Shown in pieces: positions 1 to 64,000 of a stretch of DNA of 64,000 nucleotides. Within the stretch, counting starts at the first letter, position 1. Every line of letters starts with the position of its first letter. Source of the stretch: Polytrichum commune. Its lineage: Eukaryota > Streptophyta > Polytrichopsida > Polytrichales > Polytrichaceae. Location: NCBI GenBank assembly GCA_950295325.1, contig OX485803.1, forward strand, positions 34,551,554-34,615,553, read 5' to 3'. Both the position numbers and the translations under genes were made by a program. The notes under the pieces were generated by a model. The model searched no databases. It saw only the letters and a list, made by a program, of their open reading frames with translations, and had not been told where the DNA came from.

Positions 1-620
1 CTCATGTGCATTCATAACATGTTCAAGTCCACTCTCTGGAAATACCAATACCGTTCGTTTCAGAAAAGGTAGTAGGATGTTGGGTTTAGGACTAGACATT
101 TTATCAGTTCCACTATAGTTATCAAATCTCATAGCCTCGTTGTCATCCAAATTTCCTATTTCCTTTTGAAGTGTTTGAATGCTTTAAATGAGAGATGTAG
201 CATTGGTAGGTCTTTGTCATGAAAATTGTTTCAAGACCACTCATGCACTTTGACCACCCTTGACTCCTACTCTATCTCCCACCACATCACCAATTTGCAC
301 ATTGTCAACTTCTTCAATGTGTTCGTTATTAGCTACATCACCTCTTTCATCAAGCATACCTATAATTTCCTTGGTAGACATGTAGGGATTGCTTCGATCA
401 AAGTCCGATTCACAATTCACTAACTCATGTGCGTTCATAACATGTTCAAGTCCACTCTCTGCAAATACCAATACCGTTCATTCTAGCAAGGTAGCAGGGT
501 GTTGGGTTTAGGATTAGACAATTTGTCGATTTCATCCAAGCTATCAAATTCCATAGCCTCGATGTCATCCAAACTACCACTTATCGAGGTGAAATTATCG
601 AAGATGAAACCTATCAAATC
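1..620 (-). pseudogene. Degenerate coding remnant with an internal repeat, unknown family
   Basis: Positions 1-155 and 424-577 are diverged direct copies (offset 423). Read on the - strand, both copies encode the same protein pattern: LDD.EAM.FD, then PKPN.LLP, then a stretch ending in ESGLEHVMNAHE. The left copy is open through the window edge. The right copy has a stop and a frameshift in the middle, and it continues into a 76-codon open stretch at 241-471. This is what a decayed gene with a duplicated domain looks like. I do not recognise the family. A transposon-encoded protein is the likeliest source given the surroundings, but nothing in it is diagnostic. Confidence 0.4.
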
Positions 621-1378
621 ATTCTCTTGAATGTGAGCAATTAACACTGACTAGTGCGTTCAAAAGAGTTTCTTGGAGAAGCACAATTCCCTTCAACACA
701 TTCGGATTTCAACATTCATCGGGGTAACACACACCAAGGGTGGACTGTACCCATGAGAAGAAAAACTTTGGTCTCCGAAGGAGGCTACAGTGAATAGAGT
801 GTATGTTCGTCAAACATCCTTGGCCACATCCGAGAGACAGTGGGCGTTGGGTGTAAACCTACTTCACCCCAAAATTTGTGTGTATATATATATAAGGTAG
901 AAAGATAGATAGAAACTCCGGTCCCTTTTCAGCAAGGGGCCGGCGTGAATAAGGTAGAAATACCATAACCCGTTAACCACCCTCTAGCCGTGCACTAGAC
1001 CGCCGCCATAATAGTGAATTGCCATTTCTAAAACTGATCATTTTTTCGACGGCAACTTCAATGCGTGTACACTTAGTGTTGCCAACATGAGTCAAATGTT
1101 AATGTACTCGTGAGGTAACCGATTTAGGCGATGTTCCGTATGGAAATGCGGATTACCGTGTTCGGTGTACGGAGAATCCAGTGAACAAGTAGGAGGTTGG
1201 GCTACGTTCCACTTTGAAAAATTGCAGGATTTTTTGTAGAGGGCAAAAAAATATGAAACAACTTGCATTCTTCATGAATCCTTCTCGTCTATCTTGGAAA
1301 ATCATCTCATGATTGTCAGACCAGATCTTCAATGCGAATCACCTTATTTTCACAGATTATGGTATTTCTACCACCTTA
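621..1378. other. Gene-free stretch
   Basis: AT-rich sequence with stops in all frames and no recognisable gene. It holds a short TA run near 884-894 and the 52-bp inverted-repeat arm at 901-952. Confidence 0.5.
901..952 (+). repeat. Left arm of a 52-bp inverted repeat pair (partner 6900-6951)
   Basis: The sequence from AAAGATAGATAGAAACTCC to GGGGCCGGCGTGAATAA recurs inverted at 6900-6951 with only a few mismatches. Each arm also folds on itself (CCGGTCCCTT against AAGGGGCCGG). The arms could be the ends of a DNA transposon of about 6 kb, or two independent small hairpin elements. I found no convincing target duplication. Confidence 0.5.
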
Positions 1379-1766
1379 GGGCATCACCACCCATCCTCAA
1401 AAACGGATGACCTCAACTTATATTGTGAGAGGCAGCTTGCAAAAGTGCCCCACCCATCCTACAAAATGAATGATTTGTTGGTAGGGCCGGCTTGGAAGTT
1501 GAAGTTGGCTTGCAAATTGGGGTCATTTTGGGGGTCGGAGCTCCGCCCCCAAAACAAAAAAGGAGGCCCCTAAACAACAAAGGACAAACTCCATATTCCT
1601 CTCCGATTTCCAAGGTGCCAATGAGATTCATCTTGCTTTTGTTTCTTCCTTGTTTTATCACCTTATATACAAGTCATGGGTGGGTCACTCGGCTTGCAAA
1701 CCGAGTGACTTGAACTTATTGTGAGGATGATCCACCCTGCATTTTGTGGGATGGGTGGTGATGCTC
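1379..1766. mobile_element. PIF/Harbinger-type MITE, 388 bp
   Basis: Left end GGGCATCACCACCCATCC (1379-1396) and right end GGATGGGTGGTGATGCTC (1749-1766) are inverted repeats differing at one base. They are flanked by a TTA on both sides (1376-1378 and 1767-1769). A TTA duplication with ends starting GGGC is the signature of PIF/Harbinger (Tourist-like) elements. Sub-terminal similarity extends further inward. The right half also holds a 9-bp-stem hairpin around CTTGCAAA (1684-1709). There is no coding capacity. Confidence 0.85.
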
Positions 1767-1769
1767 TTA

Positions 1770-1814
1770 TACACACACACATATATACATGTGTGTGTGT
1801 GTGTGTGTATATGT
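1770..1814. repeat. Microsatellite (AC)n-(AT)n-(GT)n
   Basis: A run of AC, a short AT stretch and a run of GT, which together form a foldback. It abuts the target duplication of the neighbouring MITE. Confidence 0.9.
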
Positions 1815-2926
1815 GAAGCTGGCCTTGTGTCCTGGTTGGGTGTCATTCCCATTCCGTTCCGTTGAGTTGCGGCTGAGAGAGTGTCTTGTAATGCTGTGTG
1901 TAAGGCGAAGAAGTACGAATGTGCAAGATCTCGGGCGGCAGCCTTGATTTCTGGGTGGGCTGCACAGCGACAAGTGTTGATGGGGGGGCCTTCCCCCCTT
2001 TATTGCCGGAAAGGGAGATCCGATACTTTGTCCATCCCCAGAGGTGTCCTCTTCCTAAGTTGTAGAGGACGCGTGGAGGTGAATGAATTCATAAGTGTTG
2101 GCTCGGAGCTTCTCGCCAACTCATTAGGAGCAAACTTCAATTACATACCATTATTCGCACCCATAACCATGTTATGTTATGTGAGACTCACACTATTCAA
2201 TGGAATGTACATGGATGTTTTTCATATTCAATCTATATGTGAGGAATATTTTGTGGGAGCAATGTCCATCCCACACAACATTAGTATGGATATGAATGAT
2301 GTTACGCAAGGTAGATGGGTCTGACATGGTTTCTTCTTCCAGCTCAATGACTTCTCTTGGGATATGAAACACACGATTGGTATGAGACGGTCACGAAATC
2401 CATCTCGAAGCACCTTCCTCGTAATTTTGGAGCTTGTATAAATATCTTATTCGTTATCAAACTTTAAAGTGAATATTTTGGTGTTGGTTAAATATTCATA
2501 TGATTATGTTGGCTATTGAGCTTGTGATGGTTGGTGTAGTTTAAGCATGTGATCCAATTTCTTAACATATGTCTTTATGGGATCCGTTTTTGGAGCCACA
2601 CTGAACCACATACCACTCAAGTATAGGTGTATGATAAAGACAAGGTAATGAATCATGTGTGTCTTCTACCTTAAATTGATTGGGGAGCCTCCAACATCAA
2701 GGGTACGTGATGGCCTTGTTGTAGGCACTTCCAGCTCCACATGTATTTTTGGTCGTTGGATTGGATCTCAAGCCATCATATCTAACTCCTCATTTTGTTG
2801 GTAATCGTAACTCCAATTGATTGTCATCTCAAGTTTCATAGTCGGAGCTGAGATGCAAAAGTTACATGATTTGAAAGCATGGATTATTGGATTAAATATT
2901 ATATGCGAGGGGCCGTCCTACGGAAT
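1815..2926. other. Gene-free stretch
   Basis: The open frame at 1881-2324 has no start context, no motif and low coding character, so I do not call it. Nothing else is recognisable. Confidence 0.4.
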
Positions 2927-2996
2927 GTAGCAAGGTGTCCTCGCGGTACTACCATTGCAGTAGCAACGAGGTAGTAACGTGAGGACACCTTGCTAC
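2927..2996. repeat. 70-nt foldback hairpin
   Basis: Left arm 2927-2953 begins GTAGCAAGGTGTCCTC. Right arm 2970-2996 ends GAGGACACCTTGCTAC. The 27-bp stem has about two mismatches and a 16-nt loop, giving the size and shape of a small-RNA precursor. It could also be a tiny foldback element. Strand cannot be chosen from sequence alone. Confidence 0.6.
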
Positions 2997-3656
2997 AAGT
3001 TGGAATAGGGCGACACATGTACAATATCATACACAACGATAATCATGTTGCAAAGAAAGCCTGCTAGGTCCATAATCGGTGTGCTCGTGTCCAATGAAGA
3101 CATCACACATCATCAAGATTTGAGGTGGTTATTGCTACCTTTCTATTTAATTGGTTACACATGTCCCTTTGATTTTGATGTTTGAACTTGCAACAATGTT
3201 TACATTATGAGCACATAGTTCAATCTCATCATAACATGTGTCTTGTCAACGTCCATTGTCGACCACAAATTATGTCACGTACCACTTAGATGTAGACACC
3301 CGATTTATGAAAGTGACCACATAAGGTCCACGTACCTTAGACTATGGGGAGTGAGAGTTCAAAAATTGAGAACTCGAATAAAGGATGTTTCTCATCGGGA
3401 GTCCCAAGCCAACGGGCATTTAATATTCTTTGGTCTACTATGAATTCTACATTATATAGTGTTATTCACCACTTCATATCTCATTTTAAGCATGGTTGAG
3501 CCTTGATGATAAACTTGTCAACTCCAAATAACAATCCCTAAAATTGCAAGTGTGAGCTCACAAGTTGAGCTCTAGTTTAAAGATGTCCTTAGGTCCTTAC
3601 CCACGAGTGGAAGTTTTCAAAAAGGATGAAGACACATTGGTTGTCTGGGGCAAGTA
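2997..3656. other. Gene-free stretch
   Basis: AT-rich DNA with no recognisable feature. Confidence 0.4.
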
Positions 3657-4056
3657 CACTAAATAGGTAGATTAGTGTTGGAAACACTAATAGTCGACGA
3701 AAACGTTAAATGTCAATTGTCTTCATAGTGTTAGAACACTAAATGTCAACTCTAACACTATTTGTTCCAATTAGTAACTTTGAATATTTACAAAAGTGCA
3801 TTTAGTGTTAGATGACATTTTTTGTAGATCTTCAAATGAAGAATTGGAGGTAGAATATGTGAGCCTCATAGAAAATGTAATATGCTAGGAATTTGATATT
3901 ACAAAATTTAAACTTAATGGAACTCAACTTTGACAATGCAAAATAAAGACAAAGGAAATTGTAACACTAATTGTACTTTCAAGTGACATTTAGTGTTTTG
4001 GGTAACTATTGGCTCTAACACTAATCTTCATCTAACACTAATCTACCTATTTAGTG
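3657..4056. mobile_element. TA-target MITE (Tc1/mariner-like), copy 1, 400 bp
   Basis: The ends CACTAAATAGGTAGATTAGTG and its perfect inverse at 4036-4056 are flanked by TA on both sides (3655-3656 and 4057-4058). The body repeats the words GTGTTAGA and AACACTAA many times. A second copy with the same ends and body lies at 9848-10184 in the same orientation. TA duplication plus inverted ends places it near the Tc1/mariner (Stowaway) superfamily. It has no coding capacity. Confidence 0.8.
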
Positions 4057-5505
4057 TAGTTATCACACGAGAAGAAATCAAAGGAAGGGTAGCGAGGTGG
4101 CCTTTGTTGAAGAAACATATTTTTTACCCCTTGGTAGATAAGTCGTTCTTACCAGACTTGGGTTCTTTCTTCTACATAGACTACTAGATATCCCTTATTG
4201 GTAGTCACCTTTTACAACGTCGATTGTCACATTCGCTCAAACATACCCATTTACGACCTATCATGAAGACACGATACCACTAGTTCCTACCAAATACATC
4301 CCATGTCTATCTTGCGGTCTTGCCCATTCGGCTCCTTCATTTATTTATATCATCTTGTTGTACTATGACCTGTCATCTATGTAACGTTACAACTATCAGT
4401 AGGTATCTTCCCTTTGTGTAATTTTCCCAGTGGCAAATGTCAACTTCTTTACTCACTAAAAGTTTCAGCCTCATGGTTCTTCACTAAAGTGTTGTTGTTA
4501 CCAATATGCATAACTAAACCTTATCCATCATTTGGCATATCATCCTTCTATACTTCCTTAATACTACCGATTTTTATGTTTGCGTGGCAACACCGGGTCG
4601 TATTGGCCAATGCCTTATGACTATCTTACTAGTTTCAACTACCTTAACAATTACTTATTATATCTTCCTTGGGATAGCCTTGCCAATGTTGAATTACCTT
4701 GTCATTCTAATATGAAATACCTACCTCTCTACCCGTTAACCTACATTACAACTAAGGCCATTATTTGATTGTCCATTTTGTTGTGGATAGTAGTTCAACT
4801 ACTCATCATCCACTCTTCGCATACAATCCTTATCACTTAGTTCATGGTACAAGACTTAAGTTAACTCCGCAAATAACCGAGAATGGTAGAAACATGACCC
4901 GACTCTACATACTACTTTTAGATTTGTACAATCACCTCGGGTGTGGTTAGTCCCAAGCCTATATACTCAATTCACCTCAATACTCTAAGGAGACACACCA
5001 TCATCAATACAAGAACTAATGCTATCCTCCTTGACTATAGAAACAATCCACACAAGAAGCAATATCAAAGTACTTCATCCCAAAATGGTCACCCAAAAAC
5101 ATTGTTCCCCTTCCCTTAAACACCCTTCTAAAATCCAGTATCTAAAATCCAACCCTTCGTTCCTAACTATTCCTCAAACAATGATTCCTCTTCTAGGTAC
5201 CTTCTACCTTATTCTTATCTAATTCTTTCTATTTTATTCTTATTTATTTCCTAATTATTGATCATGTCATATTGATGTTAACATTCTTATTGACTTGTCA
5301 AAAATACTTTTGTTTGATTTTGGTCTCATAACTATGAGTTGGCAAAAGACAAATGATATGGCAAAGCATGATCATTATAGAACTTCATGGCACTATTGTG
5401 TGGAAAGCCTCCAAACGGGGTGGAATAGTAAGAAATTGAAGAAAGAAGGGGTATCATTGGATAAATTGCTTCCATTATGCCCTCTAGAAGCCGGCATTTT
5501 TTTTG

Positions 5506-5565
<60 letters not shown>

Positions 5566-5575
5566 CATATATATC
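5506..5575. repeat. Microsatellite (TA)n(TG)n(TA)n
   Basis: About 22 nt of TA, 36 nt of TG and then more TA. It is likely to be length-polymorphic and able to fold on itself. Confidence 0.95.
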
Positions 5576-6899
5576 GTTTGTGATGCCAACAAAGTTGGCA
5601 CCTAGCGAAAGAAGACAATCATTGTTTGCAACCCATGTTATTATCTCTCTAGTTATTAATGTAGCTCTCTAGCAACTTGGATAGAAAGTAATTAATTTTA
5701 AAGGTGCCTAAATTTTTGGGAAATTAATTTCATTGAGTGTCAAAAAAAAACATTCAAAGAGTGCCTAGAATCACAATAATGCAAGTGAAATTCATTGGAA
5801 TCCAACAAAGTAGCATCAAATCAATGCAAATTATGTTGCCAAGCAAAACCTTGACATACAAGTACAAGACAAACTTTAGGGTAAGGAATGTTGGTTAAGG
5901 GAAGTGTCTAGGTTAATTGAAGTTGCCATAGATGAAATTAGGAGCATCAACCATAACTTGTAGAAGTGGCTTGGATGAAAGTCTACCTTATTTTAAAATT
6001 CATTTTGAATTTGCCCAATTTTGGAATATTATTATTTTTGGTTGCTAACTTACTTTCGCGCTTTAATCAATTATTAAGTAGAAAGGTGCTCAAGATGCTA
6101 GAGAGCTACAGTACGAGATGTGATTTTCATTGCCTCAAAGGACCCATTGCGAGGTTTGTGATGACAAATCTCATGAAACAATTCATGAAGCCTCTAGTAT
6201 AAGTTATGGGAGGATCACATTGTGGTGGCTAGACTTTTTGCTCTGACGGCCCTAGCAATGTCGGTTGGACAAAGTAATGTTTTTGAGGGTTTCTACATGC
6301 ATGGTGCTTCAGGTCTACTATGTCGGTAATGTTTGAAATATGAATTTGAAATTACTAAGGGACCTATTTATTATTGTTGTTGTTATTTCAACATGTAGAC
6401 AAACTCCAATCGGTGAACAATTTGTTCACCGATAACACTATTTTCATGAGGTAATAGGATATTTTCAATCATTGAATAGTGTTTCTCTTCATATATTACA
6501 TTGAAAATGTTTACTTGAAGCCCACAACCTTAGATTAAAGATTCAATATATGAATGGGATATTTGAAATCATATAAACTACTTTATTTCTTGGAATTTTC
6601 ATAAACTTGCATAAGTCGCTTTATGAATGTACATGAAAGTGCACAATGCCCCATAGATAATAAGGTTCGACTATCAACCAATTTGCAACTTATGCTAGAT
6701 AGATCAACGGGACTTCAAATGTTAACTATTACGTGCATAGGCAATGGGTTTAACAAATTGGTTCTCGACAGTCTAAAAGGCCCATTCGGGACCTTAAGGT
6801 GTCGGATGGAGGAGTTTAACATCACTTTTTAAAATGTTGGCTAGAAATGTTAATAACAACTAGATGTTCATAATGAGATTGGCATTACGAACGGACACT

Positions 6900-6951
6900 T
6901 TATTCACGCCGGCCCCTTGCTTGAAAGGGGTTGGAGTTTCTATCTATCTTT
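6900..6951 (-). repeat. Right arm of the 52-bp inverted repeat pair
   Basis: Inverse copy of 901-952: TTATTCACGCCGGCCCC leading out to CTATCTATCTTTA. It contains its own small hairpin. Confidence 0.5.
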
Positions 6952-9327
6952 AGAATGAGTCTATTTATCCAATGCATTATCACAACACATGTGTACGTAA
7001 AACAAAGTACAAGAACATTTGAGCTTGTATGAATGACCTAGACTTGTGTGTGTCCATTATACCTAAGGTTCGGGCTCCTATAACTGATCGAATAATAGAG
7101 TTTGCATTTGCTCAGGAGGAGCAACAACTGAGGAAAAAAAATCATGCGAAGGGAAACAAATTATAAGTACAATACAATTTTTGTTTCTTTCATGATTATT
7201 AAAATTGTTACAGATTTTGAAGCGGTCAAGTTTACTAGAACATATGGTCAATCTATAGGTTGACCCATATTAACTCGTCTAAATGATAAACCTTGGCTAT
7301 GATAATTATCAAAACTCTTACGAGGACAATCATCACAAGGCGATGCCACGCAAACCTTAACTTCCTTCGTCTAAATCTCATCCTTGTCATCATCACATAT
7401 ACCCTAGTGAGCAGTTAAATGAACACGGTCAACTATGGATGCCTCGAATTTTGAGCCGCCAACATGTCCAAAAATTTCTTATTATAAAGTAAAAGTATAT
7501 CTTGGAATGATCGGACACCGTTGATTGCTTGGACAAAAACCACACCTCGACTTTTCGGAATTAAGTTAGGGTTAGTTTCCATGCAGGCCGCTCATGTGGA
7601 ATCTATATTTCCACTAGAATATGGTGGTGAGTGGCCTACGTGGAAACTAACCCTTGGACCACTTGGATTGCATTGTGCAAGTATCAAGATGCACGATTGC
7701 ATTTGATGAATATTCTTGACCAATGATGCAAGTGTGTGAGTTGTACACTGACTCCAAACATGTATCAAAATTTTATTCAACATGCAAAATGTTGTATGCA
7801 AAACAACCAACTCCCAACCAAAATTCTTTCTGACTTGAAGATAACTTAATGTTATGGATTAATGTTAGTGCGCACTTACTTTTACATTTTTGCTTATAAT
7901 GTGGATAGTCCCTTGCACAAACGATGGTTATGCGAGGCCCCAATGATATCCAAATTAGGTCAATTCTAGTGAACAACAAGCCGGCATTCACAAACTTGAC
8001 TTCCATACTCAACTCTCACCATGACATTGGGTAAGACTATGCTTCCATTTTTAGATCATTTAAGCTTTCATTTCTTCTCGTGCTTGCCATTCAATTTTGG
8101 TGTTTGTATTTAGTAGCTTGTATGATAGGTTGACATGGTGGGGAGAGAAATGATGTCGGCCATTTGTGTTGGCATGAATGAGGGATCGCTTCACTTTTAT
8201 CGTAGCCATGAGTTCATATGTAAACATGCAACATGTTTACAAAGCAAGGCTATGGGACAAGTGCTACTGCCTCCTATTGAAGGCATGTCCCTTCTTGGTA
8301 TTAAGCTAATGTGATCCCTACAATGCTTCTGCAAACTATGATAGATAAAACTACACCAATCATTTGATTTATCGTGCCCCCACACTATTCATTGTTGACC
8401 CAAGTAATTTGTCTTGCAATCGGTGGGTGGCAATGAATGTAAACGGACCTTGAATAGACACTTTCAGCTATGCACCCACATAGGATATGAAACACGTGAT
8501 CAATGCAAGGTGATTAGCAATTCCATATCCTGTACGTAGCCATTGTTATCATTATTTTTTGAGTTTCATATGAACACCTTACTCGTTGTCAAATTGAAGG
8601 TCCTCTTTTCTCATTAAGTGATCTTACAAGTCCCCTCAATGATGTGACTATCGAGCTTAGATTAGTTACTTCTTGTTTGAGCACGTCGTCCAATATGGGG
8701 TTAAATACATTTATATTTGGTGTTCGTTCTTTGATCCATACCTCAACACACACCACTCAAATATAGGTGTCTGTCTAAAATGAATAATCAAATTAGACCC
8801 ACACATTTTACAAAGAATATCATATGACACTTAATGTTGCACAACAAGTCACAAAGGCCAATCTGATTAGCAGGGTGGACTAATCTAATTAGCATATTCC
8901 AACAATTTGATTACCATACTAAATCAAATGTTTAATGTAGCATGCAAAGTTAAGGATGGAACCCACACAAAGGATAACGTGGACAAGAATCCAAATCACA
9001 TAAGTCTCAAGCTATTGGCTTCACAATTTATGACCGAATTTGCATGAAGATGGGTGTAGTTAAGTGTGTCGCTACAACAGTAGACTTACCAAGTGTGTTA
9101 TAAGTGATGGGAGGGAGGGATTTATGTTATATTACCTCGCATCCATCCAACATAAAACACAATTCCCTGTAGAGTTATGGCAATTCATCACAAATATGAC
9201 TTGCACTAAACTAATTCATGTTTTTCAAATGATTTATGGTGTCAAATACAACAATAAAAAAAAATAGCAACATGCACGTTGTGTATCATTTAAGGACTCT
9301 TATATTGAATAGATACGAGGTATGCTC

Positions 9328-9812
9328 AAGGTCACATCACACACAAGCCAAGAAGTTGTGACCATGAAATTGTGAGAGCCCAAAAGAAAGTGTCCAAAGG
9401 CATCCCAAGACACCTCGAAAATCACATAGTAGTGTGGTTACAGATCCTCAAGTGTAGTGTGAAGTCATAGGTGACCGGACCCTCAACCAAATGTTATTTC
9501 AATGAATTTCTATTCATGCGGGTCCTCACACGTGATAGAAATAGAATAAATCAACGGTTGTGAGTATCCAGAGTGCCATGATCACCCGATTTTGTGTTGG
9601 GCGTCTCCAAGAGGTGGTTTTTGAAAACAATCCAAATGTCCATGAAACATTATCCATTCGATGCCGTGTAAACTTTACATTCACATACTCCGTTGGTCCC
9701 TCAAGCGTAGTGTGAAGCGAACTTGGACCGGCTCCGTCTTTTCCACCAATGAGAGTGCTAGCTTGAAGTGTAATGGCCACGGTTTCTCGGTCTCTTGTGT
9801 GTGAAGCGGCCC
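9328..9812 (-). mobile_element. Harbinger-type element, inverted copy of 16083-16564
   Basis: Nearly the whole segment matches 16083-16564 in reverse orientation. Shared blocks include the phrase around GCGGGTCCTCA, TCAACGGTTGTGAG, and AGTGTGAAGCGAACTTGGACC. Its outer end GTGTGTGAAGCGGCCC matches the family end GTGTGTGAAGTGGCCC. This copy is older, and its target duplication (perhaps TCA) is blurred, so the boundaries are approximate. Confidence 0.7.
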
Positions 9813-9847
9813 TCATAAGTTATGCGATGGTTTCCTCTCTCCAACTA

Positions 9848-10184
9848 CACTAATAGCTAGATTAGTGTTGGAAACACTAATAGTCGACGAAAACGCTAAA
9901 TGTAAATTGTCTCTATAGTGTTAGAACACTAAATGTCAACTCTAACACTCTTTGTACCAAGCAGTAACTTTAAATATTTACATGAGCGCATTTAGTGTTA
10001 GATGATATTTTGTAAATCTTGGAATGAAGAATTGAAGGAAGAAGAATATGAGAACCTCGTAAAAGGTATAATTTGTTCAAACCCTATTCAAACACTAATT
10101 GTAATATCAGTTGAAAAGTAATGTTTTAGGTAACTATTGCATCTAACACTAATCTTCATCTAACACTAATCTACCTATTTAGTG
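9848..10184. mobile_element. TA-target MITE, copy 2, 337 bp
   Basis: Same family and orientation as 3657-4056, with near-identical left 100 bp and right 45 bp. It is flanked by TA at 9846-9847 and 10185-10186. It is shorter because of an internal deletion. Confidence 0.8.
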
Positions 10185-12375
10185 TAGTTGACCTGGATAG
10201 GCTTACCGACTGGGATTTCTACTTCAAAATAGGTCACCGGAATCCACGAAATTGCATGAACCTTTCAACCCATGTCCTTGAAGAATGACTTACACCTACC
10301 TACTATGATAATAAGTTACGGCGTAACTTTACACCTCCTTGATGCCTTCAAGAAGTGCTTTTGAAAAGGGCCGTGTGCTGACCTTTGGTCAAATGCAACC
10401 TTCAAATTGTATGCGGCCTTGACTAAGTTAGCTAGGCTCGTCCTCTCCGAACTTATTACTATGATAAGCTCCTTGCACCCTTTCATTGAGGTCATGAAGT
10501 CGGGTGTTCTAAGAAGGTCGAAGGAATTCAAGGAGCGAACAAAAAGGACATCGGGATGGATCATGCGCATGGGTCGTTGAAATCTAACAAAAGTATGCAA
10601 AAGAAGACAACTAGAATCCTTCCGGGCCCGTCTAGGTCTAGGAGTTATGGAACAAAATTAGGTTGTTCAAGTGTGAAAATGTGAACCCCGCAACGGCCGC
10701 AATAAACTCATTCATTGTATACGTGAAATGCAATGAATCATGTTGTACCCTTACGCATGATTCTTTTCAAAGGACTTGACTCCGGAAATAGTGTATTAGA
10801 GACCTTGACTTTGTCTAATGGACCCAAGTTGGAATCGATTGGCCCTCAACTTTATAAGGGACTTGTTTTTATTGGCTCTGTCTCTAAGACAGAGACTATG
10901 CATCAACTTCTCCAATTCAAAAGTAGATTTCCTAACCACTTTGCGTTCACACTTGGAAGTTAGTGGTTCGTGCTATTTTTCATCCAGTTTATGGATGAAC
11001 GTTGGGAGCTAGGAGTGAGGGGCAAGTTAGGGTTTGTAGTTGAACGTTGGAACCAAGCACGTTAGGGTTTTTTTGGTTAAAGGAGCGAGGAGAGCGACGA
11101 GGCGTTACTTGTGACAAAGATCGACTGTAGGTGAACTCTTTAGTTACGATGTGTGGAGGCTATGTACTCTACCTATTTTAGAATCACGCTACATCATAGC
11201 CTAGTGTGTGAAGTCAAGGCTACTCCCTATGGTGTAATTTCACGAGCATTGCAAGTTCAAAGAAAGGTAGAGAATGTCATTTACATGAGGATGAGACAAT
11301 GACATTCAAGTGCATGGGAGGACCTCACTGTGGACGAAGATGATAAATTTTGTAGGACATAAAAGAGTTATGCATGGGGCTATATAATACAATATTTTTC
11401 GCCATAGCCTTCTAATGAATAGGGAAGAAGTTAATACGATGATGACAATGTAGAGTGGATAGTAGATGAAAGCAAATTAGTAAGGCTATAGTCCGATAGA
11501 AGGTTTTAAAGTGGTCGTAATCACATGTGGCATCTAAAGCTTAAAGAAGGCCATAGCCAAAAGAAAGAGGCATTCAAAATATATCTATAAGCCATAGTTA
11601 GAGAGAAGGCTATAAACGTTGAATAATATTAGAGCAAGTGAGTCATTATCGTATGAGACAGGGGAATGAGTGCCGCAAGACATAGACTATAATGTAGTGA
11701 TTTAGCCAAGAACTAAATATGTTATATTACAAACATGACATGCATTTGGCTAGGATATGAGAAATAATTGTTGCAGTGTATGTGCATACATAAATTGTAA
11801 AGGTGCAATTTTTGTTTGAGGAGGAGTCTAGTGATTTGTGCAAACAATAGATGAGTTGTTTCAGTGCAAGTGTTGGAGGGAGCAACTGCAATAAACGTGA
11901 TGGCAGTTGATGGACGAGGAACAAAAAATAGGCTATGGTATTTTCATGTGAAAAAATAGAATTGGAGTCATAAAATCACAACCTATGTTGATTAAAGAAT
12001 ATGATTTTCTTAACGAATGTCATGACTATAGCCTTCATTGATATAAACCATAGAGCACTAGTTTGAAAGATAGCATAGTGCCATAATCACAAGTAATTGA
12101 GAGGTAGTAAGTCTGAGGAGCATTATGGGAATGTGACATGGCATAGCATGTGAGTGCACCGAGAGGCAAAAGTATAGCAAGAGGTTATTGAGCAAGTTGT
12201 GTGAGAGAATAGAAAGCGACATATTACAAGCCAAGCCAAAAGAACGAAGAGCTTGAGAGAAAATGCAACCATAAGTTTGTTAGGATGAATAGCATATGAC
12301 AAAATTAATATGATGGTTGAGATAGGTTAGGAAGAGATAGGCTAGGAACTGGTAGGACATAATCACCACATGTTT
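10185..12375. other. Gene-free stretch with two telo-box words
   Basis: No gene is recognised. TTAGGGTTT occurs at 11027-11035 and 11062-11070, resembling the telo-boxes in front of the genes at 17 and 25 kb. No supported reading frame follows, so a dead promoter or 5' end is only a possibility. From 11.3 to 12.3 kb the words CCATAG and CTATAG recur irregularly. Confidence 0.35.
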
Positions 12376-12525
12376 GGACTCTAATTTTGTACATGTGAGC
12401 ATGATTGTACATGGGGGGGACTATTACTTGCACATTATGCACATTTTTTTGGACTTTGATTTTGTACATGTGAGCATGATTGTACATGGGGGGACTATTA
12501 CTTGCACATTATGCACATTTGTTAT
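12376..12525. repeat. Two-copy tandem repeat, 75-bp period
   Basis: Copies at 12376-12450 and 12451-12525, both beginning GGACT and carrying GTACATGTGAGCATGATTG, differ at only a few positions. The last part, CACATTATGCACA, is repeated again just after. Confidence 0.9.
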
Positions 12526-15500
12526 GCACATTATGCACACAAATGCCACTAATACATGGTCCTTCCTCCTCCTAAACCACCCACACACGTTCATAGAAGA
12601 CTTACGAATGAATAGATGCAACAAATTGATATAACATGTTATTGCCACAATGTCACAAAAACTACACCCTTGTCCATGAGGGTACAAAAGAAAGCACCTC
12701 TTAAGATATCACCATACCATCACAACTCCTACAATGCACATGCATAGCTTGCCTATGTCTAACAATACGAGCATCATTTGCATAGCCAAAGAAGCCACAT
12801 CCCCCATCTTTCTAGCATCGACAACCACTATCTAATTGACTAAGTCTACCTATTGCCATGGCCCGTTCACATATACTTTGGTTAAGAAAACATGACAACT
12901 TTAAAACCCACTCATACATACTTCTAATATAAAGGTTGGAAAGTCAAACCCTTTGTCACATTAACATTTGGGGTTACATGAGGAATCTACATCACAACTA
13001 CACAATACTTCCAAAATACTCAAAACCCCCAAATGTCTCACCCAAACTTCAATGGGAAAATACACCAACTCTCATATACCTACTCTACATCATCCTCAAC
13101 ACACGAAAACTAGAATGACATTAACATCTTCTCCAACCCCCGACACAAAATTATAAATCACACAACATGAAGACTCCGATACATGGCTATACCCACGGGG
13201 AGCAAACCCTCGTACTTACAAGTAGGCATTGCATCACACATTGCATTACATTCCATGTGATGCATGTGTGCATTTTGATGATCGATGGGTTTTTTTAATT
13301 TTATTATGCTCAAGTCAAAAAAACACTTGCATTTTTTGTTTATTTTAATTTTACTTGGTGCATTAGCCGAATCTCTTTGCTTCCTATAAATATTCTAGAT
13401 CTAAGATAAGCGGGCTAATTGGTTACTCATCTTAAATGACATTTATAATTGAGTGGTGTGCGCTTAGGTGTGGATCTAATAATGGACACCAAAAGATATG
13501 TGCTTACAAGAGACTATACTACTTGCTAAACTTTTGTTATCCATTCTAGGCTCAATGTTTATCATGGTTTGGGGGACATGTATGCTCCTATTGACCATTT
13601 AATTAGATTCAATAATATTCACTTTGACAATATAAAATATATTCATATCATTCCCAAAAAGCATGATGAAATAGGCTATGAGCACAAATTGGATTTGTTA
13701 ATCATATTGCAATAGGTCAACCAAGAAGTGGACCATGCAAAAATTAATATCGTATGTTTAAGGCCTTGCTACCTTCCACATGCTAAGCCCATCTACCTTG
13801 TGGCTCCCGCATGGCTCCATGAAGTTCTTAAGCTCAAATTACATGAAAATTACATGTTTCAAAGTGAACACAATCAAACTCGCAACTATACTCCAATGAG
13901 GCTAAAAATTGGAAAGAAAAAACTATTTGTTCTTGCAATCATATGGTCCGTCCGAATTGCTTGGTACTTCACATGATGAAAACACATTATTATCCTTTAA
14001 AGAAATTCCTTCTTTATTGTAAACTATATGAGCCATTTGTTGTCCATGTGTTTTTTTTGGGTCCAAACATGGGAGAGACAAGATATACGAGTATATATAT
14101 ATATAGTATGAAACTCTAAATCTTTCCATGTGTTTCACTCTCCCTCTTGATTTTCTTAAGGTAAACTTCATTTGATCCACATATTATCATAATTTAGGTT
14201 CCTATTCTTAGTAGGTTGCATTGAGTATATGAGATTTCATAAGCCATACCAAGCAAGGTTTGAAGAACTTGTCAAGGAGGTTGTATAGTCCATCGTATGA
14301 TAACAACTTACAAATTGTAAAAGGTGCTTAACCACAAGCATCATATGAAAACTACAAAGGTGAAGATGCATGTTAGGTTGAATCAACATTAGGATGGATA
14401 ACCTCACACCATATGGATGGTGATCCTTATACCATTATCAACCTTCTAACTTTGCAACCTTCATAATCTAATAATTGAACAATGCATGTTGTGATGTGAG
14501 AAAAGCTTGAATCTATAAATCATGCAAACCATAGAGTGTAAGCACGGGTGGTCACTCTATAGGATTTTTATGCATCATGTGCAACAAAGGGGTATTTGTT
14601 TAGGGGTTATTTCCTTCCAAGGCATGAATTAAAAATTCCCTATAATTACTTGATTCTCTGAAGTAACATTTTTGTTGCACCTTATCATTACTTATATTTT
14701 CCATATAGATGTAATTTTATTATAGTCTACATTCACTTTGAGTAATAAAAATTAGTCCGTGTCCATACATACCAAATTCATGTCCATACATATTATTACA
14801 AACACGGTTTTTGAATTTGTGAACTTCATACAAAACATAACCGCATCATACTTGCATATCATGCACAACCATACCAACAACTTAAATATTATACACCATA
14901 TGCATCATGAAGTGCATGTGTATATGCCACAAACAAATGATTGTGTGCTAAAACACAACACCCATTATGTAGGAGTTTTTGCACAAGCACAAAAAAAAAA
15001 TGGCAACCTCAAAATCTTACAACCTCTTGCGAATCCAAAACCCCCTAGCCCAATATTTGATCATACTAAACATAAACCCTAGGATGTTAAACTTCAACCC
15101 CTATATTAGGTTCTACTAAGAAGTAATGGCTTGCATGCTTCACCCACTTACTTTACTTATAATGGACCCTTCATTATTCGGAATTCCTCTAAGATTTATA
15201 TTTATGAATGAGTTGAATCATCCCTATATCATGCTGCACGCAGTTTGTAAAACACATTAAGTGACCCACCTGTAAGTGCAAGTAAGCTATATCAGTGTTA
15301 AGGAACCCATAATATAGATCACAAACCTCATCATACCATTATTCAATCCAAATAAGTTGGTTGTGTTTCTACACCTAGCATAGCCTACTCCCTCCCTCCC
15401 TCCCTCCCACTTCAAATTCATGTTGAGATTATTTCAATATTATGCATCTTGTATGTTTATTCTAGATTGAAGAGAATGCCAACTAAGATTACTCCCATGA

Positions 15501-16082
15501 AAATAGAACATGCTACATGTTACATCCCCATTCCATGTTATACTAAACGTAAGACATCCACATCTAGTTCGGTTACTTATCTTAACGAGTGACCTAAATT
15601 TGAGAAACGTGTGACTAGATATGGAATTGACAATGGACACCAAAAAAGACACGTGTTTAAAAGTGATTAACCTACTTGTTCAAAATTTGTTAACTACACC
15701 AAGTATTGTAATCAATGTCATATGGTATTTTTTTTTGGTCATAGTTGTAACTTTTTTAATGACACTATTTATGAATAAGTCTATAATATTGTCATCCCAA
15801 TTCACTTTGAATTCATCCACTTTTAGTGTGGTATATTAAGTTTCCCCATCATCTTTATGATGGAATGTTGTCACATATGATTGAAGTTTGGATGAAAACT
15901 CACTTAATCGGTAAAAATAAGTGTAACATTGTAACTCTATAATGTCCGATTTTTTTAAACAAGGAATAAATAATATTAGGTTTACATTTAATGCCGGTGA
16001 CACTGCATACATGGTGTACAATCAGTATTGAGCAAGAAAATTAGAATTGGTGACACTAGATACAAGGTTTACTATAGTATAA
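12526..16082. other. Gene-free, AT-rich stretch
   Basis: No recognisable gene. There is a short (TCCC)n run near 15390-15410. Segments around 13419-13520 and 15565-15665 share an ordered set of short words (GGTTACT, ATGGACACCAAAA, GTG-TTA), suggesting two very old copies of one element. Confidence 0.35.
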
Positions 16083-16564
16083 GGGCCACTTCACACACGG
16101 GACTAAGAGCCAGTGACCATTACACTCCAAGCACTCTCATTGGTGGAAAAGGCAGAGTCGGTCCAAGTTCGCTTCACACTACGCTTGAGGGACAAACGGA
16201 GTATGTAAAGTCTACATGGATTCCTACATGGCATTAAATGGAACATGTTTGAAGGTCACTTGAATTATTCTCAAAAACCATCTATTGGAGGTAGGCCAAA
16301 CACAAAACCGGGACAGCATGGCACTCCGAACGCTCACAACCGTTGATTCATTCTATTTGATCATGTATGAGGACCCGCATGAATAGAAATCCATTGAAAT
16401 ATCATTTGGTTGAGGGCCCGGTCACATACGACTTCACACTACACTTGAGAGTCCGTGACCACAATACATGATGTTGGAGGTGTGTTGAGACGGCCTTTGG
16501 ACACTTTCTTTTGGGCTCTCACAATTTCATGGTCATGGCTCTTGGCTCGTGTGTGAAGTGGCCC
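16083..16564 (+). mobile_element. PIF/Harbinger-type MITE, 482 bp
   Basis: Ends GGGCCACTTCACACACG and its inverse CGTGTGTGAAGTGGCCC are flanked by TAA on both sides (16080-16082 and 16565-16567). The TAA duplication and the GGGCC start fit PIF/Harbinger. It is the better preserved of two copies; the other is inverted at 9328-9812. It has no coding capacity. Confidence 0.85.
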
Positions 16565-17204
16565 TAAGTCCGAGAGTCAACATAGTTAGGGATACCTCTA
16601 TGACAACTTAAGAAGACAAATAATCATCTTCACTTTGAATAATGAATAAGACATTGACACAAGCTCCGAAAATTACAGCCTCGATTTAGATTTGCTAATC
16701 ATCTCATACTGACTACTTGCATGTTGAAACTCGTAAGAGAACTAAGTTAGGAGAAGTAACCTGTCTAAACTTAACATATAAAAACTGGGCTGAATGCTAA
16801 GAAATGGGAATTCATTTGTAGCTCAGCAACATTTGGGCCCCTATTGGCCGTAAGATTACAGAAAACACACGATTAAGATGAGTCCACGTTTCCAGGCGTT
16901 GGTAGCCGTCGATGGAGATCGGACGGCTCATTTCCGGTCTCTCCGGAAATGGGGTGGTCACAGTCGGATTAGGGTTTGGGGCAGGTGTTGAGGTTTCCTT
17001 GGGCGTTGTCAAGCAAGGGTTTTGTTTTCGCAGGTTCGGTTAGCACTTTGGGTTGTTTGCGGGCGGTCTTTTGAGATTGTCTGTCGTATTACCTGGTTGT
17101 CATTCATCCTCCTGTGCAATTTGGAGCCAAAGCGCCGGAGTTTCTGCTCCTCAGCTTCAAGAAGCAGACAGTTTTTGGTTGTGCAGACAAAACGTTGGGA
17201 GAAA
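16565..17204 (+). promoter_or_regulatory. Promoter and 5' UTR region of the UAP56 gene, with telo-box
   Basis: The plant telo-box word TTAGGGTTT (AAACCCTAA on the other strand) lies at 16969-16977, about 230 bp before the start codon. This element is known from promoters of translation and RNA-processing genes. G+C rises sharply here compared with the AT-rich DNA upstream. The exact transcription start cannot be read. Confidence 0.5.
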
Positions 17205-20200
17205 ATGGCCGAGACTTATGCGGAACCTGAGGAGCTTCTCGACTACGAGGAGGAGGAGGAGGCCGCTCCCGATGCCGTTGCGGCTAAGACGAACGGGGAG
17301 ACCGTGAAGAAGTAAGGGTCGCATATTTATCTCTTTCTCGATTTTAAAAACAATCGTTTGCTTCTTGGCGCCAATGACAGTTTGTGTGGTTTTGAAGGTG
17401 CTCATCCTCATAGGAATGCGTTAGAATAAGAACTGCGCAAGTGAGTGCAGTTGGACACTTCCGTAATAATGTATTGCGTATTGGACATAGGCAATGTAGG
17501 AACTATACTGAACAACCAATGATATGATGTTTTCTGCTTAAGTGCTTAAGTAACGCTAATGTCCCTGAATGATGAGCATGATGTGCATGTAAACCTTTAC
17601 TGGCTTTGGTTAATAGTCGTGTTTACTTAATTTAAGAAGGTTGCTTGCTTGATGTTATGAGTGATGCGAGGAACTGATGTGTACTATGAGCTTTGACAGT
17701 CTTCCTTGTCCCTCCATCTATTGGAGCCTCCTTTACTGTCACTCCATATTTGTCTGGAGTAGCCCTAGAATTAGTTCACTCTCTTACCAGTTTGTGGTTT
17801 TTGCTTGAACCTATGCTTAATGATGCACTTTTTAAGTTTTAAGTGCATAATAACGTTCAGGTCCTTGAAAGAAGAACATGATGTGCATGTCAACTATTAC
17901 AGGTTTTGGGCATAAGTCGTGTTCCTTTTAATGTTAGAAGGTTAGTTGCATAGTTTTTATGAGTGATGTGAGACGTTTTTTTCGTTCCTTCGTTTGGAGT
18001 TTTCTTATTGTCACTGCATGTATGTCAGGAGTATCCCTACAAATAGTTCCCTTTATCAGTCTGTAATGTATTTGTGATTGCAGGGGTTATGTTGGGATAC
18101 ACAGTTCTGGCTTCAGAGACTTTCTCCTGAAACCTGAGCTTCTTCGGGCAATTGTTGACTGTGGGTTCGAGCATCCATCTGAAGGTTTTCTGCGTTGCCT
18201 TTCCTAAGTGTTTGTGCATTTCCCTTCACTTGAACTTCTCAACATGAGGGCTTTAGCTTACATATATATCATAGGGCTACTAGGTTTTTGTATACCAATC
18301 GATGGACTCAGGGGTTCATTGAACTATAAATGCTTTACTTGGATATCTTTGAAATAGTTAAAACTTTTCCACTTAGTTCGGATTTATAGCGTGAAAGGAT
18401 GATACATGGCAGTTCTTGAGCAACCTGATAATATTGTTTTCTCATGGTGGGAATATCAGTTCAGCATGAATGCATACCCCAAGCGATTCTAGGAATGGAT
18501 GTGATTTGTCAAGCCAAATCAGGAATGGGAAAGACAGCAGTGTTTGTGCTCTCTACTCTACAACAGATCGAGCCTGTTGCAGGGCAGGTGGCAGCCCTAG
18601 TTCTGTGCCACACTCGTGAGTTGGCCTACCAGGTACTTGGTTTATCCTCTAACAGTGTCCCTGTGACACTAGGTTAAGCACTTATTGAAGTATAGGGCAT
18701 CTGGGTAATTACTTTTCATCATAGTTAAATCTGAAATGTTCAAAGATGCCTCATACACAGTCTTATGGAGATGTAAGTCCCACTAGACAATAAAACAACC
18801 ATGTCTTGCACAACTCATCCTAATGAACCTACTGGAAATGCAGAGTGTTGACTTTGTGGTTAGTTTGTGAGGCATTAGTTATGCTTGTTTTCTCCTACAG
18901 GATTGTGGTGTTTGTCTAACCTGGAGCTCTTGGATCATCAGATTTGCCATGAGTTTGAAAGATTCAGCACCTACCTCCCTGACATCAAGGTGGCTGTGTT
19001 CTATGGTGGTGTAAATATTAAGACCCACAAAGACTTACTGAAGAATGAATGCCCACACATTGTTGTGGGTACACCTGGTCGGATTCTGGGTCTGACCAGA
19101 GACAAGGATTTGAGCCTCAAGAGTGTGAGGCACTTTATTCTTGATGAGTGTGACAAAATGTTGGAGTCACTTGGTATGCCTTCCTTCTTGTTGTGTTCAT
19201 TGTGTTGTGTTCATTGAGCTGTTGGAATATGGCTCTTAGATTTTCAGTTTTTTTTTCACTGATGTCTGTCAGCAGCCTTCCAGTTGCAACCTGGGGCTTT
19301 CTGATTGCGGTACACAGTTTCCTGATACGATTCCGATCTTTGCATGTATTGATGCATGTTATTGAATTGTGCCTTCTTAATAGGATTTAATAAGATCTGA
19401 CTGCCTAGTGTTTTGTAGACATGCGAAGGGATGTACAGGAAATCTTCAAGTTGACACCTCATGATAAGCAAGTTATGATGTTCTCTGCCACACTCAGCAA
19501 AGAGATTCGACCTGTCTGCAAGAGATTCATGCAAGATGTAATGTCTCGTGGCCAACTCCATTCTCCACAACTCTCGGGGCCCAATCTTCCTTTTCTGGTG
19601 CTGGCAGGCTGCTAATGGTTTTCTTCCGCCATGGCTGGTTGTCTTTGTCTAGTGGGTGGTTGATGTGAACTTGGATCCTGTCCAACCTAAACACTCATGG
19701 TTGACAGTTGCAATTATTCAGCAAAACATTACTGGCAGCAACGGTGTAGGTTGGGGCTTTGAAGCACAGCGCTACGGACTAGGTCTAGGTGGAAGGAGCT
19801 GATAATCAGAGCACTTAAAAAAATAATATGTAAAGATGGGGGAGGACTCTTGAAACATAGCAGATCAAATTCATTGTTCACATATCAGGAGGAAATTTCT
19901 CGTAGTATATGTTCTGCCACCTCTTCCTTTTCCCCAGTATGCAGCGGTGATGAGGGGATGCATTTGGAGAAACGTGTCATCTGTGGAAAGTCCCTATTTA
20001 TGTGCATTGTGCATTCGGGGATGAGAATCAGCTCTGCCTTTTAAAGGGAAGGCAACAAAGACACAGTGTCCACCAATCGGCATCCTTTTTATGACCCGCA
20101 TGCAGTAGCCGCAGTTGTTAAATACAGGTTTCTTGGGGTTTTTATGGAGGCTGCTAAGGGAAAAGCTCACAACAAGGAAAAGATATTGGCTGCTTTATAT

Positions 20201-21816
20201 TTGATTGGCAACTTTGGGAAGCAAGTGTGTCATGAGGCGCTCGCGATTGGATAGCAGAGAAATACAGGCACAAAATCCTCACCTGTCTGTCTGTGTGTGT
20301 CCTATGTTGCTTGCTGGCGCTACATCAACAGCCTATGGAGATTTATGTCGACGACGAAGCTAAACTCACATTACACGGACTGGTGCAGGTACAAGATTAC
20401 TGAGATTCTAATAAAGTGTCAGGTTGAATCACTTATCTCTATACAGTTCAGAAGTCATCATTACTGAGTCCAAATGCCAACTTTGTCATGAAGAGTAGGT
20501 GCTGAAAATGTAAGGGTTTTATGTGCTAACTGTGTATATCTTTCTATTGCAGCACTACATCAAGCTTGGAGAGGTGGAGAAGAACCGGAAACTCAACGAC
20601 TTGTTGGATGCGCTAGATTTCAATCAGGTGGTCATCTTTGTGAAGAGTGTGAGCCGCGCAGCAGAATTGAACAAGCTACTTGTGGAGTGTAACTTTCCTT
20701 CAATCTGTATTCACTCCGGCATGTCTCAAGAGGAAAGGTGAGCCTCTTCTCAGTTTAGCATTCTGCCTTCTCTGTTGTCTATGGTCCATACCCATGAAGT
20801 ACTCTCAATGCTTTCATAAATTTACTGTCCTGAACCCACATATCTTGCTACAAGATGTAGAATACCAAGGGGCAACTGTTTATGGTGTCTGTTTTAGTTG
20901 GTAAGACTTAGGGGTCTTACTTTTTGACTTTCATTGGGTGTAGATTGACTCGGTACAAAGGATTCAAGGAAGGTCATAAGCGGATACTGGTGGCTACTGA
21001 CTTGGTTGGCCGAGGAATTGATATTGAGCGTGTCAATATTGTTATCAACTATGATATGCCCGACTCAGCTGACACCTATCTGCATAGGGTATGTTTTCTG
21101 GCCATCAAGTGCTACCATCCACTCAGGTGAGAGGTTGTTGTTCATACATAATTATGGAAAGCTCTTGGCACTTGTATGTGTCAGCAACCAGATGTGGTGC
21201 TCTCCAGCATGTGGGTTACTGCGATTCTGAGCAAGCTTACTAGCGCAAAGCAGAATTGGAGATTGTGCATGACAGAATGTCCATGGACTTGCAGGTTGGA
21301 AGAGCAGGTCGATTTGGAACCAAGGGCCTTGCCATCACTTTTGTGGCTTCCGCTTCTGATTCAGATGTGCTCAATCAGGTATGATTCAGTCTGCATTATT
21401 AGAGCAAGGGGTGCAGCTTGTCACCATTTTTAGCATTTGATAACTTTTACTTGATTCATGTTCAGAGTATTTCTCTTCTGGTTGTACTTGTTTGGCTTAA
21501 GATTTAGTATCAAATCTGCAGTTGAGTAGTCACTTAATCGTTGGCAAAGTCTGGACTCTGTTGATATTGATAAACAATACATGCTTTATCAGGTACAAGA
21601 GCGTTTTGAAGTGGACATCAAGGAGCTACCAGAACAAATTGACACCACCACATACAGTGAGCCACTGCATCCCATCTGTTCATTATCTTCTGCTGAATGG
21701 CATTGCATGTGGGTTTTTGGGACTTCCTATCCAGAATGCAAGACTTGTACTGCTTGAGGGTGTTCATCAGAGAGACTGACTTAAAATTTACTTTTATGAT
21801 TGCAGTGCCATCATAA
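17205..21816 (+). CDS. UAP56: DECD-box RNA helicase, UAP56/SUB2 type
   Basis: Nuclear ATP-dependent RNA helicase of spliceosome assembly and TREX mRNA export. I reconstructed 11 coding exons with GT-AG introns: 17205-17311, 18084-18184, 18460-18632, 18942-19173, 19419-19537, 20332-20388, 20553-20737, 20944-21088, 21295-21378, 21593-21656 and 21806-21816. They total 1278 nt, 425 codons plus stop, the family's usual length. The product starts [19 protein letters not shown] (the acidic N terminus typical of UAP56). It carries AKSGMGKT (Walker A), PGRI, the diagnostic DECD box, [13 protein letters not shown] and HRVGRAGR, and ends TYMPS. All helicase motifs look intact. The start ATG lies in GAAAATGGCC. 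Intron 1 holds a tandem duplication, and intron 5 (794 bp) an odd open frame. DECD separates it from ordinary DEAD-box proteins such as eIF4A. Confidence 0.96.
17512..18083 (+). repeat. Old tandem duplication inside UAP56 intron 1
   Basis: The part of intron 1 from about 17512 to 17810 is repeated, diverged, from about 17811 to 18083 (offset about 302). Shared anchors are CATGATGTGCATGT, AAGTCGTGTT or TAGTCGTGTT, TATGAGTGATG and ATTGTCACT or ACTGTCACT. The second copy ends in the working splice acceptor TTTGTGATTGCAG. The matching place in the first copy reads TTTTTGCTTGA and has lost the AG. Confidence 0.75.
20066..20254 (+). other. Unassigned open frame inside UAP56 intron 5
   Basis: A 62-codon frame with protein-like composition ([20 protein letters not shown] and on) lies wholly in the intron. 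It has no splice partner that fits the helicase. It may be a captured gene scrap or chance. No family is recognised. Confidence 0.2.
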
Positions 21817-22558
21817 TTTCAAAATTTCTACAATCAAGACACATGGAAGAGGGCGTACCAAAAGTCTTCTTGAAGGAGCCAGTGCCATATGTTGCAGAAT
21901 CTAGTTTCAGTTTCGAATCTGATTGGTAGTCCTTAGTGTTTTGGCCAGACTAAAGTAGTAGTAGGTCTGTTTCTGTAGCCTGTTTTCTAGTGGTCAGAAT
22001 TTCACTCGGGAGGTACATCTGCAGATAGTAGGATGCTTGAGCATTATCAGTGTTCTTCCTCTTTGTATGCTACGAAAAAAGATTGTGAATTTAGAATTGG
22101 AGAGTTAGCTTCTCTCGGCACCACTGAGCATGAATTACTGAATTTTTGACTGGATCTTTTTTATTACCTTTAATACGAATTGTGCTCAGAATTTACTTGC
22201 TTACATATTCTCAAATCACGAAAGTTGAGCAATGCTACCCTCCGCATCTGTGTCTATTGCCTCGTGTGTTGTCAGGTTTGTAATTTGGCAATGGGGAAAG
22301 GCTAGACAATCTCTGGCAAAATGCTGACGCAAAAAGGCAACTCCTCGAAGGTTTAGGTCAGCACGTTGAATTTGCTGTCATGGGGCCTCAGAAAGCGCTC
22401 ATTTGTAGATCACCAGAAGAGCTTTTTGATGAGATTTTCTTGATAAAATCGCCTTGTTTCGTTGCTTTCTCCACGGTTATCCTACACCTCGCCGCCATTC
22501 TGTTCTTGCTGGTAGACTCTCCCCTTTTCTTCAGTTCTTTTGTTGGGTTTCCTCAGTA
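21817..22558 (+). other. UAP56 3' UTR and upstream region of the kinase
   Basis: Short intergenic spacer between two genes on the same strand. No further gene is seen. The frame of the kinase is open back to 22454 without an ATG. Confidence 0.5.
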
Positions 22559-23821
22559 ATGGCTGACATGAGCGGAGGCAGTAGTAACGACCTAAGTCTG
22601 AGGTCAGTCGATTCCACCAAGTGGAACTCTGTCGCATCATTCGGCTCAACAGTTAATATCGACTCGACTAACTCCTTTAGTTCGAGCACCGGAGCTCTCT
22701 CCGCGCCGGGCCAGACATCTTTCTTTTCACTGTCATTCTACGCCCGCTTGAAGAAGCTTCTCCAGCGAAAAAGCTACGCCGCCGAGCGCAACCCAACGGA
22801 GGAGAGAATCCGAACAACTCACGCCGAGATTGAGCGATCCAAAGTCCACTGGAGCGACCTAGACCCCGCTTCTGCAGATACACGAACGTCAAGAGCAAAC
22901 TGGGAAGCATTCGAGATCCTGAAGGAAAACCCCGAGTGGGGCTCTTTCTTCTCTTACTACGATGACCCTGAGGTGGAGTTAGAGTTGGTAGAGAAGATTG
23001 CCGAGGGAGGGCAAGCTGAAATCTTCTTAGCAACAGAAAGACGACGCAACAAGCAAGGAAGGTCATCCTCCTCGGTCGTCTGTGTAGCGAAGGTTTTCAA
23101 GATCGGATTCTCCTTACAAGTGCTGCAATCGCAGTGGCCTCTGGGGATGTTGCGAGATTTAAGTAGAGGCGGATCTGGGTTTCTTGCGGGGGGAATCTTG
23201 TGGGTCCGCCATGGAACCATGTTGAATGATGGTAGGTTTGCCTTCATTTTGGAGAGAATGTGGGGCGATCTTCGACGAGTTTTGGACCACAAAATGCAAA
23301 AATCCGGTGGCCCACCCTTTGACTATGATACTGCCACATTGATCATGCTTGAGATTGCTGGCGGCATGCTGGAGCTTCACCAGCGAGGAGTGATCCACAG
23401 AGACCTGAAAGCTTCCAATGTTCTTGTGGATTCTGGGTATGGAGTTGACCCAAGGGATGAAACCTTCGAATGCAAGATTGCAGACTTCGAAAGCTCGGTT
23501 GGGGTTCTGGGGACGGGGTTTTGGAGAGCTCCCGAAATTCTGCGGGCGGTGAGCGATGGGGAGGTGAACCTGCTGGACTTGTTCACCCAGGAATCAGATG
23601 TGTATAGTTATGCCATGACTTGCTATGAGATTTTAACTGGAGGCTTGCCGTTCCACGGTCATCCCAGAACAGATTATGACCTCGTTCTTAACGGTGGAAG
23701 ACCCGAGTTGCCGGAGTGGGTTACCAGTGAGCTCAAAGAGTTGTTAGAGCGCTGTTGGCATTCGAATCCTTCGTGTAGGCCCAAATTTGCAGAGATTATG
23801 GACACACTTCAGAAGCTGTAA
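22559..23821 (+). CDS. Intronless protein kinase with DFE in place of DFG
   Basis: A 420-aa protein starting MADMSGG, chosen because 22559 is the first ATG in the frame. Residues 1-130 are a serine-rich, low-complexity N terminus. The kinase domain runs from about 143 to the C terminus. It has a glycine-rich loop KIAEGGQAEIF (146-156), the ATP-binding lysine in VAKVF (178), HRDLKASN (280-287), ADFESS where DFG is expected (309-311), WRAPE (322-326), SDVYSYAMTCYEILTG and a final CRPKFAEIM. Lysine, HRD Asp and DFG Asp are all kept, so activity is possible, but the glycine of DFG is Glu. The layout is tyrosine-kinase-like (TKL). There is no signal peptide or membrane segment, so it is probably cytosolic. 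Single-exon structure beside multi-exon neighbours could mean retroposition or a lineage-specific intronless kinase family. The substrate is unknown. Confidence 0.9.
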   Translation: MADMSGGSSNDLSLRSVDSTKWNSVASFGSTVNIDSTNSFSSSTGALSAPGQTSFFSLSFYARLKKLLQRKSYAAERNPTEERIRTTHAEIERSKVHWSDLDPASADTRTSRANWEAFEILKENPEWGSFFSYYDDPEVELELVEKIAEGGQAEIFLATERRRNKQGRSSSSVVCVAKVFKIGFSLQVLQSQWPLGMLRDLSRGGSGFLAGGILWVRHGTMLNDGRFAFILERMWGDLRRVLDHKMQKSGGPPFDYDTATLIMLEIAGGMLELHQRGVIHRDLKASNVLVDSGYGVDPRDETFECKIADFESSVGVLGTGFWRAPEILRAVSDGEVNLLDLFTQESDVYSYAMTCYEILTGGLPFHGHPRTDYDLVLNGGRPELPEWVTSELKELLERCWHSNPSCRPKFAEIMDTLQKL

Positions 23822-24895
23822 TCAATGTCAATGCTCGATCCACTCTCTTGTATTGGCGAAGAATTTCAACCATTCTCACAGCATTGGAATTTTGGGTTTG
23901 CAGCTGGTAGTTAGATTTTTTTTGGGGAAGAGTGCTTGGTTATGTGTAATCAATGGGTTTTGGTTTATCAGCCCAACAAGAACTTGAGAAACACCTACAG
24001 TGAATAGAAAATATCAGGTATTTCAATGACAAAGAAACTTGGTCATCATCACGATGTGTTCAATTCATCAGCTACCTATTTATTATTCACTGCGCGATCT
24101 CAACAGTTTACCCACTTTTCCCATGTTCTGGGGTGTCTCATTTGTATGAAATGTTATAAGCCTGGCATTGAGAGGACAATTTTTGTGCTTCGGTAGACAC
24201 ATTTGCAGACTGATTCGCATCTTGCTTGAAAGCATTAAACCAAAAACTCAAGCGAGATTCTCGAGTATCCAGAAACATCTCCTTTCTCAGGCAAGAGAAT
24301 ATCCAGAAAAATCGCCTTCAAATGCCTGTTTTTCATGGTATAGCTCATGATGAGAGACTAGGTGTAAATCATGTGCGTGACTCGTTCCGTCTACCTACAA
24401 GGTGCATCATTCGTTGAGGGTACTTGCCGGCCGGGTATGAGAACAGGGTATCTAGAGACCTGCTCAAACAAATGGCATCTATTTATGGCATACTCGATTC
24501 TCAAGTCTTTCACCCCACAAAATATTCATAGTAATCAATGAGATCAACTGACACAGATGGCTTGACATTTTTGTGAAAGTTAATCATATCCGGTGTTGCC
24601 GGGCATGTAGATGAATCAGGGTATCTTGGAAAGGACACCTCGAGGCACCGCTGCTCCCTTTGCTCTCGTAGAAGAGGACAATGAAGCAACTCGGCCAAGA
24701 GCATCAGGAGCTGGGGTTTGGTCACCCCCGTAGCAGAAACATGGCTTCTACATTCGATGGCTCGCGGGAATCCCTTGCGAATCGGTGGCGAGCGAGATAG
24801 GGAAGCCGGAAGCGAGGTTCAGCTGGAGATTCGGCAAGTGAGAGACAGAAGGTTGAGGTTGAGGTTGAGGTAGAGGTAGGGGTTAGGGTTTTTCG
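23822..24895 (+). promoter_or_regulatory. Kinase 3' region, then promoter and 5' UTR of the carrier gene
   Basis: No gene in this spacer. Just before the carrier ATG lie a (GAGGTT)n-like repeat (about 24851-24880) and a telo-box word TTAGGGTTT at 24883-24891, only 4 bp from the start codon. Placement next to the ATG parallels the telo-box in front of UAP56. Confidence 0.5.
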
Positions 24896-27800
24896 ATGGG
24901 AGGGATTGGAGCTATGGCGGCCGAGAAGCAGCAGCAACAGCAAGGTGGAGGGCCCAGTAAGAAACAGAGGGCTTTGGTGGACTCTCTTGCCGGTGCTTTT
25001 GCCGGTGGTGTGTCCAGGACTATGGTGTCGCCCTTGGATGTCATCAAGATACGTTTTCAGGTCTCTCTCTCTCCCTTTCTCGTTCACGCACAGACTTTAG
25101 CTACACACAAAAGCACACCTAACGAGCTTAAAGCACTCTGTTTCTTCTTAAGGAAGCGGAAGGGACGTCTACACTGTCATTGAGTTTCTGTGATGTTGGG
25201 AGCCGATTGTTTTTCAATCGAACACCTTCTGTCTTTCTCAACGTTGGAGGAGGACAATAAGGAAGCTTTACTGAGTAGCTACAGTAGTTCCTGCAAATCA
25301 GTGTGAGCTTAGTAGAGAGGGGATTGTGGTAGCAGTGAAATACTTTCCCTTTCTCGATCAGGCACAGACTTAGATACCCACAAGAGCACACCAAACGAGC
25401 TGAAAGTACTTTTTTTACTTTCTAAAGAAAGTGGAAGGGGTGTGTAGTCTGTGATTGAGATTCTGGGATGTTGGGAGCAGATTGTTTGTCTGTCTTTCTT
25501 AACACCAGAAGGACAAGATGGAAGCTCTGATCAGCTATAGAAGTTCCTTAAAATTCAATGTAAGCTTAGACAGGGAATTGTGACAGCAGTACACCTTTCT
25601 TCTGTACAAAGTGAAGTAGCAATGTTAGGGCATGGCATAAATCTATGGCCAGCGTATTGAATGGATTTTGCAATTTGTTCCAAGCATAGAACACTATATT
25701 TTAAGATCCTCAATCGGGGCTGAGAAACACCATGTAGAGCATGAAGTTGACCTAATCGGAGAAAAAAGTAATTGTATTGGAGTGCACCTGGGACAAGGAA
25801 GAGTTTGAAAAGTGCAATACCTACCCAGATATAGAAAAAATCTGGACTAGATAATGGCCGTCCTTGCAAACAGGACTGAGGTAACAATTACATGTATGAG
25901 GAGCTTACATAGTTGTTACTATCAGTTTGGACCAGAACAATGAGGGATCGAGTCACTGCAGTCTTTCCTTTTCCAGTCTGCGAAGGGCGTAGAGTATGCG
26001 AAATACATGAGAAAGTTCTGTAGATAATCAGCCTTCAAACTTGTGTTGTGTCTTGTTTTTTTGTGAGTGTTTGTGTGTATGTGTAGAAAGCATAGCAATA
26101 AAGATTTGGAGACAGTTTGTCCGTGTGTTGCAAGACAGGTACAGCTGGAGCCGACAAGTAGACGTGCATGGGCTGCCAGTGGTATGACTGGAGGAGTTTC
26201 AAAGTATACAGGCATAGTACAAGCTACAAAAGACATATTGCGGGAGGAGGGAGTCCGGGTAAGTGTGCAAGTTTTTTTTGAAGTCATAGTACATCTGAAT
26301 TCTTGTGATGCACATTGAGGAGGAAAAGTGTTGAGATTTTTTTCATGTCCTTTGCTAAGGTATGCAGCATTCCTTGGTATGTCTTTAACAAGAACCTACT
26401 CCCTTGACGGGTTTTGGGGGCAACTCAAGGGAATTGTCAACCAAATGGGGCCTACTAAATGGTAGTACAAAGATGGTGTTTAAAGAAGTGAGTATAAGTG
26501 CGTTCGCTTAGAATTAAACCTCTAGTTGGCCACCATTATGTAGTTTTGCTGGTAGCACTTATTACCACAACCAGCATTTTGTTAATAAGCTTAGGATGAA
26601 CTTATGCCTCACTGTGTCATGTCAAGCGAAGAATCAAAGCAAACTATGATGATTTTGTTTACTCCTGATGGTATGAGTGTTCTGGGTGATTTTGACTTGT
26701 TCTGATAGTAGAGACTTCATGGTTTGTACTGCAGGTTGTTGGTCTTCGATAGTGTCATGTTCTGTAGGAGGTCATATTCTTGTTCCTTATTTTCAAGAAT
26801 TAATAGGGTGATTGGTTTGTCAGGGTTTCTGGCGAGGAAATGTCCCAGCACTTCTCTTGGTGATGCCGTACACTGCCATCCAATTTGTTGTTCTTCAGAA
26901 TTTCAAAAGTCTGGTTTCAGGATCTACAGAGGAAGGTCAGCATCTATTATGTGCAACTTGTGTTGATAAGGATATCACTGATTTTCATTCTATAAATAAA
27001 GTTCATATTTGGAGTTACAAACTATCATAGCTGTTCCTCTTGGAGTGCAATCAGCTTGTGAGCACTAAGGTAGAGGGTGCTAAAAGCAACACTCCATTCA
27101 AAACCAACACCCTAAATTCTTGCACAATAAGTGCATATTGATTCTGAGAATGTTCACCAGCTTAACATCAGGTTCCCAAGCGGCTATGGGTAATCTACCA
27201 ATGAAACTTTGAACCCTAATAATTTTGTGTACAAAAGTCCAAGAAGGCCTACTTTGGTGTGTTGGTTACCCCTTCCCAATTGCTAATGATAAACATTCAA
27301 TAATGGTAGATATACTTGGCGCTAAAATTGACGGTTTTAGCATCCTCTACCTAAGTGGTGTTTGGATTTGGTTCTCATTTGTAAAAACACGTCTGCTTGA
27401 GGGTTGATGAGAACATGCTGTGGTTTTGTGTGTTTGCAGCTGATCACAAGCATCTGAGTCCATCCATGTCCTACTTAGGTGGGGCTGTTGCAGGAAGTGC
27501 AGCAACAATCGGTTCTTACCCATTTGACCTTTTGCGCACCATCCTTGCATGTCAAGGTGAACCAAAGGTGACAATTCTGGAAGCCTGTAATTAATCCTTT
27601 GGAGTTCCGATGATCCTTGAAACACATGAGATTAGTTATGCACAATTGGGAACTGTACTTTCTGGATGTGTTTGTGATGCCACATGTACCTCATGTGAAT
27701 ATTTCTGTTGGCTATTCTATGCCTCTTGACCATTTGAAAGGGGACGACCTGAATTATGTGTTGAGTTGGTTCAATTTTTATTTATTTCAGTTTATTTCAT

Positions 27801-28904
27801 TCCATGGTCTAGTCAACTGATGTCGAAGACTAACGATGAATTATATATTTCTGGGTGTAGGTCTATGCAAATCTGAGATCTGCCCTGCTTGACATACTAC
27901 GGACAAAAGGGGTGGCAGGCCTGTATTCTGGATTGACACCTTCGCTAGTTGAAATTGTTCCATATGCTGGTCTTCAATTTGGCTCCTATGACTCTCTGAA
28001 GCGCTGGACTCTTGTAAGTAATCTTGCTTTCATTTACTGTAGATCACAGAAGACTGACCACTTCCATCTATGGAGTGAAATGAAAGAGATCAGTGTGTAT
28101 ATGAAGTGTAGTGCAGTCTTACAGTTATAATCTTCGCCAAATTCTTGTTGTCACAAAATGTAGTTAAGTGGATAAGTTGATTGGGTGTGAGTGACCCTTT
28201 CTGGTTTAGAAGCAATGATATGAAAATTTCAAGTGGATGCATTAACCATGTTCCTTATCTTGTCATGGTGCACTTGGCAGGCAATGAATCAATGGAGTGG
28301 TGTGGGAAGTGCAGATGGTTCGTTATCTAAATTACAGAATTTTGTCTGTGGACTAGGAGCTGGATTATTTTCGAAACTGTGTTGTCATCCCCTTGATGTG
28401 GTCAAGAAGCGGTATCAGGTGGTCCTTTGTTTTATCAATCTCAACTTGGTCGTCCTCACTCATGGTTATGTTGAGATTATTGTTGGCCCTATCAATTTAG
28501 TGGGGATGCCTTTTTAGATGTGATCTTGAAGCGGATTATTCTCTTAATGGCATGGGTTTGGTGACATTTTCATTGACAGACTTGAGAAGAATGGACATCT
28601 TCACTCCTAAAGTAGCCCAAGGATTTCTGATGTTTAACTGCACTTAAACGCATTGATGGGCTACTAATGACAGTCTCCCTTGTTACAGGTAGAAGGCCTA
28701 ATGCGGGATCCACGTTATGGTGCTAGAGTAGAACATAAAGCTTATAAAAACATGTGGGATGCCATAAAGAGGATAGTAGCACAAGAGGGGTGGAGGGGAT
28801 TGTATAAGGGCACCTTGCCCTCAATTGTAAAAGCAGCACCTGCTGCAGGCATTACATTCTTTGTTTATGAATCCTCATCTGATTGGTTGAGGTCCAACTT
28901 ATGA
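24896..28904 (+). CDS. Mitochondrial carrier, thiamine diphosphate carrier type
   Basis: Inner-mitochondrial-membrane transporter of the SLC25 family. It most resembles plant thiamine diphosphate carriers that bring the cofactor to mitochondrial dehydrogenases. Seven exons with GT-AG introns: 24896-25060, 26139-26258, 26824-26935, 27440-27567, 27861-28013, 28281-28418 and 28689-28904, totalling 1032 nt and 343 aa, the usual length. The three carrier repeats each show the signature: [20 protein letters not shown] and [11 protein letters not shown]. Each is followed by a matrix-helix pattern (GFWRGN, GLYSGL, GLYKGT). Other family features are [25 protein letters not shown] and the end SDWLRSNL. 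The start could instead be the ATG at 24914, giving a slightly shorter poly-Gln N terminus. Intron 1 (1078 bp) contains a tandem duplication. Substrate is inferred from similarity, not shown. Confidence 0.92.
25070..25600 (+). repeat. Old tandem duplication inside carrier intron 1
   Basis: About 25070-25345 and 25346-25600 are diverged copies (offset about 275). Shared anchors are CCTTTCTCG, GCACAGACTT, AGCACACC, ACGAGCT, GATGTTGGGAGC and GATTGT. The first copy starts only about 10 bp from the splice donor. Confidence 0.8.
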
Positions 28905-31900
28905 TGTTGTTCTCCTATTAATTTTAATTTGCAATAAAACTTGTCTCTAATATTGGAGTTTGATTCAAGCTGCATGTATTTCCTCCTGTCAGATTACATT
29001 TTATAGGTTTCTATTTTCAGATCTGCAGGAGTGGTGGATAATCCGATAATGGTAACCTGAAGTAACCTACTCTGAACGTAAGTAGGTGAAAAGATCTTTT
29101 ATAGTAATGTGTGTATTTAGGTATGTTGACTCCCTATACTTCTCTGTAGATTAATTCAAACATTAGTCTATTGCCAGCTTGAGACGGACACTGTCCCACA
29201 TGATTAAAAGGTGAGGCAAACTGTTAAGGAATTTAAACACCCTTCCTTGTATGAGCAAACAAAGGGAGTAGGGGTAGCCAGCAGGTCTCACTCTTGGAGA
29301 AACTGTCGTTTTGCATTAGTCCTTTTTTGTGTGGAGTACTTGCATGTTCACATTTGATGGATCTTTACTGAGCGATTTCGTGTGGTCCTCCTTGACTGGA
29401 CTTTAAGGCTCCTCAAAAGGTTCTTTTTTGGGCTAGTGCAGGTTCTATCCCTCTGAATCTGTTTTGCCAGCATGCACAACAACCTTCAGTTCTTGTGGTC
29501 TTGGAGTTGTATTGTTGTCTACATTCATATAAACTTATAGACAATAGTATAATCACAGGACACTCAAAAAGCTCTTGAAAAGCTCGATGTGGGGCTTGAT
29601 GACCCTACAGTAATTGCACCCCTATTGGAATGCACCTTCAGTGATTTCTGATGTATAACTTACATAAGAGCATTTCCAGCCTCCCTTGCAAAGACGGAGG
29701 CTCTGCAGTGCAGCCAAGGGTGTGTGGATTGTGAATGGGGGAACGAACCTGTGGTTCCATACTGCCTGGCTTGGTAGATGGAGCTAAAACTGTCGCTTTA
29801 AGCGCTGATTGTATATAATTATTATATCGACAAAGTTTGCTATTTCTCGTCCACAAATTGTAAGGGGATTCCACCGCACCAAAGCAAGCATTATTTGAAT
29901 TCTGCATGCAATTATAAGGGTCCAAATTTTCAAGACATTGTTAAATTGATCACACAATGGTCAAATCAATCATAGTCGATACATAAGGTGTCGATTAGGC
30001 TCTGACTTGTCATCCAAGTTGATCAAATTTATTAGTTCTAACACCGAGTTGATGTCTTGCTCCTCTTCATGCGTACAATGAAAAATCAAAATTTGAAAGG
30101 TCATGTGACCTTGCGACGGATCTTTGTGGTTGTTTTAACAAACATGTGGTCAATTTAACAATTTCCAAATTGATTGGTATATGACTTCAAACCTAGATAT
30201 TGGGGCCTGATGTTAAAGGTGGTGGATGTTCTCAACATCAATGTCTATATACAATGGAGCCCATGGTGGTGGGAGTCTATAAAAGATGGACATGTCCATA
30301 GCTTCCAAAGAAAAGGGCCACACAATAAATTTTTTTTCCCAACAAACATGTGACAAGAAAGAGGAAACAAATGTAAAAAGGTGGGGACTACAAGTGCAAA
30401 AGGTGGGCTATGGTGGGGAAAACTATGGGGAGGTGGCATGCATGGACCTAAGGTGGCGACATGGCATGGGGCAAAGTAGGACAATCTAATTAAAAAGAAA
30501 AGAAAATCATATTCTTCCTTTAATCGCTCCATGGAGGCATGATGGTAGGTCATGAGGGGCTTATGAGCATGGGCATGGACATACATGCATATGGTGAGAA
30601 TGAATGGACAAGGGCATATGGTTGCATGATTGCATGGGGTTGGGTTCATCCATGATATTGATTCATATGCACGGGTGCAATACGCTGGTACGGCATGGAT
30701 CCAAGTGAGTGTATTTATATAGTGCAAGATTCTAGGGCATTGAGTGTAGCATGCTTTATCTTACATAACCAAGTTTTGAAATGTATATATACGAAAGAAA
30801 GTGTTTTAAGACATCTATGACCTACACTTTGAGAAATAATAACATATTCATCTTAATCATTATATTCGTTAATCATAGACTTTGGAAAGTCTCAAAATAA
30901 ATGCAAATGGTTTAATATTTGGTTTAAGTTCTTATTGTGATGACATGTATTTGTGCCAAATTAGTTAGTGCCACCCATGCAAGTCGCTTTATTAAGTCAC
31001 ATTGATTTCATTTTTGTGCTTTTTTTATTTTTAAATTGGAAACCTGATCCTTAAATAGTCTCAAAATCATGAAAAAATCTCCAATTACCAAATATAGTGA
31101 TCTTAACTCAACAATTACAAGAAAGTCAATGGCTTTGCATGATTACTGTGTTCAAGTAGGTGGACGGAATTTGATGAACAATAGCTCATTTGAAAGATAA
31201 CTCATTGGAAAGACATTGAGAAGCACTACATTGATATGTGCAATTGGGTTGGTTCACAATAATTTATCAACATTCGCACTATTACTATCACAATAACAAA
31301 CACAATTAGTAATTTCGTAACTGTGGTTGCTATGTGGATGAATGAAAAAAATTCCAATTTTTATTTTTTGATTTTAACCCAAGGTAATTGCATGGGTAAA
31401 GAGGCGGCCTATTTGTGAGGACAACCTACTTGCACATATCAGTGTAGAAGATGGTCTCTTTGTTTCCTTTATTTAAGTTAGGTTTGATCAAGACTCCAAG
31501 ACCAACTAACCCAATGACTTTTGCAATGTTTGGCTAGGCCATATTAAAAAATAACATTAGCATGCCTCAAAGAAGAATGGAACCTAAGCATTTGCAAGTC
31601 AATTTGACTCCCATTGCTAAAGCCATTGTCTTGATTCTCATAGTAATGTGCTTGTGTGGACATCTATAGATTTTTAACCGACATCGATTTATAGCTATGT
31701 CATATCACAAAAGAACATATAACCTCCTTGCACATGCAGTGTGTTGGCAGATATGTTGTGTCCCACCTTATTGATTCAAATGAACTTCCTTTCAAGACTT
31801 TTAAGCTCAATCAAGATGCCTTGATGAAAGTAACAACAACACTTGAGCAACACGGAATGAGTATATAAGAAAGAATCAATCATATTTATAGACATAACTA

Positions 31901-32183
31901 AAGGAGGGACGCAAAATACATTTGTAGAACAATTCAACAAGGAAGAGAAGAAATCTTCTCCATCTAAGAAAAAAGAAAAGAAAAAGTAACGCCCGCACAT
32001 TGTACCGGCGTGAATGCGAGCCCGTTGTCCGAATGCTAAACACGGCGGGCCGTGTTGTAGCATGGGGAGTTGTGCCTCCGTTAGGAGGTGGGCTCTGTTA
32101 GTAAAAAATTAAAAAAAAAAAAGAAAAAAAGTATAGTGTAGGGAGGTTAGTGTAAGGAGTGGGGGGGGGGGGGGGGGGGATAT
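28905..32183. other. Gene-free stretch between the carrier gene and the LINE
   Basis: Apart from the exon-like remnant at 29559-29651, no gene is recognised. A 160-codon frame at 30245-30727 (-) is histidine/proline-rich low-complexity translation without motifs. At 30270-30290 a TATA-like CTATAAAAG occurs. At 32031-32060 there is a palindromic CACGGC/GCCGTG hairpin, and at 32161-32179 a run of 19 G. Confidence 0.4.
29559..29651 (+). pseudogene. Exon-like remnant, unknown gene
   Basis: After a splice-acceptor-like AATCACAG there are 30 open codons ending in TGA that read naturally (TQKALEKLDVGLDDPTVIAP and on, ending FSDF). The segment GLD-D, then V-A, then L-ECT recurs in the remnant at 46956-47208. 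No upstream exon joins it, and it lies beyond the end of the carrier gene. I cannot name the family. Confidence 0.3.
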
Positions 32184-32594
32184 TTAGGGGGGTGCAACGG
32201 GATTTTGTTTGTTATCGAGTTTTCTTTTATTTAATACGAGGTATGTGAGATATTTGATGGCATTTTGATGTATGTTTTTCATGAGGATTTTGATATTAGT
32301 TTTTGGGATTTTGAGGTCTTCTAATTTTTTGATGGAGTGTTCGTGTATGGCACCTCTAACTCCTGCTGTGATGGTTATAAGAGGGTTTGTTTTCCATCCC
32401 TTGCTTTGTATAGTGCTGATTAATGGGTCGTATTTGGCATGTTTGTGTGTTATGGCTTGTTCTGGGAATCTGTCGTGACAGTATGTGAATTCAATGAATT
32501 GGATGGTTCGTGCGTGGGATGGTAGCATGGGTGTTGGGGTGTGGTTAGGGGCTCCTATAATATATAGGATGTCGGGTCTTAGTCTAGCGTGACA
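32184..32594 (-). pseudogene. LINE segment: C-terminal restriction-like endonuclease core
   Basis: It is separated from the RNase H segment only by an in-frame TAG at 32595-32597, and the frame is the same on both sides. It begins CHARLRPDILYIIG, then IQFIEFTYCHDRF, then KHAKYDPLI, GWKTNPLITITAGVRG and a basic end. RPD followed by a hydrophobic strand and E matches the PD...(D/E) core of the R2-type restriction-like endonuclease. The PD-to-E spacing (26 residues) is longer than in R2. Together with the CCHC and RHN motifs just upstream it completes that module, which nicks target DNA in R2-like LINEs. Confidence 0.7.
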
Positions 32595-33611
32595 CTAACA
32601 GCCGGTTTGAGGGCATAGGCATTCAATGAGCCATTCGGGGACTGTTTGTTCTTGCTTGTTGTTGTTGATATTACCTGCATTTGTTAGTGTGTAATATCTA
32701 GTGTGTTTGTTGGCTTGGAGTGTTTGGATGATGAGATGTACTGCCTTGTTGTGGCGTGCTATTCTTAGGCCCTTTAAGTATGGGTGTTTGCACGTTGAGA
32801 GTAAGTGTGGCCATGTGTCCCTTTCATTTTTACGGCATAATGTACAGTTTGGGTTTTGAAATTTGAGGGGCCAAAAAATATTCTTTCTATGGTTACCCAT
32901 GTATTGGGCATATCGAAATTTTAAAGTTTGGGTGATTCGAGCGTCCGTTATTTTATTGTTTTTCCAAAAGTGATTGGAGAGTTTGTGGTTTATTTGGTCG
33001 TTGGAGAGCCATTTGTCTACATATGGGTGTTTATGTTGGGCCAACCTAATTTCTTGTTTTTCGTGTGTTTTTGTGATGAATGTGTGCAAGTTTCGGATTG
33101 CCCCATTGCGTGTTGCTGTGGGACAACTTGTTAGCCAATATGGTGTAGCGTGTGCGATGTGTATATGGGGTGTGGGAGTGGGTTTTTCTTTATTTGTGCC
33201 TTCGTTGGCTAGTGCATTGGCTATTTCATTTCCTTTGATGCCCGTGTGGGCACGTACTTTATGTATATGTACTAAGTGTGGTGTTAGGTAGATTTGGTGT
33301 ATTATGGCGGCTATGAGGATTTTGTCCGGGTGGTGGTGTTGTGAGGTTGGGTGTTGTATATGGTTACTAAGTAGGTATATGCTATTAAGGCTATCTGTAA
33401 AGATGTGTGTTTCGATTTTTGTGACTTGAATGGTTTTGACTGCTATGTATATAGCATTTAATTCTGCTCTAAGTATGTTTTGATATCCTGGTAGTCGTTC
33501 TGCTATACGGATGTTTGTGTTGGGGCTATATACTCCTGATCCTGCTATGTCACCCTCTATTTGACCTTCGGAGTTCTTAGTTGGTGGAATGAATGAGCCA
33601 TCTGTGTACAT
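32595..33611 (-). pseudogene. LINE segment: RNase H domain, then CCHC and RHN motifs
   Basis: 338 codons. RNase H type I motifs appear in order: YTDGS (first Asp), ILRAELNAI (Glu), IFTDSLNSI (Asp) and HTGIKGNEIAN (final Asp). All four catalytic residues are kept. Downstream come CTLC, HLLSTC and ARHN (32.75-32.85 kb), which are the CCHC zinc motif and RHN motif that precede the restriction-like nuclease core in R2-type elements. The frame continues after the stop into the nuclease segment. This is the best preserved part of the element. Confidence 0.85.
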
Positions 33612-35949
33612 GCATTGTTGTGGGTGGAATTTGGGGGATGTTGGTGGTAGTATTTAATGGGGAGGTTTGATTGGGGGATTGTTGGTGGGGGGAGGATGTT
33701 TTTTATGGGGGCGTTTTTCCATATGTTTGAGAATTTAATGTGGTAATTTGGCGTTGTGGGTTTGATTGGGAATGTGTCTATGGGTGCGTTGATGGTATGT
33801 TCTAGTACTTGTGCGAGGTCTTGTGGGGTTTTTAGGCTTGGTGTGAGTTTGGCATGGTTATGTATACATAGTATTGTTGTGAGTGAGGGTTCTACGTATT
33901 GGTATTATTTTGGCCATTCCGGCATAGGGTTATATAGTATGGTATGCGGAGGGATGGTTGTGAGGGTGTGTATGTCACCATTTGTGGTAAGTAGGATTTG
34001 TTGTGTGGTCCAGTCGTTATGGTTGATTATGAGTATGGTGATCGTGTTTGAGTCTTCTTTGGCCGCCATTCTAGCCCAGTGGATGGCTTCAATGGTTGTT
34101 TTATGGTCTGTGGGGTAGGCTAGACCAATACCTTTCCATCTAGATATTTGTGCATGTCCTAGGGAGCCAAATATTATGTCTCGGTTATGGGGTGAGTGAT
34201 ATTGTGTGAGTTGTGTGGGGCATGTGAGTGGGGATGAATAGTAGGAGTGCGTGATTTTGAGGGATTTTATTAATGTTGTGATAATTGTCGGGTGTATTGT
34301 ATGGTGCATGTTTTGGGGTTGTATGTTTTTTGGCTTTCTTTTGGGGAGTATGGTTATGTATCTTTGTATTAGCCGAAGTATTTCAGTTTCAAAGTTTTGT
34401 GGTGGGGGTTGGAGGGCTTTTGTAGTTTGTGAGAAGTGGTGGTAAGAGAATTGGTTCCATAGCCATTGTAGCCTTTCTGTAGTGATAGTGGCCATGTAGT
34501 TTCCTTTTTGGTCATATATGTTGGCTTCGGAGTTTTGTAGTTGGATGGTTGGTTGGTTTACTTGAATGTCTTTATCCGGGTTGCATTCTTATCTGTATAA
34601 TTTTAGGTTGGTGATGTGAAGAGGGGGGTGTATGAATTTGTTGTCTTTTGATTGTATGTGGTTGAGGCAATTAGCATATGTGTGGGTGGCTAATAGTTCG
34701 GCTTGTTTTGTGTGATATTGTGTAATACATCGTATGTTATGTTCTAGAAATATATTATCCGGGTGTAGTAGTTCTACCTCACTTCTCCATTGTTGTGTGA
34801 TGCCTTGTGGGGCTTGCCATTGGCAAAGGTAGTTCGTCCTTATTGCTTGTGCACCCCATTTGTCTTTTTTGGTGGAGGTCTTTTCTTTTATTATTGTTTG
34901 GATTGCTTGTCCTAAGGGGGGGGGGATGTTGACCATGACCTCGCTTTGTGGTGGTGTTTGTTGTATTGGGTTTGTAGAGTTTGTGGGTGGGGGGGGGGAA
35001 CATTATTGTTGCTTGTTGGAGAGTCTCTTTGATGGTTTTGGGTATGTGTTTGTATGTGGATTGAAATTCTTTTGGGGTTAGTATGGCTTTGGTAGTGGGG
35101 TTTTGGATTTGTGTTAGTGTGGTAATGCCGTATATGTATAGTTTGTCTAGATATTTTTGGGTCTTGGCTTTGGATATATCCGTTAGGGTGTTATAATTTG
35201 GGTTGATTTTCCAAGTTCTTTCTAGTGATGTTTCTTTGATGGGGAATGCTTGGCTTGTAGAGTGGACGTGGATTTCGTATTCTCTTTCAAGGAGAAAGAG
35301 TGTTCGGGCTATAGGGGAACGGACACATGCTTGTTGTTTGAATTTGGGAAGGTGTTGGACCCCACCATACTTGGCCGCTATATGTTTGGTTAGCCCTTGG
35401 TATATAATGCCTAATTGACCCGGGTCGTTAAGTGCTTGGATTAGTTGTTGTCCTATGTATCGGATGTAGTCGGGTAGTAGGGAGGTTACGTTAATGCCAA
35501 AGCTCTCTTGTGGGAGGTGGGTGAGGATGTTGGCCGAGTTTTTAGGGATGTTGCAAATTTCTTTGGTTAATTTGCTAATGATTTTATCTAATTTTTTAAT
35601 ATCCGGTTTGGAGAATGGGACGGCGTAGTAGGCGTATGCTATTCGCGGTTTAATGACTGTATTCAAGATTTTGATTTTTTGTGTGAGGCTAGCCGGTGAG
35701 GTAGTTAGGAGTTGGCTTTGTTGTTTGACTTTCTTCATCGTTATTTTTTTTTGTTGGTTCCATTTGAATGACGGTGTAAGGTTTATTCTTAAGGACGTAT
35801 ATGGTTCGTTTTGGGTGAGGATGGGGAAATTTTGAGAGTTGTATGTGATATGTTGTGATTGGATGTATGCTTTGAAGGTAGAGGGTTTTAGTTTAGATTT
35901 ATTAGGGCATCCAGTAATGACACATTTTGATAGGTTGAGGTCCATGTGG
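33612..35949 (-). pseudogene. LINE segment: RT thumb and long linker to RNase H
   Basis: It continues from the RT across an in-frame TGA (about 35951) that probably replaced a Trp codon (FAK-stop-SHMDLNLSKCVITG; LINEs usually have Trp there). A large open stretch to about 34940 includes IKPRIAYAYYAVPFS, the thumb region. A frameshift falls at poly-G/poly-C tracts near 34920-35000. Three further in-frame stops lie at about 34590, 33905 and 33656. The linker of several hundred residues has no domain that I can name. Confidence 0.65.
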
Positions 35950-37349
35950 GATCATTTCGCGAATTTTTGGAGTTTTGTCACTTGTGGTTGAATGTGTAGT
36001 ATATTGTCTGTTATAATAGCTAGGTTATCCGCATAAGCGGTTGTGGTGCATGTGGCCGATGACGTGTTGAAATGATAACCTATATTGTCTTTCTCGAGCC
36101 ATCTTAGTAGTGGTTTGAGAAAAATGATAAAAAAATATGGGCTAAGGGTGTCCCCTTGTATTGTCCCGCGGCTTATTTTTATGGGGGGCGTCGTGCCAAA
36201 ATGACTCCCGGTGAAGAATGTGGTGGAATTGGTGTAGATATTGCCTACGATTTCTACCGCATTTAATGGGTAGCCTAGGTCCTTCATTATGACTAGGAGT
36301 CTTGCGTGGTCTATAGAGCCGAAGGCATTTTTAAAGTCTATATACGTTAAGTATATGTCTTTTGTGATTAGTCTTGCGTCTTCTAAGGTTGCTATAATTG
36401 TTTGAATTTGGCTCGAGGTGTTACGTTGTGATCGAAAACCTTCTTGGCTAAAGTGTAGTAATCTATGTTTTTCTCCGTAGTTTGTTAGGAATGATATTAG
36501 TGTGCTAGTGTGTAGTTTATAAATTGTATTAGCTAGTGAAATTGGTCTATAGTTGGATATGTGGGTGGGGTCATCATTTTTGTGTAATAAGATGGTCTTA
36601 TTATGTTTCTAGTATTGCGGGATCACTCTTTGTTTATAACAATGTTTGAAAAATAAGTATAGGAGGTCCTGCCATTGTATTGGTAGTGTTTTAATGATAT
36701 CATTTGGGATATTGTCTGGGCCCGAGGCTTTCCCTTTTGTTAGGCTTTTGACGCAACAGTCGTAGACTTCTCTAGTGAATTGGTTACTTATTTGTGTGTT
36801 TGGGTTGCCTCGTTTTTCTAAGATGATTCTTTGATGTGAGTGCCACGGATATTTTTGTATTGCACATATGCACGTATTAAGATGGTCCGTGGTGTCCTCA
36901 CATAGGGGGGCTTGTCTTTGGAATGATGTTTGTTGGGTATGGTATATCTTCTTGGCTATCTCGGCGGGGTTGGTGAAGATTTGACCTTGGGGGTTTTGTA
37001 TACAATCAAGTATGTTGGTGGTTGTGGGGTTAAATATTTTTTTGTGGATTATTTTGGGTTTAGTGTTTAGTAAGATTATATATTTGTTAATGGTTGCTTT
37101 GCAATTAAGTAAAGTTTGCTTGGTTATGAATTTGGGGCTTCTATCTTCGCGCATTTTCCTATGATGGCTAGCTGTGCAATCCATGTGTATATTTCTGTGG
37201 GGTGGAGGGGTGGTGGTGGAATATTGGGGTTTCTTATTAGTTGGAGGTTTTTGATATCTGAGTGGTTATGTAGTTGTGTGTGCGGGTAGTGACATGCGGC
37301 TCTGATGGCTTTCCGGGTGTTGTGGTATATTCTTTCAGTTGATGTTTCC
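35950..37349 (-). pseudogene. LINE segment: reverse transcriptase
   Basis: RT motifs occur in order: KGKASGPDNIPNDIIK, then NYRPISLANTIYK, EGFRSQRNTSSQI, motif A TYIDFKNAFGSIDH (Asp codon at 36336-36338), RGTIQGDTLSPYFFI, and motif C at 36024-36035. Motif C reads AYADN where YADD is expected. A TAG at about 36610 interrupts the strand between motifs (VIPQY-stop-KHNKTILLHKND) where a Trp is usual. Frameshifts near 37150 and 37350 separate it from the APE segment. It is non-functional as it stands. Confidence 0.85.
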
Positions 37350-38558
37350 ATTTATTCTGTTGGGTCCTGGGAATGAATCCTCTTTGGGATTTTATCCTAT
37401 TTGGTAGAGGTGGGGTGGGGTGTGTCATGCATGTCTGTTCTATGCATTGATTGAGAGAGTTGGTAATTTCTTGGAGTTTGAATTGTGCGTCTTCCCATTG
37501 TGTGGGGGTAAAATATTCTTGTTGGAGTATTTGTGTGAGGTTTTCTATTGCTATATTTTGTTTTCCTATAAAAGTTGTTTGTAGGTTTTGGAGGTTGTTG
37601 AGGGGTATGTGGTATGTGATTCGTGGGGTATTTATGGGGGTGGTGGTTTCTTTGATGACTATAGTATTGGGGGCTAATTGTAGTTGGACCGGGTAGTGAT
37701 CTGAGTTTTGATTTAGGTTGGTTAACGTGTGACTATGAAGATTGGTGATATTGGGGTCGTTGGTGTAGAAGCCATCTATATGGCTAGTTGATGTGTAGTT
37801 GTGGCCTCCTTGCCTTGTGAATTTTATTGGGTTATGGACCGCTTTGAGTCCGTTGTGTCGTATGAAGCATGCCCATTTTTGGTCGTCCGTATTAGGCGGA
37901 GTGGAAGTGCTATTATTAGTTCTTCCTTGTAGTAATATATCGCGGTTAAAGTCTCTGGCTAGGATGATGGTATGTTTGGGGTGTTGTAGTATGATGTTTT
38001 GAATTTGGTTTTGGATTTCGGGTATTAGGTACTCGTCTTCTAAGTGTGATGGTATGTACATGTTGAGGATGATTAGCGGTGTTAGTGGTTTGTTATTGAT
38101 TATTATGGCTTGTAGGTAGGGTGAAATTAAGCTTGGAGTTGGTACTTTGGTGATGTTTTCATTTGTGTATATTGATATTGGTATCATGGCTAGGATGCCA
38201 CCTCTAGCTTGCATGGGGCCCGCATATTTATTTTGTTTTTGGGATGTGGTGTTTGAGTTGTTGTATATGATTTTGTATTCTTTTAGTTGGCGGTCTATAT
38301 ATGATGTGGATTTTGTTTTTGGGATTTTGGTTTCTTGGATGAGTATAATGTGAGGGTTGTCGTGTAGTGTTTGGGTGAGTTCTTGGATACCGGGTAGGCC
38401 AGAGTTGATACATCCGGTGTTCCAAGTGATTATTTTCAGGGTTCGAGTTGTTGGATTGTTTGGCCTAGTGTGTATGTGTGGAATGTCATAGTTAGGTATG
38501 TGTGTGTTGGGTTGGTATCCTGTTATTTTGTGGGTGCATTTAGTTAGTTCTTGTACTA
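37350..38558 (-). pseudogene. LINE segment: APE-type endonuclease
   Basis: An open frame from the MITE insertion to about 37240. Motifs occur in order: KIITWNTGCINSG (metal-binding Asn), IILIQETKI (catalytic Glu), the central part with NMYIPS, ILARDFNRD (Asp and Asn of the GDFN motif kept, Gly changed to Arg), SHIDGFY and NSDHYP (final Asp-His). All catalytic residues are present. This is the exonuclease-endonuclease-phosphatase fold that nicks target DNA in most LINEs. Confidence 0.85.
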
Positions 38559-38884
38559 CCGTAACACCATAGCAGGTTCATCACCTGGCAAACGAATATT
38601 TATTTTTTTTGAAAAAATAAGGTTCGTTTGCTAAAAATACATTTTTTTGAAATTCGTTCTTCTATTTTGAGAAAAAATAATAATTCATCCTGGAACAGAG
38701 TAGATGTACCGAGATGACAACTTAAATTGATTTTTCAACAGAGTCTGCTTCACCCAACTTTCTGGATTTTCGTTATTTTCATAATATAATTTTCCATAAT
38801 TTCGTTCTTCATGGCTTGGAATTTCTGATTTTTTTCGTTTTTTTTTTGGAATTATTTAAGAACGAACCTGCTATGGTGTTACGG
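38559..38884. mobile_element. TA-target MITE inserted in the LINE, 326 bp
   Basis: Ends CCGTAACACCATAGCAGGTTC and the exact inverse GAACCTGCTATGGTGTTACGG are flanked by TA (38557-38558 and 38885-38886). The body is A/T-rich. Removing the element and one TA joins the LINE reading frame exactly. The ends differ from the TA MITEs at 3.7 and 9.8 kb, so this is a separate family. Confidence 0.9.
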
Positions 38885-40171
38885 TATTTTATTTGGGATG
38901 TGGGGTATTTCATTTTGTAGGTTTTCTGCGGTTACGGGTACTCCTTTAGTGATTTTGTTACTGATGATGGAGTAAGCTTGTGGTATGGTGATTATTGTCG
39001 GGGTATGTATGTTATGTTCGTATGATGTGTGTGGGTGCGTATTCATTGGCATTTTTTGTATTCTTCGGAGGATGGTTAGGTATTTTGGGTCAAGTTTGTT
39101 AGTCATTTTTTGATTACATATTTGTGGTAGTGGGCTATATGTTATGATAAGGGCGTAAATTTGGTGGTGTGTGGGGTAGTTTGAGAGTAGTGATGAGTGG
39201 TTTTTTAGGTGTGTTAAATCTTGGGAGTCGGGGGTGTTTTGGGAGTTGGGGGTGTTTTTGTTTAAGTGGGGTTCAAATAGTTTTTCAAGGTGGGCGTATT
39301 GGGGTTTGAGTGTTAGGGTATTTGGAATAAAATATTGTTTTTGTCTTTGTGTGTATTCTTTGGGGAGGTTTTTGAGGATGGTTGAAAGCGGTCCCGGGTT
39401 TTGTTCAATATCTCCGTGTAGGAGTATGAGTGTAGAGTTGTTCCAAGTGTAATGTGTTATGGTTTTCGTTTTTGGTTTTTTGTGGTATGTGTGTGTTATG
39501 TAGTAAATGTTGCCTATATATATCATTATATTAATGTGGGTGATTGTGTGTGTTGTATTGTTGTGATTTGTATATAGGTTGTGGCATATGTTGCTTATGA
39601 GGGTTAGCATGTCTATTGGGGCCATTGGTGAGGTTATTTTATTTTGGGTGTGATGTTGATTGTCATAATTGTTGTAGGAGTGTTTGTGTGTATTGTAAGT
39701 GTGGGTGTTGCCTTTATTGGGGTTGGGGTGGTATGTGGTAAGTGGGTGTGGTTGTTGTGTGAAGTGGTTATGGGATTTGCATGAATGTGGTTTATTGTAT
39801 ATATGGTTGTTGAGGGGGTGTGTGGAGGGGATTTGGGTGTTAATGAAGGGTTGTGTTGTGGGTGTATGTTGTATTGGCTTATAGGGGGGGATTGTGTTGT
39901 AGGTCTTGTTATGTGTGAAGGTTGTATGAGACATTTTAAATGGGAATTTTTTTGGTGGAGTAGTATGGGGGTCATATTTGTTATGATATGTAAGATTATC
40001 TTGGTTGGTGACGGGGAGGTGGCTTATCCATATTAGAAGGGTGAGACTTAGTGTTATTATTTTTTTCATGCGGTAGTGTGAATGTGTATGGGGGATTGGT
40101 GATGTGTATGGGGGTAGCTCTCTTATGGGTTTTCCGGTTTGTAGTTGGTGGTGCTTGGTGTGGGTGTTTTT
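38885..40171 (-). pseudogene. LINE segment containing the 2A ribosome-skipping motif
   Basis: One open frame of about 429 codons. The first two thirds are Thr/His/Asn/Pro-rich with a hydrophobic stretch (MKKIITLSLTLLIWI). At 39389-39412 the motif DIEQNPGP is preceded by LILLHG. It fits the 2A consensus D(V/I)ExNPGP and the usual leucine-rich lead-in. In 2A peptides the ribosome skips the Gly-Pro bond and releases two proteins. About 55 residues after it comes a low-complexity NTPNSQNTPDSQD, then a more ordered region leading to the APE domain. 2A motifs are known from trypanosome L1Tc/ingi and some animal LINEs. I know of no well-studied plant example. Confidence 0.85.
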
Positions 40172-40317
40172 CACTAGTAGAAAATTCTGCGTCCGGATCA
40201 ACAGAAAGGCGTTGGTCGCGGTTGTCACTTAGGACGCGTTGACCTGGACATGATGTAACACAATTTTGTTGATTTTTTCTGTTGATATGGTCACAAAAAT
40301 ATTTTTTTTAAAAAACT

Positions 40318-40319
<2 letters not shown>

Positions 40320-40359
<40 letters not shown>

Positions 40360-40566
40360 AAAAATTAAAAAATGAATAAATGTCAGATCTGTATTTCCTA
40401 ACCCCTCCCAAATAACCCTCAACCTATACCTCACCTACAAGTATAGACTACCTACCACTCACATAGGTGGCAAGGCCAAGGCCGAAGGTGTCGGCCACGG
40501 GAATCGAACCTTGCACCTAGTGATACGCACACATGTGCCTTAACCACTAGGTCATCACATCACACA
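40320..40566 (-). mobile_element. tRNA-derived SINE
   Basis: Read on the - strand from about 40566: TGATGACCTAGTGGTTAAGG (box A) and, 34 nt later, GGTTCGATTCC (perfect box B), both internal RNA polymerase III promoter elements. The body then runs through a GGGAGGGGTTAGG segment to an A/T-rich tail and a (TA)n run at 40320-40350. The region does not close into an acceptor stem, so this is a SINE rather than a tRNA gene. It lies inside the CACTA-like element. Confidence 0.75.
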
Positions 40567-40639
40567 TGATATAAATGGAGTGTTTTAAACCTTTCTAGAA
40601 TAAGGCCACTAATTTCTCTTTACTACCTACTTGATGTAT

Positions 40640-41110
40640 ATATTTACAGTAAATATATACAGTATATAATTACAGTATATAATTACAGTATATAATTACA
40701 GTAAATATATACAGTATATAATTACAGTAAATATATACAGTATATAATTACAGTAAATATATACAGTATATAATTACAGTATATAATTACAGTAAATATA
40801 TACAGTATATAATTATAGTAAATAATTACAGTATATAATTACAGTATATAATTACAGTAAATATATACTGTATATAATTACAGTAAATATATACTATATA
40901 TAATTACTGTAAATGTATACATATTTATATATTATATATTATATACATACATGTTACATATATTGTATACATATATTATATACATATATGTAACATATAT
41001 TATATATATACACATTATATACATATTATACATATTAATATGAATTCATATACATATACATATTAATATATACATATTAATATATACATATTAATATATA
41101 TATATATAAT
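40640..41110. repeat. AT-rich minisatellite built from ATTACAG and ATACAG units
   Basis: From 40648 to about 40915 the words TATATAATTACAG and TAAATATATACAG alternate about 20 times. Further right it decays into TATACATATTAATA-type repeats. It lies inside the CACTA-like element, beside the SINE. Confidence 0.9.
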
Positions 41111-41441
41111 ATTAACTATCAACTAATATAATATTTATAATATTTACACACCTTTGAATTCGTAATTATTTCCATACCCATACATTTACAAGACCATAAA
41201 TTGCAAAAAATTAAAAATATTTTACAATATTCCAATAGATCCTAGAATATTCCAAAAAGATTCCACATTTACTAAAATTTTGTTGATTTGGTCATTGTAC
41301 TATTCTAATTAACAAAAATGTAGGCAGTAAACTGTTGATTTTTACAAAAATTCAAAAATCAGTGAAATCGGTCATTGTAGTGCCCAGATCGACAAAGATC
41401 TGTTGATTTTTTGTTGATTTGGTCATGATTTTCTAGTAGTG

Positions 41442-42589
41442 TTTGTTGTGCCAATACAAAGGTTTTAGTGTGTTTGTGTATTTTTTGCTATAGGGGGGAT
41501 ATGTAGGGAGATACATAAAGTAAGAGAGTACTTGGAGTAGGAACAAGAATGTGTGCTCTTTATTATAAAATAACATCAAACTATAACATATAAGGTAGAG
41601 TGGCCATTTGTGATATGCTAAGGGGGCACTATCCATTAAATGTATGGGGTCCTTGATGGTACATTTGTTGGTTGTTTTGGAATACGGGGGGGGGGGGGCT
41701 TGGAGTGGTAGAGGTGAGGCGGTTGTGTTGAGGCCGTGTGTTGTTGGTGATGGGGCGGACCTATGCAATAGCTCCGGGGCGGACCTATGCAATAGCTCCG
41801 GGGCGGCGGTGGAGAGGCCGGTGATGATGCCTTGCATGCGGATGTTGGATTGTTGGAACTCATGTGCTATCGTACCAAGGAGCGCATGGAGGTTGGTGGA
41901 GTGGTTGGTGATGGTCGTTGTGGTTGCATCGTGTCTCCGTTCCGTGTGGTTGTTTATGGTGGTAGTGAGAGAGCTAAACTTCTCATTTAGTTTATCCTCG
42001 AATTCCTTCATGATTTTTGTAAGATGCTTCTTGGTGATGAGTGGGTTGAGGTTAGTGGCGTTACCCATAGCTTGGATTTTATCCGCGATGACTTCTCTAA
42101 CGGAAGCTTGGGCTAGTCGGATCGCCATCTTGTTGGGGGCCGTTCCGTCGATGCTCCCATGGTGCGGAATGAAGTCGATGTGTTGTCCTAGAATGTAGGT
42201 GGACTTATGTATCCATGCCGTGTAGACCGCGGCATTAAGACACTGAATGTGGCACCATTCCGCTTGCTTGTTGGTGGTGCCTTGATTAGTGTTGCCAAAG
42301 CTAATGCCTACGACATTGTCTTTTCCAAAAATTTGCTTGATGGCCTTGATGATGGCGGTTGGTGTCTCGCGTTGTGGGAGGTTATTAGCCACTAGAGTTG
42401 TGCTAATTCGGAGTTCGGATGGGTTGCCGCCATTCCTATCGCGGGTGATGCTCACTTGTAACCTCTCGTTGTTGTAGACAATTCCTTCATTGAGTACTAA
42501 ATCCCTAGCCTCCTCCATGGTGAGAGTAAGAAAAACAAATTTTTTATCTAGTTCCGGTTTGGCAAAACCCATAAACTCGTGTTGGTGAC
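41442..42589 (-). pseudogene. LINE ORF1 segment: RRM-like domain, coiled coil, hydrophobic tail
   Basis: An open frame of 382 codons between two transposon insertions. In order: KKFVFLTLTMEEARDLV, an RRM-like fold beginning STTLVANNLPQR with AEWCHIQCLNAAVYTAWI as the likely RNP1 strand, then a heptad-like region (KHLTKIMKEFEDKLNEKFSS through the early 200s of the segment) suggesting a coiled coil. A tandemly duplicated SAPELLHR follows (24-bp unit twice, 41760-41808), then a proline-rich run and a hydrophobic segment (PLYLICYSLMLFY, FLFLLQVLSYFMYL). RNA-binding plus coiled coil is the usual design of LINE ORF1 proteins, which package the RNA. Confidence 0.65.
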
Positions 42590-43301
42590 TTGGGGGGTGC
42601 ACCTTTCATTAAAACCTAGAATCATGTGCGTTCACTGCATACTCTAAAAACCCCCTATATACAAGTTATTTTTTGTGAAATGAAGTAATACACATACAAT
42701 TGCAACAATAAATATACAAGTGACAATATGTATACACAAGAAAAACATCCATTCATATATAGTCATTAACATAAGTATACAAATATACTTTTGAACAATA
42801 ATCAACCCCTATAATATGTATAACAAAATATCCTAGCTTTTATCAGCAAAGTCGTTGAAAACTTTTTCATCTCCGGATGTAACTCATAAACATTTGATTC
42901 ACCAATATATGTCATTGTAGCCAATGCAATTATTGTCTCTAAGTCTACCATCAATTGATCAGTAAGATCATATGTCCACTTGTTGTTAGCCCCTTTTTGA
43001 TACCAACATAAACCAATCTCCACGTTTGATGGACGGTCCATCAAGTCAATTGGATCCCTATAGTCCACCCAACGATTACCAAACGATTTCATCCAATATG
43101 AAAACTTATGATATTTAGTATAGTAACAGTACCATACAAGTACAATTATTGTATACTTTTTAAAGGACTTCCATATATGTACGTAACTATAAATTATAAC
43201 ATGTATACCATATGTATACGTAATACGGCAAGGTCCAAATCAATACCCCTCTTGTGCACTCACGTATACTCGTACATGTTTAGTACAGTGCACCCCCCGA
43301 G
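42590..43301. mobile_element. MULE-like element inserted in LINE ORF1, 712 bp
   Basis: The ends carry inverted GGGGGGTGCAC (42592-42602) and GTGCACCCCCC (43288-43298). The flanks are a perfect 9-bp direct repeat GTTGGTGAC (42581-42589 and 43302-43310). A 9-bp duplication is characteristic of Mutator-like elements, although the inverted ends are short. Deleting the element and one 9-mer keeps the LINE frame open. It is AT-rich inside and carries one protein-like frame. Confidence 0.85.
42802..43092 (-). pseudogene. Protein-like frame inside the MULE-like element
   Basis: 96 open codons with balanced composition (WVDYRDPIDLMDRPSNVEIG, then LCWYQKGANNKWTYDL, ending YYRG). It could be a scrap of the transposase or of a captured host gene. 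I recognise no family. The position of the true start is unknown. Confidence 0.3.
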
Positions 43302-43798
43302 GTTGGTGACCATTGTAGTAACTCTCTTGCACTAGTGACTCAAAGATGGTGGATGCATGTTCATGGCGAAGGGTTTCACTTTTGAGGTGTAACCTTAGGT
43401 TGCGGGCTTTAGTAACTAATTCATATCCCTTTTCTACTTTACCTATAACCTTTTCACCATCCTCCATTGTCATAACAAATGCTCTATGGCCTCTAAGTAG
43501 TGCTATGCCATCTTGTTGTGGGTTTTTTAGATGTACCTTAATGAAACCCGCCCAATGCTTGGTGACGGCGTTGGTCCCAATGTCGATTGGGTTGGAGTAA
43601 GTTGAGCCAAGTGGGATGTCCATTTGTCGTAGTCGTTCCACGCATGCTCCTCGTGCTTCGTGTTTGCTCATGCCTTTGAAGCCGTAGTTGAAACGGATGG
43701 TGATGTGGAAGCCCTCGGAAAGTCCGGTGGTGGTGTCGCAACCCTTGCTAGCCCCCTTAGCAATCTTGCCAATTTTCCTTTCTAGCAAAGGTTACAAG
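43302..43798 (-). pseudogene. LINE ORF1 segment: first RRM-like region
   Basis: 162 codons from about 43788 to the MULE-like insertion: KIGKIAKGASKG, then GFHITIRFNYGFKGMSKHEA, FIKVHLKNPQQ, and a beta-alpha-beta-like RAFVMTMEDGEKVIG. It joins in frame across the insertion to 42589 and below. Upstream it is cut by the LTR-like insertion, with a stop at 43792-43794. Confidence 0.55.
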
Positions 43799-44792
43799 TG
43801 CTAACCCTTCGCATTCCGCCATGCTAATGGATAGCTCCTCTTACCCCGGACCAATAGTTCATAGGAGGGAACCAACCCTCCTACTTTGCTTTCGGGACTC
43901 ACCCCTTAATCGGTAACCCATTTCCCCAATGTGGACTTCCATCTATGGAAGTCCAATCCTATGTTGATCATCGCGTTGCCGGAGCAACACTACAACAACC
44001 CGAAGCATACTAGGCAACTATGGCCTCACAATAGGCCAAAGCCCATGGACGCCTTGCCGTTCGGCCTCGGGTGGGTGAGGCCACACCACCTCACCCATAT
44101 AAGCCTCTAGGACTTCACGCGGGGCCCCTACCCCACCGTCAACCAACCTCTTGTCTCCCTACCAAGAGTTGGGGCCAAGTGGACATTTTCCTTTAGCTGC
44201 TGGGCCTAGAACCCCCCAGCAGCTTCAGACCATCATAACTTCCTTGTATGATGTCTGATCATAACAACCAACCACTCCATCCTCATCTACGCTTCACGTA
44301 GATGCCGATGGACTCCTCACTTGCTCCATTCGAGCAAGTCTTGAGCAAGTTATGCCTGTTTGAACCTTGGCAGTCCCGGGAATCCCTCCCAGGCACTGCT
44401 GTACCAGGGCGCTGTCCCGGGACAGCGCCCCACTCAAATGGCCATAACTCCTAGCTCACACCTCCGATTGAGGTGTTCTTGAGCATTCTAGAATCACCAC
44501 GCCATGAGCTATGCATAGCTCATGGCCTTACCCTTGTGCCTCCTAGTCTTCGTGGGTGGGAGGCGTTCCCAACGCCCGGGGCCCTCACCCACACTAGGAT
44601 CACTTGGGCCCTCTCACCAACGGCACCACAAGTCCCGGGTGTCACTCCGGGGTCCCCCTTGTGCCCATGGTGTTTTGGGTACTCCTCATGGAGAGGTGCG
44701 CGACAGGTGGGGTCCACTCGTTCTTGCCTTGGGATTTGTGTGAAGTGGAGGTGGTTGCCGGGTACCGCATCCGGCCTCTCATTTGGATAACA
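43799..44792 (+). mobile_element. Probable solo LTR, 994 bp, rich in palindromes
   Basis: GC-richer block interrupting LINE ORF1. It starts TGCTAACC and ends GGATAACA, giving TG...CA with short inverted ends as in LTRs. It includes a TATA-like CATATAAG near 44094 and phrases like CATAACTTCCTTGTATGATG, common in plant LTRs. Perfect palindromes lie at 44407-44430 (24 bp) and 44501-44526 (26 bp), with hairpins at 43934-43955, 44196-44223 and 44285-44305. No 5-bp target duplication was found, so the boundaries and the solo-LTR label are tentative. Confidence 0.45.
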
Positions 44793-46133
44793 TATTTATG
44801 GGACTCTCGGAAATGCACGTATAATGGTTTTGAACTCTAGGACTTCATTTGTGGGGGGTCCTAGTTTCTCAAATTCCGCATGGGTACGAGTTTCATGGAT
44901 GATTCCCTTACCCCTTTGTGTAGCGATGGCCTCGTGTATTGAGAAGCCTAACCACATGTGTGACACAATGTCAATGCTTGGAATTGCCTCTTTGGTGCGC
45001 ATGTTTGAAAGTTTGCTTGCGTCGGAGTTGAGTGCATGACCCCCTACTTCACTCCTCCTATGTTTGGCGCTTTGAGTGTCTTTCACGGACTCTTGCCTAG
45101 GGCTTTTGTGTGGGTTGTTTGGAGGTGTTGCTTCGTCAAGGTTGATGATGTCCATTTGGTCGAGCGACATGGCGGCTTGGCGGGGGGCGGCCAAGTACTC
45201 ATCGTTTGAGGTTGAGATGTGAAGGGAGCTTCCCCCATGCTCGGGTGTGACATTGTTGAGCTGCATGTCGATGTCGGCATCTTGGTAGGGTGTGGTCTTC
45301 CCCTTAAAAAGTGTTGGTTGGCTGGGCAGTATGGCGATCTCTTCATCATCGTCGCTGTAAGCTTGAATAAGTGCCCTTCTTCTGCCTGCACTTCGTGTGC
45401 TGGTGAGGCTGTGGTGGTTACTGTTGGAGCTATTGAGTTTTCGACTGGTCCCGACCTCGGTTCTGGTGCCGCCTCCGTCCCTGCCGTTGGCTGCTCCGTT
45501 GGCAGTCTCGCTGTCTCCTCCCGCTCCTGCTCCCGCTCCTGCTCCCGCTCCCGCACCTAGGCCGGTGTAGAGCTTACTGACGCCGCCCGCTCCCGCCCCT
45601 GTGCTGGTGTTGAGCTGCCCTCCGCTCTTTCTTGCCTCCATTCTGCCTTCGGCGCTGCTTTTGTGGCTGCTGTTGCTCATTCTGCTACCGGACCATGGGT
45701 GTCTTCGCGCAAGAACTGCCTGGATGTTCGATCCTCCGCGCATTCGGGGCGCTGCTTCTTGATCTGCGGCTGTTGGGTTGTGGACTTCGGTGCTGGGCGT
45801 CATTGTGTCTGGGAGGGAGGTGGGAGAGGTGGGAGAGGTGTGAGAGGTGGTGGGGAGAGATGTGTGAGAGGTGGGGGGGAGAGATGTGTGAGAGGTGAGA
45901 GGGATAGAAGTGTGCGAGGTGAGAGGGGGAGGAGTGTGGGAATGTGAGGTATGAGGGTATTTGAGTGTGTGTGTGTAGCGAGAGAGGTGGGTGGCGGACT
46001 GTTGTTTTTGGGTGTGTGAGTGGGTGTGTGAGGTTGTTTTTGTGGGTTTCTGCATTCTTAGGGTGGCGGGTTGTATTGTCAGATCTAATATGGGGGAGTG
46101 AGGTGTATTTTGGTTGAGTGTGGGGTGTTGCAT
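44793..46133 (-). pseudogene. LINE ORF1 N-terminal region, low complexity then acidic
   Basis: A 445-codon frame. The first 150 residues are repetitive (TSHTSLP-type repeats). Then come a (GA)n run, a Ser-rich stretch, an acidic patch (SDDDEEIAIL) and a more ordered C-terminal part (IPSIDIVSHMWLGFSIHEAI, HETRTHAEFEKLGPP). It stops at 44796, just outside the LTR-like block. Assignment to the LINE rests on strand, position and plausible continuity. Overlapping frames in the repetitive part are also open, so the exact frame before about 45600 is uncertain. Confidence 0.45.
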
Positions 46134-46955
46134 GCTTTGTGTGGGTTGGATTGTTTGTTGGGTGGGCGGTTTTTGGGGTTATGGGTGGTGAACCCGTGTG
46201 TGTGACAGTGTTTTGCTTATGTCTTATGTGTTTTTTGGTGGTTTTCTGACAAGGAGGTGGCTGATCTTGCTTTGTGGGGAGGATCTTGGAGCGGCGATGT
46301 GCTTTTTTTGAAGGTAAGTTTGGAACTAGTGTGTTTTGGGTATTTGGGTGATTTTTGGTGTTGGTAGGTGTTTGATAGGTGCAAGTGGTGTTTCTAACCA
46401 TTGGGTGTGTGGGTTTGTGTGGTGTGGGCGGCGGCGGCAGCATTGGTGCTTGTGGAGTGCGATCCGAGCTTGGAGATGGCTCTTGCTGGTGGTGTAGGGT
46501 TAGAGGTAGTGGGGAGTAGTAGTTTGATAGGGGGCCCTCTGGTGGGTTTTCTTTCGGTGTTATTGTGGAGGTGTGGCGTTTTGGTGAGTAGGTATTGGGT
46601 GGCAGCATTGAGTGGTAGTGGTATCTTGATAGATAGAGTGGTGAAGGGAGCTTTTGTGAGGGAGCTTTGTGAGGTGTGTAGATACACAGGGTTAAGGTGC
46701 TTATAAGCACCCATATTGTAATGAAGGGTGTAACCCTTTTGTTGTTGGTGAATGTTGGTGAGGTCTCACTCCCGTCTTCTTTCTGTTCTGGATCGGGATC
46801 TGAGTTTCTGCTCCTCCTCTTGCATCTGTGTCTGCTTGGGTTGGTTGCGGCCGGTGGTGTCAGCCGGTGGTGTCGGCCTTCTGCTGCTGCGGGGGCTTCT
46901 CTTGCTGCTACCACTCCGTTAGTGTCTGGGTTCTCTCCATCTAACATCTAACCAT
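46134..46955 (-). other. Low-complexity region, possible LINE 5' UTR or LTR remnant
   Basis: A frame stays open on the - strand from 46947 to 45685, but it is Pro/Thr/His-rich and overlaps the previous entry in another frame. On the + strand the stretch 46690-46949 looks like an LTR R-U5: a palindromic GGTGCTTATAAGCACC, a T-rich part and the end TCTCCATCTAACA. I cannot decide between the two readings. Confidence 0.3.
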
Positions 46956-47208
46956 GCATCAGAACTTCTTGAAGTAAAAGCTCATGTGATGCTCATATCT
47001 GGCTTTGCATCTTGCTCAAATGAAGCAATTGAAGACGTTTTGTGAAAGATTGTGAAGATCTTTCCAAAATGCGATTACGCTCCAGAATTTACTCAATTAT
47101 TTGAATGTGATGAACCTCAGATGTTCAGATTCTTCTATGAAAATCATAGGCTCCATGGGGCTTGATGAGCTTATAGTACATGCATCTCTATCGGAATGCA
47201 CTTCATAA
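46956..47208 (+). pseudogene. Gene fragment with one in-frame stop, unknown family
   Basis: A frame reading ASELLEVKAHVMLISGFASC, then a TGA at about 47040, then KIVKIFPKCDYAPEFTQLFE and YENHRLHGA, has protein-like composition over about 68 codons. Overlapping it, in another frame, MGLDELIVHASLSECTS resembles the remnant at 29559-29651. It is probably a decayed host gene. No family is recognised. Confidence 0.35.
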
Positions 47209-49904
47209 TGTTTTCTAACATATGCAAGCTTTGAATTATGCATAACCAAAAGAAACCATTCAAAGATATCCAGGACATGAAAAAAGTAATGTTCTCATTT
47301 TTACCTCAGGGAAATTAACAAACTGATTAAATCAAGCCATGATACCCTCCATGAGCCACTGAGGAGCCTAACCCTAAGCACCCCCCCCCTTTCCCGGTGG
47401 TCTATATCCAAAGTGACAAGTTTGTTAGATCTATTTTATTCTGTTGCCATTGGTGTGAACCCTTATAGGGCCCTTATATAAATATCTAGTTTTCTTATAT
47501 AACATTCTTCAATTGCTATCAACCATTCCATTCTAATAATAGTCATTAATAGCGCTTCACCTGAATCTCACTCATTATTCATGCTGAATTTACATATTGA
47601 CAAGCATCTGTAAAGTATAAATTCTAGCACCTTACATGACATATTCCTGGTCCCACCCAACTTGGTCACTCAGCTGAATAATATTATGTAGACATTTTAT
47701 AAAGTCATGCCATTATCTTCAAGGCCAAAGGAGGCAATATAACACCCTTTATTACATTGCCAATGGACATCCTCTTCTCCAAGATACTCAAATAGGAAAA
47801 GTCTACTTCTTATTTTCCTTTGATTTAGGTCAACCATTGGAATTGCATAATGAGTGCATAACATAGTTCTAAAACTTGACCATCAACTTTTTGGTTGAGC
47901 TCAATCTTTAATTTCTCATATATCAATTTTATGCTCCATACATGATGTTTATAGTTTATGCTTCCAATCCAACAACTCAACATGCTACATATAAGTATTG
48001 TTCTAATGTAAAACACATGTGGGCATGTATCCCTTAAAAGGTGTTTAGCTTTTGAAGTTGATTCTAATGCATGGAGTATGAAAGCTCACAACCCTTGTGT
48101 CCTGTGTAGAATTAGTGTTGTACACACCAAAAATTTTAATAGAGAAAGGGTTGTGACATATTAATGTTTGAGAAAGCAAACAAATCTCAATGCTAAAGAA
48201 TGTTTTGGACATCTTAAGGCATGAGGGTGTGAGATGAACCATTTTCTCTCTACACCCACTTCTCATAGGATATGATTCATGCAATTAAATTTACCAAAGT
48301 TTAGGTGATTTTGGACTTTTGGATAGTCCAAAATTATGCACACATAGTGGATAACAAACAAAACATGGTGCAGACACACAACTATATGGTAAAAACCAAT
48401 AGAAGCTATGTATGATGCATAAAGACAAAGTTGTGGGGAGAAGTCACAATATTGAGGGGATTTGGAGAACAATATCCCAAATGTCCAAAATGTTTGGAAT
48501 TACCTAAGTATTAGTTTAATGTGACTCTACAAGATGATTAGCAAATCCAAATCATGCTTGTAGGGAGAAAGCACGGTCAAATGTACCAAAAAAAGGTTCC
48601 AATATACAAAAATCATAAATGTTTATCACAAACACCTGAGAGTAGTAGCAAAGTGTTGTTAACACTAGAATTTTTTCGTGGAAACCTCTATTATTGTGTT
48701 AATTACTCAAATGTAGATTATCGAGATGAGATCTTCAAAACTTATCATTAAAAGTGTTGCACAAAAGAAAATGGTTAAATATGGGTTTGGACATAAATTC
48801 ATGACCTCTGGATATTTTGAAGTTGGATTTTTTTTATTAATTTTTTTTTTTTCATATTCCTTGAATCAATTGTGAATTTGAGGGCATAATTACAAAAATT
48901 AAAGTAACGTTTATGTAATCTTATCATAATTTAACCAAATTTTAAACATTTACTTGTTCAATATCACCAACTTGCACACCACTTGCATCGTCTTCTAAAA
49001 TTTGTAGACTTTTCATGAGAAATAAAATTTCAATATAAATTGCTTGGCTTTGTGGATCAATGTGTAATTAGAATGTTCATAATTTTTTCCTTCAATAAAA
49101 ATCAAAGTTAGTATATAGTTTTGAACCATTTTCACTTAAAGCTTTGCAGGGTTTAGGAGCTGTCCTACTCGACCATGCTTGCACCCCGTAGCCATTTCCC
49201 TCATAATTTTTGAAGTTGAGTCATAGAAACATCTTATTCTTTATCAAAGTGGAGTCTCTCAAGCTCATTGAGTGGCTGTCATATGGGCCCCCAATTTATG
49301 TTGACTATTGCACCTACAATAGTCATCACATTGTGAGCACACGCACCGATCTTTTTCAACCACATATATTTTTGGTATCCATTCTTGGAGCACATCAAAC
49401 CTCATAACCACTTTCAATCTTGAATTCAAAAATAAGGTCCATCAGGTTTTTTTTTTAAAATTTAAATTTTCTATAATTTAAACCCCAAGTCTTTGGGAAC
49501 CTAACCCTAATCAATGTCGGCTCTAAAGGTTGGTTTACATCAAGATGAAGATTGGTGTTGGACAAGGATCGTCTATGTTATTTAAATATGTTATTAGGTA
49601 CTGTGTTGACCATTCAAATATCTCTAATGAGGGTTAAATCACATGTTTTGGTATCAATCAAGGTATGGACATTTGACAATACTTTTGTTTCCGATATTGC
49701 TTGGATATATACAAATATCATACAAGAACCTTCATACCTAACTGCTAAACCACCCGGCTTATGTCAATATGGCTTAAAATGAGATTGATCCAATTGATAA
49801 CTTGGGTACACATAGATTCTCTCACCTTGAGATACCCACCAAACACTCAATATTTAACTAGTAGTGTATTACAATTTGGGGTAGGTCCTCTCATGCGATT
49901 GTTA
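47209..49904. other. Gene-free AT-rich stretch
   Basis: Short frames only, with no protein motif and no repeat end that I can pair. Confidence 0.45.
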
Positions 49905-51361
49905 GGGTCAAGTTCCATGTGCCGGTCCCGATCCTTTTTTTTCAAAATAAATGGGTGGGCTGGTGAAAAGAGGGTGGTGCCATGTGCCCCATCCCTCTCA
50001 CCCAAGGACCAGTACAACCCATGGATGGGTGTCCCACATTTTGTGTTGTGCAAGAACAGGTGCCAAAGGACCGACGGTCCTAACGGTCACAAGAAGGACA
50101 TGTGCCGGTTAGAAAGCTCTGGTGACCGGATCGGCTGGTCACCTAGGGTACACCCTTGGATACTAAAGGCCACTTTGTTTTTCAAGTTCTTTCTTTTGAG
50201 GAATACTCCTAGGGAACGTGTATTTTATGATGTTTTTAGAATCTATATCTTAACAACATATATATATATAAGGCAAACAAACCAAAGGAAACACTCATGA
50301 AATATTTAAAAGAATATTTTGGTATCATTTAGGTGTCACAATTAAGTTTTATTAAAAAAAAGACATTATTATTTCACTTTATGTAGTGGTTACATTGACA
50401 ATTAGATTATCAATTAGGGGTATAAACTTAAAAAATCTCCATGTATCAGTACATGCAATGTTGATAGCCACTCGCCTCACTTTAATTACCCGAACAACAA
50501 TCCGGCAGTGAGTAGGCCATTTACTTACCAAAACCGGGGGCACTTGGATATAGTCCATACTCTTGCATTTAAATTAAAAAAATTAGTGTAACTTGAAATT
50601 TACAATGTAGTCAACATTAATCAAGATTGTTGACATTCTTAGATTAATTATGATTTTAAATTAGGTTGTCCTGCTATAGCCTTTTACCCAATCTTGGCCA
50701 AAGTAATCAGATGATTCATAGATTGCGTCAATAAGCTAAACCACACATTGACAATCACATGAGGAATCTCTCCTATGTAATAATTCAATTCTTCTACGAG
50801 GCAAACCCTAAACCATGTAAATGCATGTTATTTTTGCAAATCTATTAACGCAAAAATAATGAACTATGTGCTTTTAAATTCATTCTAGACTACCGTTATC
50901 TTAATTCTAGTCAATATATACTAATGATGGCCCACGTTACGTGTCGGTTTTAATTAAATAAATGTATAAAAAATCACTTATAAACAATGTACAATGACGA
51001 TTTCAACTAAAAAAATAATATATATAAATATTTACATATTTCCATAGATGACAGTAGTACCAACCTACGCATATCAACAACACATAATTTGGAATACATT
51101 TAATAAATGTATGAAAATTGATGTGCAAATCAAATATGAAAACTTAAATGATGATGACCCCCATTGATGGTGACCTTCACAAAGTGTCATGTCTTATCAC
51201 TCACCAACTTTAGCTAGAAAGTAGGAAATCGAAATAAACCGACACCCCACATAGAAGTTCCCCTACATAAAATGAGTGACATCACCCGTTTTTTGGATGA
51301 TGTCACCCGTTTGTCACTCATTTAAAAAACGGACCGGTACCCGGCACATGGAACTTGGCCC
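49905..51361. mobile_element. PIF/Harbinger-type element, 1457 bp, non-coding
   Basis: Left end GGGTCAAGTTCCATGTGCCGG and right end CCGGCACATGGAACTTGGCCC are inverted repeats. They are flanked by TTA at 49902-49904 and 51362-51364. The right end also carries a nested hairpin around GACATCACCCG (51271-51322). The interior is AT-rich with no transposase, so it is non-autonomous or decayed. The ends differ from the two other Harbinger-type families in this window. Confidence 0.85.
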
Positions 51362-51974
51362 TTAGATTCATCCATAACTTAACTTATACCGGCCAGTCCA
51401 ACATTGGTCCGGACTTCAAAACACCAACACAAGGACAGGGTACAGCCAAAGCAAGGGTGAGTGATGCTGACGTGGAGTCGACGAATGAGGAGGCGCCACG
51501 GAGGCCAAGCGGGTTAGGTGGGTGCGCGAGCAAACATCGTCCCGGGTGCACAGCTGCACATGTGCGTTGTCGCTTGCGGCAAACCTCGAGGAGCATCGGC
51601 ACCTTGACTAACTGACTTCGCAAAGAATGATTCCTGATGTACCGCATTGCGCCGACGCGGTGTACCCTGAATCGGCTAGACTGGTCCAATCGACGCACAT
51701 ACTATGAAGGTAGACTCAAACCAAAAATATTCCACATCGGCATCAACAATAACCAACTGTATAACTCGCCCTCCATCTACCGATCACTTCATCATTGATC
51801 ACTACAAGTATAAGAGCATGAGCTAAGTTAATCTCTAGCAGTCCGCCGGTATAACCCTGCGATGACCTTGATATAGATTTTGATGGCGGCGAGATTGGGT
51901 TGAGCGACTTGGAGGAGCTGAATCTGCTGAGTGAATTCCCTGCTAGATATTGCGGTGTTTGGGATTGATTTAGG
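51362..51974 (+). other. Upstream region of the first SAUR gene
   Basis: GC-richer than the flanking DNA, with no other gene. No canonical TGTCTC auxin-response element was spotted close to the start, but I did not scan exhaustively. Confidence 0.35.
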
Positions 51975-52469
51975 ATGGCGGCAACAAGGAAGATCACCAA
52001 GTTGTTGAGAAAGGTTCTGCCGATTTCTACCTCGGAAGGTAGTACTGTTCGGTCCATGAATCCGAGCTTGGGCGATTCAAGCAGGTCAATCGAGTCGTCT
52101 GCAAGTTCTAGTGGTTCGGGAGCTAGCTCCAGCTCAAGGGGATCATCTTCGTCGTGGGAGAGTTCTAATTTCCCGGACTTGACGACTAGCTGCACCGTGC
52201 CTGTGCCAGACATACCCGCCGGGTGTCTAGCCGTGTACGTTGGCCACGAGCGCAGGAGGTTCGTGATCCCGGCGTCCTACCTCACCAACACCGTCTTCCA
52301 GTCGTTGTTGGCAAAGACGGCGGAGGAGTTTGGGTTCCGGTGCGATGGCAGCTTGCGCATTGCTTGCACTCCCGATGTGTTTGAGCATTATCTATGGTGT
52401 CTTGAAGGCCCATGGAAGGAGAGGCGACAATGCTTTTGGAGGAAGAGGAAAAGCAGGATAGCAGCTTAG
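51975..52469 (+). CDS. SAUR-family auxin-responsive protein
   Basis: A 164-aa intronless protein, as is usual for SAUR genes. Residues 1-70 are a basic start (MAATRKITKLLRKVL) and a Ser/Gly-rich linker. The SAUR domain is about 76-145: DIPAGCLAVYVGHERRRFVI, then SYLTNTVFQSLLAKTAEEFG, CDGSLRIACTPDVFEHYLW. A basic tail (WRKRKSRIAA) follows. In flowering plants SAUR proteins inhibit PP2C-D phosphatases and so promote plasma-membrane H+-ATPase activity and cell expansion; function in this lineage is inferred. The start is the first in-frame ATG. It faces the SAUR at 56844-57209. Confidence 0.93.
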   Translation: MAATRKITKLLRKVLPISTSEGSTVRSMNPSLGDSSRSIESSASSSGSGASSSSRGSSSSWESSNFPDLTTSCTVPVPDIPAGCLAVYVGHERRRFVIPASYLTNTVFQSLLAKTAEEFGFRCDGSLRIACTPDVFEHYLWCLEGPWKERRQCFWRKRKSRIAA

Positions 52470-54344
52470 ACGACTAATGATGGTGGACATCATCGATCAG
52501 AGACCAATTTTAACCCAATTTTCTGCACATGGCTGCACGTTGTCGTCATGGAGAAGGGACACCACTTGCCTCATATGTACCTGTCCTGTACATTGGGATA
52601 TCCCTCTCGTTCCCAAGAGTAGAGTGCTGCAGAGGGCACGCATCTCTCTCTGCCCTCACTTTCTTGGGTAAGATTGTTCTACCATGCAAACCCTATGTAA
52701 GGCCCGTCCTGTCGTAAGGTTCTTGTAGGAATTCTTAAGGGTGGATGATACAACCTGCTGAGTTTTTGATAGTGAGAAATAAGCAGTAGGGAGATAGTGA
52801 GATTAGAAAGTTGCAGGCGGCAGCAACCCACGGGAACGGCTGGCAGAGAGAGACATGAATTGCTCGCGTGGTGCTGATCGCGAGGGGGGCTTAATTTCCG
52901 CAGAATACATGGCAGCTGAGATACGACTTACAATCTAAGCAGCAACAAAAATGATGAGCCTGTGACCGAATCTCTGTTTCAGTGACATTGCGCCTACTTC
53001 AGATTACTTCAACTCTTCACTTCAACTGGCGGCCATAGCCCAAATGAAGGCTCGATGTCGAAGGGAGGCCGCGTCATGCAGCTCCGACAAAATTTCCATG
53101 CATGTGTACACAATTAGTACAGGCGACTGATAGATTCAGAATTATTTACTGCATGTACTGGTTGGTGATACAACCTCCAAGTTCTGGTTCATATCGAACT
53201 ACTATAATTCATCAGCACATATGATTCTTGTGCAAATTTCCAGTAAATCTGTGGAGGTAATGACGTTTTTTAAGATATGGCCTTATCAACTAAAATGAGC
53301 CAATTGGTCCGATTCTGATGACTTCTCTTGAAAAATAAATTTTAGTGAAGTTTGGATGATAAGCTGCATGGAGAGAGACTTGCATTGAGCTTCTATACAG
53401 TAGGTTCCAACTATATATATAGACTGATAATCTTTGCATCCGATTGCACTTGCACAGCATCATTTAAGTTATGGAGTTGATGCTCTCTTTCTTGCTGATG
53501 GCCTGTTGCTCAGCAACTGATTCGGATACTTTTCTGCCTAGTGGGCCAGTTGCAGTATTTCTATCATTTTGCCATCCTATCAGCTGCTGAAAACCTTTAT
53601 ATGCGGATCGCCAATGACAGCACCCTCATTTGGGTCGTGCAGTATGCAACAAGCTGCAGTTCATCTCACAAGGGCTCTGAAATTTATCACCAATTTTCAG
53701 TATTTAGGGGAAACCTGGTAGATAGTACAACTGCTGAAAGTGATACTTCTGCCAATTTCCTAGATATTAGTCCTTTATGTATACCAAACCCATCATGTAA
53801 AAGTGTTACAAAGTACCACATAGGAACAACATTCTAATAAGAAAGCATCAGATTTTTATATTGAAGTTATACGAAGGATTAGTAACGGTTTTTCTTTTGA
53901 CAAAATTTACAACACATTTTCTGAGTATGAATTTGAAATTCAACGCCCAAATAATCTTAATGATGTTTTTAACCTTAACGTGTTTAAACTGTTCCGAACA
54001 GGCCTACCTCAAGCAGTGTGACGAACTTTAGGGCATCATGCCTGCCCGGGCCTTAGAAATTTGTGGATTCGACATATTCGATGACCGAAGACCTCTTTTT
54101 GTCACTCAGCCGCTTCTCAACATTCTAGACTGTCTAGACTCTAATCACCCCATGAGCAAATTCTTCATTGATGTTTGTACTTCAGCACTGGTGGCCTCTT
54201 TATTCAAGATACTATTTCTGCCCAGAGGTAATGAATTCATATAACCAGTACAGTTGACAAGCTCGGTCCAGATATTCTTGGACCCATGCTAATTCCACAT
54301 AGGCCATCACAGCTGAGCTTATTAACCCTTAGTAACGGCTTACA
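52470..54344. other. SAUR 3' region and gene-free spacer
   Basis: No recognisable gene. Short frames at 53541-53837 and 54038-54244 have no motif or neighbouring exon signals. Confidence 0.4.
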
Positions 54345-56078
54345 TAAAGGAATTATACATAAGGAATTTTGCTTAAGAGAATATTAAGTTTGTTAAGAGA
54401 TTTCTTTATTAGAGTGTTGCAGAATGCATCACTGATTCAATCTACAACAATGTAGCAATATTTTGTGAGGAAACAAGAATGGAGGATTATCACTCTACTC
54501 TGTGCCGCTCTCTCTACCATCGGAAAGATTCATGTACGTCATGTGCACAATGACCTAAATGTCAATGTACCGAAACTACTGCTAATAGAAAAGAGTGGAT
54601 GAAGAATACTTACTTCCAATACTCCCACTTATTCTTCATACTAAAATCTGCTCTTGAATATTCAACATAACTTGAAATAAGCAAATAAATTCCCACTCAT
54701 TCAGAGGAGAGTGTGGTCATTCCCATAGCTTGACAAAGCTACTGAAATCGATCTCAAGGTAGAGGCTTTGTAAACAAGTCAACAAGTTGAGCGATGGTGT
54801 TAATATACACATAATCAAATTCCTTATTCTTCCACAATTCACGAACGAAAAAATACTTCAGATCAACGTGTAAGAGGTTTCTTGTGAGGTTCCGGGCAAT
54901 CAACAATCCAATGGTCACCTCGTTTCCCGCAATTAAGACACTTCGCTCGACTCTTCAGGTCTTTGAGATACTCGACATCCTTTCGATGTTGTTCTTTCCT
55001 TGAGGAATGTTGCCAAGGTGGATTTGAAGATGCCCCAGCAAATTACGTAAAAAATGCCTTATCACTGCCTTTGTCAAAATGACCTTGCCCTTTTTTAAGA
55101 TTGCCTCATGTCATAACAAATGCTCTTCAAGAAGATTGGCAGTTTGTTTAAGTGGATCCACATTGGACCAAGCAGCAATAACGTTGTTATAATTGGGAGG
55201 TAGACTCGAAATAATCTTTGCCATAATCATGCTCTAAGTTAGTGGATGTTTAAGATGAACCAATATCATGGCCATGTTCGTAATACTTTGAATATGATAG
55301 GAAATATCATCAGTCTTACTCATCTTAACATCATTAAACTTTGCATGAAGGTTAAATACATTCTCTTCAGTCTTCTTCAGATGGAGCGCATTAAGCTTTT
55401 TCCACATCGCATGAGTATCTTGACACGTGGTAAGCTTACCAAGAATTTGTGTAGATAAGCCACATCATAAGAGATATTTTGTTGTTGCATCCTTGTCATC
55501 CCAGATTTCTCGTTTGTTTGATATCATCGGCAGATGGAACTTGGCCTGTAGGTAAAACTGGTCGGAGCTCTTCGTCGTTGACTAGACGAAGCAATTTCTT
55601 AGCCGCATACATGGTTTCCGTTTGAAATTTCCATACAGAGAAACCATCTCCATCACTAATCTTGAGATGTAATTTCTCATTCTAGAGAGTATCCGTTGCA
55701 TAAAGAAGGTGTGACATAACTACTGAATTTTCACAGAACTGAACTATACTGCGAAGTAGAATAGCGGGAACAGGTGTGGGCCCATAACCTAAAGGAATTA
55801 TACATAGGGAATTGCTGAAGAGAATATTCAGCTTGTTAAGAGACTTCTTTATTAGAGTGTTGCAGAATGCATCACTGAATCAATCCACAACAATGTAGCA
55901 ATATCTTGTGAGGAAATAAGAATGGAGGACTATCACTCTACTCTGTGCCACTCTCTCTACAATTGAAAAGACTCCTGTACGTCCTCTGCACAATGACCTA
56001 AATATCAATGTAGCGAAAATACTCCTAACGAAAAAGAGTGGATGAAGAATACTTAATTACATCCAACAATTTTCAGGC
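54345..56078 (-). mobile_element. Copia-type LTR element with most of pol deleted
   Basis: Two direct repeats of about 290 bp (54345-54634 and 55785-56077) share long identical blocks such as AGAGTGTTGCAGAATGCATC and AAGAGTGGATGAAGAATACT. These are the LTRs. On the - strand the outer one begins TGTTGGATG, as copia LTRs do. Between them, on the - strand, is a gag region followed directly by the tail of RNase H, so protease, integrase and reverse transcriptase are gone. The inner LTR edge and the target duplication are not clear. Confidence 0.85.
54760..55720 (-). pseudogene. Copia gag remnant fused to the RNase H tail
   Basis: Gag-like sequence: LHLKKTEENVFNLHAKFNDV, then DDISYHIQSITNMAMIL, and a CCHC knuckle CLNCGKRGDHWIVDC (54906-54950). 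Immediately after PEPHKK the reading jumps to HVDLKYFFVRELWKN and VYINTIAQLVDLFTKPL. That is the conserved end of copia RNase H (normally HIDVRYHFIRE ... DIFTKPL). The junction shifts frame by one, and several stops interrupt gag. The missing piece is about 3-4 kb in a normal copia element. Confidence 0.8.
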
Positions 56079-56843
56079 CTGGAATTTACACCCCAAACGA
56101 TGAATACGATTCACAGTTGACACACAAGGGTCTTATTAGAACCTCACAGGCACCCTAAAGTTCATTACCTCTGTTCCAATGTCTAAGATTCTGATAGATG
56201 TCCCACTTTCACCAGTAGTACCATCTGCCTCAGTCCTAGACGCAGGTGATGGACTTCAGGGCCCTTGTGGCTCTCCTGAAATCCATAATGCATGTGGACA
56301 GTGTGGATGAATACTAATTGCGGAGTGATTTTTTCTGTGCATTAATTACAATTCTGGTTCAATTTGAACTAGAAGTGGAGATAGTCTCACCGACCAGTAC
56401 ATGACATCGTTTTATTTTCTATCTAACTCATATGCCGAGACTCATCTGGGAGTTTGGTTTTTTGATCGTACTTCACTTCCGTTATGGAAAATATTTGAAA
56501 CGATATGATCAGTTGGAATCCTCGGAAGGGGGAATACACCTCAAGACAGCGGGGCTGCAGATCATTCGCAAAGAGCGTCGACATCGTTTTTCTTGCTGTA
56601 CAAATTCGCTACAAAGTGTGCTCTGGTCGTCAGACCCCCTGATCTGCAGCTGGAAGGAGATGGTCAAAGCACTCATCTCTTCATATGATGATCTGCCCAA
56701 TGGTCCATCACAATGATGATCGGCAAATGTGCATCGATTAATCGTTGCCAGTCCGTTGCCAGCTATCTGAAACAATGATCGAATCCAAGAAGTTGAGCTA
56801 CCTCTGCCGGCACATGCTGCGACGCCGCTCCTTCCTGCTGCAG
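56079..56843. other. Spacer and 3' region of the second SAUR gene
   Basis: No gene supported. Open frames here on both strands overlap the end of the SAUR gene and have no motifs. Confidence 0.4.
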
Positions 56844-57209
56844 CTACCATACCAAGTTCTCAAAAACATCGGGAGTGCAGGCAATCCGCAGGCCGCCGTC
56901 ACACCTGAACCCAAACTCTTCCGCCGACTTTGCCAATAACGCCTGGAAGACGCTATTGGTGAGATACGAAATCGGAATGACGAACCTCCTCCGCTCATGG
57001 CCAACGTATACTGCCAGACTTCCCTCGGGGATATCATCAGGGCTACTAGAACAAGTCGCGGAGCAACATTCATGGGCTGTCTCCAACTCGGATTGCTGTG
57101 ACTCGAACGAATTGGTGATGCAGGAATACCCGCGAGCATTGCTTGGGATAGTACAAAACTGCAGGAGAACGTTTTTGAAGAACCTGCGCATCTTCTTTAA
57201 TGCCGCCAT
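56844..57209 (-). CDS. SAUR-family auxin-responsive protein, short C terminus
   Basis: A 121-aa intronless SAUR starting MAALKKMRRFFKNVL. The domain is DIPEGSLAVYVGHERRRFVI, then SYLTNSVFQALLAKSAEEFG, CDGGLRIACTPDVFENLVW, and then a stop. It is closely related to the SAUR at 51975 (same core, same RIACTPDVFE ending), so the two are likely tandem duplicates, one inverted. It ends right after the domain, about 17 residues sooner than its neighbour. It is otherwise intact. The first ATG in frame was chosen. Confidence 0.92.
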   Translation of the reverse strand: MAALKKMRRFFKNVLLQFCTIPSNARGYSCITNSFESQQSELETAHECCSATCSSSPDDIPEGSLAVYVGHERRRFVIPISYLTNSVFQALLAKSAEEFGFRCDGGLRIACTPDVFENLVW

Positions 57210-57960
57210 GGTTTCAATTACACCTACAGCGACTAAATCTCCTATGACATCATTGAAATGCTCGGAGGTCTTGGCGTGTGCAGCTTATGATCTGCATCTT
57301 AATGTTCACGTACACTTAACCGTCAAGAGCTTGATCAGATCATATACCGATCGCCACACCAAGTTTGTGAAAGGATTCAGTCTGCTAGCAAATTAGTTCA
57401 TGAGTAGAGTACAGTCTACAGAACTGCGAGATGGCGACACCTTGTCCTTCATTTTTCCCTGTTTGCAGCTTCTTCAAACTTTTATGTAGAGTCTGGAAGT
57501 AGCACAAATCCCAACCCTCAAGTTGACCACAGCTCTAGTCCCAACCCGTGATCGAATCCACACGGAAACAGTGGAAGACTTATCCAAGGAATCGGATCAC
57601 CCCTCAAGTTCTCTACTTCTGACCCAACATCGATCTAACATTGGGGTAAATGGTAGAGCTGCTAGAGGAGGTACATCTACAGATCTCCCAGATTTGAGAC
57701 AGAGGTGACGAACTTCATCAGGGGCCCGGTGAACGATCGCCAACCGAGTCCTCTGATTTGTCGTCTATCTTCAAGTCTAAAGACTAGTACACACTACAGG
57801 AGGTTAGCGAACGACAAGAGACATGTGGTGACAGCCGCAATCGCTGCTCATCATCGATCAGCTACTTTGTTCGAATGAGCCGGAGGCTCGGAGCAGGAAG
57901 TCATTCCTCATCACGCTCCACCCTTTTCTTTTCCCTGAGTCATGATCATTTTCTTATGTA
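57210..57960. other. Upstream region of the second SAUR gene
   Basis: No gene seen. The - strand promoter of the SAUR gene should lie here. Confidence 0.35.
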
Positions 57961-58072
57961 TAGTCCTCCCTCTTTAATACGACACTTGATAATACGACAC
58001 TTGATAATACGACAACCTCGATATAATGACACCGATTTTGTAAACCCAACCTTCTCATCAAAATTTGTAACC

Positions 58073-58325
58073 GCTTTACACTACGGTGGAGAAGTCCTCC
58101 GGTTAAGAATTCTAGGGAAATTCTGAAATTTGATTGGCCGAGAGTGACTCTTGTCTGGTTGTGGTTACACTACGGCCAAGAGTCCTTTGGTGGAGACTTT
58201 CGTACATGGATGAAATAATGACATGGTTCGCAACGTGGCCACATTTTTTCCAAGGGGAGTTTCCAGTTCTTCCTTAGAGAATTTTCTCGGGGGGTGCACT
58301 CCATTGTCAAGTTGAACATCACGTG
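58073..58325 (+). repeat. MULE-type and inverted-repeat ends, rearranged
   Basis: GCTTTACACTACGGTGGAGAAG (from 58073) recurs inverted at about 59904-59926. CTCGGGGGGTGCACTCCATTG (from 58287) recurs inverted and diverged at 60079-60116. CTCGGGGGGTGCACT is identical to the end of the MULE-like element at 43.3 kb. The order of the two motif pairs is not a simple nested palindrome, so the region has been rearranged. Confidence 0.5.
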
Positions 58326-58582
58326 CCATAAAACAAATCTACTTTTTACATATAGCATCACCAAAATGAGTCAAATTTTTATCAATTGTTTTTCATGAGT
58401 AGATATACATGGTATGTATTACATAGTTTAAAATGGTAACTAAATTTGATGATTTTTTTTAAAACAATAAAAATATAACATCCTGTTTCTAACTAGAATG
58501 ATGCAAAATTGAATTCAAACAATTACTAAAAATTTAAGATGCCTAAAAATTTCCAAAAAAATAAATACAAAAGATATAATCA

Positions 58583-58665
58583 ATGGTTATACATATGTAG
58601 AAAAAATATCATAAAAATTTAAAATTATATATGGCATATAATATAGGGTAGCAAACTCTTATCGC
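58583..58665 (+). repeat. Direct repeat, copy 1 (copy 2 at 59994-60077)
   Basis: The sequence around ATGTAGAAAAAATATCATAA, then AAAATTATATATGG and TAATATAGGG, then AGCAAACT occurs again 1.41 kb further on with few changes, followed in both by a GCACRTGG-like word. Confidence 0.85.
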
Positions 58666-59485
58666 ACATGGTTATGAAACGTAAGTGGGTGTGATGGCCC
58701 GAGAGAAATCTTTGCATTATTTCTCTTCCTTTTTAGTATGACATTTTTGAGAAATACAAAAAAATCATATTATAGAGTTGTCGTCTTCTCATTAATATGG
58801 AAAATGATGTAAAGTTGTCATATTATTGAGGGAATATGAAAACATAAGTAATATGAGCTTAAAATATATATACAACGAGTTTAAGCAATATAGATGGTAT
58901 GCAATAATAACTTATAACTCCAAAAAATTACAAATATTCTCAAGAACTCTTAAAATAAGAGTCCAAAGATCTTTGGTGTTGCCTACCCAAGTTAGCAACT
59001 GTCATCTTATCTAAATTCCCATCTAACTTTTGGAAACTAATAATTTCGTTAACACCAAAATACAAAGAGTTCTCTAAAAAGGAACTAGACAACAATGATG
59101 CATGACGTTTAGCATCAAGATACTAGTGATACTATATCACCCGTGTATATAGCAACATATTAGGCAGGAGGCCACTCTCACCCTAACTATCTCCATTATA
59201 CACTAGTAACCCTAATTACCATTAAGTTTCCAATAATAAGTGAAGTTCCCAAGTGGTTTCCAAGTGAAAATGGATGTATTTTAGATGTACATTGTATAGA
59301 TGAAAGAAATTCTAGCATTAACTACCTCTTTAATATGACAAAACGGAGATTCCATATGTTGCATTATCGAGTGTTGTAGTCGTATAAAAGAGGGAGTTTT
59401 GAACTAAAAAGTTTGGTCTCGTAAAAATGTGTCGTAATATTGAGGGTGTCGTATAAACGAGGGTTGTATTAACGAGATTGGACTA

Positions 59486-60551
59486 TACCAACATGTAATT
59501 TCTTTAAAAATCAATAAGAAGATAATGTTACCTACTTATTTACCTTAATTTGGATGTATTATAGAGGTGGAACATTTTCAAATAAATTATGGTCATGAAA
59601 GAAGTTCTAAAACATTGTCATATACATTTTAATTTTTTTATCAATGTATTTTTTTTAAATATCAATACAATGGTCATTTAGGGGGTAAGGTTTCCACTAT
59701 GGCCGGCTTTGACCATTTTGTGAAGTAGTCTGATGGACTTCTCCTCTTGGTGAAGTTGTCCAATACACTTCTCCTCTAGGTGGTTACACTACGGCCGGTC
59801 AAGACTTGTTAAGGCATTATTTTATTGTCTTTTCATCTTCTCCGGCATACCATCCCCCCCTCAAACAATCATGTCTTGGGTGAAAATTCTTGACCGACCG
59901 GCGCACTTCTCCACCGTAATGTAAAGCAACCCTAATATGACTGTGATATTGTTAGTATGACATTCTTGGAACATTCTTGAAAATATACTATCAATGGTTA
60001 TGTATATGTAGAAAAAATATCATAAATTTTAAAATTATATATGGTATATAATATAGGGGTAGCAAACTTTGTCCGCACGTGGTGTCAACTTGACAATGAA
60101 GTGACCTCCCCGTGGCGGCGTCGGTGGCCACACCTTATCCGTTGGGTTTCATTCATTTAGATTTGGATGGATGAATATTATTTGTGGAGAGGAAGGCTCC
60201 TAAGTGAGGAGCCTCCTCCTTGGCTTGGCATTCTTGCCAAGTCAAGTATTATAAGTGAGTGTGTAAAGAGAGCTTGTGTGAGATGAAGATTGCATGTTTT
60301 TGCAATAAATCTTGAGTTCTTCTCCCCCTACTTACACTCTTGGATTCTCTTGTGATGGAGTGAGAGATAGCTTAACTCATTGTGTGCATTTGAAGAGAGA
60401 TTTACAGCTCTTATGAGTGTTTGACTATTTTTCTTCTTACTTGGCAAGAATGCTTCATTTTTCTATTTTTTTCTCTTTTCTTCTTGATTCTTGATATTTA
60501 ACGCGCAAGAAGGCGTGTAGGGGCAACGAGCAACGAAGTTCCGGAGTTTTG
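59486..60551. other. Gene-free stretch with repeat ends and an LTR-like or transcript-like part
   Basis: It contains the partner motifs of the 58 kb repeats. From 60180 it has two small hairpins (GGCTCCTAAGTGAGGAGCC, CTTGGCATTCTTGCCAAG), a TATA-like ATTATAAG at 60248 and an AATAAA at 60303. This layout would fit a solo LTR, but I could not find its ends. Confidence 0.35.
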
Positions 60552-61010
60552 GAGCGGAGAAAGCCGTGGATTGTTGAAGCAACAAGAAGAAAAATATTTT
60601 CTTGTGAATGTCACATCAAGTTGAAGTGTGCTGAGAAATCTTTCAATTTTATACGGAATTTCTTGTCATGAGTTGCCCACAAGCATGAATTTGTGAAGTG
60701 GAAGGTGTAGAAGTATTCTTGATCCTCCAAAGAGATCAATTTTTTAACAAAAATTAAAATTAAAATTAAAAGGGCGAGAGGAGCGGAGAAAGCCGTGAAT
60801 TGTTGAAGCAACAAGAAGAAAAATATTTTCTTGTGAATGTCACATCAAGTTGAAGTGTGCTGAGAAATCTTTCAATTTTATACGGAATTTCTTGTCATGA
60901 GTTGCCCACAAGCATGAATTTGTGAAGTGGAAGGTGTAGAAGCATTCTTGATCCTCCAAAGAGATCATTTTTTTAACAAAAATAAAATTAAAAATTAAAA
61001 GGGCGAGAGG
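60552..61010. repeat. Nearly identical tandem duplication, 229-bp unit
   Basis: 60552-60780 and 60781-61010 match almost base for base, including AAGCCGTG, TTGAAGCAACAAGAAG, GAGTTGCCCACAAGCATG and TTTTTTAACAAAAAT. The two similar short - strand frames inside are a consequence of the duplication and not evidence for genes. Confidence 0.95.
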
Positions 61011-61088
61011 AGGCGGAGGTTTTTCACTTTGGCGGCCGTCCGACGGCATGCGGCGTCAACCCGCGGCACGATGCGGCGGCAAGCCCCC

Positions 61089-61240
61089 CCCCCCTCCCCT
61101 CTCTCTCCCGTTGGCCCTTCCTCCGTCCCCCCTCATCCGGTACCTCCCCCCCCCCGGTACCTTACCCCCCCGTACCTCCCCCCCGGTACCTCGCCCCCGG
61201 TACCTCCTCCGGTACCTTCCCCCCCCCGTACCAGCCCTTT
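61089..61240. repeat. C-rich GGTACC minisatellite, block 1
   Basis: Runs of 4-10 C alternating with GGTACC or CGTACC about eight times. The - strand has G runs that could form G-quadruplexes. Confidence 0.9.
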
Positions 61241-61613
61241 TTTTTTGTTTTTTTGGAAGTTGATCATCTGGCTACAGAACAAGCATTAAATTTCTCAATA
61301 GTGGCGATTATAGTGAGTTTGAAGCTAAATTTTTTGGCAACAATGCTCACAAAATTTCATACATTTGGCTACTAACATAAACAATATGTGGAAAAATGTG
61401 GCGATGGTCTTTATTGAAATATAGTTAAAAGCAGGCGACAACTTTGCTCAACACTAAGGTATTGTGGCTACTCCTAGAAAATCATGCCTTGTAAAATGGC
61501 AAACTACCTGTTGTTTAAGTAGTAATATGGCGAGTAATTGTTGTAACATATGGTCATATGGCATCTAAATCTGTAGTTTGAAGTGCAGTGTTCTTCAGTC
61601 TTCAGGTCTTCAT

Positions 61614-61838
61614 GTTCAGTCTTCAGGTCTTGCCTACCTGCAAAACAACAAACAAACACACACTCCGATGCTGAAATGAGTTCAAAATTTATACAACAAT
61701 ACATAAAAAAATGGGATGGTTTTCAAGTTCAGTCTTCAGGTCTTGCCTACCTGCAAAACAACAAACAAACACACACTCTGATGCTGAAATGAGTTCAAAT
61801 TTTATACAACGATACATAAAAAAAAATGGGATGAACCC
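61614..61838. repeat. Two-copy tandem repeat, 113-bp unit
   Basis: GTTCAGTCTTCAGGTCTTGC through GATGCTGAAATGAGTTCAAA to AATGGGATG occurs twice in a row (61614 and 61727). A partial third start lies just upstream at 61594. Confidence 0.95.
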
Positions 61839-62074
61839 CTAAACCCCTAAACCCAGGAAAATGAAACCAAGGAAACCCATAAAGATGAAACCAAGGAAGG
61901 CCAAGAAGCTAAGGAAGCCAAGGAAGCAGATGATGCCAAGGAAGCAAAGGAAGCCAACAACAGTATGTGCAAACAGGTTGTGCAATGCAAATCAGGATGT
62001 GCATATTATATATTGAACTTTCGCGAACAACTTCCATTGCAGATGATTGCAGCATTTCAATAGCTAAACACACG
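61836..62074 (+). pseudogene. Telomere-like CCCTAAA words followed by a KEA-repeat frame
   Basis: Two to three CCCCTAAA words (61836-61857) precede a purine-rich frame ETKETHKDETKEGQEAKEAK continuing AKEAKEANNS, MCKQVVQCKSGCAYYI, and stopping near 62060. The repeats are of AAGGAAGCC type. A charged helical, LEA-like or linker peptide is possible, but a simple repeat is equally so. There is no start codon in a good position. Confidence 0.25.
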
Positions 62075-62644
62075 GAACAACAACAATTCAAAGCATCAAC
62101 ACAAATTGCTAAGGAAATCCTAAGGGAGTTTGAAGGTGATGTGATGTGCAAGGGCTGAGACAATGAAGGAGTATTCAAGACCAACTAATCAGGTGTATGA
62201 GCAATTGCAGTTGGCGACTGGCATTCAAGAGAGCAAGAGTAAATGGCGAGTACACCCAACGATGAAAGAGGAAGAAGGTGAAGAATGGAGAGAGATGAAG
62301 GCGGGAGATGGGAGCGACGAAGAGCGATGAAGGCAGAGCATCTGGCCACCCTTAAACCCTGCGCAACGGTAAACGGCGAAGGAGGTGAAGAGAAGGGATG
62401 GAAGGCGGCAAGACGAAGACGGACGGGAGGCGGGAGGCGGCGAATGCCCACCAAATCAAATCGGATTTGGTGGGGGGTAGCTGGCGAACATCATTGCAGG
62501 AGATGATGAGATATGGCGTACTTAGGGTTCTCGATGGATGGAATTCGGCGAATTAGGCCTCATTCCATCCCAATAATTAACACACCGGTGTCACCCACCC
62601 AATTATTTTATCATTTTCTGGCTAAATTTCGCCTAAAAAAAAAG

Positions 62645-62800
62645 GGCTGCCCCGTACCTTCCCCCCCTTGTACCTCCCCTCGGTACCTTCCTCCCCCCTA
62701 TCCCTATCTAGCGTCCCCCCCCCCCTAGGCCTACGTCCAAGCCCCCTTCCCCTCTACCTAAGCCCAACTCCCCCCCCCCCCTAAGCCTAAGCCCTCCCCT
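62645..62800. repeat. C-rich GGTACC minisatellite, block 2
   Basis: The same C-run and GTACCT composition as 61089-61240, in the same orientation, with CCTAGGCCTA and CCTAAGCC words towards the right. The two blocks and the unique DNA between them may be parts of one repeated unit. Confidence 0.85.
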
Positions 62801-64000
62801 CCTCTGCGGCAGCGGCAGCAGCAGAGCTGTTGCGGGGGGGCAAGGGGTCTTTTTTTTTCTTTTCTTTTTTCCAAAAAACATATTATTGTTTTTTATTTTA
62901 TTTTTAATACAATAACCTTATTTTTGTTTTTTTGAATACAAAAAAAATACATTAAACTGAGATACAAATTCCTTGGATCCAAGAGAGATGTATCTTGATG
63001 GAGACATTCTCCATGGGTGTTTCATTAATCTAAAACGAAAGTTGGGGGTATTCAAATTTTTCAAGAACGTGCAATTCTTGGATTTTTAAATAACAAACTT
63101 TGGCGAAAAGATTAAGAGCACCTTCTCGACTTCCTTGGGGGTTGTTGGAGGTTTTGTACCAAAATCATTTTGTTGAGAGAGGTGGAGCATTACGGGAAAG
63201 GTTCGCGAGAGCATCCGGCAACACACGGAGGACGTGGGATCTCGGCGAATTTGCGGTTAGCTTCTTTTTCTTCCGCAACGACTTGATAGAGGTACTTGTC
63301 AAAAACGGAGGTTTTCATTCTCTTTTATTAGAAGGAAAATAAGGGCATTGGGATTTAATTGGGGATAGATTTATTATATTGTTGTTGGAATTTATTTGGG
63401 GATAGGTGTAGGATTTATTTTGGGATAGGTTTATTGGATTGTTGAGGGATTGCTGAGGGGTGGAGCGAATTGGCACATAGAATCACCATTCGACTTAACA
63501 AGATAATTTTTAAGGGCGAATTCTAGGGATTTCAGGGAGGAAAAGATTTTATGTTGTAGCGGGAGATGAGAGATGTGCTTATGTAATTTTCTTTTCCTAA
63601 GCAACATGGGCTTTTCATTTTGACCACCAATTGCAGGCGGGTGCTAGTTGGGGGACATTTAGGAAAATTAGTAAACATGGTGCGTTAAAATATAGGGTGT
63701 GTTTTATTCATGAGCTATAAAATTTAGAAAATTATTGGATATAACTATGGACTATTTAAATTGAAAATCCATGTTATAAATAATATTGAAGTATACTAAG
63801 TATTGAAATTTATCAAGGTTTTAGATATAATATAGCATAGGAATTTTGATAGCATGAAAAATAATATTACAGTCCACCCTTTATAAATGTTAGGCTCTGG
63901 AGTAAAATTTTCCTAACATTTATAGTGAGTTAACATTGTAACAGTTATAAAGGAAGTTTTTTGAATGCTTAACAAATATAAATTCATTAAAATTATGGAG
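62801..64000. other. Gene-free stretch to the window edge
   Basis: No gene recognised. The frame at 63100-63342 (VERGGALRERFARASGNTRR) has plausible composition but no start or motif I can name. Short variants of GGGGATAGGTTTATT repeat near 63361-63440. Confidence 0.35.

Follow-up and report, generated by a model that had tools for sequence, protein, structure and literature searches.

A probable 2A/StopGo peptide in an APE-type LINE lineage of a land-plant genome

2A peptides, which are widely used as tools in plants, act on the ribosome that is making them: the nascent chain ending in ...GDIExNPG brings the ribosome to a halt and is let go at Gly, after which elongation continues with Pro. 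A 2A was reportedly described by Heras in 2006 in the trypanosome LINE L1Tc, and Odon is said to have described others in 2013 in APE-type LINEs of multicellular organisms, where a leucine-rich tract and GD(I/V)ExNPGP lie upstream of the endonuclease-reverse transcriptase (RT); the latter cases are reportedly animals. We know of no plant LINE with a 2A. Titles and passages of the literature likewise place 2A in LINEs of trypanosomes and other multicellular organisms, and among the matches listed, no plant LINE with a 2A appears in the titles and abstract starts of the open literature on 2A in LINEs or in the available passages of PMC5009743, PMC8310308 and PMC8623073. For viruses, the available excerpts of a survey of nearly 10,000 StopGo sequences in virus genomes report no evidence of natural plant-virus use and put six apparent plant-virus cases down to host misclassification (PMC12846837).

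Within a window of 64,000 nucleotides, the whole stretch of DNA analysed here, a 2A core is present in a decayed LINE on the minus strand (Table 1), and we consider it likely that it represents a genuine 2A/StopGo peptide belonging to an APE-type LINE lineage in a land-plant genome. The arrangement is reminiscent of trypanosome L1Tc, in that the 2A lies on the N-terminal side of the APE-endonuclease/RT polyprotein of a LINE, and the window core is identical to what we take to be the L1Tc core, GDIEQNPGP. It differs from L1Tc in its land-plant host, in the long hydrophobic leader before the 2A, and in having relatives with tandem modules and a variable position 14 (p14). Compared with the APE-type LINEs of multicellular organisms, which are reportedly from animals, the present lineage has a plant host and a p14 diversified to His and Gln. 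For an element hosted by a plant, such use of 2A seems to be new, and a LINE family of this kind with a conserved 2A would add plants to the natural users of 2A.

Table 1. Positions of the LINE, its 2A motif, nested insertions and neighbouring genes in the 64,000-nucleotide window.
Feature	Coordinates	Strand	Basis or remark
Putative target-site duplication TCTCCATCTAA, 3' end of LINE	31957..31967	.	11-mer repeat
RNase H (E 1.2e-13)	32595..33653	-	Pfam
PCIF1_WW-like domain (E 1.6e-8)	33905..34588	-	Pfam
RT C-terminal/linker region	34779..35951	-	best relative 78% identical over 81% of region
Reverse transcriptase (RVT_1, E 2e-24)	35952..36608	-	Pfam
APE-type endonuclease (Exo_endo_phos_2, E 2.4e-6)	37237..38577	-	Pfam
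MITE-like insertion between 2A frame and endonuclease, ends CCGTAACACCATAGCAGGTTC, TA both sides	38559..38884	.	sequence ends, relatives' homology
Open frame with leader end, 2A and linker to endonuclease, 449 aa	38879..40228	-	19 homologues
2A/StopGo core octapeptide DIEQNPGP	39389..39412	-	six-frame scan
2A with L-rich upstream tract LILLHGDIEQNPGP	39389..39430	-	resembles L-rich upstream classes of PMC12846837
DNA-transposon insertion between ORF1-like/leader-start frame and 2A frame, CACTA-like ends CACTAGTAGAAAAT, TTT both sides	40172..41441	.	sequence ends
ORF1-like frame running into leader	41433..42605	-	no Pfam match above cut-off
Leader start, Met at 41636, MDSAPLAYHKW..., like ORF starts of relatives	41454..41636	-	alignment, tblastn
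Third TIR-ended insertion, in ORF1-like region, TTGGTGAC both sides	about 42590..43302	.	boundaries by eye
Upstream part of ORF1-like region	43240..43791	-	no Pfam match
Putative target-site duplication TCTCCATCTAA, 5' end of LINE	46934..46944	.	11-mer repeat
SAUR gene (Auxin_inducible, PF02519, E 2.6e-24)	51969-52469	+	Pfam
SAUR gene (Auxin_inducible, PF02519, E 1.8e-25)	56844-57284	-	Pfam

The eight codons of DIEQNPGP hold the sole NPGP in all six frames of the window. The octapeptide agrees with (D/G/C/N)(V/I)ExNPGP, the core definition given in the excerpts of PMC12846837, and the canonical 2A core claimed by the first-pass annotation is thus borne out for the window copy. Upstream of the core lies a leucine-rich tract resembling the LLLLSG-like classes excerpted from that survey. 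This viral StopGo class shares with the window the core octapeptide, Gly at p11 and the leucine-rich tract, and differs in its carrier, which is here a retrotransposon and not a virus; p10 is His in the window, Ala, Ser or Cys being usual at p10 in the L-rich classes (excerpts of PMC12846837). Since the frame is P/N/T-rich and of low complexity, a chance match was weighed. Markov simulation gives 0.7 NPGP per window, so that the tetrapeptide alone is not rare by chance, whereas none of 60 simulated windows and none of 300 simulated LINE regions contained D(V/I)ExNPGP (analytic expectation approximately 6e-5 per window, with the composition of the 2A frame). Even with the relatives left aside, chance is an unlikely source of the full core. 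Moreover, 42 of 50 family rows have NPGP at this site (see below), which already contradicts chance and is, in our judgement, a stronger argument for the motif being real than the chance statistics; the probability left to a chance match is negligible.

The minus-strand order of the carrier is ORF1-like region, 2A frame, APE-type endonuclease, RT, PCIF1_WW match and RNase H, the endonuclease, RT and RNase H domains supporting the LINE that had been claimed at this locus. The carrier is read as a decayed APE-type LINE, perhaps 15 kb in length. Stops and frame changes lie between endonuclease and RNase H in the window copy, which, because of these and of its insertions, must be considered dead as an element and would not itself make the enzymes. 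Exo_endo_phos_2 and RVT_1 occupy separate frames in this decayed copy, and both are in one ORF in the relative P0038. The 11-mer TCTCCATCTAA flanks 31968-46933, in agreement with the strand-composition borders; approximately 0.2 matches of this kind would arise by chance between the stretches compared, and the pair is suggestive only of a nearly full-length element including its inserts. Of the direct-repeat families in 28000-50000, the 20 largest listed include no LTR-like pair. The segment 43800-44600 is GC-rich, without the A/C-rich strand bias of the LINE, and is perhaps one more insertion inside the element.

The LINE is interrupted by three TIR-ended insertions (Table 1), two of which, the CACTA-like and the MITE-like one, are read as later than the LINE. 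After subtraction of 1270+3 and 326+2 bases, an arithmetic on insertion coordinates only, the ORF1-like, 2A and endonuclease frames are in register, and ORF1-like region, leader, 2A and endonuclease form one frame. Fetched relatives compared with the window by tblastn showed homology over 34079-38562 and 38885-39706, which stops only a few bases from either border of the MITE-like insertion and fits the insertion reading; 41454-41636 and 32299-32376 were covered by one alignment each. Leader end, 2A and endonuclease lie in one ORF, with NPGP kept, in P0005, P0007, P0009, P0020, P0022, P0023 and P0024, and these seven match the leader-end/2A/endonuclease profile nearly end to end. P0021 likewise has a single ORF over this profile, with NPDP in place of NPGP. 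The single reading frame across the motif that had been proposed is consistent with both lines of evidence, the insertion arithmetic in the window and the unbroken ORFs of the seven relatives. The CACTA-like insertion contains, at 40629-40915, a 13-bp AT-rich tandem repeat with 21 copies in register.

The plant host assumed by the first-pass annotation is supported by two SAUR (Auxin_inducible) genes in the same window. SAURs are, to our knowledge, restricted to streptophytes, and the window is therefore from a land plant or a close relative. This host assignment applies to the window copy and not to the database relatives. The window also contains a long protein-kinase-like open frame at 22433-23821 (+) (PK_Tyr_Ser-Thr, E 1.2e-28).

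To examine conservation of the motif in other copies of the family, as had been advised when the motif was first noted, proteins related to the 2A frame were collected. A search with this frame returned 19 proteins, 28-56% identical to it over the alignment, and a profile search returned 193, of which 120 were listed and used. The profile alignment of 128 database proteins and the window comprised 136 aligned stretches. The core was not reached by 84 of these, many predicted ORFs beginning downstream of it, and P0014 and P0032, which cover the core partly and without NPGP, were left out of the count; the core is covered ungapped by 50 rows from 45 proteins (44 from the database and the window). 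NPGP is kept in 42 of these 50 rows, 22 of them with the full expanded canonical core and 20 with another core change. Single columns are conserved to a similar or greater extent (D12 49/50, N16 50/50, P17 45/50, G18 48/50, P19 48/50), Gly is found at p11 in 47 of 50 rows, p6-p9 are mostly L or I, and p10 is G, C, S or H. Flanking columns vary while the core is kept, and p15, which is free in 2A, varies too. The 2A motif is evidently a trait of the family.

Copies lacking NPGP, which had been named in advance as evidence against a 2A, do occur: the eight remaining rows have NLGP (four), NLGL, NPDP, NPEP or NPGL (one each), seven differing from NPGP at one residue and one at two. Decay is a likely reason for these losses, although two of the eight sit in ORFs of at least 650 aa. 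Among relatives with the core and an ORF of this length, 15 of 17 keep NPGP, the exceptions being P0021 and P0033. To reduce the bias that arises when the motif is part of the query, a second model was built from sequence downstream of the motif only. This model gave 57 matches that begin near the motif, 12 with too little upstream sequence; NPGP is kept in 35 of 45, while nine differ at one residue and one at two, and some bias remains because the candidates were first collected with queries that include the motif. Rows outside the downstream-only model have NPGP in 34 of 42. By entropy in these 42 rows, core positions 11, 12, 16, 17, 18 and 19 together take ranks 1, 5, 8, 9, 11 and 18 of 262 columns and stand among the best-kept endonuclease residues. 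No DNA of the relatives was found in scans of viral_contigs and genome_contigs.

The one core position that varies widely is p14, with Glu in 28, His in 13, Gln in eight and Lys in one of the 50 rows. The assertion of the first-pass annotation that the motif is canonical at every fixed position consequently stands for the window copy, which keeps Glu, and fails for the family, where 22 of 50 rows carry His, Gln or Lys instead of Glu. The family is split in two, with 100/100 support, in a tree computed solely from the downstream region for the 41 rows that contain enough of it; the other nine of the 50 were too short there. In the sister clade, Glu is found at p14 in 19 of 20 rows, the core is fully canonical in 13 of 20, and NPGP is lost in five of 20. 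The window's clade of 21 rows has His in 10, Gln in seven, Glu in three and Lys in one (18 of 21 non-Glu), with NPGP kept in 19 and lost in two. At least nine changes among the four p14 states are needed on this tree, in which the places of the long rows P0001 (first module), P0013 (second module), P0114 and P0033 are unsure. Position 14, usually taken as fixed, thus appears to have been exchanged repeatedly in the window's clade while NPGP stayed. In P0036, P0046 and P0050 of the sister clade, Met stands directly after NPGP (NPGPMPNIL or similar), and several gene predictions start there.

The repeated drift of p14 to His, Gln and Lys is what might be expected if GD(I/V)xxNPGP were an ordinary structural or binding motif without skipping in this clade, maybe a relic of an ancestral 2A with Glu lost. 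Residues conserved at least 36 positions upstream of N16 (YYTWNNS, KxPK), beyond the minimal need of a 2A, and the loss of NPGP in eight of 50 rows, two in long ORFs, are consistent with such a motif. However, the best-kept positions are those that 2A needs, p15 varies as it is free to do in 2A, and Glu is present at p14 in the window copy and nearly throughout the sister clade. Moreover, according to a 2026 study, p14 = His is a rare natural viral variant with approximately 90% activity or more in reticulocyte lysate, and in the excerpts of this source His alone is tested active at p14, Gln and Lys not being among the flagged variants (PMC12846837). We regard a purely structural motif as distinctly unlikely. 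Under the preferred reading, a genuine 2A, the natural series of p14 variants would be ready material on the strictness of the 2A mechanism.

Another explanation is internal initiation or reinitiation near the motif as the source of the downstream enzyme, with NPGP as an incidental feature: 13 of 50 rows, most of them in the sister clade, have a Met directly after NPGP, and this residue is the start of several predicted ORFs. These starts are, however, choices of the gene caller. In the window NPGP is followed by Leu, and its clade has Leu at this place in 11 of 21 rows and Met in one (P0009). Internal initiation would furthermore leave the conservation of NPGP unexplained, and leader end and endonuclease share one open frame in the seven relatives named above; we consider it very improbable.

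If the motif is a genuine 2A, an intact element would have one mRNA frame with leader, 2A at the leader end, linker, endonuclease and RT, the PCIF1-like domain and RNase H following further on. Stalling of the peptidyl-transferase centre by the nascent ...LLxxGDIExNPG would lead to release of the leader at Gly. The ribosome would be expected to skip the bond from this Gly to the last Pro and to continue with that Pro, yielding a separate endonuclease-RT protein with no internal start. A 2A would in this way explain two proteins from one frame in such an element. The probable benefit would be that the enzyme half, bound for nuclear DNA, is freed from a hydrophobic and maybe membrane-directed leader. 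According to the excerpted sources, 2A works in plant cells (PMC4981915), with the caution that some upstream ER-translocated, signal-bearing proteins inhibit it (PMC2978324).

Immediately before the 2A lies a leader that is hydrophobic, of low complexity and T/N/H/P-rich, with the ORF1-like region further upstream; Pfam found no RNA-binding domain in the ORF1-like region (43791-43240 and 42605-41433). The motif had been placed between RNA-binding and enzymatic halves, and of this placement the downstream, enzymatic half is supported, while its immediate upstream neighbour is the leader. From Met 41636 to the Gly of NPG the frame has 324 codons, insertion discounted. Among six relatives tested, the leader starts of P0003, P0006, P0023 and P0024 align to that of the window (z 11 to 15 versus shuffles), as does a stretch of P0019 from 14 residues in (z 7.5), and the leader-start Met region is thus common to five of the six; Met 41636 may be the true start of the second ORF. 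The start of P0083 was not a clear match (z 2.3, with nine of 300 shuffles scoring as high).

Leader pieces were more hydrophobic locally than their own shuffles in 12 of 25 cases (23 relatives, and the window as two pieces), and no segment of the window pieces passed a strict hydropathy cut-off. Because only 12 of 25 pieces exceed the composition-based expectation, a membrane-directed leader is a weak idea and would be only a possible reason for the split. The sea-urchin NLR signal-sequence 2A is similarly tied to hydrophobic sequence and possibly to two destinations; there, as far as the excerpts describe it, the 2A itself is the 26-aa N-terminal signal, whereas here the leader spans approximately 300 aa and its hydrophobic part lies well upstream (PMC4981915).

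A second copy of the leader start was observed inside the leader of P0006 (about 255-280) and of P0023 (about 190-227), hinting at module duplication or at template switching between copies. Tandem 2A modules, two or three per ORF, are found in P0001, P0013, P0015 and P0016, that is, in four of the 44 database proteins covering the core. Together, the inner leader copies and the tandem modules suggest duplication, and perhaps exchange, in the evolution of the 5' part of the LINE. Multiple-2A picornaviruses, as excerpted from PMC11512398, also combine several NPGP modules within a single frame; in contrast to these, the modules here are mostly tandem duplicates of the same LINE segment, and the second module of P0015 is broken (NPGL).

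With respect to the placement of the lineage among LINEs, the plant L1 domain set consists of DUF4283, zf-RVT and RVT_3, for none of which was there a Pfam match in the ORFs scanned in the window. In a comparison with solved structures only, the RT scores better against R2 (E 4e-19) than against human L1 ORF2p (E 4e-7). A poplar LINE paper, in its excerpts, assigns plant LINEs to the L1 and RTE clades (PMC11288735). A wider reading, tentative and in our view on the unlikely side, is that of a giant plant-hosted LINE lineage, possibly outside L1/RTE, with 2A as a tunable switch: Glu14 would skip almost fully, and His14, Gln14 and tandem 2As partly, setting the ratio of free to leader-fused endonuclease-RT. 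If true, this would be the first plant-hosted element to employ 2A naturally, and one that also carries a PCIF1-like (cap methyltransferase-like) domain.

This domain, related to a cap m6Am methyltransferase family, lies between RT and RNase H at 33905-34588 (-), and is a candidate from Pfam, where it scored 34.7 bits against a cut-off of 31.1 in the window. Sequence searches of the domain against solved structures listed no PCIF1 entry, and its predicted structure was unusable (mean pLDDT 37.7). Activity of the domain is doubtful, because NPPF, which we take to be the motif of the PCIF1 enzyme, seems by eye to be replaced by YPTD in the window and by HPPD in the relative P0156. Among the matches listed for PCIF1 with retrotransposon or transposon, titles and abstract starts mention no PCIF1 domain on a LINE. 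In P0156, residues 370-472 are likewise PCIF1_WW-like (E 1.3e-6, 28.5 bits, just below the cut-off) and adjoin the RT C-terminal region.
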